Of a stretch of 64,000 bases of DNA, positions 1-64,000 are shown piece by piece. The notes under the pieces were generated by a model. That model was not told the origin of the DNA, ran no database searches, and saw only the letters and a program-made list of their open reading frames with translations. The position numbers and the translations under genes were made by a program. Position 1 is the first letter of the stretch; every line of letters starts with the position of its first letter. The stretch comes from Aureimonas sp. AU12 (GTDB lineage: Bacteria > Pseudomonadota > Alphaproteobacteria > Rhizobiales > Rhizobiaceae). The stretch lies in contig NZ_BBWH01000004.1 in NCBI RefSeq assembly GCF_001463705.1, forward strand, positions 1 through 64,000, given 5' to 3'.

Positions 1-699
1 GGGAACCGCCATGTCGAGATAGTCGCGGTGGCAGAAGACTTCGCTCTCGCCGGTCGAGGCGAGGATGATGAACTCATGGCTGAGCTTGCCGCCGATCGGC
101 CCGGTGTCGGCGCGCATCGGGATCGCCTTCAGCCCCATCCGGGCGAAGGTCCGCAGGTAGGCGACGAACATGCGGTCGTAGGCGACCTTCGAAGACTCGT
201 AGTCGAGATCGAAGGAATAGGCGTCCTTCATCAAGAACTCGCGCGAGCGCATCACGCCGAAGCGGGGTCGCACCTCGTCCCGGAACTTCCACTGGATGTG
301 GTAGAGGTTCAGCGGCAGATCCTTGTAGGATCGGACGGTGGACCGGAAGATGTCGGTGATCATCTCCTCGTTCGTCGGCCCGAACAGGAGATCGCGTTCG
401 TGGCGATCCTCGATCCGCAACATTTCCTTGCCGTAGTCGTCGTAACGGCCACTTTCGCGCCAGAGGTCGGCGCTCTGGATCGTCGGCATCATCATCTCGA
501 CCGCGCCGGAGCGGTTCTGCTCCTCACGCACGATCTGCGAGATCTTGTCGAGAACCCGCTTGCCGAGCGGCAGCCACGTGTAGATGCCGGATGCCTGCTG
601 CCGGATCATCCCCGCGCGCAGCATCAGGCGATGCGACACGATCTCGGCCTCCTTCGGCGTCTCCTTGAGGATGGGCATGAAGTAGCGGGAGAGGCGCAT
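1..699 (-). CDS. proS: Prolyl-tRNA synthetase, N-terminal part (cut by window start)
   Basis: Charges tRNA-Pro with proline in the cytosol. Read on the minus strand from an ATG at 699, the product opens [20 protein letters not shown] and continues with [22 protein letters not shown], the typical N-terminus and first class II motif region of bacterial ProRS. The 233 codons seen run off the left edge, so the C-terminal catalytic remainder and anticodon-binding domain are outside. An AGGT lies about 6 nt before the ATG. It is the most downstream gene of the minus-strand block visible here, but a 417-nt gap separates it from the DUF1467 gene, so it probably has its own promoter. Confidence 0.93.
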
Positions 700-1064
700 G
701 GAGACCTGTCGTGGCAAGGGATGAGAAACGGCACCGGCTCGAAGCCGACCCAGTGTCGGCTTCTTAACCGTTCGATGCTGCCATGAAAAGTGAAGGCGCC
801 AAGGATCGCGTGGGAGCTTTCTCGCAGCCTCCGAAAGCCCCATGGGACGTCTGCATCTTTTGGCGGCGGTCCCGCCTAAATTTCTTCCAGCCTTGCGCGA
901 ATCTTGTCGACAAGAACTGCGATTTCATCCTAGGGTGGAAACATCAAAACAGCGTCAGAACGACGCAGAGTCAACTCGATCGAGTCAGGGAGGACGCGAT
1001 CTTCGGCGCGCGCAAGCGCTGCCCCGGACATGATCCGGTGTTAAGATCCAGATCGGGTTATCTC
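700..1064. other. Intergenic stretch upstream of proS
   Basis: No reading frame here has a recognisable product; the plus-strand frames show no family signature. The stretch must hold the proS promoter (minus strand). A CTTGTCGACAAG palindrome lies near 903-914. A strong plus-strand terminator follows immediately, so a small plus-strand RNA is possible (see findings). Confidence 0.4.
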
Positions 1065-1095
1065 AAATGCGAGGCTTCGGCCTCGCATTTTTTTT
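1065..1095 (+). terminator. Intrinsic terminator with plus-strand T tract
   Basis: A perfect 11-bp stem (1065-1075 with 1080-1090) is closed by a TTCG tetraloop and followed by eight T on the plus strand. In the minus direction the hairpin is followed only by TTTGAG, so it is much stronger for a plus-strand transcript, although no plus-strand gene precedes it. It may also serve bidirectionally for the DUF1467 gene ending at 1117. Confidence 0.8.
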
Positions 1096-1116
1096 GCTTA
1101 AATTAAAAGCAAACCC

Positions 1117-1383
1117 TCAGGTGCCCGGCACGATATGCGGGAAGCTGTCGGGACCATAACCGAGAACTTCCGTGACAACATAGAACAGCGCGAAGACACC
1201 AGCGGCGGCCACCGTCGTGATCAGCGCGATCCGCCCAAAGGAGAACCGGCTCGGCGCCCCGTGCGCACTTCCGAGGACGATCTCGCCATCCTCGATCTGC
1301 GAGCGCATTCCAAACGGCAGGACGACGAAGAGCACCGTCCACCAGATCACGAAGTAGATGGCGATCGAGGTGATGAGCCCCAT
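1117..1383 (-). CDS. DUF1467 family small membrane protein
   Basis: An 88-residue integral membrane protein. The ATG at 1383 gives MGLITSIAIYFVIWWTVLFV as a first transmembrane segment and a second around residues 50-70 (RIALITTVAAAGVFALFYVV), joined by a short polar loop with FGMRSQ and EDGEIVLGSAHGAP. This pattern matches the DUF1467 family of alphaproteobacteria, whose function is unknown. A longer in-frame extension of 30 codons exists but lacks a membrane-protein character. It lies between RNase J and proS on the same strand, a placement I recall as common in Rhizobiales. Confidence 0.8.
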   Translation of the reverse strand: MGLITSIAIYFVIWWTVLFVVLPFGMRSQIEDGEIVLGSAHGAPSRFSFGRIALITTVAAAGVFALFYVVTEVLGYGPDSFPHIVPGT

Positions 1384-1476
1384 GATGTCTTCCCTTCGCT
1401 GGAGATGCCCGTTTGCGGCATCCACTTGATGGTCGCAGGGCAATCCGGCCGCATCGCGGCGGCCGGATTGCACCTC

Positions 1477-3135
1477 TCAGCCGCGGGTGACGAACACTGT
1501 CACGGCCGGCTTCTTGCCCCAGGCGTCGTTCGCCTCGCCCCGGACTGCCCGACGAACCGCCTCGCGCACGAGTTCGAGATCCTTGCGGCGGCCCTTCGGA
1601 ATGCTCTCGACCGCGCCGGCAGCGGCGTCGATCAGCACCTCGGACATTTCCTCGCCCGTCTCGTCCTTGGCCGGAAGGCCCATGCAGACGACTTCGGGAT
1701 CCACCTCGAGTTCGAGCTTGGCGGTCAGTTCGATGAGCACGGACACCTGACCCGCGAAGGATAGACGCCGACGCTCGTTGATGCCCATCTGCTCGGCGGT
1801 GCCGACGAGATAGCCGTCCTTGTAGAGACGGCCGAACGGCACCTCGTCGATGACCGTCGCCGCGCCCGGCGCAAGCCGCACCATCTGGCCATTACGCAAC
1901 GAGACGACCTCGGGCACGCCCAGATCCCGAGCGAACTGGGCATGGGCCGAAAGATGCGCCGACTCGCCGTGCGCGGGCACCGCGATCTTCGGGCGGATCC
2001 ACTCGTACATCTGCTTCATCTCGCTGCGCCGGGGATGGCCGGAGACGTGGACGAGCTTGTCCTGGTCCTCGATGATCCGGACGCCGCGCTCGATCAGCGC
2101 GTTCTTGATGTCGCCAATCGCCTTCTCGTTGCCCGGAATGGAGCGCGAGGAGAAGATGACCGTATCGTCCTTCGACAGCGCGACCGTCGGATGCTCGTCC
2201 CGCGATAGGCGAGCAAGAGCGGCACGCGGCTCGCCCTGGCTGCCGGTCAGCACGATCACCGCCTTGTCGCGCGGCAGATAGCCGAAGTCCTGCTCGCCCA
2301 CGAACGGTTGAAGCCCGTCGAGATAGCCGAGCTCGCCCGCGACGTCCGCGACCCGCTTCATCGAGCGCCCCATCAGCAGGACCTGCCGCCCGGCATCGTC
2401 GGAGGCCTTCGCGATCGACCGGATTCGGCCGACATTGGAAGAGAACGTGGTGATCGCCACGCGTCCCTTGGCCGCCGCGATGATCTCCTGCAGCGACTGC
2501 GTGACCTGACGCTCGCTCGGCGAGACACCCTCGCGCATCGCGTTCGTCGAATCGCAGATCAGCGCGAGAACGCCGTCCTCGCCGATCTGGCGCAGACGCG
2601 CCTCGTCGGTCGGGTCGCCGAGAGCCGGCGTCGCGTCGATCTTCCAGTCGCCCGTGTGAACGACGGTGCCGAGCGGCGTGCGGATTGCCAGTGCCACCGG
2701 TTCCGGGATCGAGTGCGTGACGTTCACGGCCTCGATCGAGAACGGGCCGACCTGGAAGGTCTCGCCAGCCCGGAAGATCGTCACCGGAACCTTCGGCGCG
2801 CCGGGCTCGCCTTCGCGCTTTGCCTGCAGCAAGGCGGCGGTGAAGGGCGTCGCATAGACGGGTGCCTTCAGCCGCGGCCAGAGATCGAGCACCGCGCCGT
2901 AATGGTCCTCATGGGCATGCGTGATCACGATGCCCTTCAGCGCGCTCAGCCGGTTCTCGATGAAGGAGATATCGGGGAGCACGAGATCGACGCCCGGAAA
3001 ATCCGGGCCTGCGAAGGACACGCCGCAATCCACCATGATCCATTCGCGGTTGTCGGATGGACCGTAGCCATAGAGGGCGAGATTCATTCCAATCTCGCCG
3101 AGGCCGCCGAGCGGCACGAACACCAAATCGTTCAA
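1477..3135 (-). CDS. rnj: Ribonuclease J (metallo-beta-lactamase / beta-CASP)
   Basis: Cytosolic endo-/5'-3' exoribonuclease used in RNA maturation and decay. The 552-residue product shows the metallo-beta-lactamase motif HAHEDH at residues 73-78, an HTGDWK segment for the next metal ligand, and beta-CASP elements such as CDSTNA, GSQGEPRAAL and HVSGHPRR. The C-terminus carries the usual RNase J extra domain. The likely start is a TTG at 3133-3135, because the family begins a few residues before LVFxPLGG and no in-frame ATG precedes it; the ribosome site is weak. It is downstream of birA with a 72-nt gap. Confidence 0.93.
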   Translation of the reverse strand: MNDLVFVPLGGLGEIGMNLALYGYGPSDNREWIMVDCGVSFAGPDFPGVDLVLPDISFIENRLSALKGIVITHAHEDHYGAVLDLWPRLKAPVYATPFTAALLQAKREGEPGAPKVPVTIFRAGETFQVGPFSIEAVNVTHSIPEPVALAIRTPLGTVVHTGDWKIDATPALGDPTDEARLRQIGEDGVLALICDSTNAMREGVSPSERQVTQSLQEIIAAAKGRVAITTFSSNVGRIRSIAKASDDAGRQVLLMGRSMKRVADVAGELGYLDGLQPFVGEQDFGYLPRDKAVIVLTGSQGEPRAALARLSRDEHPTVALSKDDTVIFSSRSIPGNEKAIGDIKNALIERGVRIIEDQDKLVHVSGHPRRSEMKQMYEWIRPKIAVPAHGESAHLSAHAQFARDLGVPEVVSLRNGQMVRLAPGAATVIDEVPFGRLYKDGYLVGTAEQMGINERRRLSFAGQVSVLIELTAKLELEVDPEVVCMGLPAKDETGEEMSEVLIDAAAGAVESIPKGRRKDLELVREAVRRAVRGEANDAWGKKPAVTVFVTRG

Positions 3136-3207
3136 AACTTTACTGCTTTCCCATGATCGGCCAAGGCCGCGGCCTGCCGAAGTCTTCGTTCGAATGTCTG
3201 CGCGACG

Positions 3208-4011
3208 CTAAGGTCGCGACGGATGAGGAAAGGCGGCGCCATCGTCCTGCGCCGCACGCGGCAGCAGGAAGAGATCGCCCGCCGAATAGGTTTCGCGAAC
3301 GCCGTCGTGACGCTCGAGAACGAGCCGTCCCTGCAGGTCAAGATCGGCAAACCGCCCTTCCGCGAAATGCCCGCCCGGAAGGTTGACGCGGCACGGGCCG
3401 CCCATTCCGGTGTTGAAGCGAATCCAGTCGCGTCGCACGGCAGCGAACCGCTGGCCGCGGTCCCACAGTCCGATGGCGGCTTCGACGCCCGCAGCGATCC
3501 CCTGAAAGATCGTTTCCAGCGAAGCCTCGACGCCCTCGCGTCGCAACCCGGTCACGGCATAGGGCGCGTCGTCCGGCCAATGCACAACGTTGACGCCGAG
3601 CCCGATGACCACCGCCTGGCGACCCGACCGCAAGGTTTCGCTTTCGATGAGGATGCCGACCGTCTTGGCACCGCCCACGAGAATGTCGTTGGGCCACTTG
3701 ATCCGCACGCGGTCATCGTCGATGCCCGCCAGCCCCGCGATCCCGTTTCGCACGCCGACCGCGACCACCAGCGGCAGGTTGCCGAGATCGGCCAGCGGAG
3801 CAGGATCCAGGAGAAGGAGAGACATGTAGAGATTGCCGCGCTCCGACAACCAGGCGCGGCCCCTTCGGCCCCGCCCCGCGGACTGGCATTCCGCGGTGAT
3901 CCAGAGCATGCCGGGGTCGTCAGCCCGCGCCGCCTCGAACGCCAGCGTGTTGGTCGAACCAACCTCGTCGAACGCGATCCGTCGTCTTTGCGCGGGGCTG
4001 CCTGCCTTCAT
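3208..4011 (-). CDS. birA: Biotin--[acetyl-CoA-carboxylase] ligase
   Basis: Makes biotinyl-AMP and attaches biotin to carrier proteins such as AccB. The 267-residue protein has the BPL catalytic signature GRGRRGR around residue 47 and KWPNDI near residue 104, with VGILIE and GLGVNV following. There is no N-terminal helix-turn-helix, so it is the monofunctional type, not a repressor of biotin genes. It starts 6 nt after the nuoN stop, so it is very likely the tail of the nuo transcript. Confidence 0.93.
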   Translation of the reverse strand: MKAGSPAQRRRIAFDEVGSTNTLAFEAARADDPGMLWITAECQSAGRGRRGRAWLSERGNLYMSLLLLDPAPLADLGNLPLVVAVGVRNGIAGLAGIDDDRVRIKWPNDILVGGAKTVGILIESETLRSGRQAVVIGLGVNVVHWPDDAPYAVTGLRREGVEASLETIFQGIAAGVEAAIGLWDRGQRFAAVRRDWIRFNTGMGGPCRVNLPGGHFAEGRFADLDLQGRLVLERHDGVRETYSAGDLFLLPRAAQDDGAAFPHPSRP

Positions 4012-4017
4012 TCGCCG

Positions 4018-5463
4018 TCAGAAGAACGTCTGGGCCGCCGCGGCGGCGGCCGCGAAGAGCGGTCCTGCCAGCACGATGTAGACCGGAAAGACCAGCATGG
4101 TCGCCGCGCCCATCACGAGCTTCAGCGGCAGGCCCACCGGTTCGAAGCCACCGACCGGCTCGTCGAACCACATCACCTTGACGATGCGCAGATAGTAGAA
4201 GAGGCCGATCGTCGAGGCGATCACGCCGATCACCGCCAGAGGCACGAGCCCGGCACCGACCGCAGCGACGAACACGTAGTACTTGCCCCAGAAACCAAGC
4301 AGCGGCGGCAGGCCCGCCAGCGAAAGCATCAACGTTGTCAGCGCAAGAGCCATGATCGGCTGCGTGCGCGAGAGTCCCGCGAGTTCGCTGACCTCCTCGA
4401 CCATCCCGTCGCGACGGCGCATCGACAGGATGACCGCAAAGGTACCGAGCGTCATGGCGACATAGGTCGCCATGTAGATCAGCACGCCGCGAACGCCGGC
4501 TTCGTCGCCTGCTGCCAGACCGACGAGGACGTAGCCCATGTGCCCGATCGACGAATAGGCCATCAGGCGCTTGATGTTGCGCTGGCCGATGGCCGCAAAA
4601 GCGCCGAACAGCATCGACGCCAGCGACAGGAAGATGATGACCTGCTGCCAGTCGTGCGTCAGCGGGCCGAAGCCCTGGATCGTGAAGCGCGTCAGCAGCG
4701 CGACGGCCGCCACCTTGGGCGCACCGGCGAGGAGAGCGGTCACCGGCGTCGGAGCGCCCTCGTAGACGTCCGGCGTCCACATGTGGAACGGAACGGCCGA
4801 GATCTTGAAGGCGAGACCGACGAGCACGAAGACGAGGCCGATCAAGAGACCGATCGACCGCCCCTCGCCCGTCGCCACGGCGCGCGCGATCGCCTGAAAC
4901 TCGATCTGGCCGGTGAAGCCGTAGACGAGCGACGCACCGTAGAGCAGCATGCCCGACGACAGCGCGCCGAGAACGAAGTACTTGAGGCCGGCTTCCGTCG
5001 ACTTCACCTGATCGCGCGCGATCGCGGCGATCACGTAGATCGCCAGAGACTGAAGCTCGAGGCCCATATAGAGCGCGATGAGATCGCCCGCCGAGACCAT
5101 CACCATCATGCCGATGGTGCAGAGGACGATCAGCACGGGGAACTCGAAACTGTCGAGCTTCTCGCGCTTCATGTAGGCGGTGGACATCAACAGCGCTGCC
5201 GCGGACGCGACCAAGACCAGCGTCTTCATGAACCGGGCGAACGGATCGAGAATGAACGATCCGCCGAAGGCCGATCCGCCCGGCGCGACAACGACGAGCC
5301 AGAACGCTGCGAACAGGATCAGCCCGACCGCCAATGAAACGACGAGGCCACCGCTACGCTCACCACGGAACGTTCCGATCATCAGAAGCATCATGGCGCC
5401 GACCGCCATGATCAACTCCGGTCCGACGATCGGCAGGCTCTGGGCTACGAACTGAGAGAACAT
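4018..5463 (-). CDS. nuoN: NADH-quinone oxidoreductase subunit N
   Basis: Antiporter-like membrane subunit of complex I that takes part in proton translocation. It is 481 residues long with about 14 hydrophobic segments. The Mrp/ND2-type core contains [20 protein letters not shown] and [13 protein letters not shown], which place the conserved lysines and histidine of the family. It follows nuoM by 21 nt and precedes birA by 6 nt on the same strand. Confidence 0.96.
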
Positions 5464-5484
5464 CGGGTCGCCTTGCCTGTTCGA

Positions 5485-6993
5485 TTAATGCGCCGACGCG
5501 ACGCTGGACGCCGCCTCGATAGCCGCGGTGTAGCTGCCGAGCATGTGCTGCACCGAGGCCGTGGTCACGTTGAAGACCGGCATCGGATAGACGCCGAAGA
5601 AGACGGTGAGGACCGCGAGCGGATAGAGCAGAACCTTCTCGCGCGGCGTCAGGTCGAGGATCGCCTTCAGACTCTCTTTGTCCAGCGAGCCGAGCACGAC
5701 GCGGCGATACAGCCAGAGCGCATAGGCGGCCGACAGGATAACACCCGTCGCGGCGAAGATCGCGACCCACGAATTGACCCGGAACACGCCCATCAGCGTC
5801 ATGAACTCGCCGACGAAGCCGCTCGTGCCGGGCAATCCGACATTGCCCATGGTGAAGAGCAGCATCATCGCCGCGTAAGCGGGCATCCGGTTCACCAGAC
5901 CGCCATACGCCGTGATCTCACGTGTGTGCATGCGGTCGTAGACGACGCCGACGCAGAGAAACAGCGCGCCGGAGATCAAGCCGTGGCTGAGCATCTGGAA
6001 GATGGCGCCCTGCACGCCCTGCTCGTTGGCCGCGAAGATGCCCATGGTCACGAAGCCCATATGCGCCACCGACGAGTAGGCGATCAACTTCTTGATGTCT
6101 TCCTGCATCAGCGCGACGAGCGACGTGTAGATGATCGCGACGACGGAAAGCGTGAAGACGAGCGGCGCGAAGTCGGCCGAGGCCAGCGGGAACATCGGCA
6201 GCGAAAAGCGCAGGAAGCCGTAGCCGCCGAGCTTCAGCAGGATGCCGGCGAGGATGACGGAACCTGCCGTCGGGGCCTCGACGTGCGCATCCGGAAGCCA
6301 GGTGTGAACCGGCCACATCGGCATCTTCACCGCAAACGAAGCGAAGAAGGCCAGCCATAGCCACGTCTGCATCTGTGCCGGGAACTGGTAGGCCAGAAGC
6401 TCGGGGATCGAGGTCGTACCCGCCGTCCAGTACATCGCCATGATGGCGACGAGCATCAGGACCGAACCGAGAAATGTGAACAGAAAGAACTTGTAGGACG
6501 CGTAGACGCGACGCTTGCCGCCCCAGACGCCGATGATGAGGAACATCGGGATCAGCGAGCCCTCGAAGAAGAGGTAGAAGAGAACAATGTCGAGCGCGCA
6601 AAACACGCCGACGACCAGCGTCTCCAGAACGAGAAACGCGATCATGTATTCCTTCACCCGGACCGTCACCGAATCCCGGCTGGCTAGGATGCAGATCGGC
6701 ATGAGGAAGGTCGTCAGGATCACGAACAGCATCGAGATGCCGTCGACGCCCATCCGGTAGGAGATCCCGCCCGGAAGCCATGCGGCCTCCTCGACCATCT
6801 GGAAACCGGCGACGCCCTTGTCGAAGCCGATCCAGATGAAGAGCGACAGGAAGAAGGTGAAGACCGTGACGAGCAAAGCGACGTTGCGGATATTCCGCCG
6901 CGCCAGTTCGCTATCGTCCCGGGTGAAGAGGATGATGAGGACGCCGACCAGAGGCAGGAACGTGACGGTCGATAGGATCGGCCAGCCGGACAT
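5485..6993 (-). CDS. nuoM: NADH-quinone oxidoreductase subunit M
   Basis: Antiporter-like proton-pumping subunit of complex I (ND4 homologue), 502 residues. Diagnostic segments are [20 protein letters not shown] (conserved glutamate in a membrane helix), [20 protein letters not shown] and [17 protein letters not shown]. Its first base pair coincides with the last of nuoL (position 6993), which suggests translational coupling. Confidence 0.97.
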
Positions 6994-8990
6994 CAGATCA
7001 TTCCCCAGAACATCATGAAGGTGACGAGCGCGGCGACGCCGATCAGCATGACGAAGGCGTAGTGGTAGAGATAACCGGTCTGCAGCTGGACCACGCGGTT
7101 CGTGACGTCGAGCACCCGCGCCGAGATCCCGTCCGGCCCGAGCCGATCGATGACCGCAACGTCACCCTTCTTCCACAGGAAGCGGCCGAGCCACTTGGCC
7201 GAACGCACGAACAGAAAGTCGTAGAGCTCGTCGAAGTACCACTTGTTGAGCAGGAACTGGTAGAGGCCGGGGTTGCGCGCCGCCATCTGCTTCGGCCGCT
7301 CGGGCGAGCGAATGTAGAAGACGTAAGCGAGGAAGAACCCGAGGGCCATCATGATGGTCGGCGACCATACGACCAGTCCTGGAACCTCGTGGGACTCGTG
7401 AAGGATATGGTTCTCGGGACCGGCAAAGAGCGCGCCGTTCCAGAACGCGTCGTACGAGCCGCCAAGGAAGAACGGGTAGAAGACGAGACCCGCCAGAAGC
7501 GCGCCGACGCCGAGCACGTAGAGCGGCACCAGCATGATCGGTGGCGACTCGTGGACATGATGCATAACCTCATGCGAAGCGCGCGGCTTGCCATGGAAGG
7601 TCAGGAACACGAGACGCCAGGAGTAGAAGCTGGTCAGCAACGCTGCGATCACCGTCATGATGTAACCGTACATCGCGAACGCGTTCTCACCGGCGAAGGC
7701 GCTTTCGATGATCGCGTCCTTCGAATAGTAGCCCGCGGTGAACGGGAAGCCCGTCAGCGCGAGCGTGCCAACGAGCATCATGGCGTAGGTCTTCGGGATA
7801 TGCTTCCGCAGACCGCCCATGTTCCGCATGTCCTGCTCGCCGTCCACGGCATGGATGACCGAGCCGGCGCCGAGGAAAAGCAGCGCCTTGAAGAAGGCGT
7901 GCGTGAAGAGATGGAACACGGCCGCCCCATAAGCACCGACGCCGAGTGCCACGAACATGTAGCCAAGCTGAGAACACGTCGAATAGGCGATGACGCGCTT
8001 GATGTCGTTCTGCACCAGACCGATCGTCGCCGCGAAGAACGCAGTGGTCGCGCCGATGAAGGTGACGAAGGTCAGAGCCGAATGGCTGAGCTCGAAGACC
8101 GGCGACATGCGTGCGAGCATGAAGACGCCTGCCGTCACCATCGTCGCCGCGTGGATCAGCGCCGAAACCGGGGTCGGGCCTTCCATCGCGTCCGGTAGCC
8201 ACGTGTGCAGGCCGATCTGCGCGGACTTGCCCATGGCGCCCATGAACAGAAGCAGGCAAATCGCGGTCATCGCGCCGCCAGCCGAAAGCGAGTAGCCCGC
8301 GAACTGCAGGAGCGGCGCAGCGTGTGCGGCACCCTCGCCCGCCGCTTCCGCATGCTCGCCGCCCATCGTCGCCAGCAGTTGGCCGGCGCCTGCGAAGATC
8401 GTGTCGAGGTTGACCGAACCGAAGACGACGAAGAGGCCGAAGATACCAAGCAGGAAGCCGAAGTCGCCGACGCGGTTGACGACGAAGGCCTTCATCGCCG
8501 CAGCGTTCGCCGACGGCTTCTTGTACCAGAAACCGATGAGGAGATAGGACGCGAGACCGACGCCTTCCCAGCCGAAAAACATCTGGACGAGGTTGTTCGC
8601 CGTCACCAGCGTCAACATCGCGAATGTGAAGAGCGACAGGTAGGCGAAGAAGCGCGGGCGGGAGTCGTCATGGTGCATGTACCCGATCGAGTACACGTGG
8701 ACGAGCGCCGACACGGTGTTGACGACCACGAGCATCACAAGCGTCAGCCGGTCGATGCGCAGTGACCAGGACACGTCGAGATCACCCGCCTGCATCCAGT
8801 GCAGGACCGTGATCCGGAGCGTCTCGCCGTTGCCAAAGCCGAACGAGATGAAGCCGATCCAGGACAGCACCGCCGCGAGAATGAGCAGGCCGGACGTGAC
8901 GTATTCAGAAGCCTTCGGCCCGATCGCGTTGCCAAAGAGCGCCGCAACCAGAAAGCCGATGAGCGGCAGAAGGACGATCAGAGTGTACAT
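6993..8990 (-). CDS. nuoL: NADH-quinone oxidoreductase subunit L
   Basis: Largest antiporter-like subunit of complex I (ND5 homologue), 665 residues. It has [20 protein letters not shown] and [19 protein letters not shown] in the core, and a C-terminal extension with the lateral helix expected for NuoL. A small Ala/Glu/His-rich insertion ([14 protein letters not shown]) sits around residue 215 in a loop. It starts 8 nt after nuoK and touches nuoM by one base. Confidence 0.97.
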
Positions 8991-8998
8991 CGTCGCAC

Positions 8999-9307
8999 TC
9001 AGCCTTTCATCGTATTGACGTCATCGACGGCGATGGAGCCGCGATTGCGGAAGAAGACCACGAGGATAGCGAGCCCAATCGCAGCTTCGGCGGCGGCCAC
9101 GGTCAGAATGAACAGCGCGAAGACCTGGCCGGCGAGGTCGTTGAGAAAGGCCGAAAACGCCACGAGGTTCAGGTTCACCGCGAGGAGGATCAGCTCGATC
9201 GACATCAGGATCGTGATGATGTTCTTCCGGTTCATGAAGATGCCGAAGACCCCCGTAACGAACAGGATCGCGGCGACTGTGAGAAAATGTCCGAGGCCGA
9301 CTGCCAT
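8999..9307 (-). CDS. nuoK: NADH-quinone oxidoreductase subunit K
   Basis: Small complex I membrane subunit (ND4L homologue), 102 residues with three transmembrane helices. Family hallmarks are [20 protein letters not shown], with the membrane glutamates in [14 protein letters not shown], and the [13 protein letters not shown] segment. The length matches the usual NuoK. Located between nuoJ (21 nt upstream) and nuoL (8 nt downstream). Confidence 0.96.
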
Positions 9308-9328
9308 GTGATGTTCCTTCGATGCGCC

Positions 9329-9946
9329 TCAGACGCCCTTGCCGGTCTCGACCTTGACGACCTCGATCGCCGTCTTCGGATCGCGGGCGACCTGCGTCGG
9401 GATGGACTGGCGCTTCAGACCCGGCTTGTGGCGCAGCGTCAGGACGATCGCGCCGACCATGGCGACGAAGAGGATGAGACCGGCCATCTGGAAGAAGAAG
9501 ATGTAGCGGGTGTACAGCACCTGCCCCAGCGCCTGGATGTTCGACATCTGCTCAAGCGGAGGCGTCGGGAGCACGGTCGCAGCGGAGAGTTCGGGATTGT
9601 AGTAGTTGCCGCTCACCGCAATGATCAGCTGGGCCAGGAGAACCGCTGCAATGATCGCGCCGATCGGTGCGTATTCGAGCGCGCCATGCTTGATACGCCC
9701 AAAATCGAGATCGAGCATCATGACCACGAAGAGGAAGAGGATCGCCACGGCGCCGACATAGACGACGATGAGGATCAGAGCGAGGAACTCCGCGCCCGTC
9801 AGCAGGAACAGTCCGGCGGCGCTCACGAAGGTGAGGATCAGGAACAGCACGGAATGGACGGGGTTTCGCGACAGCACCACCATCATCGCGGCGGCGACGG
9901 TGATCAGCGCGAACACATAGAAGAAGAAGGCTTGCAGCCCCAACAT
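9329..9946 (-). CDS. nuoJ: NADH-quinone oxidoreductase subunit J
   Basis: Complex I membrane subunit (ND6 homologue), 205 residues. It has five hydrophobic segments and the typical NPVHSVLFLILTFVSAAGLF and EFLALILIVVYVGAVAILFLF stretches, the latter near the pi-bulge helix. The C-terminal tail after the last helix is polar and basic (RHKPGLKRQSIPTQ). A 118-nt gap separates it from nuoI, the largest spacing in the second half of the operon; I see no terminator or clear promoter in it. Confidence 0.96.
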   Translation of the reverse strand: MLGLQAFFFYVFALITVAAAMMVVLSRNPVHSVLFLILTFVSAAGLFLLTGAEFLALILIVVYVGAVAILFLFVVMMLDLDFGRIKHGALEYAPIGAIIAAVLLAQLIIAVSGNYYNPELSAATVLPTPPLEQMSNIQALGQVLYTRYIFFFQMAGLILFVAMVGAIVLTLRHKPGLKRQSIPTQVARDPKTAIEVVKVETGKGV

Positions 9947-10064
9947 GCCGGGCTCCCCTGATCAGATCGTCGTCTTGCAGGCCCGATGCGCTCGATGCGT
10001 CCGGTGCCGGCTTTGAGTCGCAACGTTTTGAGCCGTTCGCGATACACGAGCGGTTGGCGGCGGA

Positions 10065-10556
10065 TTAGCGGTACGCGGCGTCCAGCGCAATGTTGCGCGC
10101 GATTTCTCGCTCCCAACGATCGCCGTTCGCGAGAAGCTTGTCCTTGTCATAGTAGAGTTCTTCGCGGGTTTCCGTTGAGAACTCGAAGTTCGGCCCCTCG
10201 ACGATCGCGTCGACCGGGCAGGCCTCCTGGCAGAAACCGCAGTAGATGCACTTCACCATATCGATGTCGTAACGCACCGTGCGGCGCGTGCCGTCGTTGC
10301 GGCGCGGACCGGCTTCGATCGTGATCGCCTGTGCCGGGCAGATGGCCTCGCAGAGCTTGCAGGCGATGCAGCGCTCTTCGCCGTTCGGGTAACGGCGCAA
10401 GGCGTGTTCGCCGCGGAAACGAGGGCTCTGCGGACCCTTTTCGAACGGGTAGTTCACGGTCGCCTTCGGCGCGAAGAAGTAGCGCATCGACAGGCGAAAC
10501 GCCTTGATAAACTCGATGAGGAAGAGCGAACGAATGGATTGCGAGATGGCGTTCAT
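10065..10556 (-). CDS. nuoI: NADH-quinone oxidoreductase subunit I (two 4Fe-4S)
   Basis: Peripheral-arm complex I subunit carrying clusters N6a and N6b, 163 residues. Two complete CxxCxxCxxxCP motifs are visible: [18 protein letters not shown] and [18 protein letters not shown]. The N-terminal amphipathic region ([20 protein letters not shown]) is as in other alphaproteobacterial NuoI. It begins 6 nt after the small membrane-protein gene that separates it from nuoH. Confidence 0.97.
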
Positions 10557-10562
10557 AAGCGA

Positions 10563-10772
10563 TCAGCCTGCGATGTTCGAGGCGACGAGGGGGCCGACGA
10601 ACCAGCCCGCTACAGGGAAGAAGATAAGTTGCATCAGTCGGACGATCTTGGCGATCGTGCGCGCCCCGCCGCGCCCGGCCGCATCGGCTGCCCGGCCAAG
10701 GACGACATAGTCCACGAGCCCGAGCACGAGCCCGGCGCCAAGGCCGATGAAAGACGCGAGGGTCGCGCTCAC
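10563..10772 (-). CDS. Small membrane protein encoded between nuoH and nuoI
   Basis: A 69-residue protein with two predicted membrane segments: [20 protein letters not shown] near the N-terminus, and a second around residues 45-65 ([20 protein letters not shown]). A basic loop ([20 protein letters not shown]) lies between. The GTG start at 10772 overlaps the nuoH stop in the form GTGA, and the stop is 6 nt before nuoI, so it should be translated with the operon. I do not recognise a family. It is not one of the 14 standard subunits; it could be an accessory or assembly factor of complex I, but that rests only on position. Confidence 0.75.
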
Positions 10773-11815
10773 GCGTTGCCCCAACCGGTCAGTTGCAGAA
10801 CGAAGGCGACGATGACGACCATGGCGAGCGAGATCGGAAGGAAGACCTTCCAGCCGAGCCGCATCAACTGGTCGTACCGGTAGCGAGGCACGAACGCCTT
10901 GACCATCGCGAACATGAAGAAGCAGAGCGCCACCTTCAGCAGGAACCAGATCACGCCGGGAACCCAGGTGAACGGAACGAAGCCGAACGGAGGAAGCCAG
11001 CCGCCGAGGAACAGGATGGTCATCAGCGAGCACATGAGGGTGATCGCGGCGTACTCGCCGAGCATGAACATCATGTACGGCGTCGAGCCATACTCGACCA
11101 TGAAGCCAGCGACGAGTTCGGATTCCGCTTCCGGCAGATCGAAAGGCGGCCGGTTCGTCTCGGCAAGCGCCGAGATGAAGAAGATGACGAACATCGGGAA
11201 AAGCGACAGCCAGTGCCAGTCGAGGAAAGACGAAGGCAAACCCACCATCGTGCCAGGACCGTCGATTTGCGCCATAACGATATCCGTCAGGTTCAGGGAG
11301 CCGACGCAGAGCAGAACGGTCACAATGACGAAGCCGATCGAGACTTCGTATGACACCATCTGCGCCGCCGAGCGAAGCGCGCCAAGGAAGGCGTATTTCG
11401 AATTGGACGCCCAACCACCCATGATCACGCCGTAGACCTCGAGCGACGAGATCGCGAAGATGTAGAGGATGCCGATATTGATATCGGCAATCACCCAACC
11501 CTCGGCGACCGGCACCACGGCAAACGTCGCCAACGCCAGCGTCACCGCGACGAGCGGCGCCAGGAGGAAGACGATCTTGTCGGCCGAGGCCGGGACGGTC
11601 GGCTCCTTCAGAACGAACTTCAGGAGATCGGCGAAGGACTGGAACAGGCCGAACGGACCGACGACGTTGGGACCGCGGCGCATCTGTACGGCCGCCCAGA
11701 TCTTGCGATCGGCCAGCAGGATGTAGGCGATCAGGATCAGCAGCACCACGAGGAAGAGCAGGCTCTGTCCGATGATGACGATGGCCGGCCAGATGTAGGA
11801 CCAGAAGATATCCAT
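10769..11815 (-). CDS. nuoH: NADH-quinone oxidoreductase subunit H
   Basis: Membrane subunit (ND1 homologue) forming the quinone-access chamber with NuoB and NuoD; 348 residues, about eight helices. Hallmarks are [20 protein letters not shown] near residue 35, the acidic loop [20 protein letters not shown], and [20 protein letters not shown]. It starts 15 nt after the nuoG stop and overlaps the next small gene by 4 nt. Confidence 0.97.
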
Positions 11816-11830
11816 GTGTTCCAGTCGCCC

Positions 11831-13906
11831 CTACTCGGCAGCTTCGAGGTGCTCGGTGCGCGCGAGCTTCGAGCACTCGGCCATCACCTTGGAGGCCCGT
11901 GCGATCGGATTGGTAAGATAGAAGTCGCCGAGCCCGGAGCGGAAAGCGTCGCCGGCGAGAGCGCCGGACCGATCGGCCAACGTCGTGATCGCGTTCGAAT
12001 CAGCCTTCGTCAAGCCATCCTCGGCCAGCACCGGCACAGCAGCCACAAGTTCACGACGAAGGGCGGCCAGCGTGTCGAACGGAAGCGGCTTTCCAAGCAC
12101 AGCCGAGAGCGCCCGGAAGATCGCCCAGTCCTCTCTGGCATCACCCGGCGGGAAGGATGCGCGAGACCCCGTCTGGACGCGGCCTTCCGTATTGACCCAT
12201 GTTCCCGACTTCTCGGTATAGGCGGCGCTCGGCAGGATGACGTCGGCGCGATGGGCGCCCCGGTCGCCATGTGTTCCGATGTAGACGACGAACGCCCCGG
12301 GAGCGATCTCGATCTCGTCGGCGCCGAGGTTGAACAGGACATCGACAGCCCCGTTCGCCATCTCAGTGGCCGACGATCCGCCCTCCCCCGGCACGAAGCC
12401 GATATCGAGGCCTCCGACGCGCGAGGCGGCGGTGTGCAAGACGTTGAACCCGTTCCACGTGTTGGTCACCGCACCGATCTCGCGAGCCAGCGCTGCGACC
12501 GAGGAGAGGACGTCCGCGCCGTTGGCGCCGGCCAGCGGGCCTTGGCCGAGGATGATCATCGGGCGTTCCGCCGCCTTTAGCGCATCGAAGAAGGCGCCAT
12601 TGGCCCCCTCGATATCGCCGAGGGTCTGCGGCCCGGCACCGAGATAGGTCACGGCGTAGCGCAGGTCCGCATTCTCGCCAATCACGCCCACCGGGAAATC
12701 ACCGCGGCGCCAGCGCTTGCGAATTCTGGCGTTGAGGACAGGCGCTTCGAAGCGTGGGTTCGCGCCGATGATCAGCAGCGCGTCGGCGTCTTCGATGCCG
12801 GGGATGGACGTGTTGAAGACGTAGGACGCGCGACCGTCGGCCGGATCGATCTTGGAGCCGTCCTGCCGGCAATCGATATTGGCCGAACCCAACGAACCGA
12901 CCAGACGCTTCAGCGCCCACATATCTTCGACGGCGGCGAGATCGCCGGCGATCGCGCCGACCTTGGTCGGCTCGGCAGCCGAGATACGCGCCTTGATCGC
13001 GTCGAACGCCTCAGGCCAACTCGCCGGCTGCAGGCGTCCGTCGCGGCGCACGTAGGGCCGATCGAGACGCTGTGTGCGCAGGCCGTCCCAGACGAAGCGC
13101 GTCTTGTCGGAGATCCATTCCTCGTTGATGAGGTCGTTGGTGCGCGGCAGGATGCGCATCACGTCACGGCCGCGCGTGTCGACACGAATCGACGAGCCGA
13201 CGGCATCCATCACGTCGACCGTCTCGGTCTTCGTCAGCTCCCAAGGGCGCGCCTGGAACGCATAAGGACGCGAGGTCAGGGCGCCGACCGGGCAAAGGTC
13301 GATGACATTCCCCTGCAGCTCGGACGTCATCGCCTGCTCGAGATAAGTCGTGATCTCGGCATCCTCGCCGCGACCGACGAGACCCAACTCGGAAATGCCG
13401 GCAACCTCGGTGGTGAAGCGGACACAGCGCGTGCAGTGAATGCACCGCGTCATGATCGTCTTGACGAGCGGGCCGATATACTTGTCTTCGACCGCGCGCT
13501 TGTTTTCCTGATAGCGCGACGAGTCGACGCCGAAGGCCATTGCCTGGTCCTGCAGGTCGCACTCACCGCCCTGATCGCAGATCGGGCAATCCAGCGGGTG
13601 GTTGATCAGGAGGAATTCCATGACGCCCTCGCGGGCCTTCTTCACCATCGGCGTGTTGGTGAAGATCTCCGGCGCCTCGCCGTTCGGCCCCGGCCGCAGA
13701 TCCTTGACACCCATGGCGCAGGATGCCGTCGGCTTGGGCGGTCCGCCCTTCACCTCGATCAGGCACATGCGGCAGTTGCCGGCGATCGACAGCCGCTCGT
13801 GGAAGCAGAAACGCGGGATCTCAACGCCAGCCTCTTCCGCCGCCTGGAGCAGCGTATAGTGGTCGGGAACCTCGATCTCGTTGCCGTCGACTTTGATCTT
13901 TGCCAT
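11831..13906 (-). CDS. nuoG: NADH-quinone oxidoreductase subunit G
   Basis: Large iron-sulfur subunit of the complex I electron-input arm, 691 residues. The N-terminal 2Fe-2S domain shows [15 protein letters not shown] and a later Cys in SCAMGV. The NuoG-type His/Cys cluster follows in [18 protein letters not shown], then a 4Fe-4S motif in [10 protein letters not shown] with a distant Cys ([10 protein letters not shown]). The rest is the molybdopterin-oxidoreductase-like fold, catalytically inert in complex I. A 74-nt gap lies between nuoF and this gene. Confidence 0.97.
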
Positions 13907-13980
13907 GTGCTTCTTCTTCGTTCCGGACCCTGCCAGACGGACCGAGCGCTTTTAGGAGCGCTCGGAACTCTCGTGACCGA

Positions 13981-15288
13981 CTACTCGGCAGCCTGGAGGA
14001 CGGGACGCCGGTCGAGATCGGCGTTGCGGGAGAATTCGTCAATGCGCCGTTCGATCTCGGCGCGGAAGTGGCGGATGAGACCCTGGATCGGCCAAGCTGC
14101 CGCATCGCCAAGGGCGCAGATCGTGTGGCCCTCGACCTGCTTCGTCACGTCGAGCAGCATGTCGATCTCCCGCTTCTGCGCGTTGCCGACGACCATGCGC
14201 TCCATCACGCGCCACATCCAGCCGGTGCCCTCGCGGCATGGCGTGCACTGGCCGCAGCTCTCGTGCTTGTAGAAGTAAGCGAGTCGCGCGATGGCACGGA
14301 CGATGTCGGTCGAACGATCCATGACGATCACGGCCGCCGTTCCGAAGGACGACTTGACCTCTCGCATGCCGTCGAAATCCATCGGCGCATCGAGGATCTG
14401 CTCCCCCGGGACCAGCGGGCAGGACGAACCGCCGGGGATCACCGCCAGAAGGTTCTCGTAGCCACCGCGCACGCCGCCGCAGTGGCGATCGATCAGCTCG
14501 CGGAACGGGATGCCCATCGATTCCTCGACCGTGCAGGGCCGGTTCACGTGGCCCGAGATCGAGAACAGTTTGGTGCCGGTGTTGTTGGGACGACCGATGC
14601 CGGCGAACCACGCGCCACCCCGGCGCAGGATCGTTGGCGCCACGGCGATCGACTCGACGTTGTTGACCGTCGTCGGGCAGCCGTAGAGCCCCATGTTCGC
14701 CGGGAATGGCGGCTTGAGGCGCGGCTGGCCCTTCTTTCCCTCGAGGCTTTCGAGAAGTGCGGTCTCCTCGCCGCAGATATAGGCTCCCGCGCCGTGATGG
14801 ACGTAGATGTCCATATCCCAGCCGCACTTGTTGCCCTGACCGAGCAGTCCCGCGTCGTAGCACTCGTCGATCGCCAGCTGAAGCGCCTCGCGCTCGCGGA
14901 TGTATTCGCCGCGTACGTAGATGTAGGCGACGTGCGCGTTCATCGCGCAGCCGGCGATCACGCAGCCCTCGACCAGAGTGAACGGGTCGTTGCGCATGAT
15001 CTCCCGGTCTTTGCAAGTCCCGGGTTCGGATTCGTCGGCATTGACGACGAGATAGTGCGGACGCTCGCCGATCTCTTTCGGCATGAACGACCACTTCAGA
15101 CCGGTCGGGAAGCCGGCGCCACCGCGTCCGCGCAAGCCCGAGGCCTTCATCTCGTTGATGATCCAGTCGCGGCCCTTTTCGATGAGACCTGCCGTCCCGT
15201 CGAAATGGCCGCGCTTCATGGCGCCCTTCAGGCTCTTGTCCCGAAGGCCGTAGATGTTGGTGAAGATGCGGTCCTGGTCCTGCAGCAT
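13981..15288 (-). CDS. nuoF: NADH-quinone oxidoreductase subunit F (FMN/NADH site)
   Basis: Binds NADH and FMN and carries cluster N3. The flavin/nucleotide motif [14 protein letters not shown] and [18 protein letters not shown] are clear, and the 4Fe-4S ligands are in [12 protein letters not shown] plus a C-terminal Cys in [14 protein letters not shown] chose the ATG at 15288 (MLQDQDRIF...) over a start six codons upstream because GGAGAGG lies just before it. The product is 435 residues, as usual for the family. Confidence 0.97.
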
Positions 15289-15302
15289 GTAACCTCTCCG
15301 CC

Positions 15303-16466
15303 TCAATCCACCTTGTCGGCGTCGCCCTTCGGGCGATCCGTCGCGGCATCGGTTCCCGTCGTGTCCGACGTGTTCGAGCGCTGGCCTTCAAGCGTATCGC
15401 TCGCGCCGCTCGTCTTGTTCGAAAGGTCCGCACCGGCAGGCGACGGGCGCTTCTCGTCACCGACGAATTTGGTGTCGTCGACGACGGCCTTGTCGGCCGC
15501 CTCGCCCTTGGTTTTTAGTGGGCCGTCCGAGCGAGGTTCGCCATCCGTCGAACCGGAGGCCGCGCCGAACTCGGCCTTGTCCCGCTCGGCCGATCCCGTC
15601 GGACCCTGCTGGGTGCCGCCGGTCTGTCCGGAACCGGGCCGATCGGCACCGGCTGCAGGATCGAAGCTGGCAGCCTTGTCCGCCGCCTCGCGCGATTGGG
15701 ATGCTGGCGCCTTGCCGGGTGCCTCGATCGAAGCATCGGTCTCGGGTGCCGCCGTGTTCACGCGACCTGCCTGAGACGGAGACGCCGCACCCGAAGCGGG
15801 GGCCGAACCGGCAGCAGACGTCGTCGGCGCATCCTGGTCGATATCGTCGTCATCGTCGAACGTGTTCAACGTCGTCAAACCGCCGATCGGAACCGAGAGA
15901 TGGCGGTCGACCTGCGGCCCCTTGCGGACGCCGGCCCCCTCGCCCCGATCGAACGCCTCGATGATCTCGGCAAGACGCTCGCCCGTCAGATCCTCGTAAG
16001 TGTCCTTGAAGATCATGACCATCGGCGCGTTGACGCAGGCGCCGAGGCACTCGACCTCTTCCCACGACAGCGTCCCGCTCTCGTTCAGATGGAAAGGCTC
16101 GGGATGGATGTGCTTGCGGCAGGTGGCTTTCAGCTCATCCGAACCCCGCAGCATGCAGGGCGTCGTGCCGCATATCTGCACGTGAGCGCGCGTGCCCACC
16201 GGCTTCAGATGGAACTGGGTATAGAACGTCGCGACCTCGAGGACCCGGATCATCGGCATGCGCAGCTTGTCCGCGACATACTCGATGGCAGCCTTGGTCA
16301 CCCAACCGTCCTGCTCCTGCGCCCGCATGAGAAGCGGAATCACGGCGGACTGCTGCCGGCCTTCGGGATATTTGCGGATCACGTCTTCGGCCCAGCCCGC
16401 GTTCTCTGTCGAGAAGGCGAAGCCCTTCGGCTGAACGGTATCTTCCGCAAGACGTCTGACGGACAT
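15303..16466 (-). CDS. nuoE: NADH-quinone oxidoreductase subunit E with long low-complexity tail
   Basis: Carries the 2Fe-2S cluster N1a next to NuoF. Ligands are C99 and C104 (CGTTPC) and C140 and C144 (CLGAC), all present. The family core ends near residue 200. Residues from about 205 to 387 are an Asp/Ser/Thr/Ala/Gly-rich, probably disordered tail beginning with an [10 protein letters not shown] acidic patch. Rhizobial NuoE proteins are known to be longer than the E. coli one, but this tail nearly doubles the protein. A 164-nt gap separates it from nuoD upstream. Confidence 0.95.
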
Positions 16467-16630
16467 CGGACCTCGATTTCAGAACGGTTCCAGCATGCTC
16501 ATGCTGCGGCGCGTTCTAACATAGACTGCACAAAACGCCAGCGATCCGCACGATGCCGATCACGTCGATGAGAGCGGTTTCGCACCGTTCCCGTATTCCT
16601 TCCGCCGCCCCGCCTCAGCGGGCCGGCAGC

Positions 16631-17821
16631 CTACCGATCGACTTCGCCGAACACGATATCGCAGGATCCAAGGATCGCGGACACGTCGGCCAGCATGTGG
16701 TTGCGGCAGAGGAAGTCCATGGCCTGCAAATGGGCGAACCCTGGCGCCTTGATCTTGCAGCGGTAAGGCTTGTTTGTCCCGTCCGCCACGAGGTAGACGC
16801 CAAATTCGCCCTTCGGTGCCTCGACCGCGGCATAGACCTCGCCCGCCGGAACGTGGAAGCCTTCGGTGTAGAGCTTGAAGTGATGGATCAGGGCTTCCAT
16901 CGAACGCTTCATCTGCCCGCGCTTGGGCGGCACGACCTTACCCTCGGTCGATGACACGGGACCGACGCGTTCGCGGCCTGACAAACGCTCGATGCACTGC
17001 TTCATGATGTGGGTGGACTGCCGCATCTCCTCCATGCGGATGAGATAGCGATCGTAGCAGTCGCCGTTCTTGCCGATGGGAATGTCGAATTCCATCTGGT
17101 CGTAGCACTCATAGGGCTGCGACTTGCGCAGGTCCCATGCGGCGCCGGAACCGCGCACCATCACACCGGAGAAACCGAGCGCCCAGGCGTCGTCGAGATC
17201 GACCACGCCGATATCGACGTTGCGCTGCTTGAAGATGCGGTTCTCGGTCAGCAGCTCGTCGATGTCGGCAAGCGCCTTCAGGAACGGGTCGCACCAGGCA
17301 CCGATATCGTCGACGAGCTGCTGCGTCAGATCCTGGTGGACGCCCCCCGGACGGAAATAGGCGGCATGTAGACGAGCGCCGCTGGCGCGCTCGTAGAACA
17401 CCATCAGCTTCTCGCGCTCCTCGAAGCCCCAAAGCGGCGGGGTCAGCGCGCCGACGTCCATCGCCTGCGTCGTGACGTTGAGGAGATGCGAAAGAATGCG
17501 ACCGATCTCGCAGTAGAGAACGCGGATCAGCTGCCCGCGGATCGGCACATCGACATCCGCCAGCCGCTCGATCGCCAGACAGAAGGCGTGCTCCTGGTTC
17601 ATCGGCGCGACGTAGTCCAGTCGGTCGAAATACGGAATCGCCTGCAGATAGGTTTTCTGCTCGATCAGCTTTTCGGTGCCGCGATGCAGGAGACCGATAT
17701 GCGGATCCACGCGCTCGACGTTCTCGCCGTCGAGTTCCAGCACAAGACGGAGAACGCCGTGAGCGGCCGGATGCTGCGGTCCGAAATTGATGTTGAAGTT
17801 GCGGACGTCGATCTCGGCCAC
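16631..17821 (-). CDS. nuoD: NADH-quinone oxidoreductase subunit D
   Basis: Hydrogenase-like 49-kDa subunit lining the quinone-binding pocket, 396 residues; not fused to NuoC. Hallmarks are [20 protein letters not shown] with the quinone-site histidine region, [14 protein letters not shown], and the C-terminal DPxxGE-related segment FGEVDR at the very end. It follows the GFA-like gene by 2 nt, so its ribosome-binding site lies inside that gene's end. Confidence 0.97.
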
Positions 17822-17823
17822 GG

Positions 17824-18255
17824 TCAGGCCCCTTGTTCGTTGGCGAATTGCGCCATGACTTCGGCGCCGGTCAGCTTACGGGTATGATTGGCGAAGGCGT
17901 AGGTGTCGGGCTTGTCGTCGACGAAGATCTCCTCCGCGAAGACGAACTCTTCCGGATCGTCGAACGCCTGCATCGAAACGGCTGCGGCCGAGCCGTCCTG
18001 CATGCGCCATGCGATGCTCGAGCCGCAAGCCTTGCAGAAGAGCCGCTCGCCATAATCGGACGACCGAAACACTGAAAGGCCGCCGGACAGGGTGAAGGAC
18101 AACGAGCTTCCACACGGCACCGCCATGAATGTACCGCCGCTCCAGCGCCGGCACATCGAGCAATGGCAGACATCCATCTCGAACTTCGACGGCGCCGCTT
18201 CGAAGCGAACCGCGCCGCAGAGACAGCCACCAGCGCGCAGGGGTCCCTCACCCAT
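17824..18255 (-). CDS. GFA/CENP-V-type zinc protein inside the nuo operon
   Basis: A 143-residue protein of the glutathione-dependent formaldehyde-activating (GFA/CENP-V) fold. Zinc ligands are visible as C11 and C13 (CLCG), C30, C32 and C35 (CHCSMC), and C74 and C77 (CKAC), the full seven-cysteine pattern for two zinc sites. Family members bind zinc and sometimes glutathione conjugates; the substrate here cannot be read from the sequence. It starts 7 nt after nuoC and stops 2 nt before nuoD, so it is cotranscribed with complex I without disrupting it. Its relation to complex I is unproven. Confidence 0.88.
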
Positions 18256-18262
18256 GGCCGCC

Positions 18263-18856
18263 TCAGCTCGCCTTGGCCTTTTCGTCGCCGGGCAGCACGT
18301 AGTCCGTACCTTCCCATGGCGACAGGAAGTCGAAATTGCGGAACTCCTGGCGAAGTTCGACGGGCTCGTAGACGACCTGTTTCAGCTGCTCGTCGTAGTG
18401 AACCTCGACGAACCCCGTCAACGGGAAGTCCTTGCGCAGCGGGTGCCCTTCGAAACCGTAGTCGGTGAGGATCCGGCGCAGATCGGGATGCCCTGTGAAG
18501 AGAATTCCATATAGATCATAAGCTTCGCGCTCGAACCAGTCGGCACCCGAGAACACGCCTGTCATCGACGGAACCGGCGCATCTTCGCTGGTGCGCACCT
18601 TAATGCGGATCCGATGGTTCAGCCGGGGCGACATGAGGTGGTAGACCACGTCGAAGCGATCGACGCGACCTGGATAGTCGACGCCGCAGATATCGACGAA
18701 CGACTTGAACTGGCAGTGCGGATCATCGCGCAGGAAGATCATGACCTCGACGATGTCGGCTGCAGAAACCACGATGGTCAGCTCGCCGAACGCGATCTCG
18801 CGGCCTGCGATCTTGCCACCCAGCGTTTCACCGAGAAACTCGGAAAGCTCGTCCAT
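18263..18856 (-). CDS. nuoC: NADH-quinone oxidoreductase subunit C
   Basis: 30-kDa peripheral-arm subunit, 197 residues from the ATG at 18856 ([14 protein letters not shown]). The signature [44 protein letters not shown] region is present around residues 115-155, with the expected ExYDLxG core. A 60-codon upstream extension of the frame overlaps nuoB and is not credible. It is separate from NuoD, as in other alphaproteobacteria. Confidence 0.96.
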
Positions 18857-18863
18857 CAGATCC

Positions 18864-19421
18864 TCAGCGCTCGATCGTACCGGTGCGGCGGATCTTCTTC
18901 TGGAGAAGAAGAACGCCATACAGAAGGGCTTCCGCCGTGGGCGGGCAACCGGGAACGTAGATATCGACGGGAACGACGCGATCGCAGCCGCGCACGACCG
19001 AATACGAATAGTGGTAGTAGCCGCCACCGTTCGCACACGATCCCATCGAGATCACGTAGCGCGGTTCCGGCATCTGGTCGTAGACCTTACGCAGCGCCGG
19101 TGCCATCTTGTTCGTCAGCGTGCCCGCGACGATCATCACATCCGACTGACGCGGCGAAGCACGAGGTGCGAAGCCGAAGCGCTCCCCATCGTAGCGCGGC
19201 ATCGACATCTGCATCATTTCCACGGCGCAGCAGGCCAGACCGAAGGTCATCCACATGAGAGAGCCGGTGCGGGCCCACTGGATCAGGTCTTCCGTCGAGG
19301 TGACGATGAAGCCCTTGTCGGCCAGCTCATCGTTGACGTCGGTCACGAAGGGATCGGCCGCCGGAGCGACCTGCAGGTCCGAACGCGATGCGAACGGCGC
19401 GGATCCGGGGGTCAATCCCAT
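18864..19421 (-). CDS. nuoB: NADH-quinone oxidoreductase subunit B
   Basis: Carries cluster N2, the last iron-sulfur centre before quinone. The adjacent-cysteine pair is in [12 protein letters not shown], with the further ligands in [20 protein letters not shown] and [15 protein letters not shown] chose the ATG at 19421 (MGLTPGSAP), preceded by AAAGGTG; an ATG seven codons earlier is also open. With this start it overlaps the nuoA end by 10 nt. Length 185 residues. Confidence 0.96.
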
Positions 19422-19777
19422 TCGAGAGCACCTTTCTTCCATTCATAGATGAAGCCGACGGTCAGCACGCCGAGAAATACCATCATCGACCAGAGACCGG
19501 CCCATCCGAGTTCACCGAACGAGGCCGCCCAGGGGAAGAGAAATGCCACTTCCAGATCGAAAATGATGAAGAGAATCGACACGAGATAGAAGCGTACGTC
19601 GAACTTCATGCGGGAGTCGTCGAACGCGTCGAAGCCGCATTCGTAAGCCGAAAGCTTCTCGTCGTCCGGCGCCTTGAAGGCGAGGAGAAACGGAGAAACC
19701 AGAAGCGCCAGGCCGATGAACAGGGCGACGCCGAAGAAGATGATGATCGGAAGGTAGGATCCCAGAAGCTCGTTCAA
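19412..19777 (-). CDS. nuoA: NADH-quinone oxidoreductase subunit A, TTG start
   Basis: Small complex I membrane subunit (ND3 homologue), first gene of the operon. Three helices and the conserved loop [21 protein letters not shown], with the flexible-loop cysteine, are clear. A TTG at 19777 gives exactly 121 residues ([13 protein letters not shown]...), the usual NuoA length, and GGGGA lies about 10 nt upstream. The frame stays open for 40 more codons to 19897, but that extension has no NuoA-like content. Confidence 0.93.
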
Positions 19778-19928
19778 AAGCCGACGTCCCCGTGTCGGAT
19801 CGGACCCGTGGTCGAGGATTTCCTCGCCGTTTCGGATCGTCAACCAGTCGATTCCAAAGTGAGATAAGAGGATCGTCGACCGCAACAATGCGTCCAACAG
19901 CCACGCCCGATCTCCCGCATTGCGGCGA

Positions 19929-19957
19929 GGATTAGACCCTTCCTAAGTTGGACGCAA
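19929..19957 (-). promoter_or_regulatory. Candidate nuo operon promoter
   Basis: On the minus strand TTGCGT (19957-19952) and TAATCC (19934-19929) are separated by 17 nt, about 145 nt before the nuoA start. The -35 agrees with the TTG core of alphaproteobacterial housekeeping promoters; the -10 is imperfect. The 19778-20077 gap contains no gene and must contain the nuo promoter. Confidence 0.35.
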
Positions 19958-20077
19958 GGCGACACCGGCGACCGGAGACTGCGATCTTTTCGCGCTCATG
20001 AACCAAACTCGCTGACGAAAACGAGCTATGGAAACTATGCTTATTCGTCTCGCTAAGTTCTGGAGGTCTCAGATGAA

Positions 20078-20154
20078 TGGCGCGAGTGACGGGGCTCGAA
20101 CCCGCGACCTCCGGCGTGACAGGCCGGCACTCTAACCAGCTGAGCTACACCCGC
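20078..20154 (-). tRNA. tRNA-Asp (GTC), copy 1
   Basis: A 77-nt cloverleaf on the minus strand with encoded CCA. The acceptor stem is GCGGGTG with CACTCGC (one G-T pair), the anticodon loop contains GTC, and the T-arm has GGTTCGAGCC. It differs from copy 2 by one base in the D-arm (GCTCAGCTGG here, GCTCAGTTGG there). Confidence 0.96.
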
Positions 20155-20248
20155 GTACCATCACTTCCACCGGAAGCGCATTACCTCCCCTTTCGGGGGC
20201 CTTGATGTCACATTTCTTGCAACGGACCCGAAGGTCCCGAAGAAGAAA

Positions 20249-20325
20249 TGGCGCGAGTGACGGGGCTCGAACCCGCGACCTCCGGCGTGACAGGCCGGCA
20301 CTCTAACCAACTGAGCTACACCCGC
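20249..20325 (-). tRNA. tRNA-Asp (GTC), copy 2
   Basis: A second tRNA-Asp in the same orientation, 94 nt upstream of copy 1, with the same acceptor, anticodon (GTC) and T-arm, and encoded CCA. The two copies are probably one transcript processed into two tRNAs. Confidence 0.96.
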
Positions 20326-20561
20326 GCTTGTTGCCGCCGACGTGTCCGTCAGCGGCATGAGTGGTCGTTTAGAAGCTGGTCATCGGAGTGTCAACCGGCA
20401 TTTCGGACCTCGCCTTAAAACGCTCGGGATCAACGCCATAGCCGGATGTCTGAGGGGCGCGAACTTTCATCGAGCCCGAATCGCCTCATGTCGAAGCAGC
20501 GCCGTGGCCATCGGCGGCGACTTGCGTTCCCCCTCGTCATCCCCTAATGGCTTGCCGCGTC

Positions 20562-20637
20562 GGGCGATTAGCTCAGTTGGTAGAGCGCCTCGTTTACACC
20601 GAGGATGTCGGCAGTTCGAGCCTGTCATCGCCCACCA
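20562..20637 (+). tRNA. tRNA-Val (TAC)
   Basis: A 76-nt cloverleaf: acceptor GGGCGAT with ATCGCCC, D-arm GCTCAGTTGGTAGAGC, anticodon loop TTTACAC giving anticodon TAC, T-arm with GTTCGAG, and encoded CCA. It faces away from the tRNA-Asp pair and flanks the accessory cluster that follows. Confidence 0.96.
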
Positions 20638-21012
20638 TGCCATCCACCAGGCTGGGGCCAGCTTATCTCGGTGTAAGTCGTTCGCGGCCGCGGCCAGCGA
20701 TGGGCATCCCTTCCGGCAAAGCCCGGGCCGGCGCACCTCGTAGGGCTTTCCACTTCGATTGATGGATCTGCGTTCAACGAGCATGGGCCACGTTGGAATC
20801 GCCATGCGGATTGGCGACGAGCCAGACTTGCGCGTGATCAGAGTGCTGATGGGAGGGCCTGATGCGCGCGCTTCGGCGATGATGGCCGGATGCTCACGGA
20901 ACTCGCTGATATGCACCGGCGACTCGCGCAAAACCGCTCACGAAGGCCAGCGTCGAATATCTCGTCGTCGTTCGGAATACCAGTTTTCGCGATCAGCTCG
21001 CGTGAACCGGAC
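20638..21012. other. Intergenic stretch without supported gene
   Basis: Short frames exist on both strands, but none has a family signature or a convincing ribosome site. The longest minus-strand frame runs through the antisense of tRNA-Val and is an artefact. The stretch could be eroded DNA between the tRNA and the TetR gene. Confidence 0.4.
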
Positions 21013-21561
21013 CTACATGTCCTTCGATCCGAAAAACGACCGCGTCTCGCCGATGATCTCGTCCGACAGCTCCGCGTCATCGGTCGCGCGTGAGAGGATG
21101 AGCGCCCCGACCATCGCCGACCAGGAGGCGATCGCGGCCTGACGACGGGCCTTTTCGTCGAGGTTGGGGAACGCAGTGCTCATCCGGTCGATCTGGGATC
21201 GAAGCCCCTGCGTCATGGCCGCCCGAGCCGCGGGGGTCTGATGACGGAGATCGGCGGCGAGACCGGCGGTCGGGCAGCCGCCGGCCGGATTGTCGCGATG
21301 CTTGCGAGATAGATAGGCGTCCAGAAACGCGTCGAGCCCACTGTCGCTAACGCTTTCGGCGCCCAGCACGTGCGCCATCGTCTGCGCGATCAGGTCGTCC
21401 TTCGACCGAAAGTGCCCATAGAAACCGCCATGCGTCAGGCCAGCAGCTTTCATCACCTCGGCGACGCCGACGGAATCAAAGCCTTTCTGGCGAAACAGGC
21501 GTCCAGCCGCGTCCAAGATGCCGTTGCGGTTCTGTGCCATCTGCTCCCGGCTGACCTTCAT
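21013..21561 (-). CDS. TetR/AcrR family transcriptional regulator
   Basis: A 182-residue one-component repressor. The N-terminal DNA-binding domain includes RNGILDAAGRLFRQKGFDSV and the recognition-helix region MKAAGLTHGGFYGHFRSKDDL; the C-terminal part is a ligand-binding domain with a RKHRDNPAGGCPTAGLAADL segment typical of TetR_C relatives acting on electrophile or reductase genes. The ATG at 21561 has a GGAGG site upstream; a 40-codon upstream extension of the frame reaches into the divergent gene's start and is rejected. It diverges from the SDR gene across a 108-nt region with two repeated operator-like sites. Confidence 0.9.
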   Translation of the reverse strand: MKVSREQMAQNRNGILDAAGRLFRQKGFDSVGVAEVMKAAGLTHGGFYGHFRSKDDLIAQTMAHVLGAESVSDSGLDAFLDAYLSRKHRDNPAGGCPTAGLAADLRHQTPAARAAMTQGLRSQIDRMSTAFPNLDEKARRQAAIASWSAMVGALILSRATDDAELSDEIIGETRSFFGSKDM

Positions 21562-21583
21562 CACGGCCTCCTCGCATTTCCCG

Positions 21584-21613
21584 TTGACAGTTACATGATG
21601 ACGGTCATATTTA
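21584..21613 (+). promoter_or_regulatory. Candidate promoter of the SDR gene
   Basis: TTGACA (21584-21589), an 18-nt spacer, then TATTTA (21608-21613) pointing to the SDR gene. The spacer contains the first operator-like repeat. On the opposite strand a perfect TATAAT lies at 21643-21638, pointing to tetR, so the two promoters face each other and overlap. Confidence 0.55.
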
Positions 21614-21636
21614 CGGCCATACATGATGATCGTCAT
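21593..21636. promoter_or_regulatory. Twin TetR operator candidates
   Basis: Two near-identical 16-bp sites, ACATGATGACGGTCAT (21593-21608) and ACATGATGATCGTCAT (21621-21636), start 28 bp apart. Each has dyad symmetry around ATGA...TCAT. The first overlaps the SDR promoter spacer, the second lies just past its expected start point and next to the tetR TATAAT, a layout fitting autoregulation and repression of the neighbour. Confidence 0.6.
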
Positions 21637-21669
21637 GATTATAGCGACGTCTCGAAGGAAAGCCACCCC

Positions 21670-22452
21670 ATGGCGACTCAACCGGCCGTTCTGATCACAG
21701 GTGCCTCAAGCGGCATCGGCATGACCTATGCGGATCGCTTCGCGCGCCGCGGCCACGACCTCGTCCTGGTCGCGCGTGACGGCTTCAGGTTGGAGATTCT
21801 GGCCCAACACCTGCGCCAAGAGACCGGCGTCACGATCGACGTCATCCCGGCGGATCTGATGAAGTCCGGCGAGCGGGCCTTGGTGGAAACCCGTCTGCGC
21901 GACGATCCTCGCATCGGGATTCTCGTCAACAATGCCGGCGCGGCCATGGCCGGCGGATACGAGACGCAGGATGCCGACGCGGTGGAGCGTCTCATGGCGC
22001 TCAACACGACCGCCCTCGCTCGCCTCGCCAGCGCCGTCGCCCCGCGCTTCGTGAAGGCCGGCGAAGGCGCCATCGTCAATATCGGTTCCGTCGTCAGCCT
22101 GATGCCGGAATTCGGCCAGACCGTTTACGGCGCCACCAAAGCCTTCGTGCTCTTCTTCTCGCAGGGCCTCGCTTTCGAACTCGGGCCGAAGGGCATCTAC
22201 GTGCAGGCCGTGCTGCCCGCGGGAACGCGTACAGAGATCTGGGAACGCGCGGGCGCCGACCCCGCAGCGCTGCCACCGCTGATGGAGGTCGGCGACCTCG
22301 TGGACGCCGCCCTCGTCGGTTTCGACCGTCGCGAGGCCGTGACGATCCCGCCCCTTCACGACGCCGCACAGTGGGATGCCTTTGACGCCGCGCGGCGGGC
22401 GATGCTGCCGGGCTTCGGCGCGGTCCTGCCGGCCGAGCGCTACCGGTCCTGA
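21670..22452 (+). CDS. Short-chain dehydrogenase/reductase
   Basis: A 260-residue classical SDR using NAD(P)H on an unknown carbonyl or alcohol substrate. The Rossmann motif TGASSGIG is at residues 10-17, NNAG near 89, the catalytic Ser region in VNIGSVVS and the active-site YGATK at about 157. Position and the TetR switch suggest a role in detoxifying reactive carbonyls with the downstream MDR gene. The ATG at 21670 is the first credible start; the frame is open far upstream, but that part lies antisense to the regulator. Confidence 0.92.
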   Translation: MATQPAVLITGASSGIGMTYADRFARRGHDLVLVARDGFRLEILAQHLRQETGVTIDVIPADLMKSGERALVETRLRDDPRIGILVNNAGAAMAGGYETQDADAVERLMALNTTALARLASAVAPRFVKAGEGAIVNIGSVVSLMPEFGQTVYGATKAFVLFFSQGLAFELGPKGIYVQAVLPAGTRTEIWERAGADPAALPPLMEVGDLVDAALVGFDRREAVTIPPLHDAAQWDAFDAARRAMLPGFGAVLPAERYRS

Positions 22453-22515
22453 GCGGCCTTCGCAGCGGTCGCGACCGTCGAAGACGCACGTCCCTTCCCG
22501 GCTGGAATCTTCGCC

Positions 22516-22840
22516 ATGACCATCAAGACCCTGTTCGAACCCGATGCGCTCTGGTCGTCGAGGGCGCGACGGGCGGGCTGCGCGACGTCGCGCCGTTCGG
22601 GTACGGATCGCTGCGCCGGCGACTCAGGAAAACCTGCATCGCCAACAATGGCTACGATCTCGAACTGGCGACGTCGCGGCTGGCGCAGGATCAGGCGGGC
22701 CTCTTCGCCTTCGGTCGCCCTTTCATCGCCAATCCCGACCTCGTGGACCGGTTGAGAACCGAGACGCCCTTGGCCGCTTTCGACCCCTCGGCCCTCTACG
22801 GCGGAGGCGCTGCCGCCTATACTGACTATCCTGCGGCGAC
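22516..22840 (+). pseudogene. Old Yellow Enzyme (NemA-like) remnant, internal deletion
   Basis: From 22516 the first 12 codons read MTIKTLFEPDAL, the expected N-terminus of an alkene reductase. At about 22551 the reading shifts frame and resumes with VVEGATGGLRDVAPF, then IANNGYDLELATSRLAQDQ, FGRPFIANPDLVDRL and ALYGGGAAAYTDYPA, the C-terminal end of the OYE family. Some 200 or more residues of the barrel, including the FMN and substrate residues, are gone, and the normal stop is not in place. This is a recent-looking internal deletion, not an expressed enzyme. Confidence 0.8.
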
Positions 22841-22893
22841 CGCTTCGAGCCGTTCCCGACCTTCGCGACACCCCGCACGAAAGAGCCCATCCC

Positions 22894-23901
22894 ATGAAGG
22901 CCTTCATTCTCGACCGCTACCGGAAGAAGGGCGCACTCCGTTTCGGCGACAGACAGGAGCCCTCGCCCCTGCCTGACGACGTGGTGATCGCGGTGCGTGC
23001 CGCCGGCCTCAACCAGCTGGACTCCAAGGTCCGCGACGGCGAGTTCAAGCTCTTCCTGCCCTATCGCATGCCGCTGGTTCTCGGCCACGACGTGGCGGGC
23101 ACCGTGGTTCGCGTCGGCGCGAATGTCCGGCGCTTCCAGCCGGGCGACGAGGTCTATGCGCGCCCCCGCGACGGGCGCATCGGTGGGTTCGCCGAGTTCA
23201 TCGCGGTCGACGAGGCCGACGTGGCCCACAAGCCGGGCAATATCGGCATGGAAGAAGCGGCCTCGCTTCCGCTCGTCGCCCTGACCGCATGGCAAGCGCT
23301 GGTCGAGACGGCGACGTTGAAGCCGGGCCAGAAGGTGCTCATCCACGCGGGATCGGGCGGCGTCGGCACGATCGCCATCCAGCTCGCCAAACATCTCGGC
23401 GCGTCCGTGGCGACGACGACCAGCACGGCCAACATCGATCTGGTCAGAAGCCTCGGCGCCGATGTCGTGATCGACTACAAGACGCAGGCGTTCGAAGACG
23501 TCCTGTCCGGCTACGACGTCGTCCTCAACAGCCTCGATGCGAAGACGCTGCGCAAATCCCTTGCCGTGTTGAAGCCCGGCGGCAAGCTGATCTCGATCTC
23601 CGGACCGCCCGATCCCGCATTCGCCCGCACGCAAAGGCTGAACTGGGGGCTGCGGCAGGTCATGCGGGCCCTCAGCTTCGGCATCCGGCGCAAAGCCAAG
23701 GCCAGAAGGATCGACTATTCGTTCCTGTTTATGCGCGCCGATGGCGAACAGCTCGCCTGCATCGCATCGCTGGTCGAGGACGGCGGCATCCGCCCCGTTC
23801 TCGACCGCACCTTTCCCTTCGCGCAGACGAACGAGGCGATGGCCTATCTCGAGACCGGGCGCGCCAAGGGCAAGGTCGTCGTCACGCTCGACGACGCCTG
23901 A
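22894..23901 (+). CDS. Zinc-independent MDR-family NADP-dependent oxidoreductase
   Basis: A 335-residue quinone-oxidoreductase-like enzyme. The GroES-like N-terminal domain contains NQLDSKVRDG and PLVLGHDVAGTVVRVG; the nucleotide fold has AGSGGVGTIAIQLAKHLGA around residues 150-168. The zinc ligands of classical alcohol dehydrogenases are absent, pointing to quinone or enone/enal reduction. It probably shares the TetR-controlled transcript with the SDR gene and the OYE remnant. Confidence 0.9.
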   Translation: MKAFILDRYRKKGALRFGDRQEPSPLPDDVVIAVRAAGLNQLDSKVRDGEFKLFLPYRMPLVLGHDVAGTVVRVGANVRRFQPGDEVYARPRDGRIGGFAEFIAVDEADVAHKPGNIGMEEAASLPLVALTAWQALVETATLKPGQKVLIHAGSGGVGTIAIQLAKHLGASVATTTSTANIDLVRSLGADVVIDYKTQAFEDVLSGYDVVLNSLDAKTLRKSLAVLKPGGKLISISGPPDPAFARTQRLNWGLRQVMRALSFGIRRKAKARRIDYSFLFMRADGEQLACIASLVEDGGIRPVLDRTFPFAQTNEAMAYLETGRAKGKVVVTLDDA

Positions 23902-24003
23902 AAGCATAAACATCCCGATGGCTCGCGATGCTTGCCGTCGGGGACAGAACCCTGGCCGATCTCGACTCGAAGCCGCAGCCGTGGCCGCGAGCAGGACGAT
24001 GGC

Positions 24004-25131
24004 CTACAGGATGAAGTCCTGCGATCCGAGTTCGGGTGTCGCGTGCTGGATCGCGACGTAAGTCCCGTCGGCAAACGCGACGAAGAGGGTCGAGTCGGGC
24101 ATCCGGATCAACTGGTAGGGCTGTCCGCCGACGGCGAGACGGTCGCCGCGATAGTAGTCGAAATCGGTGATGACATCGATCGCGCCGGCTTCGTGGACGA
24201 ACGTATCGGCACCCGCCGCGCCTGTCAGGATGTTCGTGCCGCTGCCACCGAAGATGAGGTCGAGGCCGTCACCACCCTGGATCGTGTCGTTGCCGACGCC
24301 CCCGAAGATCGTCGCCCCGACGCTGCCGACGATCCGCACGAGATCGTCGCCCCCATTGGCGTAGATCGTGTTGTGTCCGTCGCCGACGATGGTGATGACG
24401 TCGCCGGCGTCGCTGGCATCGCCCGGCCCTACGCCGCCATAAATCGTGTTGTTGCCGCTGCCCTCGACGGTCAGGCTGTCGCTGCCTTGCCCGCCGAAAA
24501 CGACGTTGGCGCCGACACCCTGAATACGCACAACGTCGTCGCCGACGCCTGCGTATACGACGTTGTTGCCGGAGCCGCCGATGAAAATCGCGTCGTTGCC
24601 GCCATTGGCGAAGACGCTGTTGTTGCCGCTGCCGCGGATCGTGATGCCGTCGGAGCCGTCGAACGGGTCGCCAGCGATCGAACCTCCGGCGACCGTGTTG
24701 TTGCCGTTGCTGTCGATGGTGATCCGATCGCTGCCGCCGCCTCCCGCCACCAGATTGTCGGCAAGGTTGAGGATCGTCACGTCGTCGTCGCCGATGCCGG
24801 CATAGATCTGGCCTGCGCCGAGCGCCCGGTAGAGGACGACGTCGTTGCCGGCATTGGCGTAGATCGAGCCCGAGCCTTCGCCCGTCACGGTGATCGTGTC
24901 GGCGGCATCCTCGGTGTCGGATGGCCCGCGGCCGCCGTAGATCAGCACATGCTCGCCCGCCAGCGGCATCGCCGACAGCGTGTCGCGGCCAAGATCGCCG
25001 GTGATCGTGTCGTTGCCCGATGCGCTGGCGATCGTATCGTCGCCGGCGCTGCCGAACAGGGCTTCCGAGGCGGAGGTCCCGAGGCGGGAGAGACCGGCGA
25101 TGAGCGTCGCCATGGCGGATGTCGTTGTCAT
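24004..25131 (-). CDS. RTX beta-roll protein (hemolysin-type calcium-binding repeats)
   Basis: A 375-residue acidic, Gly/Asp/Asn-rich protein. From about residue 25 to 290 it is almost entirely nonapeptide-type repeats such as GGSGNNVVYAGVGDDVVRI and GGVGNDTIQGGDGLDLIFGG. The C-terminal end (GADTFVHEAGAIDVITDFDY, then an 'LFVAFADG' region) is the usual end of RTX proteins exported by type I secretion; there is no Sec signal. Many repeats carry NN where calcium-binding repeats have ND. Start ATG 25131 has AGGAA 7 nt upstream. No type I exporter is in the window. A secreted matrix protein is the likely role, but no enzyme domain is present. Confidence 0.88.
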   Translation of the reverse strand: MTTTSAMATLIAGLSRLGTSASEALFGSAGDDTIASASGNDTITGDLGRDTLSAMPLAGEHVLIYGGRGPSDTEDAADTITVTGEGSGSIYANAGNDVVLYRALGAGQIYAGIGDDDVTILNLADNLVAGGGGSDRITIDSNGNNTVAGGSIAGDPFDGSDGITIRGSGNNSVFANGGNDAIFIGGSGNNVVYAGVGDDVVRIQGVGANVVFGGQGSDSLTVEGSGNNTIYGGVGPGDASDAGDVITIVGDGHNTIYANGGDDLVRIVGSVGATIFGGVGNDTIQGGDGLDLIFGGSGTNILTGAAGADTFVHEAGAIDVITDFDYYRGDRLAVGGQPYQLIRMPDSTLFVAFADGTYVAIQHATPELGSQDFIL

Positions 25132-25173
25132 CGGGAAATTCCTGAACGGGAAAGGACCGGGAGACCGGTGCGG

Positions 25174-25203
25174 GGTCGCGGACACGAGGCCGTGTCCGCG
25201 ACC
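25174..25203 (-). terminator. Long hairpin between TPR and RTX genes
   Basis: A perfect 13-bp stem (25174-25186 with 25191-25203) with the loop AGGC lies between the TPR stop and the RTX start. It lacks a T tract in either direction. It may attenuate read-through from the cellulose operon or protect the upstream mRNA end. Confidence 0.55.
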
Positions 25204-25210
25204 GGCCGGC

Positions 25211-27250
25211 TCATCGCCAAGCGTTGGACTGCGAGTTGAACGTTGCGCCGATGCCGAAACGGGTGTCCTTCGTGGACTGCCGCTTGTCTTCGGCCTTGAA
25301 GATCTCGCGCGCCTCGCTGAAGCGCCGCATCTTGAAGTTTGTCCAGCCACGCAGGAGCGATGCGCCGCGATTCTGGCCGAAGCGGCGTTCGTGCTCGTCG
25401 AGAGTGGCGAGCGCCCCCTTGTAGTCGCCGGAGTCGAACGCCTTCTGCGCCTCGCGCAGAACGGCGTTGCCGCCCCCGCCCCCGCCGGCGTTCGAGCCGT
25501 TGCTGCGGGCGGCCGTGCGGGTGTTGTTACCGGACCTTGCGGCGGTTTGGCGCGGTGCCGGAGACGTGGTGCGCAGCGAGGTCGGCGGCGCGCTTTCCTT
25601 GAAGGAGGCGAGCTCGGGGAAGCTTTCGGTATAGCGCGTGCGCAGGTCCCGCAGACCCGCCGTATCCTTCAGCCGCGCCGCGACCACGGCGAGACCGACG
25701 ACGCCCTCGCGCGTCGGCTCCCAGTCGACGGATTTGGTGAACCAGCCCTTCGCCTCGTCCACCTTCCCCGCGGCCACGAGGTTCCAGCCGATCGACTGGG
25801 CGCCGAGCGGGGATTTCGAGGTTTCGACCACCGCCGCGATCCGGCGAAGGGCGGCATCGTCCAGCGCCACCGGATCGTCGCCGGTCAGCTGGTCGGAAAC
25901 GATCTCGACATAGATCTTGGCGATCTCGGGCGTGCGGGCGCGATTGTCGTAGGCGAGCGCTTCGGCGGTCTTCAGATCGCCGCCATTGCGCAGCGCCAGG
26001 ATGTAGCCTTCGAGGTTCTTCGGATCGGGATCGAGTTGCCCGGCAGCCTTGAACCAGTTCGCCGCGTCCGACCACTGTTCGAGACCGTAATAGTACCAGC
26101 CGAACAGCGCGGCGTCGTTGGCCGAGCGCGTGGCACCGACATAGGTCGCGAAGCTCGAGAGCTGTGCGGCATCGATGGGGAGTCCCGCCTCGCGTGCGGC
26201 GACCTTGCCCATCTGGCCGCGCAACGTATCGAAGCGCAGGCCGTCGAACTCGCGCTGGCCCGCCGCGGTCGGCCGACCGAAGCCGAGAAGCGCGTCGACG
26301 CCCTGCGGCGGCAGCACGGCGGACGCCTTCTGCACCGTCGCAAGGCGTTCGCCGGGATTGTCGCAATGGGCGAGGATGTAGCTGTAGAGATCGTAGGAGC
26401 GGGCGAGGTTCGAGGCGCGGGCGAAGCCCTCCCCGACCTTCCAGAGCATGTCGACATTGGCGCAGGTCAGCAGCGTCGGACGCGATTGCGCGGTGTCGAG
26501 CACGCCCTGCCAATCCTGCCGCGCATAGGCGGCATCGACGGCAGTGCGGATCTCGGCATCGGCGAGCTTCTCGGTCAGGTCGCCCGAGGGCTCCCAGCCC
26601 GGGTTCTGCGTGCGCAGCGTCTCGATCACTTCGCGCGCGCCGGTGAAATCCTTCAGCGCGTAGCGATCCCAGACCGGCTGTTCGTTGACCTTGACCACGG
26701 CGCCGAAGAGATCGGCCGGCGGTTGCCAGTCCGGATAGAGGCTCTTGAGGCGGCGGATCTCGGCCCCGACGCGGACCATGTCACGCTGCGAGGCGTAGTA
26801 GCGAAGCGCGCCGTCGTCGGCCCCCTGGGGCGCGGCCGCCGCCGCAGCTTGCGCGTCAGGCTTGGCCGGCTCGATCGAGAAGGCCGCGGCGGGCGCGCTC
26901 GGCGCGGCAGCAGCGGGCGCCGGCTCGGCGGTCACGAACGGATTGACCGGAGCCGCCGGCTTGGCCGCCGGTGGCGGCACCATCACGGCGAACGGATTGA
27001 CTCCTGCGGCCGTCGGCGCGGCAGCTACGGGAGCCGCCACCGGCGCTGGCGCGAACGTCACGGGCGCGGACGCCGCCGGCTGCAGCGCCAACGGCACGGC
27101 GATCGACGGTGCAGGGGCACCCGGTGCCGCGGCCTGCGGCGCGCCCCATCCCGCCGCGCCGAAATCGGGCGCGGCAACGGGGGTTTCCGCATGGGCGGCG
27201 AGAGCGAAGGCCAGGCTCGCGGAGGCGAGAAGAACGATCCTCACAGGCAT
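25211..27250 (-). CDS. TPR protein of the cellulose operon (BcsC-like, no barrel)
   Basis: A 679-residue exported protein. A signal peptide (MPVRIVLLASASLAFALAAHA) is followed by an Ala/Pro-rich linker to about residue 130, then helical TPR-like repeats to about 590, a Gly/Asn/Arg linker and a last repeat (AQKAFDSGDYKGALATLDEH). E. coli BcsC continues with a 16-stranded outer-membrane barrel; here the protein simply ends in ATFNSQSNAWR. So it may be the periplasmic scaffold of cellulose export without the pore. The start overlaps the bcsZ end by 10 nt. Family assignment rests on position and TPR content. Confidence 0.8.
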   Translation of the reverse strand: MPVRIVLLASASLAFALAAHAETPVAAPDFGAAGWGAPQAAAPGAPAPSIAVPLALQPAASAPVTFAPAPVAAPVAAAPTAAGVNPFAVMVPPPAAKPAAPVNPFVTAEPAPAAAAPSAPAAAFSIEPAKPDAQAAAAAAPQGADDGALRYYASQRDMVRVGAEIRRLKSLYPDWQPPADLFGAVVKVNEQPVWDRYALKDFTGAREVIETLRTQNPGWEPSGDLTEKLADAEIRTAVDAAYARQDWQGVLDTAQSRPTLLTCANVDMLWKVGEGFARASNLARSYDLYSYILAHCDNPGERLATVQKASAVLPPQGVDALLGFGRPTAAGQREFDGLRFDTLRGQMGKVAAREAGLPIDAAQLSSFATYVGATRSANDAALFGWYYYGLEQWSDAANWFKAAGQLDPDPKNLEGYILALRNGGDLKTAEALAYDNRARTPEIAKIYVEIVSDQLTGDDPVALDDAALRRIAAVVETSKSPLGAQSIGWNLVAAGKVDEAKGWFTKSVDWEPTREGVVGLAVVAARLKDTAGLRDLRTRYTESFPELASFKESAPPTSLRTTSPAPRQTAARSGNNTRTAARSNGSNAGGGGGGNAVLREAQKAFDSGDYKGALATLDEHERRFGQNRGASLLRGWTNFKMRRFSEAREIFKAEDKRQSTKDTRFGIGATFNSQSNAWR

Positions 27251-28338
27251 TGGGGATACCTTTCGGCGAGAGCCATGAGGCTCAGGAGATGGAGGGTGCT
27301 GGGATAGTAGGTCGTCGGCACGAAGCGCTTCGTGGCCTCGCTCACGTGCCCCTTGCCGAGGCTGCAGGCCACGAGGTCCGCGATTGCGAGATAGCCGGGA
27401 TCGCTCAGCCGGTTGATCGACAGGCCGACGGTCACGTCGGCGACGTCGGGCGTCGGCGGATTGGCGGCCTGCCAGCGGTCGAGATAGGGACGCAGCAGGC
27501 GGTTCTCGTCGCGCCCGAGCCAGGCGAGGTAGAGCGGCACGCGGATGGCGTTGTAGCCGAAGGTGGGCGCGAAGGCCGCGGCCGGCGCGGGCGTCTCGGC
27601 GGCCAGCGAGATCCAGTCGGTGGGCAGTTCCGCTTCCCCGAAGCGCGCGGCCTTGGCGAGGCGAAGGCCGCTCTTCAGCAGCCTCGCCTCCTCGAGGGAC
27701 GGCGAGATCGTCTCCAGTTCGAGGAGCGCGGGGAAGATCCAGTAGGACAGGTTGACCACCGGACCGTCGGGTTGCTCTCCCTTGGCGAAGCCTTGCGCCG
27801 CCGGAAGAAGCATCTTGCCGTTCGGCCCGTCGACCAGAGCCTGGGCCACCACCGCATCGACGATGAGACGGGCGCGGGCGCGCCAGTCCGGCTCCTTCCA
27901 GCGTTCCGAGGCGCGCAGCAGCGCCCAGGCGATGAGAAGGTCGCCATCGGTGGCGTCGTTGCGATCGGTGACGCGCGGCTCGGCGGCCGGCTCCCACTTC
28001 CACGCCGCGAGCGCATCGTCGCGCACGAAGAGCTCGCGGTCGGTCCAGTCCCAGATCCGCTCGAAGCCCTGCCGGTCGCCCGCCGCCACGGCGATGAGCA
28101 TGCCGTAGCCCTGCCCCTCGCTGTGGCTGATCGACTGGTTGTCGTCGTCGATGACGCGCCCTTCGGGCGACACGAAGCGGCTCTGATAAAGCGGCCACGA
28201 ACCGATGATGTAGTCCTCAGGCAGGATCTCGGGCTGAGCCCGGGTCGCCGCAACCGCTGGCGATGCGGCGACAGCGAGCCCCGGCGTCAGCACGGCAAGG
28301 AGACCGGCCGCGGCAACGATCATGGACAGACGCGCCAT
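27241..28338 (-). CDS. bcsZ: Cellulose-operon endoglucanase, glycoside hydrolase family 8
   Basis: Periplasmic endo-beta-1,4-glucanase that trims nascent cellulose. It has a signal peptide (MARLSMIVAAAGLLAVLTPG), the catalytic acid in SHSEGQGYGM (E74) and the GH8 signature NDATDGDLLIAWALL with D131. Length 365 residues, normal for BcsZ. The ATG at 28338 overlaps the bcsB stop (TGATG); a GTG one codon earlier is possible. It overlaps the downstream TPR gene by 10 nt, so the set is translationally coupled. Confidence 0.93.
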   Translation of the reverse strand: MARLSMIVAAAGLLAVLTPGLAVAASPAVAATRAQPEILPEDYIIGSWPLYQSRFVSPEGRVIDDDNQSISHSEGQGYGMLIAVAAGDRQGFERIWDWTDRELFVRDDALAAWKWEPAAEPRVTDRNDATDGDLLIAWALLRASERWKEPDWRARARLIVDAVVAQALVDGPNGKMLLPAAQGFAKGEQPDGPVVNLSYWIFPALLELETISPSLEEARLLKSGLRLAKAARFGEAELPTDWISLAAETPAPAAAFAPTFGYNAIRVPLYLAWLGRDENRLLRPYLDRWQAANPPTPDVADVTVGLSINRLSDPGYLAIADLVACSLGKGHVSEATKRFVPTTYYPSTLHLLSLMALAERYPQCL

Positions 28339-30695
28339 CACCGGTCCTTCTCGCCGAGGCCGCGCAGGAAGACCAGCGTGGTCAGGCCGAGGAGGATCGA
28401 AGCCGAGAGGAGCAGGATCATGTAGCTCTGCGCGTGGCGCGAGAACCAGCCGGCCAGCACCAGACGCGCATTGCCGATCGAGCGCGGCTGCGTCTCGAAG
28501 AGGCGCTCCTCGGAGCTCGGCGTCGCGGTGATCGAGCCGTCGGTCTTCGAGACCACCGAAACCGCGCCAGCGAGCGCGCTCCAGTTGTCGCCGCCCGTCA
28601 GGCTGCGAACACCGCTGGCGAGCGCTTCGGTGGTCGGAGCCGCGACGAGCGTCCAGGCCGCGGCCGCAGCGCGCGGCGCGGGCGCCTGCGCCACCAGCAA
28701 CGCCTCGTCCGGCAGCGCCGTGAAGCGCGTCGGGTCGGACGAAGCCTCGCGACGCAGCTTCGAGGCGATCGAGGTGACGAAGGGGCGGGTCAGTTCAACG
28801 AATCGCTGCCTGTAGTCGACGGGTTCGGCGAAGGACGAGAGGATCCCGCCATCGCCGGCTGCCGGCGTCGCCGGATCGTCGCCGACCACCTCGCCGGTCG
28901 CCGCCTCCGCCTCGATCGAGGTCCAGGCGCCGAGCTGGACCGGCTCGTCGGCCGGCGACGGCTCGTCCGACCCGCTGCGCACGCGCACGGCATCGAGGAG
29001 TTCGGGCGGCAGCGCGGCGTAGGCGCCGACAGCCAGGAGATTGCCGCTTTCCTCATGCGGCATCGCGCTGACCATGTGGGTGTCGCGCACCGTGCCCGAG
29101 CCGATCGACATCTTGGCGACGATCGTCGCCGCCGCATCGAGCGCGCTCGGATCGGCGCCGGGAACGTAGACCGCCAGTGCGCGGTCGATCTCGGGCGCCT
29201 GCTGGCCGATGCCGGCCATCGTGGCCGACAGGTCGGGATAGTGGCCGACGCGAGCGAGCGAGGGCATTTCCAGCGTCGACGAGCCGCCGAGCATGAAGCG
29301 GGCCGAAGCATTCTGCTGGGCGCTGGCGTCGCACACCGAGTCGGACGCGCGCGGCACGATCGCTTCGAAGCTGATCGTGTTGAGACCCGGCTTCAGCGTG
29401 TCGAGCGGCAGGCGGAGGCGCTGCTTCTCGATCGTGCCGGCGCGCGGCGAACTGAGCGACAGCGTCGCGACGATGCGCCCGTTGGCGCGGGTTATGAACT
29501 GGGCGTTGTCGGACAGGCCCTTGGCATAGGCCGCGTCGAGGAGGATCGAGGCGTAGTCGTAGTCGGCGGCATAGAAGTCCGCCGGCAGGGCGAGCGTCAG
29601 GCTTTCGCGGAAAAAACGGCCGGTGAACGGCCGGTCGTCACTGCCGAATTCCGAGAGGCTGATCGACTGCCCGTCGGCGATGCGACGCCCGCGTCCGTTC
29701 TCGAGCGCGCGCAGGCCCGAGGCCGTGCCCATCAGCTTGGTGCTCTGTGCGGCGTTGCGCAGTTGCGCCAGCGCGGCCTGCACCTCGTCGGACGTCGCAC
29801 CGGACACGACGAGACGCGGACGGCTGCCGTCGCGGCCGGGCAGGAAGCTGACGTTCGGCCAGGCCGTGTTGCCGGTGCGCGGCGCATCCGGCAGCTCCGA
29901 GAAGGTGCCGACCGCGACGTCGAGACCTGGGCCGTCACGGCTTTCGGTGCCGAGATGAACCGCAGGCGTCTCGAAGGCGCCGAGCAGCACAGCCGACTGG
30001 ATGGCGTTGAGCGTGCGGTCGATCTCGGCGGGCGTCGCGCCGGCGGCGAGGCGTCCGTCGATCTGAACCGCGCCCGTCTCGTCGCGCGGCAGGGCGGGCA
30101 GTTCGGAAATGTCGCCGACCCCGCTCGGCGCCGCGGCGAAACGAAAGCCGCTCGTGCGCGGGTCGATCTGCGTCCACAGCTCGTACGTGCCGTCGATCGA
30201 GCAGTCGACGCGGTGGTTCTGGCTGAGGAGGATGCGCACCGAGTTGAAGCCGGGCTGCAGCAGGCCGACGGGAACCGGCACCACCAATTGCTGCGCGCCG
30301 CCCGGCTGCAGCGGCTTCTCGCTGACGGCGACGTCGTTGATCAGCACCCGCAGCATCGAGGTTTCAGGCGCCACGGAAACCGCGCTGACATAGGAGAGCA
30401 CCATGCTGGCCGCGCGCGTGCTCTGGCTCCCCGTCAGGAAGACCGCGAAGGTCTCGTGCGGGTTCTCGCCGGCCAGACTCAGCCGCGGCGCGGCGAGCGG
30501 GAACGACAGGAGGTTGGGATCGCGGACTTCAGTGATCCCCGCACCCGCCTGCGGGGCATCGGCGGTCGCCGGCCCGGACGCGGGCGCGGCGATGTCGAAA
30601 GCGGGACCGGCGGCCTGCGCGATGACAGGCGAGACGAGCGCGAGGGTGGTGGCCGCGAGGAAACCCCGGCAGATGTTCATTCGATCAATCGGCAT
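28338..30695 (-). CDS. bcsB: Cellulose synthase periplasmic subunit
   Basis: Periplasmic, membrane-anchored partner of BcsA that guides the glucan chain. The 785-residue product has an N-terminal signal (FLAATTLALVSPVIAQA), carbohydrate-binding and flavodoxin-like repeats (for example ENPHETFAVFLTGSQSTRAA and LPADFYAADYDYASILLDAA), and one C-terminal transmembrane anchor (MILLLSASILLGLTTLVFLR) required for BcsA activation. A start at M6 (30680) is also possible. It follows bcsA by 17 nt. Confidence 0.94.
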   Translation of the reverse strand: MPIDRMNICRGFLAATTLALVSPVIAQAAGPAFDIAAPASGPATADAPQAGAGITEVRDPNLLSFPLAAPRLSLAGENPHETFAVFLTGSQSTRAASMVLSYVSAVSVAPETSMLRVLINDVAVSEKPLQPGGAQQLVVPVPVGLLQPGFNSVRILLSQNHRVDCSIDGTYELWTQIDPRTSGFRFAAAPSGVGDISELPALPRDETGAVQIDGRLAAGATPAEIDRTLNAIQSAVLLGAFETPAVHLGTESRDGPGLDVAVGTFSELPDAPRTGNTAWPNVSFLPGRDGSRPRLVVSGATSDEVQAALAQLRNAAQSTKLMGTASGLRALENGRGRRIADGQSISLSEFGSDDRPFTGRFFRESLTLALPADFYAADYDYASILLDAAYAKGLSDNAQFITRANGRIVATLSLSSPRAGTIEKQRLRLPLDTLKPGLNTISFEAIVPRASDSVCDASAQQNASARFMLGGSSTLEMPSLARVGHYPDLSATMAGIGQQAPEIDRALAVYVPGADPSALDAAATIVAKMSIGSGTVRDTHMVSAMPHEESGNLLAVGAYAALPPELLDAVRVRSGSDEPSPADEPVQLGAWTSIEAEAATGEVVGDDPATPAAGDGGILSSFAEPVDYRQRFVELTRPFVTSIASKLRREASSDPTRFTALPDEALLVAQAPAPRAAAAAWTLVAAPTTEALASGVRSLTGGDNWSALAGAVSVVSKTDGSITATPSSEERLFETQPRSIGNARLVLAGWFSRHAQSYMILLLSASILLGLTTLVFLRGLGEKDR

Positions 30696-30712
30696 CGGTT
30701 CGACCTCCTGCG

Positions 30713-32938
30713 TCAGGACGGGGTTGCGGTACGCTCGGTGAGCGCGGGTGCGGAGAGATGGGTGGTCAGGACATCCTGCTGCGGCAGGACCGGCGCCGGA
30801 TCACGATCGAAGACGAGGTGGCGGAAGGCGCGAAGCGGGTAGATCAGCGCCCAGGTGACGAGCGCGGCGTTGGCCGCGATCAGACCACGCCGGCGCTGGC
30901 GACCATTCCGCTTGGCCCGCACCGGATCCATGTCCGACATCATCAGCTCGGCGATGAGCCGGTACTGACCGGCATTGGCCTCGTAGTGCAGCCCGAGCAT
31001 CGTCGCATCGCCCTCGGTGCCGATCGAGCGGATGCTGACGGGCAGCATGCCGAGCACCTCGCCCGTCTTGGTGGAGACTTTCAGCTCCGCCGCCGCCTGG
31101 GCGGCGAGCGCCGGCAGCACGCCATGTGGCGAGACCTTGGCGCCGCCCATCGAGATGTCCTCGACGGTGACGGGGATGACATGCCCGTCCACCACCAGTT
31201 CGGCGCGGCGGTTGGACACGAGGCGCGGCGAGAGGCGACGCTCGCGACGCTCGGTGACGACACCCAGCGCGGCGGAAGCCAGAAGCAGGTTCATCAGGTT
31301 CCAGCCGGCGACGACGAGCAGGATGCCGCCGATCTCGGGCTCCGTCTGGTAGCGGTAGATCGCATAGCCCATGGCGCCGAGCAGCACCGCGAAGATGGCG
31401 AAGTAGGGCAGCGCGATCTCCGAGAGGCGATCGTCCTGAAGCGTGTCGCCTTTCGAGGTGACGTTGAAGGTCGGCTTGCGGGGGTTTAGGATGACGCTGA
31501 TGATGGCGCGGAAGAGATAGACCGACTGGACGTACTCGTAGAGCTCCGACATCCACGGCCAGCGAACCCGGCCGTACAAGTAGTTGCGGATCAGCGACGA
31601 GATCGCGAGATAGGTCAGCGTGTAGGCGAAGAATTCTTCGGTCGAGACGTCGTAGATCTTCAGGTTGAAGAAGATGAAGAGCAGCGGCGCGACCATGAAG
31701 ATCATGCGCATCACCGGGAAGAACCAGATGAGCGAGGACGAAAGGTAGCAGATGCGCTGCGCCCCGGTAAGGCCTGGAACGAGCGCGGCGTTCTTCAGGA
31801 AGAGGATCTGCAGCATGCCGCGGCACCAGCGCGAGCGCTGACCGATGAAGCTCGAAAGCGTCTCAGGCTGCAGGCCGGTGACCATCGGCTTGTCGACATA
31901 GACGCTCTTCCAGCCGCGCGAATGGAGATCGAGAGCCGTCTCGCAGTCCTCCGTGATGGTGACGCCCGAGAAGCCGCCGACCTGCTCCAGCGCGGCGCGA
32001 CGCAGCACCGCGGCCGAGCCGCAGAAGAAGGCCGCGTTCCACTTGTCGAGCCCCTTCTGGATCGTGCCGTAGAACATCTCGTTCTCGGAGGGCATGGTCT
32101 CGAAGGTGCGCAGGTTCTTCTCGATCGGATCGGGATTGGAGAAGAAGTGCGGGGTCTGGACGAGGAAGACCTTCGGATCGCGCCGGAAGTATCCGACGGT
32201 CTCGCGCAGGAACTCGCGGGCCGGAGCGTGGTCGGCATCAAAGACGACGACGAGCTCGCCGTTCGAGGCCGCAAGGCCTGCGTTGAGGTTGCCGGCCTTC
32301 GCATGTGTGTTGCGGGCGCGGGTGACGTAGGTGACGCCGAGATCGGCCGAGAGGCGCTGGAGTTCCTCGTGGCGGGCCAGTGCGGCGGCGGCCGCCTTCG
32401 CATCGCGCGACAGGCGCTTCTGCTCGGTGCCGCCGTCGTCGAGCAGGAAGACGCGCAACTTGTCGGCGGGGTAGTCCATTACCTTCGCCGACGACAGGGT
32501 CAGCGCCAGAATGTCGGACGCTTCATTATACGACGGCACGAACACGTCGACGCGCGGCAGATCGGCGTCTTCGAGCTGCGGGGCCTGCCCTCGCGACAGC
32601 GGGTCGGAGACGACGAAGAGGTTCATCGCCAGCAGGACGATGTAGTACATCTCGGCGAGATAGAGGATGACGGCCGGGATGAAGTTGGCCAGATCGTCCG
32701 GCGAAGGCAGCGTCGCGGTGGTGCGCCAGTAGGCATAGCGCAGCACGACGGTGGTGGAGATCGCCAAGAAGACGAAGCGCCAGGGCCCCTGCAGCCGCAG
32801 CAGATAGATCACGGCAGCCAGTGCGATCGCGGTCGAGGCCACGAAGAGCTGCGCGTCGACGCTCACCGGCTGACTGATCAGGAAAAGTCCCGCGATCGCA
32901 GTCAGCAGCCAGAGAACGCCCATTGCGGTGATGCGCAT
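30713..32938 (-). CDS. bcsA: Cellulose synthase catalytic subunit with PilZ domain
   Basis: Inner-membrane processive glycosyltransferase (GT2) making beta-1,4-glucan from UDP-glucose. The 741-residue protein shows the DDG motif near residue 168, DAD at 234-236, TED at 329-331 and QRSRW at 367-371, all intact. Transmembrane helices flank the catalytic domain. The C-terminal part has a PilZ domain with the arginine-rich ERRERR stretch and DISMGGAKV, so it should be activated by cyclic di-GMP. It leads the minus-strand operon bcsA-bcsB-bcsZ-TPR; its promoter lies in the AT-richer gap upstream. Confidence 0.96.
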   Translation of the reverse strand: MRITAMGVLWLLTAIAGLFLISQPVSVDAQLFVASTAIALAAVIYLLRLQGPWRFVFLAISTTVVLRYAYWRTTATLPSPDDLANFIPAVILYLAEMYYIVLLAMNLFVVSDPLSRGQAPQLEDADLPRVDVFVPSYNEASDILALTLSSAKVMDYPADKLRVFLLDDGGTEQKRLSRDAKAAAAALARHEELQRLSADLGVTYVTRARNTHAKAGNLNAGLAASNGELVVVFDADHAPAREFLRETVGYFRRDPKVFLVQTPHFFSNPDPIEKNLRTFETMPSENEMFYGTIQKGLDKWNAAFFCGSAAVLRRAALEQVGGFSGVTITEDCETALDLHSRGWKSVYVDKPMVTGLQPETLSSFIGQRSRWCRGMLQILFLKNAALVPGLTGAQRICYLSSSLIWFFPVMRMIFMVAPLLFIFFNLKIYDVSTEEFFAYTLTYLAISSLIRNYLYGRVRWPWMSELYEYVQSVYLFRAIISVILNPRKPTFNVTSKGDTLQDDRLSEIALPYFAIFAVLLGAMGYAIYRYQTEPEIGGILLVVAGWNLMNLLLASAALGVVTERRERRLSPRLVSNRRAELVVDGHVIPVTVEDISMGGAKVSPHGVLPALAAQAAAELKVSTKTGEVLGMLPVSIRSIGTEGDATMLGLHYEANAGQYRLIAELMMSDMDPVRAKRNGRQRRRGLIAANAALVTWALIYPLRAFRHLVFDRDPAPVLPQQDVLTTHLSAPALTERTATPS

Positions 32939-34257
32939 GGGATGACTCCATCTCGGTTAGAAACACACACACGGAAGCCACGCCCCGACCGACGGAGCGG
33001 TTCGGGGAGGACAGCCTGGACAGGGCGGCACGTGACGTTGGGTAAACCTACCCGACGTGAGGTTGTGTCACAAGCATATCGCCGTCCACATCGTTAACCG
33101 CCTGCGTATCGAGACGGCTCGTGACCTTCGGCACAGTCCGCCTGAATCAAGCCAAAATGAGAAATTCTTACTAGCGCAATTTTAATCAATATTGATGGAT
33201 TTGTGTCGGGGCGAACACGTCGGTCGGCTGTCAGATCGCGTCATTGTTCGGGCGCTCAAGGCTTCCGTCGACGCCGATCACGGCCCCGGCATCGCCAATC
33301 TCGAGACAATTGAAGATCAAAGGCCATGCTGGATTGAGGCGATCCTGTGGCAACGCAACACGAGGCGCGATGCGTTTTCGGCCCCAAAACCGCATCTAGG
33401 ACCAGAATATGCGTCATCGTGTCGCACTTTCCGGCTGGAACTTTCGCTCTTGAGCCTTGAAATCAAACTTGCCGATCAGATCTGGCCAACTTGGGCTTCG
33501 CCTCTGCACACAAACTCAGGTCCCGTGCCCAAGCGAGCCTCCTGCCGCAAGCCAGAGGGGACAGTCGGCGAACTATTTGAGGCTTGACTGACGAATTGGA
33601 CCAGCGAACGGTGGATTGAACAGGGCTTCAATCTCCGCCCAACCAAGGCAGAACGCGATCACACGGGTCTCGTTGACGAAAACCGTCGGAAACTCAGCTT
33701 GTAGCCATCGTTAACATGAACGCACGTGAGATTTGCATCACTCAGTAAATTTTCACATTATGACGGCCTGAGAATCTCAGATCGACATCTGAATTACCAC
33801 AATATTTTTCGGATACTGATCGATGAACCGTGATTGAGTGCAGTCCTCTTTATTCGGCTGTCAATTTCTAATCACGCCATCCTCTTTCTCGCCTCATCAG
33901 AAAATGATTTCCGCCGCCTTTTTGATGAGAGAGCACCGTCTACGCCCGATTCTGATTGCTATGAATTCGTATCGTGAACCTGCAAAATTTGCCTCGGCGG
34001 CCTACGCAGCTTCCGCAGCCCTTCATGACACACTTTTATAGGTGATATTTACAATTTTCCTCCCGGACTATCAGTCCAAGCTCATATTCAACCCTTCCTA
34101 TGATTTTTATTTATTCAATATTATTAAATGGTGATGTATAGCGCAGCCGACCGGCGCCCAGCGAGCGCTCGTTACGCAAATTAACGCTTCGAACGCCACA
34201 TCTCTTTATTCTCCGCGGTTATGATCCTACTGTTGGCGACGACACGTGGAATCCGAG
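32939..34257. other. 1.3-kb AT-richer stretch without supported gene
   Basis: Between the divergent bcsA and GGDEF-EAL genes. From about 33060 the base composition falls well below the neighbours, with runs such as ATTTTTATTTATTCAATATT near 34100. A plus-strand frame at 33192-33587 has no signature or ribosome site. A CTGAGA-A-TCTCAG inverted repeat lies at 33768-33780. It should hold the promoters of both flanking genes; it may also be decayed or foreign DNA. Confidence 0.5.
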
Positions 34258-36603
34258 ATGCTGAAGACCGACAGGGCCCTCTTGGCCGGCAACGCGCGAT
34301 CCGAAACTCGCCGCGAGATCGTCGAGAAGGTCTGGCTGGATCAGGCCGACCTCGCGCTTCGGCTGGCGCCGCTCGCGATCCTGACCGGCCTGACGGTGTC
34401 CAACATCGTCTGCTACTATTTCTGGGGCGCGGCGCCGCTCGCCTACGTTCTGGGGCTGCAGGCGGTGATCATCGCACTGGGCTGCGTCGCGTTCCAGGGC
34501 TGCGCATCGTGGCGGCGGGGACGCCTGGTCACGCCGAACCGGACGATCGGCCTCGTGCGCTACCGGCTGATCGGCGTCGCCGCGCTGGCCGGCATCGCCC
34601 TGGCATCGATCCCGGTCATGCTCTTCAGTGGCGCCGACGCCGACGGGCGTCTGCTCATCGCAGCCACCTGCGCGGGCCTCATCGCGACGGGCATCTGCAT
34701 AGGCTTCGTTCCCGCTGCCGGCATCGCCTATTCCGGCAGCATCATCGTCGGGTCCTTCGCCGCGCTCGCAATGACCGGCCAGCCCTTCTACATCACCATC
34801 GCGATCCTGCTGGCGATCTACACCCTCTTCATCTTCACGACGATCATCCAGATCAGCCGGCTGGTCAGCCTTCGCGCCATCGTCCAGCACGACCTCGACC
34901 GGCAACGCGAGGTCAGCAGCCTGCTCCTCAACGACTTCGAACAGAACTCCAGCGACTGGCTTTGGGAGACCGATGCCGACGGTCGCGTCCAGGCGCCTTC
35001 GAGCCGGTTCGCCGAAGTTCTGCAGACCGATCGCAAGACCCTGTCGTCGTCGTGGTTCGAGGCGCTACTGACGCCCGACATCATGCTCCCGAGCGAACCG
35101 CTGCAGACTCTTCTGGGCGCGATCAGCGAGCGTCGGCCGTTCCAACGCCTCGTGGTTCCCGTCCGGATCGGCGCGGAGCGACGCTGGTGGGCTCTCACCG
35201 GCAAGCCCATCCTCGACCGGGAGAAGCGCTTCATCGGCTTTCGCGGCATCGGCTCGGACGTGACGCTGCAGAACGAATATCTGGCCGAACTCGACCATCT
35301 CGCCAATCACGACACTCTGACGACCCTGCCCAACCGCCGCCGGTTCGAGGAGATCGTCGCGGAGGCGCGGCGCGCTCTTCTCGCGCAGCCGAGCGCGGGG
35401 GGCTACGCGGTGCTCTGCCTCGATCTCGACCGCTTCAAGCAGGTCAACGACACGTTCGGCCATGCGGTCGGCGACGATCTGCTGCGGGAAATCGGAACAC
35501 GGCTCCAGGCCTTCGTCGGCCCCGACCTCATCGTCTCGCGCTTTGCCGGCGACGAGTTCGCGGTGCTCCACACGACGTCGGACGGGGCGTCGAACTCGGC
35601 GCTGGCGGAGCACATCGTCGACAGTCTGCGGCGGCCCTTCGTCTTCGACGGGCTCTATCTCGACGTCGGCGTGAGCATCGGCATTGCCATCGCAACCAAC
35701 GAGGCATCGTCGGACGGGATCCTGCGGAAGGCGGACGCCGCGCTCTATCGGATGAAGGGCGACGGCGGTGGCGGCTATCGCTTCTACGTGCCGGCGATGG
35801 ACGAGCACAAGGAAGAGCGTGCGACCCTGATGGGCGCACTGCGCGGCGCGCTCGAGCGCGGCGAATTCACGCTGAACTACCAGCCGCTCGTCTCGTCGGT
35901 GGACGGAGAACTCTGCGGCTTCGAGGCGCTCATGCGCTGGCAGCATCCTGTGCACGGGCAGGTGCCGCCCTCGGAGTTCATCGCTCTGGCGGAAGAGACA
36001 GGCACCATTCTGGCGCTTGGCGAGTGGGGTCTACGCACCGCCTGCCGCTTCGCCGCGACCTGGCCCGACCCCAGCCTATCGATCGCCGTCAACGTCTCGA
36101 CCGTCCAGATCCGGCACTCCGACCTCGTCGGCGTCGTCTCGCGCGCGCTCTCCGATTTCGGCCTGCATCCGTCTCGGCTGGAACTCGAGATCACCGAGAC
36201 GGCGTTCCTTGCCACGACGAGCGAGGCGACGGCGGTCCTCGAAAACCTTCGCCGGCTCGGCGTGCGGCTGGCGCTGGACGACTTCGGAACGGGCTATTCC
36301 AGCTTGAGCTACCTGAAGAAGTTTCCGGTCGACAAGATCAAGATCGACCGCAGCTTCATCATCGACCTGCCGGATGCCGAGAGCGACATCAGCATCGTCA
36401 AGACCATCGTCGACCTCGGCCGCACGCTCAACATGACGACGATCGCCGAGGGGGTGGAAACGATCGAGCAGCGCGACTGTCTTCGCCAACTCGGGTGCCC
36501 GCAACTGCAGGGCTACCTGTTCGGCAAGCCCGAATCCGAGGCGGTCACGCTGGAGGTGATCGCCCGCAAATCCAAGCGGTTCGAGCCGCGCGTGGTGGCC
36601 TGA
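34258..36603 (+). CDS. Membrane PAS-GGDEF-EAL cyclic-di-GMP protein
   Basis: About 780 residues. Roughly six transmembrane segments (to residue 205) form an N-terminal sensor; a PAS-like region follows (about 230-345), then GGDEF (about 350-515) and EAL (about 530-775). The diguanylate cyclase motif reads AGDEF, a variant seen in active enzymes; no RxxD inhibitory site is in place before it. The EAL domain keeps FEALMRW, NVS, ELEITE, DDFGTGYSS, KIKID and AEGVE, so phosphodiesterase activity is expected. It diverges from bcsA, whose PilZ domain is a natural target. The ATG at 34258 has GGAA upstream; a GTG four codons earlier is open. Confidence 0.92.
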   Translation: MLKTDRALLAGNARSETRREIVEKVWLDQADLALRLAPLAILTGLTVSNIVCYYFWGAAPLAYVLGLQAVIIALGCVAFQGCASWRRGRLVTPNRTIGLVRYRLIGVAALAGIALASIPVMLFSGADADGRLLIAATCAGLIATGICIGFVPAAGIAYSGSIIVGSFAALAMTGQPFYITIAILLAIYTLFIFTTIIQISRLVSLRAIVQHDLDRQREVSSLLLNDFEQNSSDWLWETDADGRVQAPSSRFAEVLQTDRKTLSSSWFEALLTPDIMLPSEPLQTLLGAISERRPFQRLVVPVRIGAERRWWALTGKPILDREKRFIGFRGIGSDVTLQNEYLAELDHLANHDTLTTLPNRRRFEEIVAEARRALLAQPSAGGYAVLCLDLDRFKQVNDTFGHAVGDDLLREIGTRLQAFVGPDLIVSRFAGDEFAVLHTTSDGASNSALAEHIVDSLRRPFVFDGLYLDVGVSIGIAIATNEASSDGILRKADAALYRMKGDGGGGYRFYVPAMDEHKEERATLMGALRGALERGEFTLNYQPLVSSVDGELCGFEALMRWQHPVHGQVPPSEFIALAEETGTILALGEWGLRTACRFAATWPDPSLSIAVNVSTVQIRHSDLVGVVSRALSDFGLHPSRLELEITETAFLATTSEATAVLENLRRLGVRLALDDFGTGYSSLSYLKKFPVDKIKIDRSFIIDLPDAESDISIVKTIVDLGRTLNMTTIAEGVETIEQRDCLRQLGCPQLQGYLFGKPESEAVTLEVIARKSKRFEPRVVA

Positions 36604-36627
36604 GACCCCTCCCCGGACGCGGAACGG

Positions 36628-38532
36628 TCAGCTCGCCTTGCGGACCTCGTCGGGAACCGGCACCGCCACGTCCTGCGGACGGCTCGATGGCCAGAACGGC
36701 AGGAACCCACGGATGATGTCGGCAGGAATGTCGAGCGGCTTGAAGCTCTCCCGGTCGACGAACATCAGATCCTGCTCGCCCCGACCGAGCAGGCCATGGC
36801 GTTCGCTGACGATCTCATGCCCGAGCGTGACGAACTTTCGATTGTGGCTGGCGATCCGGATGCGGATCGTCGCAGGCTCGAACTCCGCGATCTCCCGCCG
36901 GAAGTCGTGCTGGAACGACTTCGTCAGGACATAGTAGCGCGTGGTCTCCAGCTCGAACGCAGGCATGCAGGCGTTGAAGAACAGCTCGCGCGCCTTGCCG
37001 ACCCATCGCACATAGTTGGCGAAATAGACGTTTCCGACCGAGTTGGTGTCGTCGTAGGTCGGCGTGATCTGCATGACGAACCACTGTCCGTCGAAGCCGT
37101 GGGCAGGCCCGCCATTGCTGTTGGCCGTCGTGATGACGGATGCGGGTCGGGCGAGCACGGCGTTCGACGGCGATGCCGCGATCGGATGCGGGGTCGGGCC
37201 ATCGCGCACAGTTGCGAGACCGGCCGGCGCCTGCGAACGCCCACCGACGATCGCCTGCAGCGGGCGGATCGTGCCGACGAGCGCGATTAAGGTCGAGACG
37301 GGAACGAGAAGCGGGAGATCGCCCCGGTAGCCGACGAAGAACACGAGGGCGGCCGCCAGTCCCCAGAGATAGCAGGTTAGCGCGTCGAACCGCGTCGGCC
37401 GCCCGAGGCACTCGGCGAAGAGGCATACCGTTACTCCGACGAGAAGCGTCGCGTAGGGCATCATGTAGGCGGTCTGCGAAAGGCCGAACGCGCTCATCAC
37501 CCCGGTCGCGGCGACGGCGACAGCGAGCAACCAGAGCGGCGAGGTCGCGGCCGCCACGGGAACGAAGGCTAGCGCCGGGTGCATGCTGCCGGACAACAGC
37601 GAGGAGAGATACCAGCGCGTGGCGCAATAGAAGCTGTCGATCGTCGTCACCGCGGCGATCGCCACCCAGACCACGAACGCGACCATGCCGATGCCGAACC
37701 CTTCGGACGCGAAGCGAGCGGCCACCGAAGCCTGCGCGCCGATCGCCCCGTCCGTCCCAACCTGGATGAACGCCCCCGCCGATCGCGCCAGCACCGCGTT
37801 CGCGATCAGGAAGCCGAGAAAGATAACGCCGCCGCCGACATAGGCGATGGCCGGCGACGCCCCGCTCCGGCGGATCTCGATCGCCCGCTGCCAATGCTGG
37901 AGATCACCCCAGGGACCGAGCGCAAAGCCGACGAGGGTCGGTAGGAGGAAGGTCCAGACCGACAGGGTCGCGGGCGGTTCGATCGCCACGGGCGAAGCGC
38001 CGCCTTCGGGCATGAAGCCCCAGGCGACGGCGATCGCAGCGAGGGCCAGCGCCAGATAACCGATATGCAGGAACCGCAATCGGCGGAGCGTGCTCGTGTG
38101 CCCCACGGCGCAGCCGAAGACGACCATGAGCGCGGTCAGAGCGAGCCCCGTGCTGGCGCTCTCGCCGGGCAGCAGAAGAGGCCAGACATAGGCGCCGATG
38201 GAGAAGAGGGTGATCGCAACGGCCCCGATCTGGCAGAGCAGGAAGATCGAGACGAAGCGCGGGCCGATCCGGCCGAACACCGTTTCGGGATCGCGGCGGG
38301 CCGATCCGAGGACGCAGCCGAAAAGGGCCAGGCCGATCGCGTTCGCGAGGGCGAAGACCCAGAAGCCGGTCCAACCCTGGATCCAGACGATGTGCATCGA
38401 GTAGAAGAACCCGAGCCCCCACATCCAGGACAGCGAAATGGTCGGTGCCCAGCTCAACGAGCGCAGGAATCGAGTACGCATCATGCTCAGGCCAGCCTCG
38501 AAATTCGTCTCGGACGGCCCAGCGAAATACAT
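36628..38532 (-). CDS. Fusion of transporter-like membrane protein and hotdog thioesterase
   Basis: Residues 1 to about 440 (of 634) form roughly a dozen hydrophobic segments, with a GPWGDLQHWQRA loop recalling sodium-symporter or APC-type (LeuT-fold) proteins. A polar Ala/Pro/Ser linker follows, then a hotdog domain (about 485-600) with ITPTYDDTNSVGNVYFANYV and RWVGKARELFF. That opening resembles acyl-CoA thioesterases and, more closely, the hotdog thioesterases of enediyne polyketide pathways. The linker and frame are continuous, so the fusion is real in this sequence. Substrate and transport ability are unknown. Its start could instead be the ATG pair at 38484/38481, preceded by GAGG. Convergent with the GGDEF-EAL gene, 24 nt apart. 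Confidence 0.82.
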   Translation of the reverse strand: MYFAGPSETNFEAGLSMMRTRFLRSLSWAPTISLSWMWGLGFFYSMHIVWIQGWTGFWVFALANAIGLALFGCVLGSARRDPETVFGRIGPRFVSIFLLCQIGAVAITLFSIGAYVWPLLLPGESASTGLALTALMVVFGCAVGHTSTLRRLRFLHIGYLALALAAIAVAWGFMPEGGASPVAIEPPATLSVWTFLLPTLVGFALGPWGDLQHWQRAIEIRRSGASPAIAYVGGGVIFLGFLIANAVLARSAGAFIQVGTDGAIGAQASVAARFASEGFGIGMVAFVVWVAIAAVTTIDSFYCATRWYLSSLLSGSMHPALAFVPVAAATSPLWLLAVAVAATGVMSAFGLSQTAYMMPYATLLVGVTVCLFAECLGRPTRFDALTCYLWGLAAALVFFVGYRGDLPLLVPVSTLIALVGTIRPLQAIVGGRSQAPAGLATVRDGPTPHPIAASPSNAVLARPASVITTANSNGGPAHGFDGQWFVMQITPTYDDTNSVGNVYFANYVRWVGKARELFFNACMPAFELETTRYYVLTKSFQHDFRREIAEFEPATIRIRIASHNRKFVTLGHEIVSERHGLLGRGEQDLMFVDRESFKPLDIPADIIRGFLPFWPSSRPQDVAVPVPDEVRKAS

Positions 38533-38842
38533 CAAATTTTAACGATCGTCGCGGAGCGTGTCCTTTACACGCGATAAAAGCTGTGGAGGCTTTTGCGAGC
38601 ATTGCGTCTTTCGCGAACGGTGATCGCCGGGCCGTACCGGTACGCTTGTCGGAGCGAGGACATGCCAATGGCCGCGGACCCATTCAGGCAACGCAAATGC
38701 GAGGTCGCTGAAGGCACCCGAGCTGTCCAGCGCGTCGCCCGCTGCCGTTCGCCCGCCCTCCTATCCGGTCAATTGTTCCCCCCGATGCGCTTCATTGGGC
38801 AAAGCGCATCGTTCACCGGCTCGGCGCAGCCGGCCATGTCCT
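38533..38842. other. Intergenic stretch with a hairpin
   Basis: No gene is supported. A 9-bp perfect hairpin, GATGCGCTT (38784-38792) with AAGCGCATC (38802-38810), lies 33 nt past the flavin reductase stop and may terminate that operon, though no T tract follows. A GTACCGGTAC palindrome is at 38634-38643. The promoter of the fusion gene must also be here. Confidence 0.45.
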
Positions 38843-39475
38843 CTACCGCGCGGTCGGGAGATCGCTGGCATCCGCTTCGCGCGGACGGCGCATCTGGAAG
38901 ACCTCGCGCGTCACGGCATAGTCGAGATAGCCGAGACGGCTGAGGGGTTCGGCGAGTTCCATGGACACCATGCCGTCGCGCAGGATCCGCTCGTCGATGT
39001 GGATCCCGACGACCTCGCCGATCACCATGACGTTCTCCGACGGCCGGCCGTCGAGCCCGATCGGCGTGAAGCTTTGCGTCACCTGGCATTCCAGCGCGGC
39101 GGGCGATTCGCGGACGCGCGGCGCGGCGACGATCTCGCAGTCCGCTTCCGTCAGGCCGGAGATCGCGAACTCGCTGCCCCCGCGAGGTGCCGGCGCGGAC
39201 GAGCGGTTAAGCGCCATGGCCAACGGCGCCGTCGCGAGGTTGGCGACGAACTCGCCGCTTTCGATCGCGAAGCTGGCGCTGTCCTTCATCCCGACCGACG
39301 AGAACATCACAAGCTTGGGCTTGTCGGAGATCGCATTGAAGAAGCTGTAGGGAGCGAGGTTGACGCGCCCGTCCAGCGCGCGCGTCGAGATCCAGCCGAT
39401 AGGACGCGGGCTGACGATGGCCTTGAAGGGATCGTGCGGCAGGCCGTGATCGTTCGTGTCGGTGCGATAGAACAT
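38843..39475 (-). CDS. Flavin reductase family protein (DIM6/NTAB type)
   Basis: A 210-residue FMN-binding protein of the flavin reductase-like split-barrel family. Signatures are KAIVSPRPIGWISTRALDGR, NLAPYSFFNAISDKP and GEFVANLAT. It probably reduces free flavin or another small acceptor with NAD(P)H; the substrate is not readable. The ATG at 39475 is one base after the stop of the nitroreductase gene, so the two are coupled. Confidence 0.88.
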   Translation of the reverse strand: MFYRTDTNDHGLPHDPFKAIVSPRPIGWISTRALDGRVNLAPYSFFNAISDKPKLVMFSSVGMKDSASFAIESGEFVANLATAPLAMALNRSSAPAPRGGSEFAISGLTEADCEIVAAPRVRESPAALECQVTQSFTPIGLDGRPSENVMVIGEVVGIHIDERILRDGMVSMELAEPLSRLGYLDYAVTREVFQMRRPREADASDLPTAR

Positions 39476-39476
39476 C

Positions 39477-40058
39477 TCAGGCGCCCGGCATCGCGGCTTC
39501 GGTGACGACGGCCGAAAGCTCGGGGCGCGGCCGGTCGCTCGGGGCATCCTTTGGGGTGCCCAGATAGATGAAGCCGACGACCTTCTCGTCCGCCGCGATG
39601 CCCATCAGCGCCTTGGCGTCCTCGTCGTAGGCCACCCATTCGGTGATCCAGTTGGCGCCGTAGCCATGGGCGTGGGCGGCGTGAATGAGGTTCATCGTCG
39701 CCGCACCGGCCGACAGGACCTGCTCCCACTCCGGAACCTTGAAATGCGGCTTGGCGGTGGAGACCACGCCGACGACGAGCGGCGCTCGCGTGAACCGCTG
39801 TTCCTCGAAGGCGCGCCGGCCTTCGCCGAGCGGGCTGCCGTTCTTGCTGTCGGCGAGATCGGCCAGTTTCAGGCTGATCGCCGCCGCCGCCTCGCCGCGA
39901 AACAGGATGAAACGCCAGGGAGCGAGCTTGCCGTGGTCGGGCACGCGGGTCGCCGCCGTGAGGATCGCGGTCAGTTCGTCGGCCGTCGGCGCCGGCTCGA
40001 CGAGCGCCGGGATCGGCACGGAGCGACGGGTGGCGAGAAGCGTCTTGGCATCGGTCAC
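39477..40058 (-). CDS. Nitroreductase family protein (YdjA-like)
   Basis: An FMN-dependent NAD(P)H oxidoreductase of about 193 residues. TRRSVPIPALVEPAPTADEL and RVPDHGKLAPWRFILF are typical of the small YdjA-type nitroreductases. The GTG at 40058 (V-TDAKTLLATRR) fits the family start; no good ribosome site is visible there and the frame is open 39 codons further up, so the start is uncertain. It is cotranscribed with the flavin reductase. Confidence 0.87.
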   Translation of the reverse strand: MTDAKTLLATRRSVPIPALVEPAPTADELTAILTAATRVPDHGKLAPWRFILFRGEAAAAISLKLADLADSKNGSPLGEGRRAFEEQRFTRAPLVVGVVSTAKPHFKVPEWEQVLSAGAATMNLIHAAHAHGYGANWITEWVAYDEDAKALMGIAADEKVVGFIYLGTPKDAPSDRPRPELSAVVTEAAMPGA

Positions 40059-40223
40059 GGGGGATACTCGGTCCTGTTCGTCGTCTGGGTGAGAGCTAGT
40101 CCAGCGCGGCCGGTTTGCAAAGCGCGCCGGTGGGTAACCTGAGCTTGGCCCGTCTTCCGCCATCAAATCGTCCATGCGATGTCATTCAACGCGACGATGG
40201 ATGCCGGATAGAAGGGGAATCGG

Positions 40224-41333
40224 TTGGGAACGAGGAGTTGGACGACATCCGGTGCCCTTCTGCTTGCTCTCGTGACCGGGCCAGCACTGGCGCAGGACGG
40301 TGGCCCCGCCGGTGGTGGTGGCGGACCCGACATGCCGGGCGCTTACGCCTCGCCGTCCGCCATTCCCGACGATCCGGCATCGGTCGATCTCGGCATTCCC
40401 ACGGCACGCGGCATCAAGCGCTTCGAGCCGATCGAATTGCCGCGCGATCCCGGCCGCGATCTGCCCACGACCACCTCGCTTCCCGCCCTTCCCGCGCTGG
40501 CGCCCCAGCCAAAGGCGCCGCCGAGCCTGGTCCGACCGCTCAATGCGCTGATCCTCAAGGCGCGCCTCGGCAAGGATGGGCCGGAGATCCCCGGCGATCT
40601 GGTCTGGCGCCTGTTCTCGCCCAATCCCGCGCCGGACGGCAAGCTGCCGGTGATCGCGGTGGCCAAGGGCGGCGAAGCCATGTTCGACGTGCCACCGGGC
40701 GACTACCTGCTGCATGTCGGCTATGGGCGCGCCGGCATGACGAAGCGCATTCAGTTCACGGGCCAATTGACGCACGAGATGGTGGCGATCGAGGCCGGGG
40801 GGCTGCGCCTCCACGCAACGTCGGCCGACGACCACCTCATCGAGGACAAGCTGACCTTCGACGTCTACGCGCAAGCGACCGACGAACAGGATCGGCAGCT
40901 GATCGCCTCCGACATCAAGCCCGGCGTGGTGGTGCGCCTGAATGCCGGCGATTACCACATCATCTCGCATTTCGGCGACGTGAACGCCGTGGTGCGCGCG
41001 GATGTACGCGTCGAGGCCGCGCGGATCACCGATGCGACCCTCGCCCACCATGCGGCCGAACTGACGCTGAAGCTCGTTCGCGAGCATGGCGGCGAGGCCC
41101 TCGCCGATACGGCGTGGTCGATCACCTCGGACCAGGGCGATCTCATCCGAGAAAGCGTCGGGGCCTTCGCGTCCATGGTTCTGGAGGAAGGCGGCTACAT
41201 CATCACCGCCAAGAACCGCGACCGCATCTTCCAGCGGCCGTTTCAGGTGACGGCCGGCAAGGATTCGGAAGTCGAGGTGCTGACCAGCGACCTCATCGAC
41301 GCCGACAGCCCGGAAGGCGGTACCGGCGACTGA
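40224..41333 (+). CDS. Exported hypothetical protein
   Basis: A 369-residue protein with a signal peptide (GALLLALVTGPALAQ) from a TTG at 40224, preceded by AAGGGG. A Gly/Pro-rich linker (to about residue 100) is followed by a mostly beta-strand region with repeated carboxypeptidase-regulatory-like phrases such as MFDVPPGDYLLHVGYGRAG and LNAGDYHIISHFGD. I do not recognise a named family. It is single, upstream of a shared terminator with thrS, and likely periplasmic. Confidence 0.75.
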   Translation: MGTRSWTTSGALLLALVTGPALAQDGGPAGGGGGPDMPGAYASPSAIPDDPASVDLGIPTARGIKRFEPIELPRDPGRDLPTTTSLPALPALAPQPKAPPSLVRPLNALILKARLGKDGPEIPGDLVWRLFSPNPAPDGKLPVIAVAKGGEAMFDVPPGDYLLHVGYGRAGMTKRIQFTGQLTHEMVAIEAGGLRLHATSADDHLIEDKLTFDVYAQATDEQDRQLIASDIKPGVVVRLNAGDYHIISHFGDVNAVVRADVRVEAARITDATLAHHAAELTLKLVREHGGEALADTAWSITSDQGDLIRESVGAFASMVLEEGGYIITAKNRDRIFQRPFQVTAGKDSEVEVLTSDLIDADSPEGGTGD

Positions 41334-41344
41334 CCGAACGAGAA

Positions 41345-41370
41345 AAGCCCGGTCGTCTCCGACCGGGCTT
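41345..41370 (-). terminator. Terminator between convergent hypothetical and thrS
   Basis: A perfect 11-bp stem (41345-41355 with 41360-41370), loop TCTC. On the minus strand it is followed by TTCT, so it best serves thrS, whose stop is at 41399; it can also stop the plus-strand gene ending at 41333. Confidence 0.8.
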
Positions 41371-41398
41371 GGCAACTGTGTTCGCTTCTCGCTGCGTC

Positions 41399-43381
41399 TC
41401 AGGCGGCGAGCGCCTTGCTACCCTTCGACTTGCGCTTCAGGTCCGGCGCCACGGCCTCGTCGACCAGCATCGTCATCGCGGCGTCGAGGCTCATCGCCTC
41501 CTGATCGCGCGAGCCGAGACGACGCACGTTCACCGAACGCTCTTCCGCCTCGCGCTTGCCGCAGACGAGAATGACCGGGATCTTGGCCAGCGAGTGTTCG
41601 CGGACCTTGTAGTTGATCTTCTCGTTGCGGACGTCGAGCTCGACGCGAAGGCCGGCCTCGCGCAGCTCCTCGACCACCTTCACCGCGTAGTTGTCGGCTT
41701 CCGAGGTGATCGTCGCGACCACGACCTGAACCGGCGACATCCAGAGCGGGAAGTGGCCGGCGAAATTTTCGATGAGGATGCCGAGGAAGCGCTCCATCGA
41801 GCCGCAGATCGCGCGGTGGATCATCACCGGCGTCTTCTTCTCGCTGTTGGCGTCGATGTAGAAGGCACCGAAGCGCTCGGGCAGGTTGAAGTCGACCTGC
41901 GTCGTGCCACACTGCCACTCGCGGCCGATCGCGTCGCGCAGCGTGTATTCGAACTTCGGCCCGTAGAAGGCGCCCTCGCCCGGATTGATGCCGGTCTTGA
42001 TCCGCCCGCCCGACTGCGCCTCGATCTGGCCGAGCACCTTCGTCATCACCTCTTCCGCATGATCCCAGAGCTCGTCCGAGCCGACCCGCTTCTCGGGGCG
42101 CGTCGAGAGCTTGACGACGATCTCCTCGAAGCCGAAATCCTCGTAGACCGAGAGAATAAGGTCGTTGATCTTCAGGCACTCGTCAGCCATCTGGTCTTCG
42201 GTGCAGAAGACGTGCGCATCGTCCTGCGTGAAGCCGCGCACCCGCATCAGCCCATGCATGGCGCCGGACGGCTCATAGCGGTGCACGAGGCCGAATTCTG
42301 CAAAGCGAATGGGCAGTTCGCGGTAGGACTTCAAGCCGTGCTTGAAGATCATCACGTGGCCTGGACAGTTCATTGGCTTGAGCGCGAAGACGCGCTTGTC
42401 CTCGGTCTCGTCGCCGGCCGACTGCACCTGGAACATGTTCTCGCGGTACCAGCCCCAGTGGCCGGAGGTCTCCCAGAGCGACTTGTCGAGCACCTGCGGC
42501 GCATTCACCTCCTGATAGGAGCCGAGCAGGCGGCGGCGCATGTAGGCCGTGAGGTCCTGGAACAGCGACCAACCCTTCGGGTGCCAGAACACGACGCCCG
42601 GTCCTTCCTCCTGGAAATGGAAGAGGTCCATCTCGCGGCCGAGGCGGCGATGGTCGCGCTTCTCGGCCTCCTCCAGCATCGTCAGGTAGGACTTCAGCTG
42701 CTCGGGCGTCGCCCAGGCTGTGCCGTAGATGCGCGTCAGCATCGGGTTGTTGGAGTCGCCCCGCCAGTAGGCGCCGGCCACCTTCATCAGCTTGAACGCC
42801 TCGCCGATCTGGCCCGTCGAGGCCATGTGCGGACCGCGGCAGAGATCGAACCAGTCGCCCTGGCGGTAGATCTTCAGATCCTGGCCTTCGGGAATCGCAT
42901 CGACGAGTTGGACCTTATACGTCTCGCCCTTGTCGCCGAAGACGCGGCGCACCTCGTCGCGCGACCAGACTTCCTTCGTGAAGGCGGCGTTGCGGCGGAT
43001 GATCTCGAGCATCTTCTTCTCGATGACCGGCAGGTCGTCGGGCGTGAAGGGCGTCTCCTTGGCGAAGTCGTAGTAGAAGCCGTTCTCGATCACTGGACCG
43101 ATCGTCACCTGCGTGCCCGGCCACAGTTCCTGAACCGCCTCGGCCATCACATGCGCGGCGTCGTGGCGGATCAACTCGATGGCGCGCGGATCGTCGCGGG
43201 TGACGATCTCGACCCGGCCGGCACGGCCCACGGGATCCGACAGGTCGCGCACCTCGCCGTCGAGGGCGTAGGCGATGGCCTTCTTCGCCAGCGACTTGGA
43301 GATGCCGAGCGCGATCTGCGCGCCGGTCGTCTCGGGCTCGTAGGATCGCACGGAATTGTCGGGAAACGTCAGGTCGACCAT
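41399..43381 (-). CDS. thrS: Threonyl-tRNA synthetase
   Basis: Class II synthetase charging tRNA-Thr, 660 residues. An N-terminal TGS domain ([14 protein letters not shown]) leads into the editing domain with [11 protein letters not shown], the catalytic core with [10 protein letters not shown] and [20 protein letters not shown], and a C-terminal anticodon-binding domain ([20 protein letters not shown]). The ATG at 43381 has AGGAC 8 nt upstream and fits the family start better than a start seven codons earlier. Confidence 0.96.
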
Positions 43382-43520
43382 GGCTTGTCCTTTCGCGCTC
43401 ACCCCCGCCTACCATGCGGGAAAGCTGTCTCGATCGAGGTCGCGGCGCTTCGGGCCACGAAGCGGCGACTTCTACCAGCGCCCCGACAGCGTGCAAGTTG
43501 GAAATGGCGTGGGAACGGGG

Positions 43521-43802
43521 TCAGTCGTGATCGTGCGGCACGGGATCGAGACCGGCCTTGCCGAACGGGCCGCACCGCGCGACGCGCTTGGCGCTCAGCC
43601 ATCCGCCGCGCCAGAGGCCGTGCCGCGCCACCGCCTCGTAGGCATATTCAGAGCAGGTCGGGACGTGCCGGCAATGGCTGCCGACGAGCGGCGACAGGGT
43701 CAGTTGATAGAGGCGCACGAAGCCGACGCCGAGGAGCCGACCCGGCGTGCGCCGCCAGGGCCCATCGTAGTTGCGGCCGGCAACCGGCCTCCCAGCGCTC
43801 AT
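43521..43802 (-). CDS. yidD: Membrane protein insertion efficiency factor YidD
   Basis: A 93-residue protein of the YidD family, which helps YidC-dependent membrane insertion. The family core is clear: FVRLYQLTLSPLVGSHCRHV, PTCSEYAYEAVARHGLWRGG and RVARCGPF, with three conserved cysteines. It overlaps the IscU-like gene by ATGA, so the pair is coupled; it is not next to rpmH/rnpA as in many other bacteria. Confidence 0.92.
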   Translation of the reverse strand: MSAGRPVAGRNYDGPWRRTPGRLLGVGFVRLYQLTLSPLVGSHCRHVPTCSEYAYEAVARHGLWRGGWLSAKRVARCGPFGKAGLDPVPHDHD

Positions 43803-44236
43803 GCCGCCTCGCGTAGCTCCGCCTTTTCAAGCGCGGCGACGACGGCGTCAAAGGTCAGCATCGTCGAGGCATGCCGCGCCTTGTGCTCGCGCACCGGCTC
43901 GAGATAGCGCAGTTCCTCGAAGCGACCGGTCGGCGGTGGGCCGTTCTCCTTCAGCATCCGCAGCATCGCATCGCGAACCGCGCGTAGTTCCCCGGCGCTG
44001 GCACCCACGACATGGCGTGCCATGACGGCCGACGATGCCTGCCCGAGCGCGCAGGCCCGCACTTCATGGGCAAAATCGGTCACGACGCCGTCGGTGACGG
44101 CGATGTCGACCACCACGGTCGATCCGCAGAGCTTCGAATGGGCGGTGGCGCTTCCGTCCGGCGCGGCCAGCCGCCCGATGCGCGGAATGTTGCCGGCGAG
44201 TTCGAGAATGCGGGTGTTGTAGAGATCGTCGATCAT
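43799..44236 (-). CDS. IscU-like iron-sulfur scaffold protein lacking third cysteine
   Basis: A 145-residue NifU-N/IscU-fold protein. C37 (KLCGST) and C62 (ACALGQASSA) match the first two scaffold cysteines. At the third position the sequence reads KARHASTMLTF, with A123 where IscU has Cys (HCS). I recall rhizobial relatives annotated as iron-sulfur scaffold proteins with a similar end, so it may be a conserved branch, perhaps a carrier or zinc protein. First gene of a two-gene unit with yidD. Confidence 0.85.
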   Translation of the reverse strand: MIDDLYNTRILELAGNIPRIGRLAAPDGSATAHSKLCGSTVVVDIAVTDGVVTDFAHEVRACALGQASSAVMARHVVGASAGELRAVRDAMLRMLKENGPPPTGRFEELRYLEPVREHKARHASTMLTFDAVVAALEKAELREAA

Positions 44237-44298
44237 GGCCGTGTCCGTTGAAGGTCCGTTCCGGTCGGTGCGATCTACAAACCGGCCTTCGGGTTCTG

Positions 44299-44326
44299 TA
44301 TATAGGGACGTCGGTCCCGCGTCGAA
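44299..44326 (-). promoter_or_regulatory. Candidate promoter of the IscU-like gene
   Basis: On the minus strand TTCGAC (44326-44321), a 16-nt spacer and TATATA (44304-44299) lie about 65 nt upstream of the start. The match is partial and unverified. Confidence 0.3.
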
Positions 44327-44464
44327 AGCGCATCCGTCCGACTTCGCCGGCCGCGCGACTTGACCGCGCTGTAACTATATAACATCAACCGGCTCGGGCG
44401 CATCCTTACCTTGGACGCCCCGCGGCCGGTCCAGCGTTGCCGGACGCCAAGATCAGGGTTTGAG

Positions 44465-45082
44465 ATGGACGCCACCGTCAGGAAAATCGTCGAGGAGGCC
44501 AGCGCCTCCTCCGTGACCGCCCGGCCGAGCCGTGAGGAGGCCGAAGCCGCCGTCGAGGTTCTGCTGCGCTGGATCGGCGAGACGCCGTCGCGCGAGGGTC
44601 TTCTCGATACGCCGCGCCGGGTCGTGAAGGCCTACGAGGAGATCTTCGGCGGTTACGATCAGGAACCCGCCGAGATCCTGACGCGAACCTTCGAGGAGGT
44701 TGCGGGCTACGACGAGATGGTTCTCGTACGCAACATCGACTTCATCTCGCACTGCGAGCACCACATGGTGCCGATCATCGGGAAGGCGCATGTCGCCTAC
44801 CAGCCGGACGGCCGGGTTCTCGGCCTGTCGAAGATCGCGCGCGTCGTCGACATCTACGCCCGTCGCCTGCAGACGCAGGAAGCGATGACCGAACAGGTTG
44901 CCGCCGTCATCGATGCCGCGCTGACGCCGAGGGGCGTCGCCGTGATGATCGAGGCCGAGCACATGTGCATGTCGATGCGCGGCATTCGCACCAAGGGCTC
45001 CTCGACCATCACCACGTCCTTCTTCGGCACGTTCAAGGACGACCGCGCGGAGCAGGCGCGCTTCCTGTCGATGATCAAGTGA
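44465..45082 (+). CDS. folE: GTP cyclohydrolase I
   Basis: First enzyme of folate (pterin) synthesis, converting GTP to dihydroneopterin triphosphate. The 205-residue protein has zinc ligands C97 and H100 ([16 protein letters not shown]) and C168 ([14 protein letters not shown]), and the substrate motif [20 protein letters not shown]. The ATG at 44465 excludes an 18-codon extension without family content. Its stop overlaps the hisI start. Confidence 0.96.
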
Positions 45083-45495
45083 GCGCGGCAGCCTTCGTGC
45101 CCTTCGAGGCCCCGACGACGAAAGCCGCCGACGAGGAAGGCTCCGTGCTGCGGCCCCGCTTCGACGCGGCCGGACTGGTGACGGCCGTCGTTACCGACGC
45201 CGAGAGCGGCATGCTCTTAATGGTCGCGCATATGGATGCAGAGGCGCTGGACCTGACCATCCGCACCGGTATTGCCCATTATCACAGCCGGTCGCGCGGC
45301 ACCCTCTGGAAGAAGGGCGAGACGTCGGGCGCGCTGCAGAGCGTGCGCGAGATCCGCACAGACTGCGATCAGGATGCCGTCTGGCTGAAGGTCGACGTCG
45401 CCAAGCCAGAGGATACCTGCCACACCGGACGCGCCACGTGCTTCTATCGGCGCATCGACACCGCCGGGGATGGGCGCGCGCTGCTCTTCGATTGA
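45079..45495 (+). CDS. hisI: Phosphoribosyl-AMP cyclohydrolase, GTG start
   Basis: Third step of histidine synthesis. The 138-residue product holds the single-function HisI motifs: [42 protein letters not shown] and [11 protein letters not shown] with its zinc cysteines. There is no HisE domain. The GTG at 45079 overlaps folE as GTGA, a common folE-hisI arrangement in alphaproteobacteria. Confidence 0.95.
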
Positions 45496-45615
45496 CCACC
45501 CGCCCGCGTGCGCCGCAGCGCAGGTTTTCGAAGTCTTCACCATAAACGGCAGCAGAGCCGAAAGGTCGGCCCGCTCAAGATGCGCGTGGCTTGGGCCGCA
45601 CGGGATCGCTCAACG

Positions 45616-46605
45616 ATGTTGGACAGGGTTTTCAGACGGTCCGCCGGCCTCTCGGCGACGCCCTCCGGCGTGCCGGTCATCGACGTGCAACAGCCGGCAC
45701 CGCGCAAGCCGCGCGGCATCGCGCTGGCACTCGGCGGCGGCGCGGCGCGCGGCTGGGCCCATATCGGCGTGATCCGCGCGCTCGACGAGGCGCAGGTTCC
45801 CATCTCCATGATCGCCGGCACCTCGATCGGCGCCCTCGTCGGCGGCTGCTATCTGGCGGGACGGCTCGACGAGCTCGAAGCCTTCGCGCTGTCGCTGACG
45901 CGCCGCGGGATGATGCGCTTTCTCGATCTGCGCCTCGGCGGCGCCGGACTCATCGGCGGTGCGCGCCTCAACCGGCGGCTGGTCTCGACGCTTCAGGACG
46001 TCCGCATCGAAAACCTCAGCCGACCGCTCGTCTGCGTGGCGACGGAGGCCCGCAGCGGCCACGAGGTCTGGCTGGATTCGGGTTCGCTCGTCCTGGCGAT
46101 GCGGGCGTCCTACGCCCTGCCCGGCGTCTTCCAGCCGGTGGAATGCGCGGGACGGCGCCTGTTCGACGGCGCGCTGGTCAATCCCGTGCCGGTCTCGGTC
46201 TGCCGCGCCTTCGAGGAGCCGCTCGTCGTCGCGGTGAACCTGCACTACGACCTGTTCGGCCGGGCGGCGGTGCTACGCATGAAGGCGGAAGGGTCATCGC
46301 CCGCGCAGACGATCGCCGCCAACCTTTCCGATCCGTTGATCGGCTCGGAAAACATGGCCGAAAGCTGGCGCGACAAGGTCGGCATCGCCCGGTCCATGGT
46401 CGATGCATTCAACATCATCCAAGACCGGATCTCGCGTTCGCGGCTGGCGGGCGACCCGCCTGATTATTCGATCCATCCGCGCGTGCGCGACATCGGCCTG
46501 TCGGAGTTCTTCCGGGCCAAGGAGTGCATCGCCTACGGCTATCAGGAGACGATGCGCGGCATGGCCGAGATCGAGCGGCTGTGCCAGTCGCTCGTCCCGC
46601 GCTGA
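45616..46605 (+). CDS. Patatin-like phospholipase
   Basis: A 329-residue lipid acyl hydrolase of the patatin family. The oxyanion motif GGGAARGWAH, the nucleophile elbow GTSIG and the catalytic aspartate in DGALVNPVPV are all present, so it should be active on phospholipids or other acyl esters. No signal peptide is seen. I chose the ATG at 45616 (MLDRVFRR); an ATG at 45580 is also in frame with AAAGG upstream. Confidence 0.92.
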   Translation: MLDRVFRRSAGLSATPSGVPVIDVQQPAPRKPRGIALALGGGAARGWAHIGVIRALDEAQVPISMIAGTSIGALVGGCYLAGRLDELEAFALSLTRRGMMRFLDLRLGGAGLIGGARLNRRLVSTLQDVRIENLSRPLVCVATEARSGHEVWLDSGSLVLAMRASYALPGVFQPVECAGRRLFDGALVNPVPVSVCRAFEEPLVVAVNLHYDLFGRAAVLRMKAEGSSPAQTIAANLSDPLIGSENMAESWRDKVGIARSMVDAFNIIQDRISRSRLAGDPPDYSIHPRVRDIGLSEFFRAKECIAYGYQETMRGMAEIERLCQSLVPR

Positions 46606-46623
46606 ACGGGACCAGGGTCGACC

Positions 46624-47055
46624 TCAGCCCGCGTGGATATAGCTGCGCATGTCTTCCGCCTCACGCTCCACCGTCTCGATCCGCAGCTTGACGACGTCGC
46701 CGATCGACACGATCCCGACCAGCCGCCCGCCTTCGGTGACGGGCAGATGGCGGAAGCGGTTCCGCGTCATGACATCCATCGCCTCGTCGATCGTCATGTC
46801 CTCCTGCGCCGTCTTGACGTTTCGCGTCATCGCGGAGGCAACCGGCTCGTCGAGGCAGGAGGCTCCGTCCTCCGCGATACGGCGGACGATGTCGCGCTCC
46901 GACAGGATGCCGATTACCGTGCCGCCTTCGCCCACCGACACGAGCGCGCCGATCCGGCGCTCGGCCAGCGTCTTCACCGCAGTGCCCAGCGTGGCGCTGG
47001 GGTCGATCGTCGCGACCTCCCGGCCCTTGCTCTCGAGTATCAGGCGAACGGACAT
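46624..47055 (-). CDS. Tandem CBS-domain protein
   Basis: A 143-residue stand-alone CBS pair. The two repeats are marked by GALVSVGEGGTVIGILSERD and FRHLPVTEGGRLVGIVSIGD. Such proteins bind adenine nucleotides and sense energy or redox state; the partner here is unknown. The ATG at 47055 (MSVRLILESKGREV) is the credible start; the upstream 20 codons have no CBS content. Convergent with the patatin gene, 18 nt apart. Confidence 0.92.
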   Translation of the reverse strand: MSVRLILESKGREVATIDPSATLGTAVKTLAERRIGALVSVGEGGTVIGILSERDIVRRIAEDGASCLDEPVASAMTRNVKTAQEDMTIDEAMDVMTRNRFRHLPVTEGGRLVGIVSIGDVVKLRIETVEREAEDMRSYIHAG

Positions 47056-47142
47056 GCGAGCCTCCCTTGTCGTCTTCTTGTGGCGCATCGTGCGACCGGA
47101 CCGCGACGCTGGCAACAGAAAACATCGGGTTTCCGGCCCCCG

Positions 47143-47910
47143 TCAGGCCGTCGGACCGCCCGACAGGCCGATCTCGTGCTGGTGACGCGGATCGAAGGCG
47201 GCAAAGCAGAGGAAGCCGAACAGGAAGCCGCCGAGATGGGCCTCCCAGGCGATCGATCCCACCTCCCCGAACAGGAATGCGGCGCCCGAGCCGAGCGCGA
47301 CGTTGGTGGCGAAGAAGATCGCGATGAAGAAGAGGATGGTGCGGTCGGTGAGGCTGCGTCCGATGCTGAGCCGGGGCGCAAACGCCACGTCGCGCAAACC
47401 CGGCCGGGCCGTGGAACCCAGCGCGAAACGCGACGCCGCTCCCATCAGGGCGGAGACGACGCCGGAGGCGCCGATCATCGGCTGTACGAGATCGGTGTTG
47501 AGAAGGTAGAAGAGCCCCGCGCCCGCCACCGCGCCGATGAGTGAGAAGACGAGAAAGCGAAGGACGCCGAGCCGGCGCGCCACAGGCGTTCCGAAGGCGA
47601 GAAGCCAGATGGCGTTGGCGCCGAAATGCGTCCAATCGCCGTGAAGGAAGGCGTGCGAGACCGGAGACACCACGCCGGCCCAGGCGTCGCGCAGGGAACA
47701 GATCTCGTCGCCGCCGCCGTAGCAGCCGGGAATGAAGGCGAAGTTCAGGAGAACCCAGCCAGCATCCACGTCCGACAGGACGCTCGTTCGAACCCAGTGG
47801 ACCAAGGCGAAAAGAGCGATCAGCGCCAGCACGACGCCGGGGACGTTGATGGCGCGCACGCGCGGCGGCGGCGTCGGCTCCTGCAATCTTGGCATGGGAT
47901 CGGGGGACAC
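47143..47910 (-). CDS. Rhomboid family intramembrane serine protease
   Basis: A 255-residue polytopic protein with about six helices. It keeps the catalytic serine in IGASGVVSALMG and the histidine in AHLGGFLFGF, plus HGDWTHFGANAIWLLAFGTP, so it should be proteolytic. The GTG at 47910 is preceded by AGGAGA at 8 nt and is preferred over an internal ATG five codons later. Substrates are not predictable. Confidence 0.92.
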   Translation of the reverse strand: MSPDPMPRLQEPTPPPRVRAINVPGVVLALIALFALVHWVRTSVLSDVDAGWVLLNFAFIPGCYGGGDEICSLRDAWAGVVSPVSHAFLHGDWTHFGANAIWLLAFGTPVARRLGVLRFLVFSLIGAVAGAGLFYLLNTDLVQPMIGASGVVSALMGAASRFALGSTARPGLRDVAFAPRLSIGRSLTDRTILFFIAIFFATNVALGSGAAFLFGEVGSIAWEAHLGGFLFGFLCFAAFDPRHQHEIGLSGGPTA

Positions 47911-48078
47911 GCATCTTCTCCTGTTTCGAGGCCAAGCTATCGCCGGCGGCCGGGATAGCAACGGTGGGAGCCACCTCAACCTTGCCGACCTCTTTCGAAA
48001 AGACGGGAAACAAAGGGGCTCGTTAACTCTCTTTGCCTAATCTGCAGGTGGATACGAACGGAACCGACGCGGCGACCC

Positions 48079-48684
48079 ATGCTGAACACCTTGCCCAAGA
48101 CGCCGCTCGTCGTCGAAGACCGCCGCCACTTCAAGCGCGTCAAAATCGACCTGCTCGGTCGTTTCATGCTCGAGAACCAGACCGAGTATCCCTGCCGCGT
48201 CGACAACATGTCGCCGGGCGATGTCGGTGTCGTCTCGCCGGTCGAGCCCAGGGCGAACGAGCGCGTCATTCTCTACGCAGATCATGTCGGCCGGCTCGAA
48301 GGCTCCGTGGTCCGTGCCTATCCCGGCGGATTCGCGATGATCCTGCAGGCGACCGAGCGCAAGCGCGAGAAGCTGGCGGCGCAGCTGACCTGGCTCGCCA
48401 ACCGCCACGAGCTGTCGCTGCCCGAGGACCGGCGCCACGAGCGCATCCAGCCGCGCCATCCCATCCTCGAGATGATCCTAGACGACGGGCGCCGCTATCA
48501 GGTGCGCATCATCGATCTGTCGCTGTCGGGCGCCGCCGTCGCCTGCGCCGTGCGCCCCGCCATCGGCTCGCGCCTGACGCTCGGCACGATGCAGGGACGC
48601 GTGGTGCGCCAGCTTGAGGACGGCGTCGCCGTCGAGTTCGCGACGCTCCAGACGCGCGAAACCCTCGACGAACGCTTCCGCTAA
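48079..48684 (+). CDS. Tandem PilZ-domain protein
   Basis: A 201-residue cytosolic protein with two PilZ domains. The first has DRRHFKRV (residues 14-21) and DNMSPGDVG; the second has DRRHERIQPR (117-126) and DLSLSGAAV. The second matches the RxxxR and D/NxSxxG cyclic-di-GMP motifs well; in the first, the NMSPGDVG variant is looser. It is the only gene between rhomboid and the cysteine peptidase, with its own promoter region. Confidence 0.9.
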   Translation: MLNTLPKTPLVVEDRRHFKRVKIDLLGRFMLENQTEYPCRVDNMSPGDVGVVSPVEPRANERVILYADHVGRLEGSVVRAYPGGFAMILQATERKREKLAAQLTWLANRHELSLPEDRRHERIQPRHPILEMILDDGRRYQVRIIDLSLSGAAVACAVRPAIGSRLTLGTMQGRVVRQLEDGVAVEFATLQTRETLDERFR

Positions 48685-49121
48685 GGCCGCCGAGCCGGCC
48701 GATCCGCCGGACGCCCTGTGGATAACGGGGACAAATCGCCCGCTCCCTCTTGCGACCAAGCCGCGCCCCTTAACGCCTCGGCGACGCTTCGTTCACGGGT
48801 GTGAACGCCGGTGTAAGGCTGTTTCGCGCCGCGCCCCGATCGCCCGTTAAGACCTTCCACGACCGCCGTTAACCTGTCGCCGTCGCAAGCCCGCCCCATC
48901 GGGCATCGGCCGGCCGCGTCCTTTACGCCTATGACCACCGATGCAACGCGGTGAGCAAAGCATGAACGAGCCCAAGCTCTCGTTTACCTCGAATTTTCAG
49001 AAAACTGGAAGTATGATGTCTAAACACATCGAGTCTTCTTTGCTGAAAATCGTCTACTCGCGTTTCCACTGGCAGTAAAAGCCCTGTGCCAATCTCCCAT
49101 CACCGCGATGGGAGACCGAAC
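48685..49121. other. Upstream region of the cysteine peptidase gene
   Basis: Apart from the short frame at 48962-49078 I see no gene. A TGTGGATAA sequence equal to the DnaA-box consensus lies at 48717-48725, singly and without an origin context. Confidence 0.4.
48962..49078 (+). CDS. Possible 38-residue small protein
   Basis: An ATG at 48962 opens 38 codons (MNEPKLSFTSNFQKTGS, then a K/S-rich stretch ending YSRFHWQ). A second in-frame ATG pair at 49013/49016 has GGAAG upstream and would give about 20 residues. It ends 43 nt before the cysteine peptidase gene. I do not recognise it; the region's base use is not strongly coding. Confidence 0.25.
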   Translation: MNEPKLSFTSNFQKTGSMMSKHIESSLLKIVYSRFHWQ

Positions 49122-49715
49122 GTGCCAGAATTCATTCGCTCGATGCTGTTGGTTGCCGGCGTCTTCTTCGCCGCTCTGCCGATGGTCGACGCCGAGGCGG
49201 GCATGCTTCTGGGCACGCCGACATCGCAGCCGGTCGGCCACTACGACTTCTGCAAGCTGCACAAGAGCGAATGCGGTCCCAACCGCGGGGTCGCCCAGAT
49301 CCAGATGACCGATCGCAACTGGGCGACGATCATCGAGATCAACTCGGCAGTGAACGTCGGCATCACGCCGCGCACCGACGACGAGATCTTTGGCGTTCCC
49401 GAGCTCTGGACCTACCCGACCACTGAAGGCGACTGCGAGGACTTCGCCCTCCTCAAGCAGTTCATGCTGGAGCGCGAAGGCTTTCCCCGCTCGGCGCTGC
49501 TCCTCACCGTGGTGCGCCAGCCCAACGGCGACGGCCACGCCGTCCTGACCATCCGCACCAGCCGCGGCGACATCATTCTCGACAATCTCGATCAGCGCGC
49601 GCTCGACTGGACCCTGACGCCCTACCGCTATCTCAAGCGCCAGTCCGAGGCCGACTCCTCGCGCTGGGTTTCGATCGACGACGACCGCGACATGCTCGTC
49701 GGCAGCGTTCGCTGA
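49122..49715 (+). CDS. Transglutaminase-like cysteine peptidase (BTLCP, LapG-like)
   Basis: A 197-residue exported protein with an N-terminal signal (MLLVAGVFFAALPMVDAEAG). The catalytic triad of the bacterial transglutaminase-like cysteine peptidase family is visible: C105 (GDCEDFA), H139 (GDGHAVLTI) and D154 (LDNLDQ). The family includes LapG, which cleaves biofilm adhesins under cyclic-di-GMP control, but no LapD partner is in the window. The GTG at 49122 has GGGAGA 8 nt upstream and removes a spurious 12-residue extension. Confidence 0.9.
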   Translation: MPEFIRSMLLVAGVFFAALPMVDAEAGMLLGTPTSQPVGHYDFCKLHKSECGPNRGVAQIQMTDRNWATIIEINSAVNVGITPRTDDEIFGVPELWTYPTTEGDCEDFALLKQFMLEREGFPRSALLLTVVRQPNGDGHAVLTIRTSRGDIILDNLDQRALDWTLTPYRYLKRQSEADSSRWVSIDDDRDMLVGSVR

Positions 49716-49727
49716 CCTCGAAACGAA

Positions 49728-49753
49728 AAAAGGCCGGCGAGAGCCGGCCTTTT
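49728..49753 (+). terminator. Intrinsic terminator after the cysteine peptidase
   Basis: A GGCCGGC/GCCGGCC stem (49732-49738 with 49743-49749) with a GAGA loop, four A before and four T after. It works in both directions and also suits the DUF3126 gene, which ends at 49780. Confidence 0.85.
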
Positions 49754-49779
49754 CTGTCTTGTCGGTCCGTTGGACCGGT

Positions 49780-49989
49780 TCAGTCGAGGTCGATGTCGAG
49801 GATCGTCATCGTGAAGTGGTAGGAGAGTTCACCCTCCTCCGTGTCCTTCGCGATGAGGCCTGCGAACTCGCCGCGGATGTAGACCTCGGCCGTATCGTTC
49901 CGTCGGGGCAGCGGCTTCACCTGCAGTTCGACCCCCGTGAAGGTCTTCTTCAGATAGGCTTCCAGCTTGCGGATCTCGTCGGGCTTCAC
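49780..49989 (-). CDS. DUF3126 family protein
   Basis: A 69-residue soluble protein matching DUF3126, a small family of Rhizobiales with unknown function. The family-like core is IRKLEAYLKKTFTGVELQVK and NDTAEVYIRGEFAGLIAKDT, ending in SYHFTMTILDIDLD. It shares orientation with cysE, 110 nt upstream. Confidence 0.85.
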   Translation of the reverse strand: MKPDEIRKLEAYLKKTFTGVELQVKPLPRRNDTAEVYIRGEFAGLIAKDTEEGELSYHFTMTILDIDLD

Positions 49990-50099
49990 GTCATCATGCT
50001 CCTTGGGCGTCTGGAGGCGGTCAGTATCCTACTCGGTCGCAAAGGCATACCGCCCCGGAGGCGAAATCCGTGGGCGGCGGCGCAAAGCAGAACAGACTG

Positions 50100-50921
50100 T
50101 CAGTCGCCCCGGCTGAAATCCTGATCCATCGCACGCGCCGGCTCGGCGCAGCCGGACGTGCCGATGATCTTGGCGGGAATACCGGCCACCGTCGAGTTCG
50201 GCGGCACTTCCTTCAGCACGACGGAACCCGAGGCGATCTTCGAGCAGTCGCCGACGCGGATGTTGCCGAGGATCTTGGCCCCCGCGCCGATCAGCACGCC
50301 GTTGCCGATCTTCGGATGACGGTCGCCGAACTCCTTGCCGGTGCCCCCCAGCGTCACCTCCTGCAGGATGGACACGTTGTTGCCGATCACCGCCGTGAAG
50401 CCGACGACGAGCCCGGTGGCATGATCGAGGAAGATGCCGCGGCCCATGCGCGAAGCCGGATGGATGTCCGTCTGGAACACGGAGGAAGAGCGCGACTGCA
50501 GATAGAGCGCGAAGTCCTTGCGACCGGCCGACCAGAGCCAGTGCGCCAGCCGATGCGTCTGGATCGCGTGGAAGCCCTTGAAGTAGAGCAGAGGCTCGAT
50601 CATCCGCTCGCAGGCAGGGTCGCGGTCGTAGACGGCCTGCAGGTCGCTCCGCAGCACACCCTGCCAGTCGGCCTGCGCCGCCGTCATGTCGGCGAACGCC
50701 TGCTCGATGTGGCAGGCGGGCACGTCGGAGTGATCCAACCGCTGGGCGATGCGATGGCCGACGGCCGCTTCGAGCGAACGCTGGTTGACGACGGTCGCAT
50801 AGAGGAAGCCGCTCAGCGCCGGCTCGCGTTCGCTCGCCGCCATCGCCTCGTCCTGGATCTGGACCCAGATCGGGTCGAGAGTCGGAAAGCGATCCACCTG
50901 CGCCATGCCCAAAATCGTCAT
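50100..50921 (-). CDS. cysE: Serine O-acetyltransferase
   Basis: Acetylates L-serine in cysteine synthesis. The 273-residue protein has an N-terminal helical domain and a left-handed beta-helix with hexapeptide repeats. Active-site regions are FLDHATGLVVGFTAVIGNNV and GGTGKEFGDRHPKIGNGVLI with the catalytic aspartate and histidines. The ATG at 50921 (MTILGMAQVD) is preferred over one 14 codons earlier. The C-terminus (MDQDFSRGD) ends in a short acidic tail as in complexes with CysK. Confidence 0.94.
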   Translation of the reverse strand: MTILGMAQVDRFPTLDPIWVQIQDEAMAASEREPALSGFLYATVVNQRSLEAAVGHRIAQRLDHSDVPACHIEQAFADMTAAQADWQGVLRSDLQAVYDRDPACERMIEPLLYFKGFHAIQTHRLAHWLWSAGRKDFALYLQSRSSSVFQTDIHPASRMGRGIFLDHATGLVVGFTAVIGNNVSILQEVTLGGTGKEFGDRHPKIGNGVLIGAGAKILGNIRVGDCSKIASGSVVLKEVPPNSTVAGIPAKIIGTSGCAEPARAMDQDFSRGD

Positions 50922-51044
50922 CGTCGTTCCGCCTTCGCAAGCGCCGTCCCGAAAGGTCCACACGACAGATAGGATCGCATCGACGCCGCGCCAGTTGCCC
51001 TAGTCCCTACCCGATTGGGGCGACGATGAAAATGCCGGGCCCTT

Positions 51045-51818
51045 CTAGCCCATGAGCCGCCCGCGATGCCGGTCGAGAAAGGCCAGCACCGCCGCCTTGA
51101 ACGTCCGGTCGCCGACCGCGAGCATATGGTCGCGTCCTGCGATGTCGAACGCCTCGCCATGGGGCAGGAGCGCCACGAGCTCTTCGGCCGATCCCGCGAT
51201 GTCGTCGCGCGTGCCGACCCCAACGAGCACCGGCTGGCGCAGCGTGCTCACCACCTCACGGCTCGGCTCGCGCCGCGAGGTCTCGATGCAGGCGGCGAGC
51301 GCGATCCGGTCGCTGCGCGTGCGGTCCGCGAAAGCGCGGAACATGCGGCCCCGCTCGTGCGTGACATCGTCGAGCGAAGGCGCCCGCAGCGCTGCGGCGA
51401 TCGGGTCCCAGTCGCCGACGCCGTCGACGAGACCGATGCCGAGCCCGCCGAAGACGAGGAGCGGAAAGCGGTCGGGATGCGCGATCCCCGCAAAGGCGGA
51501 CACCCGGGCTCCCATCGAGTAGCCGAAGAGCGCCGCCCTCGCGATGCCGAGCGTGTCGCAGAGTGCCACCACGTCGGACACCATAGCATCGGGCGTGTAG
51601 GCGCTCGCATCGTGCGGCTTGTCGCTGCCGCCGTGGCCGCGATGGTCGAAGGCGACCACCCGCCAGCCGCCAGCCACCAGCGTCTGCACCCAACCTGGGT
51701 CGATCCAGTTGACGCGCATGTTCGACGCGAAGCCGTGCACCAGCACGATCGCCGGCGCCTCCCTCTCGCCTTCGTCGAGGAAATCGAGCCGGAAGCCGGC
51801 ATTGCTGAACTGCGCCAT
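51045..51818 (-). CDS. Alpha/beta hydrolase
   Basis: A 257-residue alpha/beta-hydrolase fold protein. Oxyanion loop HGFASNM, nucleophile elbow GYSMGARV, and the catalytic histidine in GRDHMLAV are present. The ATG at 51818 has GGAGG at 7 nt. The substrate cannot be told; esters or lactones are typical. Monocistronic, upstream of cysE by 123 nt. Confidence 0.9.
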   Translation of the reverse strand: MAQFSNAGFRLDFLDEGEREAPAIVLVHGFASNMRVNWIDPGWVQTLVAGGWRVVAFDHRGHGGSDKPHDASAYTPDAMVSDVVALCDTLGIARAALFGYSMGARVSAFAGIAHPDRFPLLVFGGLGIGLVDGVGDWDPIAAALRAPSLDDVTHERGRMFRAFADRTRSDRIALAACIETSRREPSREVVSTLRQPVLVGVGTRDDIAGSAEELVALLPHGEAFDIAGRDHMLAVGDRTFKAAVLAFLDRHRGRLMG

Positions 51819-51949
51819 GTCCTGGCCTCCTGCAAAACGATGCGTCCCGCTTATCTCGAAGCGGGACCCCGAAACCACCCTGTTCTTTTGCCGATCGCCC
51901 CGCTAATGTCCGCCGCGATCAGGAACGACATGCCCTCGGAGACCTCCAC

Positions 51950-52195
51950 ATGGCCGATTATGGAACGCCCCATTTCCAGAACGACGCGGGGCATGACGTG
52001 ATCGAAATCGGCGTCAGCGAGTTCATGTGCGTCGGCGCGCACCCGCCCTACGACCACCCGCATGTCTATCTCGACATGGGCGACGAGGGCGAAAAGGTCT
52101 GCCCCTACTGCTCCACCCTCTATCGCTTCAACCGGACGCTCGGCCGCCACGACACGCTGCCGGCAGGCTGCGCCTTCCACGACAAGGCGGCCTGA
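51950..52195 (+). CDS. CHCC zinc-finger protein (NDUFS6-like)
   Basis: An 81-residue protein of the zf-CHCC family. Zinc ligands are C27, a histidine in YDHPHVYLD (H36 or H38), and C51 and C54 (CPYC). Its eukaryotic relative NDUFS6 is an accessory subunit of mitochondrial complex I, and alphaproteobacterial complex I contains a homologue (established for Paracoccus). It is 32 kb from the nuo operon. A monooxygenase gene starts 13 nt downstream. Confidence 0.9.
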   Translation: MADYGTPHFQNDAGHDVIEIGVSEFMCVGAHPPYDHPHVYLDMGDEGEKVCPYCSTLYRFNRTLGRHDTLPAGCAFHDKAA

Positions 52196-52208
52196 CGAGG
52201 CCATCGGC

Positions 52209-53366
52209 TTGCGGGCGTCTGTATCCCGAACCGCGATCGTCGCGGGCGGCGGGATCGCCGGCCTGTCGAGCGCACTCGCCCTGTCGCTCGCGGGCTACGA
52301 GGTCGAGATCTTCGAGCGCTCGCCTCGCCTCGAAGCAGTCGGCGCCGGGCTCCAACTCTCACCGAACGCACTGGACGTGCTCGCTCGCCTCGGCGTTCTC
52401 GATGCGTTGACGCAGGTCGCAGTCGCCGCGCGCTCCGTGACGCTTCGAAGCGGACGAACGGGCACGGTGCTGGCGCGCATCCCCGTCGAGAGCACGGCAG
52501 GCCGCGGGTATCTGTCCGTACATCGCGCAGACCTGCAACGGGTCTTGCTCGACGCGGTCGAGCGGGTCGGTTGGATACGCCTGCATCTGGGCCAAAACCT
52601 ATCGGCTTTGCAGGACGAGGGTCCGACCGTCTGCGCGTCGTTCCGCTCGATCGACGGAACCGCCTCCACGGTCAGCGCCGATCTCTTGGTGATCGCAGAT
52701 GGCGTCCATTCGGCCGGCGCCGCGCTCCTCGACTACGCGCCTGCCCGGAACACCGGCGTTCAAGCGCTGCGCTTCGCGGTCCCGCCCGATACGGACGGCT
52801 CCGCGACCGGCGAGATCGAAGCGTGGCTCGGGACGAAGCGCCATGCGGTCTCCTACACGATCCGCCGCGATGGCTCTCGCAATCTCGTTGTCCTGCAGCC
52901 CGATGGCCAAACGCGGCTCGACGGTTTCTCTCTGTGGGACCAGCGCCTCCGCAGCATGCTCGAACGCGCCGATCCCGTCGGCGTCTGGCCGATCCTCGAC
53001 GTCGATCATGCCGAGCGGATGGTGCCTCGCGCCCGCATCGTCCTCGTCGGCGACGCTGCTCATGCCATGCCGCCTTATGCGGCGCAGGGGGCGGCGATGG
53101 CGATCGAGGATGCCTGGGTGCTTGCCTGCCAGCTTTTCGTATCGCCGCCCGAAGTGGCGCTACCCGCCTTCGCCGCGCTTCGCGCGCCGCGCATCGCCAA
53201 GGTCGTGAAGCGCGCGGCGTTTCACCGCTTCGTGTATCACCTGCCGCCGCCGGCCTCGTGGGCCCGCAACGCCGCGATGGCGGCACGATCGCCGGCCTCG
53301 CTGCGGGCAGACCTCGGTTGGCTCTACGACTGGACCGCGGCGCCGCTCGATGGCGGGCCCACCTGA
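52209..53366 (+). CDS. FAD-dependent monooxygenase (UbiH/salicylate hydroxylase type)
   Basis: A 385-residue flavoprotein aromatic hydroxylase. FAD motifs are GGGIAGLSSALALSLAGYEV (GxGxxG), the DG motif in LLVIADGVHS and GDAAHAMPPYAAQGAAMAIE near residue 285. The start is a TTG at 52209 with GAGG 8 nt upstream. It belongs to the same transcript as the zinc-finger gene. The substrate is unknown. Confidence 0.88.
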   Translation: MRASVSRTAIVAGGGIAGLSSALALSLAGYEVEIFERSPRLEAVGAGLQLSPNALDVLARLGVLDALTQVAVAARSVTLRSGRTGTVLARIPVESTAGRGYLSVHRADLQRVLLDAVERVGWIRLHLGQNLSALQDEGPTVCASFRSIDGTASTVSADLLVIADGVHSAGAALLDYAPARNTGVQALRFAVPPDTDGSATGEIEAWLGTKRHAVSYTIRRDGSRNLVVLQPDGQTRLDGFSLWDQRLRSMLERADPVGVWPILDVDHAERMVPRARIVLVGDAAHAMPPYAAQGAAMAIEDAWVLACQLFVSPPEVALPAFAALRAPRIAKVVKRAAFHRFVYHLPPPASWARNAAMAARSPASLRADLGWLYDWTAAPLDGGPT

Positions 53367-53536
53367 CGAGCCGAGGCTGCGGCGGCCGTCATTCCCTTCC
53401 CCTATCGCCGGCCTAGTTTGCAAACGAGGCCGTGGCCCGCCGATCGCTCGGCGGACCGGCGCTGGGAACGATGTCGCAGACGACCACGCCCACCGCCGAC
53501 CCCGGATCTGTAAGGGACAGATTGAAAGGTCGACTG

Positions 53537-55603
53537 ATGTTGAACTTGAAGAGAACGAGCCGCTTCCTGACGGTGACGGCGCTGGCCGCCTCCACCGCGC
53601 TGAGCGGGCCTATGGCCGCGCTGGCGCAGGAGGCCGAGCAGCCGCCGCCGCAGATCCAGGACGCGCCGCCCGAGATCCCGGCGCCCGAGGCAGCCCCCGC
53701 GCCGGCACCGGAAGCCCCCGCACCGAAGGCGCCTGCTTCTGAGGCGCCTGCGCCTGAAGCACCGGCAGAGCCCGCGCCGCCGGCACCCGAACCCGCAGCG
53801 CCTGAAGCCCCGCCACCGGCCGACGAACCGCCAGCAGCGCCAGCGCCTGCCGACGAAGCGCCCGCGCGCGTCCAGTCGGCACCCGACACGGGCGCACCGC
53901 GCAACGCGCCGGCGGGCGACCCCGCCGAGCTTCCGGTGGATGCCGGCACACAGAACGATGCCGACGCGCCGGCACCGGCTTTGGCCCCGCAGCCGGAGGC
54001 ACCCCCGGCGCCAGCCGTGGAAGCGCCTCCCGCTCCCGCTGCCGAAACGCCCCCGCCGCCCGCCGCCCGAAGCAAGACCGCCCCGGCACCTGCGCCCGAC
54101 GCGAGCCCGGCGCCCGCCGCCACCCCCGAGCCGGTGACGCCGCCGGCGCCGCCAGCCAGCGCAAGCACACCGCCCGCAGCGCCGTCGGCCGAGACGGCTC
54201 CCGTGCCGCCGACGCCACCTGCTCCGGGCACCGAGCCGGCAACACCGAATGCCGATCCTTCGGCGCCGGCTGCCCCGGCCGCTCCCCCGACGGCCCCCGT
54301 CAGCCCTGTGGCACCGGAAACGCCCGATGCCGTCCCTGTGGTTCCCGGCACCCCGGCGGCACCGCCCATCCCGGCTCCGGGTTCGGCGGTTCCCGCACCG
54401 GCAGCGCCCACCGCCCCGGCGCCCGCCGGTACGGCTCCGGCTCCCGCTCCGGCTCCCGCTGGCGTCACGCCAGCGCCCGCTGCTGCGCCGACCGCCCCGG
54501 CGCCACAGGCGGCCGCGCCTCAACCGCCCGAGCAGCCGCGCCCGGTGGCAGCCGACATCCAGACGGCGCCCGTTCCGGAAGGACAGGTCGGCGCGAATGA
54601 CGCCCGCGTGCAGCAACTGGCACAGCCCGTGCAGATCCAGCCGGTGACGGCCGTCCAGGGCCAGCGCGTCGAGGCAGCACCCGTCGCGGTCCTGCCGCCC
54701 AATGTTCAGGTGGTCGAGAAGGTCGGCAACCGGAAGATCCTTTCGCTCGTCGGTGCAGGCGTCGCGGGCGCTGCCGCCGGCGGCCTCGCGGCTTACTTCA
54801 TCCGCTCGAACGACAATGATCGACTCGCCCGCGGTTCGAGCGACGTCAGCTACGAGCAGCTCCCCCGGGGGCTGACGCGCCAGACGATCGATCGTCCGAA
54901 CGGTGTCCAGATCGTGACGATCGAGAACGAGTACGGCGACGTGATCCAGCGCTCGCGGATTTTGCCGGACGGCCGCGAGGACGTCCTCTTCTACGACCCC
55001 TATGCCGAAGATACGCAGCGTCCGGACTATTATGTGGACGCCGGCGCGGATCTCCCGCCGATCGAGCTGACGATCCCGCGCGACCGCTACATCGTCGACA
55101 TCGCGGAGCCCGACGAGGACCTGTACTACGATACGATCGTCGCACCGCCGGTCGAGACGGTCGAGCGCATCTACTCGCTGGACGAGGTGCGGCGCTCGCC
55201 GCGCATCCGCGACAAGGTTCGCCGGATCGACCTGAACACGATCAATTTCGGGTTCGGATCGTCCGACATCGATCAGGCCGAGGTCGACAACCTGCAGGCG
55301 CTGGCCGATGCCGTGAAGCGTGTGATCGACAAGAACCCGTCGGAAGTCTTCCTTCTGGAGGGGCATACCGACGCTGTCGGCAGCAATGTCGCCAATCTCG
55401 CGCTGTCGGATCGGCGCGCCGAATCCGTCGCGTCGGCGCTGACCGAGTATTTCGAGATCCCCTCGGAAAATCTGGTCACGCAGGGCTATGGCGAAGAGGA
55501 CCTGAAGGTCGCCACGCAATCGCAAAACCGCGAGAACCGCCGGGTGACGCTGCGCCGGATCACGCCGCTGGTGAAGCCGGTCCAGACATCGCAGGCCAAC
55601 TAA
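53537..55603 (+). CDS. OmpA-family protein with long Pro/Ala-rich region
   Basis: A 688-residue envelope protein. Signal peptide around MAALAQ at residue 30, then about 320 residues very rich in Pro, Ala, Glu (for example APAPAPEAPAPKAPASEAPA), a glycine-rich hydrophobic segment (SLVGAGVAGAAAGGLAAYFI near 400), a charged middle and an OmpA C-terminal peptidoglycan-binding domain (INFGFGSSDIDQAEVDNL, LLEGHTDAVGSNVANLALSD, NRENRRVTLRRI). The ATG at 53537 has AAAGGT upstream and is preferred over a frame open 35 codons earlier. It likely spans periplasm to peptidoglycan. Confidence 0.93.
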   Translation: MLNLKRTSRFLTVTALAASTALSGPMAALAQEAEQPPPQIQDAPPEIPAPEAAPAPAPEAPAPKAPASEAPAPEAPAEPAPPAPEPAAPEAPPPADEPPAAPAPADEAPARVQSAPDTGAPRNAPAGDPAELPVDAGTQNDADAPAPALAPQPEAPPAPAVEAPPAPAAETPPPPAARSKTAPAPAPDASPAPAATPEPVTPPAPPASASTPPAAPSAETAPVPPTPPAPGTEPATPNADPSAPAAPAAPPTAPVSPVAPETPDAVPVVPGTPAAPPIPAPGSAVPAPAAPTAPAPAGTAPAPAPAPAGVTPAPAAAPTAPAPQAAAPQPPEQPRPVAADIQTAPVPEGQVGANDARVQQLAQPVQIQPVTAVQGQRVEAAPVAVLPPNVQVVEKVGNRKILSLVGAGVAGAAAGGLAAYFIRSNDNDRLARGSSDVSYEQLPRGLTRQTIDRPNGVQIVTIENEYGDVIQRSRILPDGREDVLFYDPYAEDTQRPDYYVDAGADLPPIELTIPRDRYIVDIAEPDEDLYYDTIVAPPVETVERIYSLDEVRRSPRIRDKVRRIDLNTINFGFGSSDIDQAEVDNLQALADAVKRVIDKNPSEVFLLEGHTDAVGSNVANLALSDRRAESVASALTEYFEIPSENLVTQGYGEEDLKVATQSQNRENRRVTLRRITPLVKPVQTSQAN

Positions 55604-55619
55604 GCCGCAACGAATGAAG

Positions 55620-55650
55620 AAGCCGGCCAACGCTTAGCGCTGGCCGGCTT
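55620..55650. terminator. Shared hairpin between OmpA-family and permease genes
   Basis: AGCCGGCCA/TGGCCGGCT arms (about 55620-55629 and 55641-55650) with an 11-nt loop, 17 nt after the OmpA stop, in the convergent gap. No strong T tract. Confidence 0.65.
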
Positions 55651-55712
55651 ATTGCTGTCTTGAACGCACTCGGATCGGTGATGGACGCGTCAGGCCGCAC
55701 GGACGCAGCGTT

Positions 55713-56903
55713 TCATTCGCTCTCGCTGGCCGGAGGATCCTGCTTTTCGGCGGAGAGAAAGTTCGCCAGCGGATGCAGGCCGTCGACGTAGCTGGCGAAG
55801 ACCTTGACACCGACCATCAGGGGAACGGCGAGGAACATGCCGACCACTCCCCAGATCCAGCCCCAGAAGGCAACAGCCAGAAACACGGCAGCGGCGTTCA
55901 TTTCCAGGCGCCGGCCGACGAGGACCGGAGTGATGAGTTGCCCCTCGATCGAGGTGACGCCGAGATAGAGAACCGCTGGCAGGATGGCGCCGCTCAACAT
56001 GCCGCTATCGGCAAGGCCCACCACCCCGACGAGGCCGATACCGACGATCGCGCCGAGATAGGGAATGAAGTTGAGAACGAAGGCGAGGACGCCGAACACG
56101 GCGGGCATCGGCAGGCCAGCCACCCACATGGCCGTTCCGATGGCGACGCCGAGCCCGGCATTGATCAGCGTGATCGTCAGGAGGTAGCGCGACAGCTCAC
56201 GCTCGATCTCGTGGGCGATCGCCAGTGCCTTTCGCTTGTCGGAGAAGGTCGGCATCGACTCGATGAGCTTCTGATAAAACAGGTTGCCCGACGATAGCAG
56301 GAAAAACAGGAAGATCAGCGCGAAGCCGATGCTGGCGATGACCTGCGGCACGACGCTGGCGGCGTTATCGAGGAGTCCTGGCCCGTTGAGAACCACGTTT
56401 TCCGGTGCGGCCGCCGCAGGTGCCGGCGCCCCGGTCGCCTCCCGGGCGGTCTCCCGCGCATCCGCAAACCGAGCAAGGCGGTCGCGCACGTGCGAGATCT
56501 CGTCGTTCACAGCGCGGATGTAAGTCGGTGCGCTCGACGCGATCTGTGTCAGCGGTCCGCTCGTGAGATAGAAGGCGCTGAGGATCGCGATCAGCGTTCC
56601 GAAGACGAGAACCCCGGCCGTGACGGGCTCCCAAATGTGCAGCCGCCGCTTGGCGAAGCGCACGACCGGACTGAGCACCAGCATGAACAGGAGCGCGAAC
56701 ACGACCGGCAGGACGAAGCTGGCGGCAAGATACAGGGCGCCGAACAACAGGATGAAGAAGATCCCGGTGATTGCCCAATGGCGGCCCGAGTGAACCTTGA
56801 GCAGTTCGACAGACTGAAGGTCCGGGATGGGCTCGCGCGATGCCGTTTGAGACTGCGAGACCGCCCGTACGCCGACTTGTTCCACCACACGGGTACCCTC
56901 CAT
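55713..56903 (-). CDS. AI-2E family transporter (PerM-like)
   Basis: A 396-residue polytopic membrane protein of the AI-2E transporter/PerM family. About eight helices with the characteristic FVLPVVFALLFMLVLSPVVR, LPMPAVFGVLAFVLNFIPYL and GQLITPVLVGRRLEMNAAAV. A periplasmic loop with an AREATGAPAPAAAAPENVVL linker lies in the middle. Transport of AI-2 is not implied by the family name; substrates vary. Minus strand, convergent with the OmpA gene. Confidence 0.9.
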   Translation of the reverse strand: MEGTRVVEQVGVRAVSQSQTASREPIPDLQSVELLKVHSGRHWAITGIFFILLFGALYLAASFVLPVVFALLFMLVLSPVVRFAKRRLHIWEPVTAGVLVFGTLIAILSAFYLTSGPLTQIASSAPTYIRAVNDEISHVRDRLARFADARETAREATGAPAPAAAAPENVVLNGPGLLDNAASVVPQVIASIGFALIFLFFLLSSGNLFYQKLIESMPTFSDKRKALAIAHEIERELSRYLLTITLINAGLGVAIGTAMWVAGLPMPAVFGVLAFVLNFIPYLGAIVGIGLVGVVGLADSGMLSGAILPAVLYLGVTSIEGQLITPVLVGRRLEMNAAAVFLAVAFWGWIWGVVGMFLAVPLMVGVKVFASYVDGLHPLANFLSAEKQDPPASESE

Positions 56904-57013
56904 GACCTCGAAGGTAACTGCCGCGAGAACCGTGCGTTCCTTTTCGCTCGCACGGGCGATGGATAGCGGACGGACGCGCTCGCCGGGCGTTGGTTCCCGG
57001 CGAGCGCTGGTGG

Positions 57014-57808
57014 CTAATGCAGGATCTGGGACAGGAAGAGCTTGGTGCGCTCATGCTGTGGGTTGCGGAAGAACTCCTCCGGCTTGTTCTGCTCGACGAT
57101 CTGTCCCGCATCCATGAAGATCACCCGGTCCGCGACCTGCCGCGCGAAGCCCATCTCGTGGGTCACGCAGATCATGGTCATGCCTTCCTCGGCGAGGCCG
57201 ACCATCGTGTCGAGCACCTCCTTCACCATCTCCGGGTCGAGCGCGGAGGTCGGCTCATCGAAAAGCATGACCTTCGGCCGCATGCAGAGCGCCCGCGCGA
57301 TGGCGACGCGCTGCTGCTGACCGCCCGACAACTGACCCGGATACTTGTTGGCCTGCTCGGGAATGCGGACGCGCGAGAGGAAATGCATGGCCACCTCCTC
57401 CGCCTTCTTCTTCGGCATCTTGCGCACCCAGATCGGAGCCAGCGTGCAGTTCTCGAGAATCGTCAGATGCGGGAAGAGGTTGAAGTGCTGGAACACCATG
57501 CCGACCTCGCGACGCACGATGTCGATCTTCTTGAGATCGCCCGTGAGCTCCACGCCGTCGACGACGATGGTGCCTTTCTGATGCTCCTCCAGCCGGTTAA
57601 TGCAGCGGATCATCGTCGACTTGCCGGAGCCGGATGGGCCGCAAACGACGATCTTCTCGCCGCGCGTGACGCGCAGGTTGATGTCGCGCAGCACGTGGAA
57701 CTCGCCGTACCACTTGTTGACGTTGACCAGCTCGATCGCGACCGGGCCGAGCCCGCTCTGCGGTTCGCCGGCGAGCGGGGAGACGGTCTGGGCGCTATCC
57801 ATCGACAT
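57014..57808 (-). CDS. aapP: General L-amino acid ABC transporter ATP-binding protein
   Basis: ATPase of a polar/general amino-acid importer, 264 residues. Walker [11 protein letters not shown]-loop region, signature [15 protein letters not shown] and Walker [14 protein letters not shown] are intact. It begins with a short unstructured stretch ([14 protein letters not shown]). It closes the operon aapJ-aapQ-aapM-aapP, 86 nt after aapM. Confidence 0.94.
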
Positions 57809-57894
57809 GGGCTCTGGTTCCGAATGGGAGGGGTTGGCGAACCGGCCATCGAGGCCGGCCAGAGGCTTGGAACGCGAGTTGGGAGCCCGCGAGG

Positions 57895-59394
57895 CTAATG
57901 CTTATGCCCCTTCGACAGGCGGCGTTCCATGAAGACGGAGTAGCGCGACATGCCGAAGCAGAAGGCCCAGAACACGAAGGCGGCGAAGACGAGACCCGTC
58001 GCAGGCGTTGCCGGGGTGATCCATTGCGGGTCGCTGAAACCGCGGCGAACCGTGCCGAGAAGATCCGCCAGACCGATGATCGACACGAGGCTGGTGTCCT
58101 TGAACAGGCCGATGAACGTGTTGACGATGCCGGGTATGACGAGGGTCAGCGCCTGCGGCAGGATGATCATACGCATCTTCTGCCAGTAGGTCAGCGCCAT
58201 GGCGTCGGCGCCCTCGTACTGACCCTTCGGAATGGCCTGCAGCCCGCCGCGGATCACCTCGGCCATGTAGGCGGCAGAGAAGAGTGACACGCCGACGAGC
58301 ACCCGCAGCAGCTGGTTGAAGCTGACGCCGCTCGGCAGCAGCAGCGGCAGCATGAAGTTGGCCATGAACAGGACGGTGATCAGCGGAACGCCGCGCCAGA
58401 ACTCGATGAACACGACCGAAAGAAGCCGAACGGCCGGCATCTGCGACTGACGCCCGAGCGCCAAGACGATGCCAAGCGGAAGCGAGGCCGTGATGCCGGT
58501 CAATGCCACCGTCAGCGTGATGAGCAGTCCGCCCCACAGGTTGGTGGGCACATCGGGCAAACCGAAATTCGAGGTCAGCACGAACACGAAGGCGAACGCC
58601 GCCAGCAACGGATAGAGCAGCGAGAGGGGGTTGATGCGATCGTCGGCCGTACGCAGCGTGGCGACCACCGCGAGCGCGATTGCGGCGAGCGCCGCAATCA
58701 GGGCGGCAGCACTCAGCACCGTGAACGGGAACCTGAAGAGCATGACGCGGTCGCTGGTCACGTAGGCCGAGGCGATCGCCACGATGATCGCGACGGCCGT
58801 GAGCCAGCGCGCGATCGTCATCAGGATGTCACCGCCGACCCGGCTGCTGCGCGCGCTGCCGACGAGAAGCGTCGCCAACGCGCCGAGGCCGAAGACGAGC
58901 GCGATCATCGAGCCCGACAGGACGAAGCGACCGCCGGTGAGGAGCACGAGCGCGACGAGCGGGAACACCAGGAACAGAAGGATCGCGTTCAGCCGCTTGT
59001 AGGGCACGCGCGGGATCGCGATCGCGGCGACGAGCGCGACAAGGGCGAAGAAGACGAGTTCGACGCGCCAACGCTGGTCGAGCGGATAGAGGCCGAACAG
59101 GAACTGCTGGAACTTCGCGCCGATGAACGCCCAGCACGCGCCGACTTCGCGGCCCTCGGCGGGAATGCAGGCCGTGCGGTCGCTGCCGACGAAGACCGCG
59201 TCGAAGACACCCCACTGCAGCAGAGACCAGACGACATAGACGATCGCCGTCAGGCTGAGCGCCGTCAGGATCGCGTCGAACGGGGTTGCGAACAGATGGG
59301 TTCGAACCCGTCCCGCAAAGCCAGACGTGTCGCCCGGTGGCGGCAGCGGCGGAAGCTGGCTGCGCGAAACGAAGGAAGAGACCTGGTCTTGCAT
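57895..59394 (-). CDS. aapM: General L-amino acid ABC transporter permease M
   Basis: A 499-residue permease of the AapM type. The N-terminal half has several helices without function outside this family; the C-terminal third is the HisM/PAAT permease domain ([20 protein letters not shown], the EAA-like loop [40 protein letters not shown]). The residues [16 protein letters not shown] lie in a periplasmic loop, as in other AapM. It starts 10 nt after aapQ. Confidence 0.93.
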
Positions 59395-59404
59395 CTCGGA
59401 CCCT

Positions 59405-60610
59405 TCAGCGCTCGATGAGTTTCATGCGGCGATTGAACCAGTTCATCACGATCGAGACGGTGATGCTGATGCCCAAATAGACCGACATCCAGATCACGAC
59501 GACCTCGATCGACTGGCCGGACTGGTTCAGCACCGTCGATCCCACCGCGACGAGATCGGGATAACCGATCGCGAGGCCAAGCGAAGAGTTCTTCGTGAGG
59601 TTCAGGTATTGCGAGGTCAGCGGGGGGATGATGACCCGGAACGCCTGCGGCACGACGACGAGGCGCAAAGACAGGTTGCGCCGCAAACCCAGCGCCGAGG
59701 CGGCCTCGGTCTGCCCTTTCGACACCGACATGATGCCGGCCCGCACGATCTCGGCGATGAAGGAGGCCGTGTAGACGGACAGCGCCAGGAAGATCGCGAG
59801 GAACTCGGGCTTGATCTGGAAGCCGCCGGTCAGGTTGAAGGTGCCGCGCTGCGGCAGATCCAGTGTCGCCGGAAATCCGGAGGCGGCGAAGACCACGATC
59901 GGCAGCAGCACGATCAGGCCGAGCGCCGGCAGCATCAGGCTCGGGCGTTGTCCGGTGGCCAGTTGACGCCGTTTGAAGATCTTCGAGAGAACGATCGTCG
60001 CGACCAGGCCGACGATCAACGCCACCAGCGTCACCCAGGCGCCCGGTCCGAAGATGGCGCTCGGCGTCTGCAGGCCGCGGTTGGACAGGAACGAGTCGAA
60101 CGGTAATTCGATGGCCTGGCGCGGCAGCGGCAGCACCGAGAGGACGCCGAAATACCAGAACAGCATCACGAGGAGCGAGGGAATGTTGCGGAAGGTCTCG
60201 ACATAGACGGTCGAGAGACCGCGGATCAGGAAGTTGCGCGACAGGCGCCCGATGCCGATCAGGAAGCCGAGGATCGTGGCGAAGATGATGCCGGTGCCGG
60301 CGACGATCAGGGTGTTGGCGATGCCGACGAGGATCGCGTGGCCGTAGGTCGATCCGCTCGTGTAGGAGATCGGCACCTGCGAGATGTCGAACCCGGCCCG
60401 CGTCTGAAGGAAGCCGAAGCCCGACGCGATGTTGGCGTTTCGAAGGTTGTCGGCGGTGTTGCCGACCAGCCACCAGACGAAGAGCGCCAGGCCTCCGACG
60501 AGAACGATCTGGATGACGGCGCTTCGCACTTGCGGGTTCGTCAGGATCGAGTCCCGCGTCTCTCGCTGCCGTTGCGGGGGCATCGTACCGATCTCGGCGC
60601 TCATGAACAT
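59405..60610 (-). CDS. aapQ: General L-amino acid ABC transporter permease Q
   Basis: A 401-residue permease, partner of AapM. It shows TLIVAGTGIIFATILGFLIG, FRNIPSLLVMLFWYF and the EAA loop EAASALGLRRNLSLRLVVVP, ending with PPLTSQYLNLTKNSSLGLAI. A long cytoplasmic N-terminus precedes the first helix. Start ATG 60610 lies 77 nt downstream of the aapJ stop, a gap typical for binding-protein operons. Confidence 0.93.
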   Translation of the reverse strand: MFMSAEIGTMPPQRQRETRDSILTNPQVRSAVIQIVLVGGLALFVWWLVGNTADNLRNANIASGFGFLQTRAGFDISQVPISYTSGSTYGHAILVGIANTLIVAGTGIIFATILGFLIGIGRLSRNFLIRGLSTVYVETFRNIPSLLVMLFWYFGVLSVLPLPRQAIELPFDSFLSNRGLQTPSAIFGPGAWVTLVALIVGLVATIVLSKIFKRRQLATGQRPSLMLPALGLIVLLPIVVFAASGFPATLDLPQRGTFNLTGGFQIKPEFLAIFLALSVYTASFIAEIVRAGIMSVSKGQTEAASALGLRRNLSLRLVVVPQAFRVIIPPLTSQYLNLTKNSSLGLAIGYPDLVAVGSTVLNQSGQSIEVVVIWMSVYLGISITVSIVMNWFNRRMKLIER

Positions 60611-60687
60611 CCTTCAGCAGGCGGGACGAAGCTCCTGCCGCCGCCATGATGCGGCGGCAGGATGGTGTGTGGAGGAGTGGTACCGGC

Positions 60688-61707
60688 TTAGCGGATCGGC
60701 GGCGCGTACTGCAGGCCGCCCTTCGACCACAGTGCGTTCTGTCCGCGTGCGATCTTGAGCTGCGAGCCCTGGCCGACGTTGCGCTCGAAGATCTCGCCGT
60801 AGTTGCCGACCGCTTTGACGACGTTGACGACGAAATCGGCGCTCATGCCGGCATCGGCGCCGAACGTGCCCTCGACGCCGAGGAGACGGCGGATCTCGGG
60901 ATTGGGCGACTGCTTCATCTGCTCGACATTCGCCTGCGTCACGCCGAGCTCCTCGGCGTTCAGCAGCGCGAAGTGCGTCCACTTGACGACGTTGAACCAC
61001 TGGTCGTCGCCCTGGCGGACGGCCGGTCCGAGCGGCTCCTTCGAGATCAGCTCGGGCAGGACGATGTGATCGTCCGGCGTCGCAAGTTCGAGGCGCGAGG
61101 CGTAGAGGCCGGACTGGTCGGTGGTCAGAACGTCGCAGCGGCCGCTGTCATAGGCGCTGTTGACGTCCGACTGCGCCTCGATGACGACGGGGTTGTACTG
61201 CATGTTGTTGGAGGCAAAGTAGTCGGCGAGGTTGAGCTCGGTCGTGGTGCCGCTCTGCACGCAGACGGTCGCGCCGGAAAGCTGCAGCGCCGAGTTCACG
61301 CCGAGCGCCTTCTTCACCATGAAGCCCTGGCCGTCGTAGAAGTTGACGCCGGCGAAGGTCAGTCCGAGCGCTGTGTCGCGGCTCATCGTCCAGGTCGTGT
61401 TACGCGACAGGACGTCGACTTCGCTGTTCTGCAGCGCCGGGAAGCGCTGAACGGCGGAGAGCGGCGAGTAGACGACCTTCGAGGCATCGTTGAAGACCGC
61501 CGCGGCGATCGCCTTGCAGTAGTCGACGTCAAGGCCGGCCCACTCGCCCTGATCGTTCTGGTAGCCGAAGCCGGGAAGGCCCGTGTTGACGCCGCACCGG
61601 ACGGTGCCGCGCGCCTTCGTGTCGTCGAGGGTCGTGGCGGAGGCACCGCCGACGGCGACACCCATGACCGAAAGGCAAAGCGCGGCAGTCAGAAGCTTCA
61701 GTTTCAT
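60688..61707 (-). CDS. aapJ: General L-amino acid ABC transporter substrate-binding protein
   Basis: Periplasmic binding protein, 339 residues, from the ATG at 61707 with a clear signal peptide (MKLKLLTAALCLSVMGVAVG). Class 3 signatures are VRCGVNTGLPGFGYQNDQGE, AGLDVDYCKAIAAAVF and EVDVLSRNTTWTMSRD. It heads the aapJQMP operon. The frame is open 23 codons upstream without signal-peptide character. Confidence 0.95.
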   Translation of the reverse strand: MKLKLLTAALCLSVMGVAVGGASATTLDDTKARGTVRCGVNTGLPGFGYQNDQGEWAGLDVDYCKAIAAAVFNDASKVVYSPLSAVQRFPALQNSEVDVLSRNTTWTMSRDTALGLTFAGVNFYDGQGFMVKKALGVNSALQLSGATVCVQSGTTTELNLADYFASNNMQYNPVVIEAQSDVNSAYDSGRCDVLTTDQSGLYASRLELATPDDHIVLPELISKEPLGPAVRQGDDQWFNVVKWTHFALLNAEELGVTQANVEQMKQSPNPEIRRLLGVEGTFGADAGMSADFVVNVVKAVGNYGEIFERNVGQGSQLKIARGQNALWSKGGLQYAPPIR

Positions 61708-61914
61708 CAGGATACCTTCGTCTTGAAACAGGAAAGAAAGATGCCGTACGACCAGACGATCGCGACCAAGGAGCAACCGAACGAGAATCCAACGGCTGAT
61801 CTGGCGCGATCACATGCCATATAAATTTGCAGGTCAAGCTTCTGGCGCTTTTTTCCAACAGCGAAAGTCGATTGACTGTTCAATTGCCCGCGAACTCATC
61901 AGGAAGCACTTGCC

Positions 61915-63093
61915 TTGAGCAATCCCAGCAAGCTCGGCCCGCACGCCGGCCCGTCGACCCGCCTGCTCCACACGGGCTACGATCCTTCGGAGTTCTTCGG
62001 CTTCGTCAATCCGCCCTCCGTCCACGCCTCGACCGTGCTTTTCCCCGACACGGCGACGATGCGGCGCCGGGACCAGAAGTACATCTACGGATTGCGCGGC
62101 ACGCCGACGACCGACGCGCTTGAACGGGCGCTCGACGATCTCGAAGGTTCGCACGGCACGATCCTCGTTCCCTCCGGCCTCGCCGCCATCAGCTTCCCGC
62201 TTCTCGCCTTCCTCGGCAGCGGCGACCACTGCCTCGTTGTCGACAGCGTCTACGGTCCGACGCGGCTCTTCTGCGACACCCTGCTGACGCGCATGGGCAT
62301 CGAGACCGAGTATTTCGATCCCGCCGTCGGCGCCGGGCTAAAGGACCTGATGCGGGCGAACACGCGCGTGGTGTTCCTCGAGGCGCCGGGCTCCAACACG
62401 TTCGAGATGCTCGACGTCGCCGAGATGGCGGGCATCGCCCGGGCCGGCGGCGCGGTGTCGATGATCGACAACACCTGGGCGACCCCCCTGTTCTTCCGCC
62501 CGCTCGATCACGGCGTCGACCTCTCGATCCACGCCCTGACCAAGTATCCCGGTGGCCACTCCGACGTCATGATGGGCAGCGTCTCGGCCAACCGCGAGAC
62601 CTTCGATCGACTGCGGGATGCGCAGATGCAGATCGGCGTCAACGTGTCGCCCGACGACACCTATCTCGTGCTGCGCGGCCTCAAGACGATGGCGCTGCGG
62701 CTGAAGGCACACGAAGCGGCGGCGCTTGAACTGGCGCAGTGGATGGAGACACGGTCGGAGGTTGCGCGCGTGCTGCACCCGGCCCTCCCCTCGTTCCCGG
62801 GACACGATCTCTGGAAGCGGCAGTTCACCGGCGCCAGCGGTCTGTTCTCGATCGTGCTCGACGGCGGCGGCCCACGCGCCGCGGCGGCCTTCCTCGACGC
62901 GCTGCGCATCTTTGGCCTCGGCTATTCGTGGGGCGGATTCGAAAGCCTGGCGCTCGAGGTCGGGCTGTCCGACCGCGTCGTCGCCAAGGCCCCGCTCGAG
63001 GGGCCGGTGATCCGGCTGCAGATCGGGCTAGAGGACGTCGCCGACCTCCGCGCCGATCTGGAAGGCGGCTTCGCCGCGCTGGCAGCGCTGTAA
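61915..63093 (+). CDS. metC: Cystathionine beta-lyase
   Basis: PLP enzyme of the Cys/Met metabolism family, 392 residues, likely cleaving cystathionine to homocysteine. Signatures are KYIYGLRGTPTTDALERALD, EAPGSNTFEMLDVAEMAGIA and the PLP lysine in SIHALTKYPGGHSD. The start is a TTG at 61915, AGGAAG 9 nt upstream; no earlier ATG is in frame near it. It diverges from aapJ over a 207-nt gap. Confidence 0.92.
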   Translation: MSNPSKLGPHAGPSTRLLHTGYDPSEFFGFVNPPSVHASTVLFPDTATMRRRDQKYIYGLRGTPTTDALERALDDLEGSHGTILVPSGLAAISFPLLAFLGSGDHCLVVDSVYGPTRLFCDTLLTRMGIETEYFDPAVGAGLKDLMRANTRVVFLEAPGSNTFEMLDVAEMAGIARAGGAVSMIDNTWATPLFFRPLDHGVDLSIHALTKYPGGHSDVMMGSVSANRETFDRLRDAQMQIGVNVSPDDTYLVLRGLKTMALRLKAHEAAALELAQWMETRSEVARVLHPALPSFPGHDLWKRQFTGASGLFSIVLDGGGPRAAAAFLDALRIFGLGYSWGGFESLALEVGLSDRVVAKAPLEGPVIRLQIGLEDVADLRADLEGGFAALAAL

Positions 63094-63307
63094 GCTCGGC
63101 CTGCGGTCTTGGCGCCGATGCGATGGGCCTATGGCTTCGAGGATGTCCGGAGCCATAGGCGATCGACGCCGGAAGATGCGCGCCGCGGCTGAGACCCAGC
63201 TTGATCAGACGGGCCAGTCAATCGTCGGCCTGCGGGCCAGTGGGGCGGCGGCCGCACCTCGGGGGAACGCAAGGCGGCGGGACGAACCCGGTCTCTGTCC
63301 GTCAGTG

Positions 63308-63355
63308 TCCGTCCGACCCGGGGGCATGCCTCACTGCGCATGCCCCCTGGACGGA
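63308..63355. terminator. Two-part hairpin between convergent metC and dsbA-like gene
   Basis: A perfect 10-bp stem GGGGGCATGC (63320-63329) with GCATGCCCCC (63338-63347), extended by an outer 7-bp arm TCCGTCC (63308-63314) with GGACGGA (63349-63355) around a bulge. No T tract. In the 298-nt gap between convergent genes it may act as a terminator for both. Confidence 0.5.
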
Positions 63356-63391
63356 TCCTGGGACCGAAGGCGATCCTTGGGCGCCAAGCGC

Positions 63392-64000
63392 TTAGAGGTG
63401 CTTTTCGATGATCGCGGCCATCTGGTCGGCCGAAAGGGCGCCGGCATACTTCTCGCCGTTGACGAAGAAGGTCGGCGTCGCGCTGACGCCGAAATCCTTC
63501 TGGCCGGCTTCCTGCACGGCGACGACCTTGCTCTGCAGATCGGTGTCCTTGAGGCAGGTGGTGAACTGGTCCTGCGACATGCCGGCCAGTTGCGCGATCT
63601 TCAGCAACGCCACCGAGGCGTTTTCGGCGGCAGCCCATTCTGCCTGCTGGTCGAAGAGCACGTCGACCATCGCGGTCCGCTTGTCCTCGCCCGAGCAGCG
63701 CGCCAGCATGAAGGCGGCGAGCGCGCGCGGATCGAACGGGAACTCGCGCAGGATCAGCTTGGCCTTGCCGGTGTCGAGATAGTCCTGCTTGAGCGCGGGA
63801 TAGGACTCGGAGTGGAAGTCGCGGCAATGCGAGCAGGTCATCGAGGCGTACTCGACGATCGTGACCGGCGCGTCCGCCTTGCCGACGATGATGTCCGGCA
63901 GGGCCTGCGGCGCCATCAGCTTGGCGACGTCTACGGTGCCCTCCGGGGACGGCGCGGTTGCGGCGGCAGGGTTCGTGGCAGGCGCGCTCGCTGCGGGTGT
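63392..64000 (-). CDS. DsbA-family thiol oxidoreductase, C-terminal part (cut by window end)
   Basis: At least 202 residues of a thioredoxin-fold disulfide oxidoreductase; the N-terminus is beyond the window. The active site is CSHC in EYASMTCSHCRDF, followed by the helical insertion and the cis-proline in VSATPTFFVNGEKY. The upstream part seen is an Ala/Pro/Thr-rich linker (TPAASAPATNPAAATA), consistent with a signal peptide and linker before the domain. It acts in the periplasm. Confidence 0.9.
   Translation of the reverse strand, partial: TPAASAPATNPAAATAPSPEGTVDVAKLMAPQALPDIIVGKADAPVTIVEYASMTCSHCRDFHSESYPALKQDYLDTGKAKLILREFPFDPRALAAFMLARCSGEDKRTAMVDVLFDQQAEWAAAENASVALLKIAQLAGMSQDQFTTCLKDTDLQSKVVAVQEAGQKDFGVSATPTFFVNGEKYAGALSADQMAAIIEKHL

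What the first reader, a model, noticed from the sequence alone, without database searches (positions are those of the whole stretch)
36628..38532. Transporter-like membrane domain fused to an enediyne-type hotdog thioesterase
One continuous frame joins about a dozen hydrophobic segments (with a LeuT-fold-like GPWGDLQHWQRA loop) to a complete hotdog domain. The hotdog opening DDTNSVGNVYFANYVRWVG is closer in my memory to enediyne-pathway thioesterases than to YbgC. I do not know this pairing as a described system. It could couple uptake or flipping of an acyl compound to thioester hydrolysis, or anchor a thioesterase near a membrane synthase. It sits next to a GGDEF-EAL gene and the cellulose operon.
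Basis: partly seen in the sequence, partly recalled or inferred. Interest (0 to 1): 0.72.

Follow-up and report, generated by a model that had tools for sequence, protein, structure and literature searches.

The report
Transporter-thioesterase fusion paired with c-di-GMP gene
A bacterial protein that welds a transporter-shaped membrane domain to a fatty-acyl-releasing enzyme is real, and in most of its known relatives it sits tail-to-tail with a gene for a cell-signalling enzyme, which suggests an undescribed lipid-signal module.

Summary
The fusion is real. One uninterrupted frame (36628-38535, minus strand) joins a 12-helix domain with the fold of sodium/solute symporters (SSS/SLC5, LeuT fold) to a hotdog thioesterase, predicted cytosolic, whose nearest solved structures are the enediyne enzymes CalE7 and SgcE10, not YbgC. 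I found 17 further fused genes (18 in all; 29-79% identity in the membrane part), so it is no assembly error. The asparagine and arginine aligned with CalE7's active site are invariant in 18 of 18.

In 61 related genomes its close homologue occurs in exactly the 4 that carry the fusion. Both genes share a history that disagrees with ThrS and genus membership, as if the pair moved together. The cellulose genes are not conserved neighbours. The three most divergent relatives lack the adjacent signalling gene; two lie in a PKS/oxoamine-synthase/capsule region.

Best reading (about 0.4): the thioesterase releases an acyl product at the membrane that the convergent c-di-GMP enzyme senses, working like RpfF/RpfR without being homologous to RpfF. 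Product, transport and mechanism are inferred. My searches of a limited library listed no description of the fusion.

The parts
36628..38535 (-). fused gene, 635 aa from TTG at 38535 or 617 aa from ATG at 38481
   Evidence: open frame; 17 other full-length fused genes
37246..38448 (-). 12-helix SSS/SLC5-like (LeuT fold) domain, residues 12-412 of the 617-aa form; both ends predicted cytosolic
   Evidence: AF2 model (helix boundaries split by me); PDB matches; K+R 15 in loops placed inside, 3 outside
37882..37917 (-). G-P-W-x-D-x-Q-[HQ]-W-[QR]-R motif at the broken sixth helix (residues 189-200)
   Evidence: pattern kept in 18 of 18; helix break in model; a D-Q-Q-H-W-Q-R stretch also in an ordinary SSF protein in L041
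37099..37245 (-). low-confidence linker, residues 413-461
   Evidence: pLDDT below 50 at 414-459; 41-75 residues among the 18 genes, as measured
36688..37098 (-). CalE7-type hotdog thioesterase domain, residues 462-598
   Evidence: Pfam 4HBT_2; PDB sequence and fold matches
37042..37044 (-). Asn480, aligned with CalE7 Asn19, at the place of the second Asp of YbgC's DTD
   Evidence: alignment; YbgC consensus; invariant 18 of 18
36988..36990 (-). Arg498, aligned with CalE7 Arg37 and with the residue changed in the EspE7 R35A structure
   Evidence: alignments; PDB title; invariant 18 of 18
34246..36603 (+). convergent partner gene, 785 aa, 6 TM - PAS - GGDEF - EAL; 24 bases between the two genes
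   Evidence: Pfam; adjacent and convergent in 15 of 18 fused loci
34363..34860 (+). six-helix membrane domain of the partner (residues about 40-205)
   Evidence: AF2 model (mean pLDDT 73, pTM 0.47, so modest); N-terminal 237 residues at E below 1e-50 only in the 4 fusion-bearing genomes of 61
34945..35268 (+). PAS domain of the partner
   Evidence: Pfam PAS_4 E 1.8e-6; fold matches to PAS/LOV
35302..35766 (+). GGDEF domain, motif AGDEF
   Evidence: Pfam; [AS]GDEF in 14 of 14 partners aligned
35836..36531 (+). EAL domain with phosphodiesterase motifs
   Evidence: Pfam; motif table (EAL in 13 of 14, ETL in one; DDFG and AEG in 14 of 14)

Best explanation
The locus is a two-gene membrane signalling module. 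The fusion holds a CalE7-type thioesterase on the cytosolic face of the inner membrane through an SSS-fold domain. The thioesterase cleaves an acyl-ACP or acyl-CoA and releases a free acid or 3-oxo acid, which may lose CO2 to a methyl ketone. The SSS domain binds or moves that product, or a small molecule that gates the enzyme. The convergent 6-TM-PAS-GGDEF-EAL protein senses the product, or touches the fusion in the membrane, and changes c-di-GMP. It works like RpfF/RpfR (acyl-ACP thioesterase signal synthase convergent with a PAS-GGDEF-EAL receptor) with an unrelated synthase. Shown here: the fusion, the sequence and predicted-fold relationships, invariant active-site residues, the conserved convergent pair and its shared history. 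Inferred: catalysis, the product, transport or sensing by the SSS domain, and the direction of the c-di-GMP effect.
For: Both parts in one frame in 18 of 18 genes found. Active-site Asn and Arg in 18 of 18. In the 14 other genes of the paired clade, identity to the window is 74-96% in the hotdog against 41-79% in the membrane part. Convergent GGDEF-EAL gene in 15 of 18, while bcsA, bcsB and the two genes on the other side of the fusion have no tblastn match in the 17 other regions compared. The own genome has 16 EAL matches, so chance adjacency is unlikely. Partner N-terminus at E below 1e-50 in 4 of 61 genomes, exactly the 4 with the fusion; the seven others that match do so at 2e-19 or weaker. 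The pair's history departs from the species: ThrS 88-89% to three congeners and 82-83% to Aurantimonas 22II, Fulvimarina and Jiella flava, but the fusion's membrane part and the partner are 79/77% to Aurantimonas 22II and 43-44/47% to the congeners; both trees put the window with Aurantimonas and Fulvimarina. Precedent: rpfF and rpfR are convergent, and RpfR's FI domain inhibits RpfF thioesterase (PMC6361424, passages); YbgC thioesterase activity affects motility through c-di-GMP in Shewanella (PMC5479800, abstract and discussion).
Against: No biochemistry. The three most divergent fused genes (G155, G403, M. extorquens AM1) have no adjacent GGDEF-EAL gene, so the pairing is not universal; in G155 the nearest one seen is a 37% match about 11 kb away (L044). 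Two of the three sit near a PKS and an oxoamine synthase, which fits biosynthesis as well as signalling. The partner lacks an RpfR-like FI domain; the fold search with its N-terminal part brought almost only PAS/LOV hits and identified no known sensor. Linkage and shared history can reflect co-transfer alone. The correlation of the two identity matrices (r 0.97, 14 pairs) partly reflects common ancestry. ThrS is a single marker, and loss of paralogues could mimic transfer.
Confidence: 0.4

Rival explanations
1. Transceptor: the SSS domain imports or senses an outside nutrient (an acid, amine or urea-like solute), its state gates the thioesterase, and c-di-GMP follows nutrient supply, as CbrA couples an SLC5 domain to a kinase.
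For: SSS fold with CHT1 and DUR3 as best structures; [ST]-T-x-D-[SG] on helix 8 in 16 of 18 genes, A-T-x-D-S in the other two; CbrA is reported to combine transport and signalling in one chain (PMC7096432, abstract start in listing; PMC13022988, abstract).
Against: No STAC or kinase domain found. The membrane part varies most (41-79% against 74-96% for the hotdog in the clade), odd if solute recognition were the fixed function. Substrate unknown.
Confidence: 0.22
2. Lipid or capsule biosynthesis: the fusion is a membrane-bound release or editing thioesterase for an acyl or polyketide chain that ends in a surface lipid or capsule anchor; c-di-GMP control was added in one clade.
For: In G155 and G403 the fused gene lies within 13 kb of a type I PKS (KS-AT-DH-ER-KR-ACP; a methyltransferase hit is below its cut-off; scanned in G155 only) and an oxoamine synthase, with a capsule gene (Pfam, scanned in G403) and SDRs. 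A related PKS + oxoamine synthase pair (39-45% / 56%) exists elsewhere in three of three Methylobacterium-type fusion genomes examined.
Against: 7 of 16 fusion genomes searched have no PKS-size KS frame, and no frame of PKS size lies in the flanks of the paired clade. Only two genomes carry the arrangement, and in G403 the PKS reads in two frames.
Confidence: 0.22
3. Housekeeping acyl-CoA/acyl-ACP thioesterase merely anchored by a degenerate transporter; the GGDEF-EAL gene travels with it by chance.
For: Hotdog more conserved than the membrane part; no transport shown.
Against: Membrane motifs are kept over 18 genes; the pair is kept in loci whose other neighbours differ and co-occurs in 4 of 4 against 0 of 57 genomes at E below 1e-50; the fusion is rare (5 of 397 genomes of the order, own included), unlike a housekeeping gene.
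Confidence: 0.14
4. Assembly or frameshift artefact joining two genes.
For: None found.
Against: 18 fused frames without a stop, linkers of 41-75 residues.
Confidence: 0.01

Closest known systems
RpfF/RpfR (DSF/BDSF quorum sensing; PMC6361424, passages)
   Same: An acyl-ACP thioesterase and a PAS-GGDEF-EAL protein encoded by neighbouring, convergent genes; gene pair kept across genera
   Different: RpfF is a crotonase homologue with dehydratase and thioesterase activity, here an SSS-hotdog fusion; RpfR starts with an FI domain, here the partner starts with six predicted membrane helices; signal unknown
CalE7 / SgcE10 / DynE7 / EspE7 enediyne thioesterases
   Same: Hotdog fold, T-N-x-V-G-N-V-Y opening, Asn and Arg of the active site
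   Different: Those are free-standing enzymes of enediyne pathways; here the domain is the tail of a membrane protein, mostly with no PKS nearby
SLC5/STAC sensor kinases (CbrA, CrbS) and other SSS fusions
   Same: SSS domain at the N-terminus with a cytosolic C-terminal domain
   Different: Those carry STAC, PAS and kinase domains (or GAF/PP2C, by PMC7918813, passages); here a thioesterase
DUR3 / CHT1 SSS transporters
   Same: Fold of the membrane part; model aligns over 379-393 residues
   Different: 10-15% identity; the alignment starts at CHT1 residue 47-50 (its second helix, as recalled); no Pfam SSF hit
YbgC of tol-pal; S. meliloti SMc03960
   Same: Hotdog acyl thioesterase; YbgC activity affects c-di-GMP in Shewanella; SMc03960 yields methyl ketones
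   Different: DTN-x2-GNV-x-F instead of DTD-x2-GVV-x-H; membrane fusion; not the tol-pal enzyme by NCBIfam score
rkp-1 / wcb capsule PKS regions
   Same: PKS, oxoamine synthase and capsule genes near the fused gene in G155 and G403
   Different: The paired clade lacks this neighbourhood; relation of the fusion to RkpI could not be tested

Membership tests
SSS/SLC5 transporters | LeuT fold of SSS type | tested here: met
SSS/SLC5 transporters | match to Pfam SSF (PF00474) | tested here: not met
   no SSF match for 14 members at E up to 10; the family profile does reach an SSF protein at 1.1e-15, so a divergent relative, not a Pfam-defined member
SSS/SLC5 transporters | sodium site on helices 1 and 8 | tested here: inconclusive
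   [ST]-T-x-D-[SG] kept in 16 of 18; its role is recalled; ion binding not tested
SSS/SLC5 transporters | solute transport | not testable with these tools
   needs uptake assay
CalE7-type thioesterase domain | closest sequence and fold among solved structures | tested here: met
CalE7-type thioesterase domain | active-site Asn and Arg (roles recalled; EspE7 R35A from PDB title) | tested here: met
   18 of 18; alignments
Enediyne biosynthesis | adjacent enediyne-type PKS | tested here: not met
   no PKS-size frame in the flanks of the 15 paired genes or of AM1; the PKS near G155/G403 has a KS-AT-DH-ER-KR-ACP order; 7 of 16 genomes without a PKS-size KS frame
YbgC | DTD-x2-GVV-x-H-x2-Y core | tested here: not met
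   DTN-x2-GNV-x-F-x2-Y (consensus from PMC12794305 section 5); NCBIfam YbgC score 31.5 against cut-off 141.35
RpfF/RpfR | convergent genes, receptor with PAS-GGDEF-EAL | tested here: met
   convergent GGDEF-EAL in 15 of 18; Pfam PAS-GGDEF-EAL scanned in the window's partner, the PAS region conserved in the alignments
RpfF/RpfR | crotonase-type synthase | tested here: not met
   hotdog domain
RpfF/RpfR | FI domain at receptor N-terminus | tested here: inconclusive
   six predicted membrane helices precede PAS (pTM 0.47); no FI profile was compared
SLC5/STAC sensor kinases | STAC and kinase domains | tested here: not met
   only 4HBT domains found by Pfam at E up to 1
RkpI (rkp-1 capsule region) | orthology to RkpI | not tested
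   RkpI sequence not at hand; the 1997 paper is not held

The most novel reading that the evidence does not exclude
A new class of bacterial acyl-signal system in Hyphomicrobiales: a membrane-tethered CalE7-type thioesterase-transceptor that makes, and perhaps exports or re-imports, a fatty acid or methyl ketone signal, read by a dedicated convergent 6-TM-PAS-GGDEF-EAL receptor. It would be built independently of RpfF/RpfR and passed between genera as a two-gene cassette.
Probability: 0.3. Interest if true: 0.85.

Novelty: new variant of a known kind. Interest (0 to 1): 0.62.

Why it matters
Direct links between acyl metabolism and c-di-GMP are few; RpfF/RpfR is the best understood that I know. 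A second, unrelated pairing in methylotrophs and Aurantimonas-type bacteria would show that the acyl-synthase plus PAS-GGDEF-EAL plan arose more than once, and would give a ready test of how acyl products set biofilm state. It would also be the first SSS fusion to a lipid enzyme that I know of (basis; limited library).

Tried and rejected
Cellulose link: rejected as a conserved feature; no bcsA or bcsB match by tblastn at 1e-5 in 17 other regions (flanks from about 2 to 15 kb).

Enediyne or PKS partner as a requirement: rejected, 7 of 16 genomes have no PKS-size KS frame (KS matches at E up to 1e-20; Jiella mangrovi and AM1 not among the 16). The own genome does have PKS-size frames on contig C24, on another contig than the window.

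RkpI identity: suggested by the G155/G403 context, not testable; the 1997 paper is not held and the S. fredii paper only calls RkpI a capsular polysaccharide biosynthesis/export transmembrane protein (passages).

Standalone hotdog or standalone membrane domain: none found close by; the hotdog profile at 1e-15 hits 2 of 297 genomes of the order, both fused; the membrane profile at 1e-10 reaches one ordinary SSF protein among 385 genomes of the class. These searches score only candidates of a loose first look (often 4 or 12 per genome), so distant relatives may be missed. More distant free-standing hotdogs do exist: 24 plasmid records, 22 of them Streptomyces, Sinorhizobium and Nonomuraea the others (25 records with AM1).

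Phages: no match. Pfam on the membrane part: no hit near a cut-off. PDB profile search with the membrane part: two weak hits, best E 0.35, taken as chance.

Rows dropped: G385 has the contig length and protein of Jiella mangrovi (L007) and is not counted twice. G425's partner reads in two frames and was left out of the partner tree (14 of 15 partners used). Partners of Jiella mangrovi, M. variabile and Methylocapsa missed by my motif filter were added by coordinates. Loci L002-L004 had only 1.5 kb of flank; wider regions were fetched later.

Not used: one of three further fold searches, one genome search.

Full report
Observation. The minus-strand frame 36628-38535 is open over 635 codons; an ATG at 38481 gives 617 aa, the numbering used here. 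Pfam sees only the hotdog (4HBT_2, E 1.6e-14; 4HBT, 2.6e-4). NCBIfam's best hit, the YbgC/FadM subfamily, is below its cut-off (35.5 against 68.7 bits). Among solved structures the hotdog is nearest CalE7 (4.9e-13), then SgcE10 and other enediyne thioesterases, with YbgC at 0.03; a profile of 11 relatives keeps the enediyne enzymes ahead of YbgC (2.8e-14 against 9.6e-6).

Relatives. 61 related genomes: 4 matches, own included. One scan of genome contigs: 10 loci, in Aurantimonas (2), Jiella (2), Fulvimarina, Methylobacterium (4) and Methylocapsa. 397 genomes of the order: 5 matches, own included; one is Jiella mangrovi again, so three are new: G425, G155, G403. 385 genomes of the class and 398 of the phylum at E up to 1e-10 gave no further fused gene. 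Plasmids: M. extorquens AM1 megaplasmid, 41.7% over 96% of the query. That makes 18 distinct genes, all fused. Identity of the other 17 to the window is 29-79% in the membrane part and 51-96% in the hotdog; linkers are 41-75 residues. T-N-S-V-G-N and the Arg are identical in 18 of 18. In the CalE7 alignment the Asn and Arg are residues 19 and 37; their catalytic role is recalled, and the EspE7 R35A title with its alignment supports the Arg.

The partner. In 14 of 14 loci first compared (window plus 13) the only other shared gene family is the convergent GGDEF-EAL gene; every other family recurs in at most 5 loci (three of the loci had only 1.5 kb of flank). G425 makes 15. Gene ends lie between a 33-base overlap and 171 bases apart (G425 not measured). 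G155, G403 and AM1 lack an adjacent one; in G155 a 37% match lies about 11 kb away (L044). The window's partner has six predicted membrane helices, PAS, GGDEF and EAL; across 14 aligned partners [AS]GDEF is kept in 14, EAL in 13 (ETL in one) and DDFG in 14. Its N-terminal 237 residues, searched in the same 61 genomes, score below 1e-50 only in G000, G012, G016 and G019, the four with the fusion; seven more genomes match at 2e-19 or weaker, three of them congeners without the fusion at 8e-5 to 9e-4. The own genome has 16 EAL matches.

History. ThrS of the window is 88-89% identical to the three congeners with the fusion, 82-83% to Aurantimonas 22II, Fulvimarina and Jiella flava, 76% to A. endophytica and 69-77% to the Methylobacterium-type, Methylocapsa and G155/G403 genomes (16 of 18 genomes searched). 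The fusion's membrane part and the partner are 79% and 77% to Aurantimonas 22II but 43-44% and 47% to the congeners. Both trees group the window with Aurantimonas and Fulvimarina (fusion: 6-row clade with Jiella, 100/100; partner: 4-row clade, 100/100) and the three congeners apart (99/99 and 100/100). The simplest reading is transfer of the pair as a unit; loss of old paralogues is not excluded. The pairwise identities of the two proteins correlate at 0.97 over 14 pairs, 0 of 5000 permutations reaching it, which shared ancestry alone would also raise.

Divergent relatives. In G155 and G403 the fused gene is followed, 14 bases on, by an enoyl-reductase-like SDR, and lies downstream of a type I PKS and an oxoamine synthase of the BioF/SPT kind. 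The PKS of G155 shows KS-AT-DH-ER-KR-ACP, with a methyltransferase hit below its cut-off; that of G403 reads in two frames. A capsule gene is confirmed by Pfam in G403. Three Methylobacterium-type fusion genomes have a related PKS + oxoamine synthase pair elsewhere (39-45% and 56%). But 7 of 16 fusion genomes have no PKS-size KS frame, so there the thioesterase, if active, most likely acts on fatty-acid thioesters. AM1 has a LuxR and a LuxI gene 5.4-7 kb beyond the fused gene; its branch in the tree is long and its place unsure.

Mechanism. The anatomy fits RpfF/RpfR: a thioesterase that acts on acyl-ACP, convergent with PAS-GGDEF-EAL (PMC6361424, passages). YbgC's thioesterase activity affects motility through c-di-GMP in Shewanella (PMC5479800, abstract and discussion), and a Sinorhizobium YbgC-like enzyme gives methyl ketones, one of them an infochemical (PMC12794305, abstract and two sections). 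Both precedents use the YbgC active site, not the CalE7 one. The enediyne enzymes release and decarboxylate 3-oxo polyenes (recalled), so a 3-oxo acid or methyl ketone is a natural guess for the product here. What the SSS domain does is open: product movement, gating by a solute, or anchoring.

Literature. Searches aimed at the fusion or pairing listed no paper that describes it; the SSS review's passages name only kinase, GAF and PP2C fusions. The library lacks most subscription papers, so this is weak evidence of novelty.

Noticed in passing
L028:9254-15492 (S. meliloti T073 pSymA): A 1911-aa polyketide synthase (KS, AT, KR, DH by Pfam) followed directly by a free-standing 168-aa 4HBT_2 protein with the T-N-x-V-G-N-V-Y opening: an enediyne-like PKS/thioesterase pair in a Sinorhizobium.
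   Followed up: partly
L042:7569-13904 and L043:1101-19811 (own genome, contig C24): A PKS of about 2110 aa and, downstream, a frame of over 6200 aa with a KS domain; neighbours look like type II thioesterases by eye, not scanned.
   Followed up: no
L027:22296-23844 (M. extorquens AM1 megaplasmid): LuxR-type receptor and LuxI-type synthase 5.4-7 kb downstream of the AM1 fused gene.
   Followed up: no
L052, L053, L054: Three Methylobacterium-type genomes carry a PKS of about 2500 aa next to an oxoamine synthase, related to the pair near the fusion in G155/G403.
   Followed up: partly
L021:15565-16410, L022:15525-16370: An enoyl-ACP-reductase-like SDR starts 14 bases after the fused gene in both divergent relatives (Pfam scan of L021 only, L022 88% identical).
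   Followed up: no
30713-32938: BcsA in the window keeps a PilZ domain (23.8 bits, cut-off 22.5), so c-di-GMP from the partner could act on cellulose in this strain.
   Followed up: partly
L023:5019-7204 (G425): The partner gene reads in two frames in this draft contig.
   Followed up: no
L022:54-7044 (G403): The type I PKS reads in two overlapping frames.
   Followed up: no
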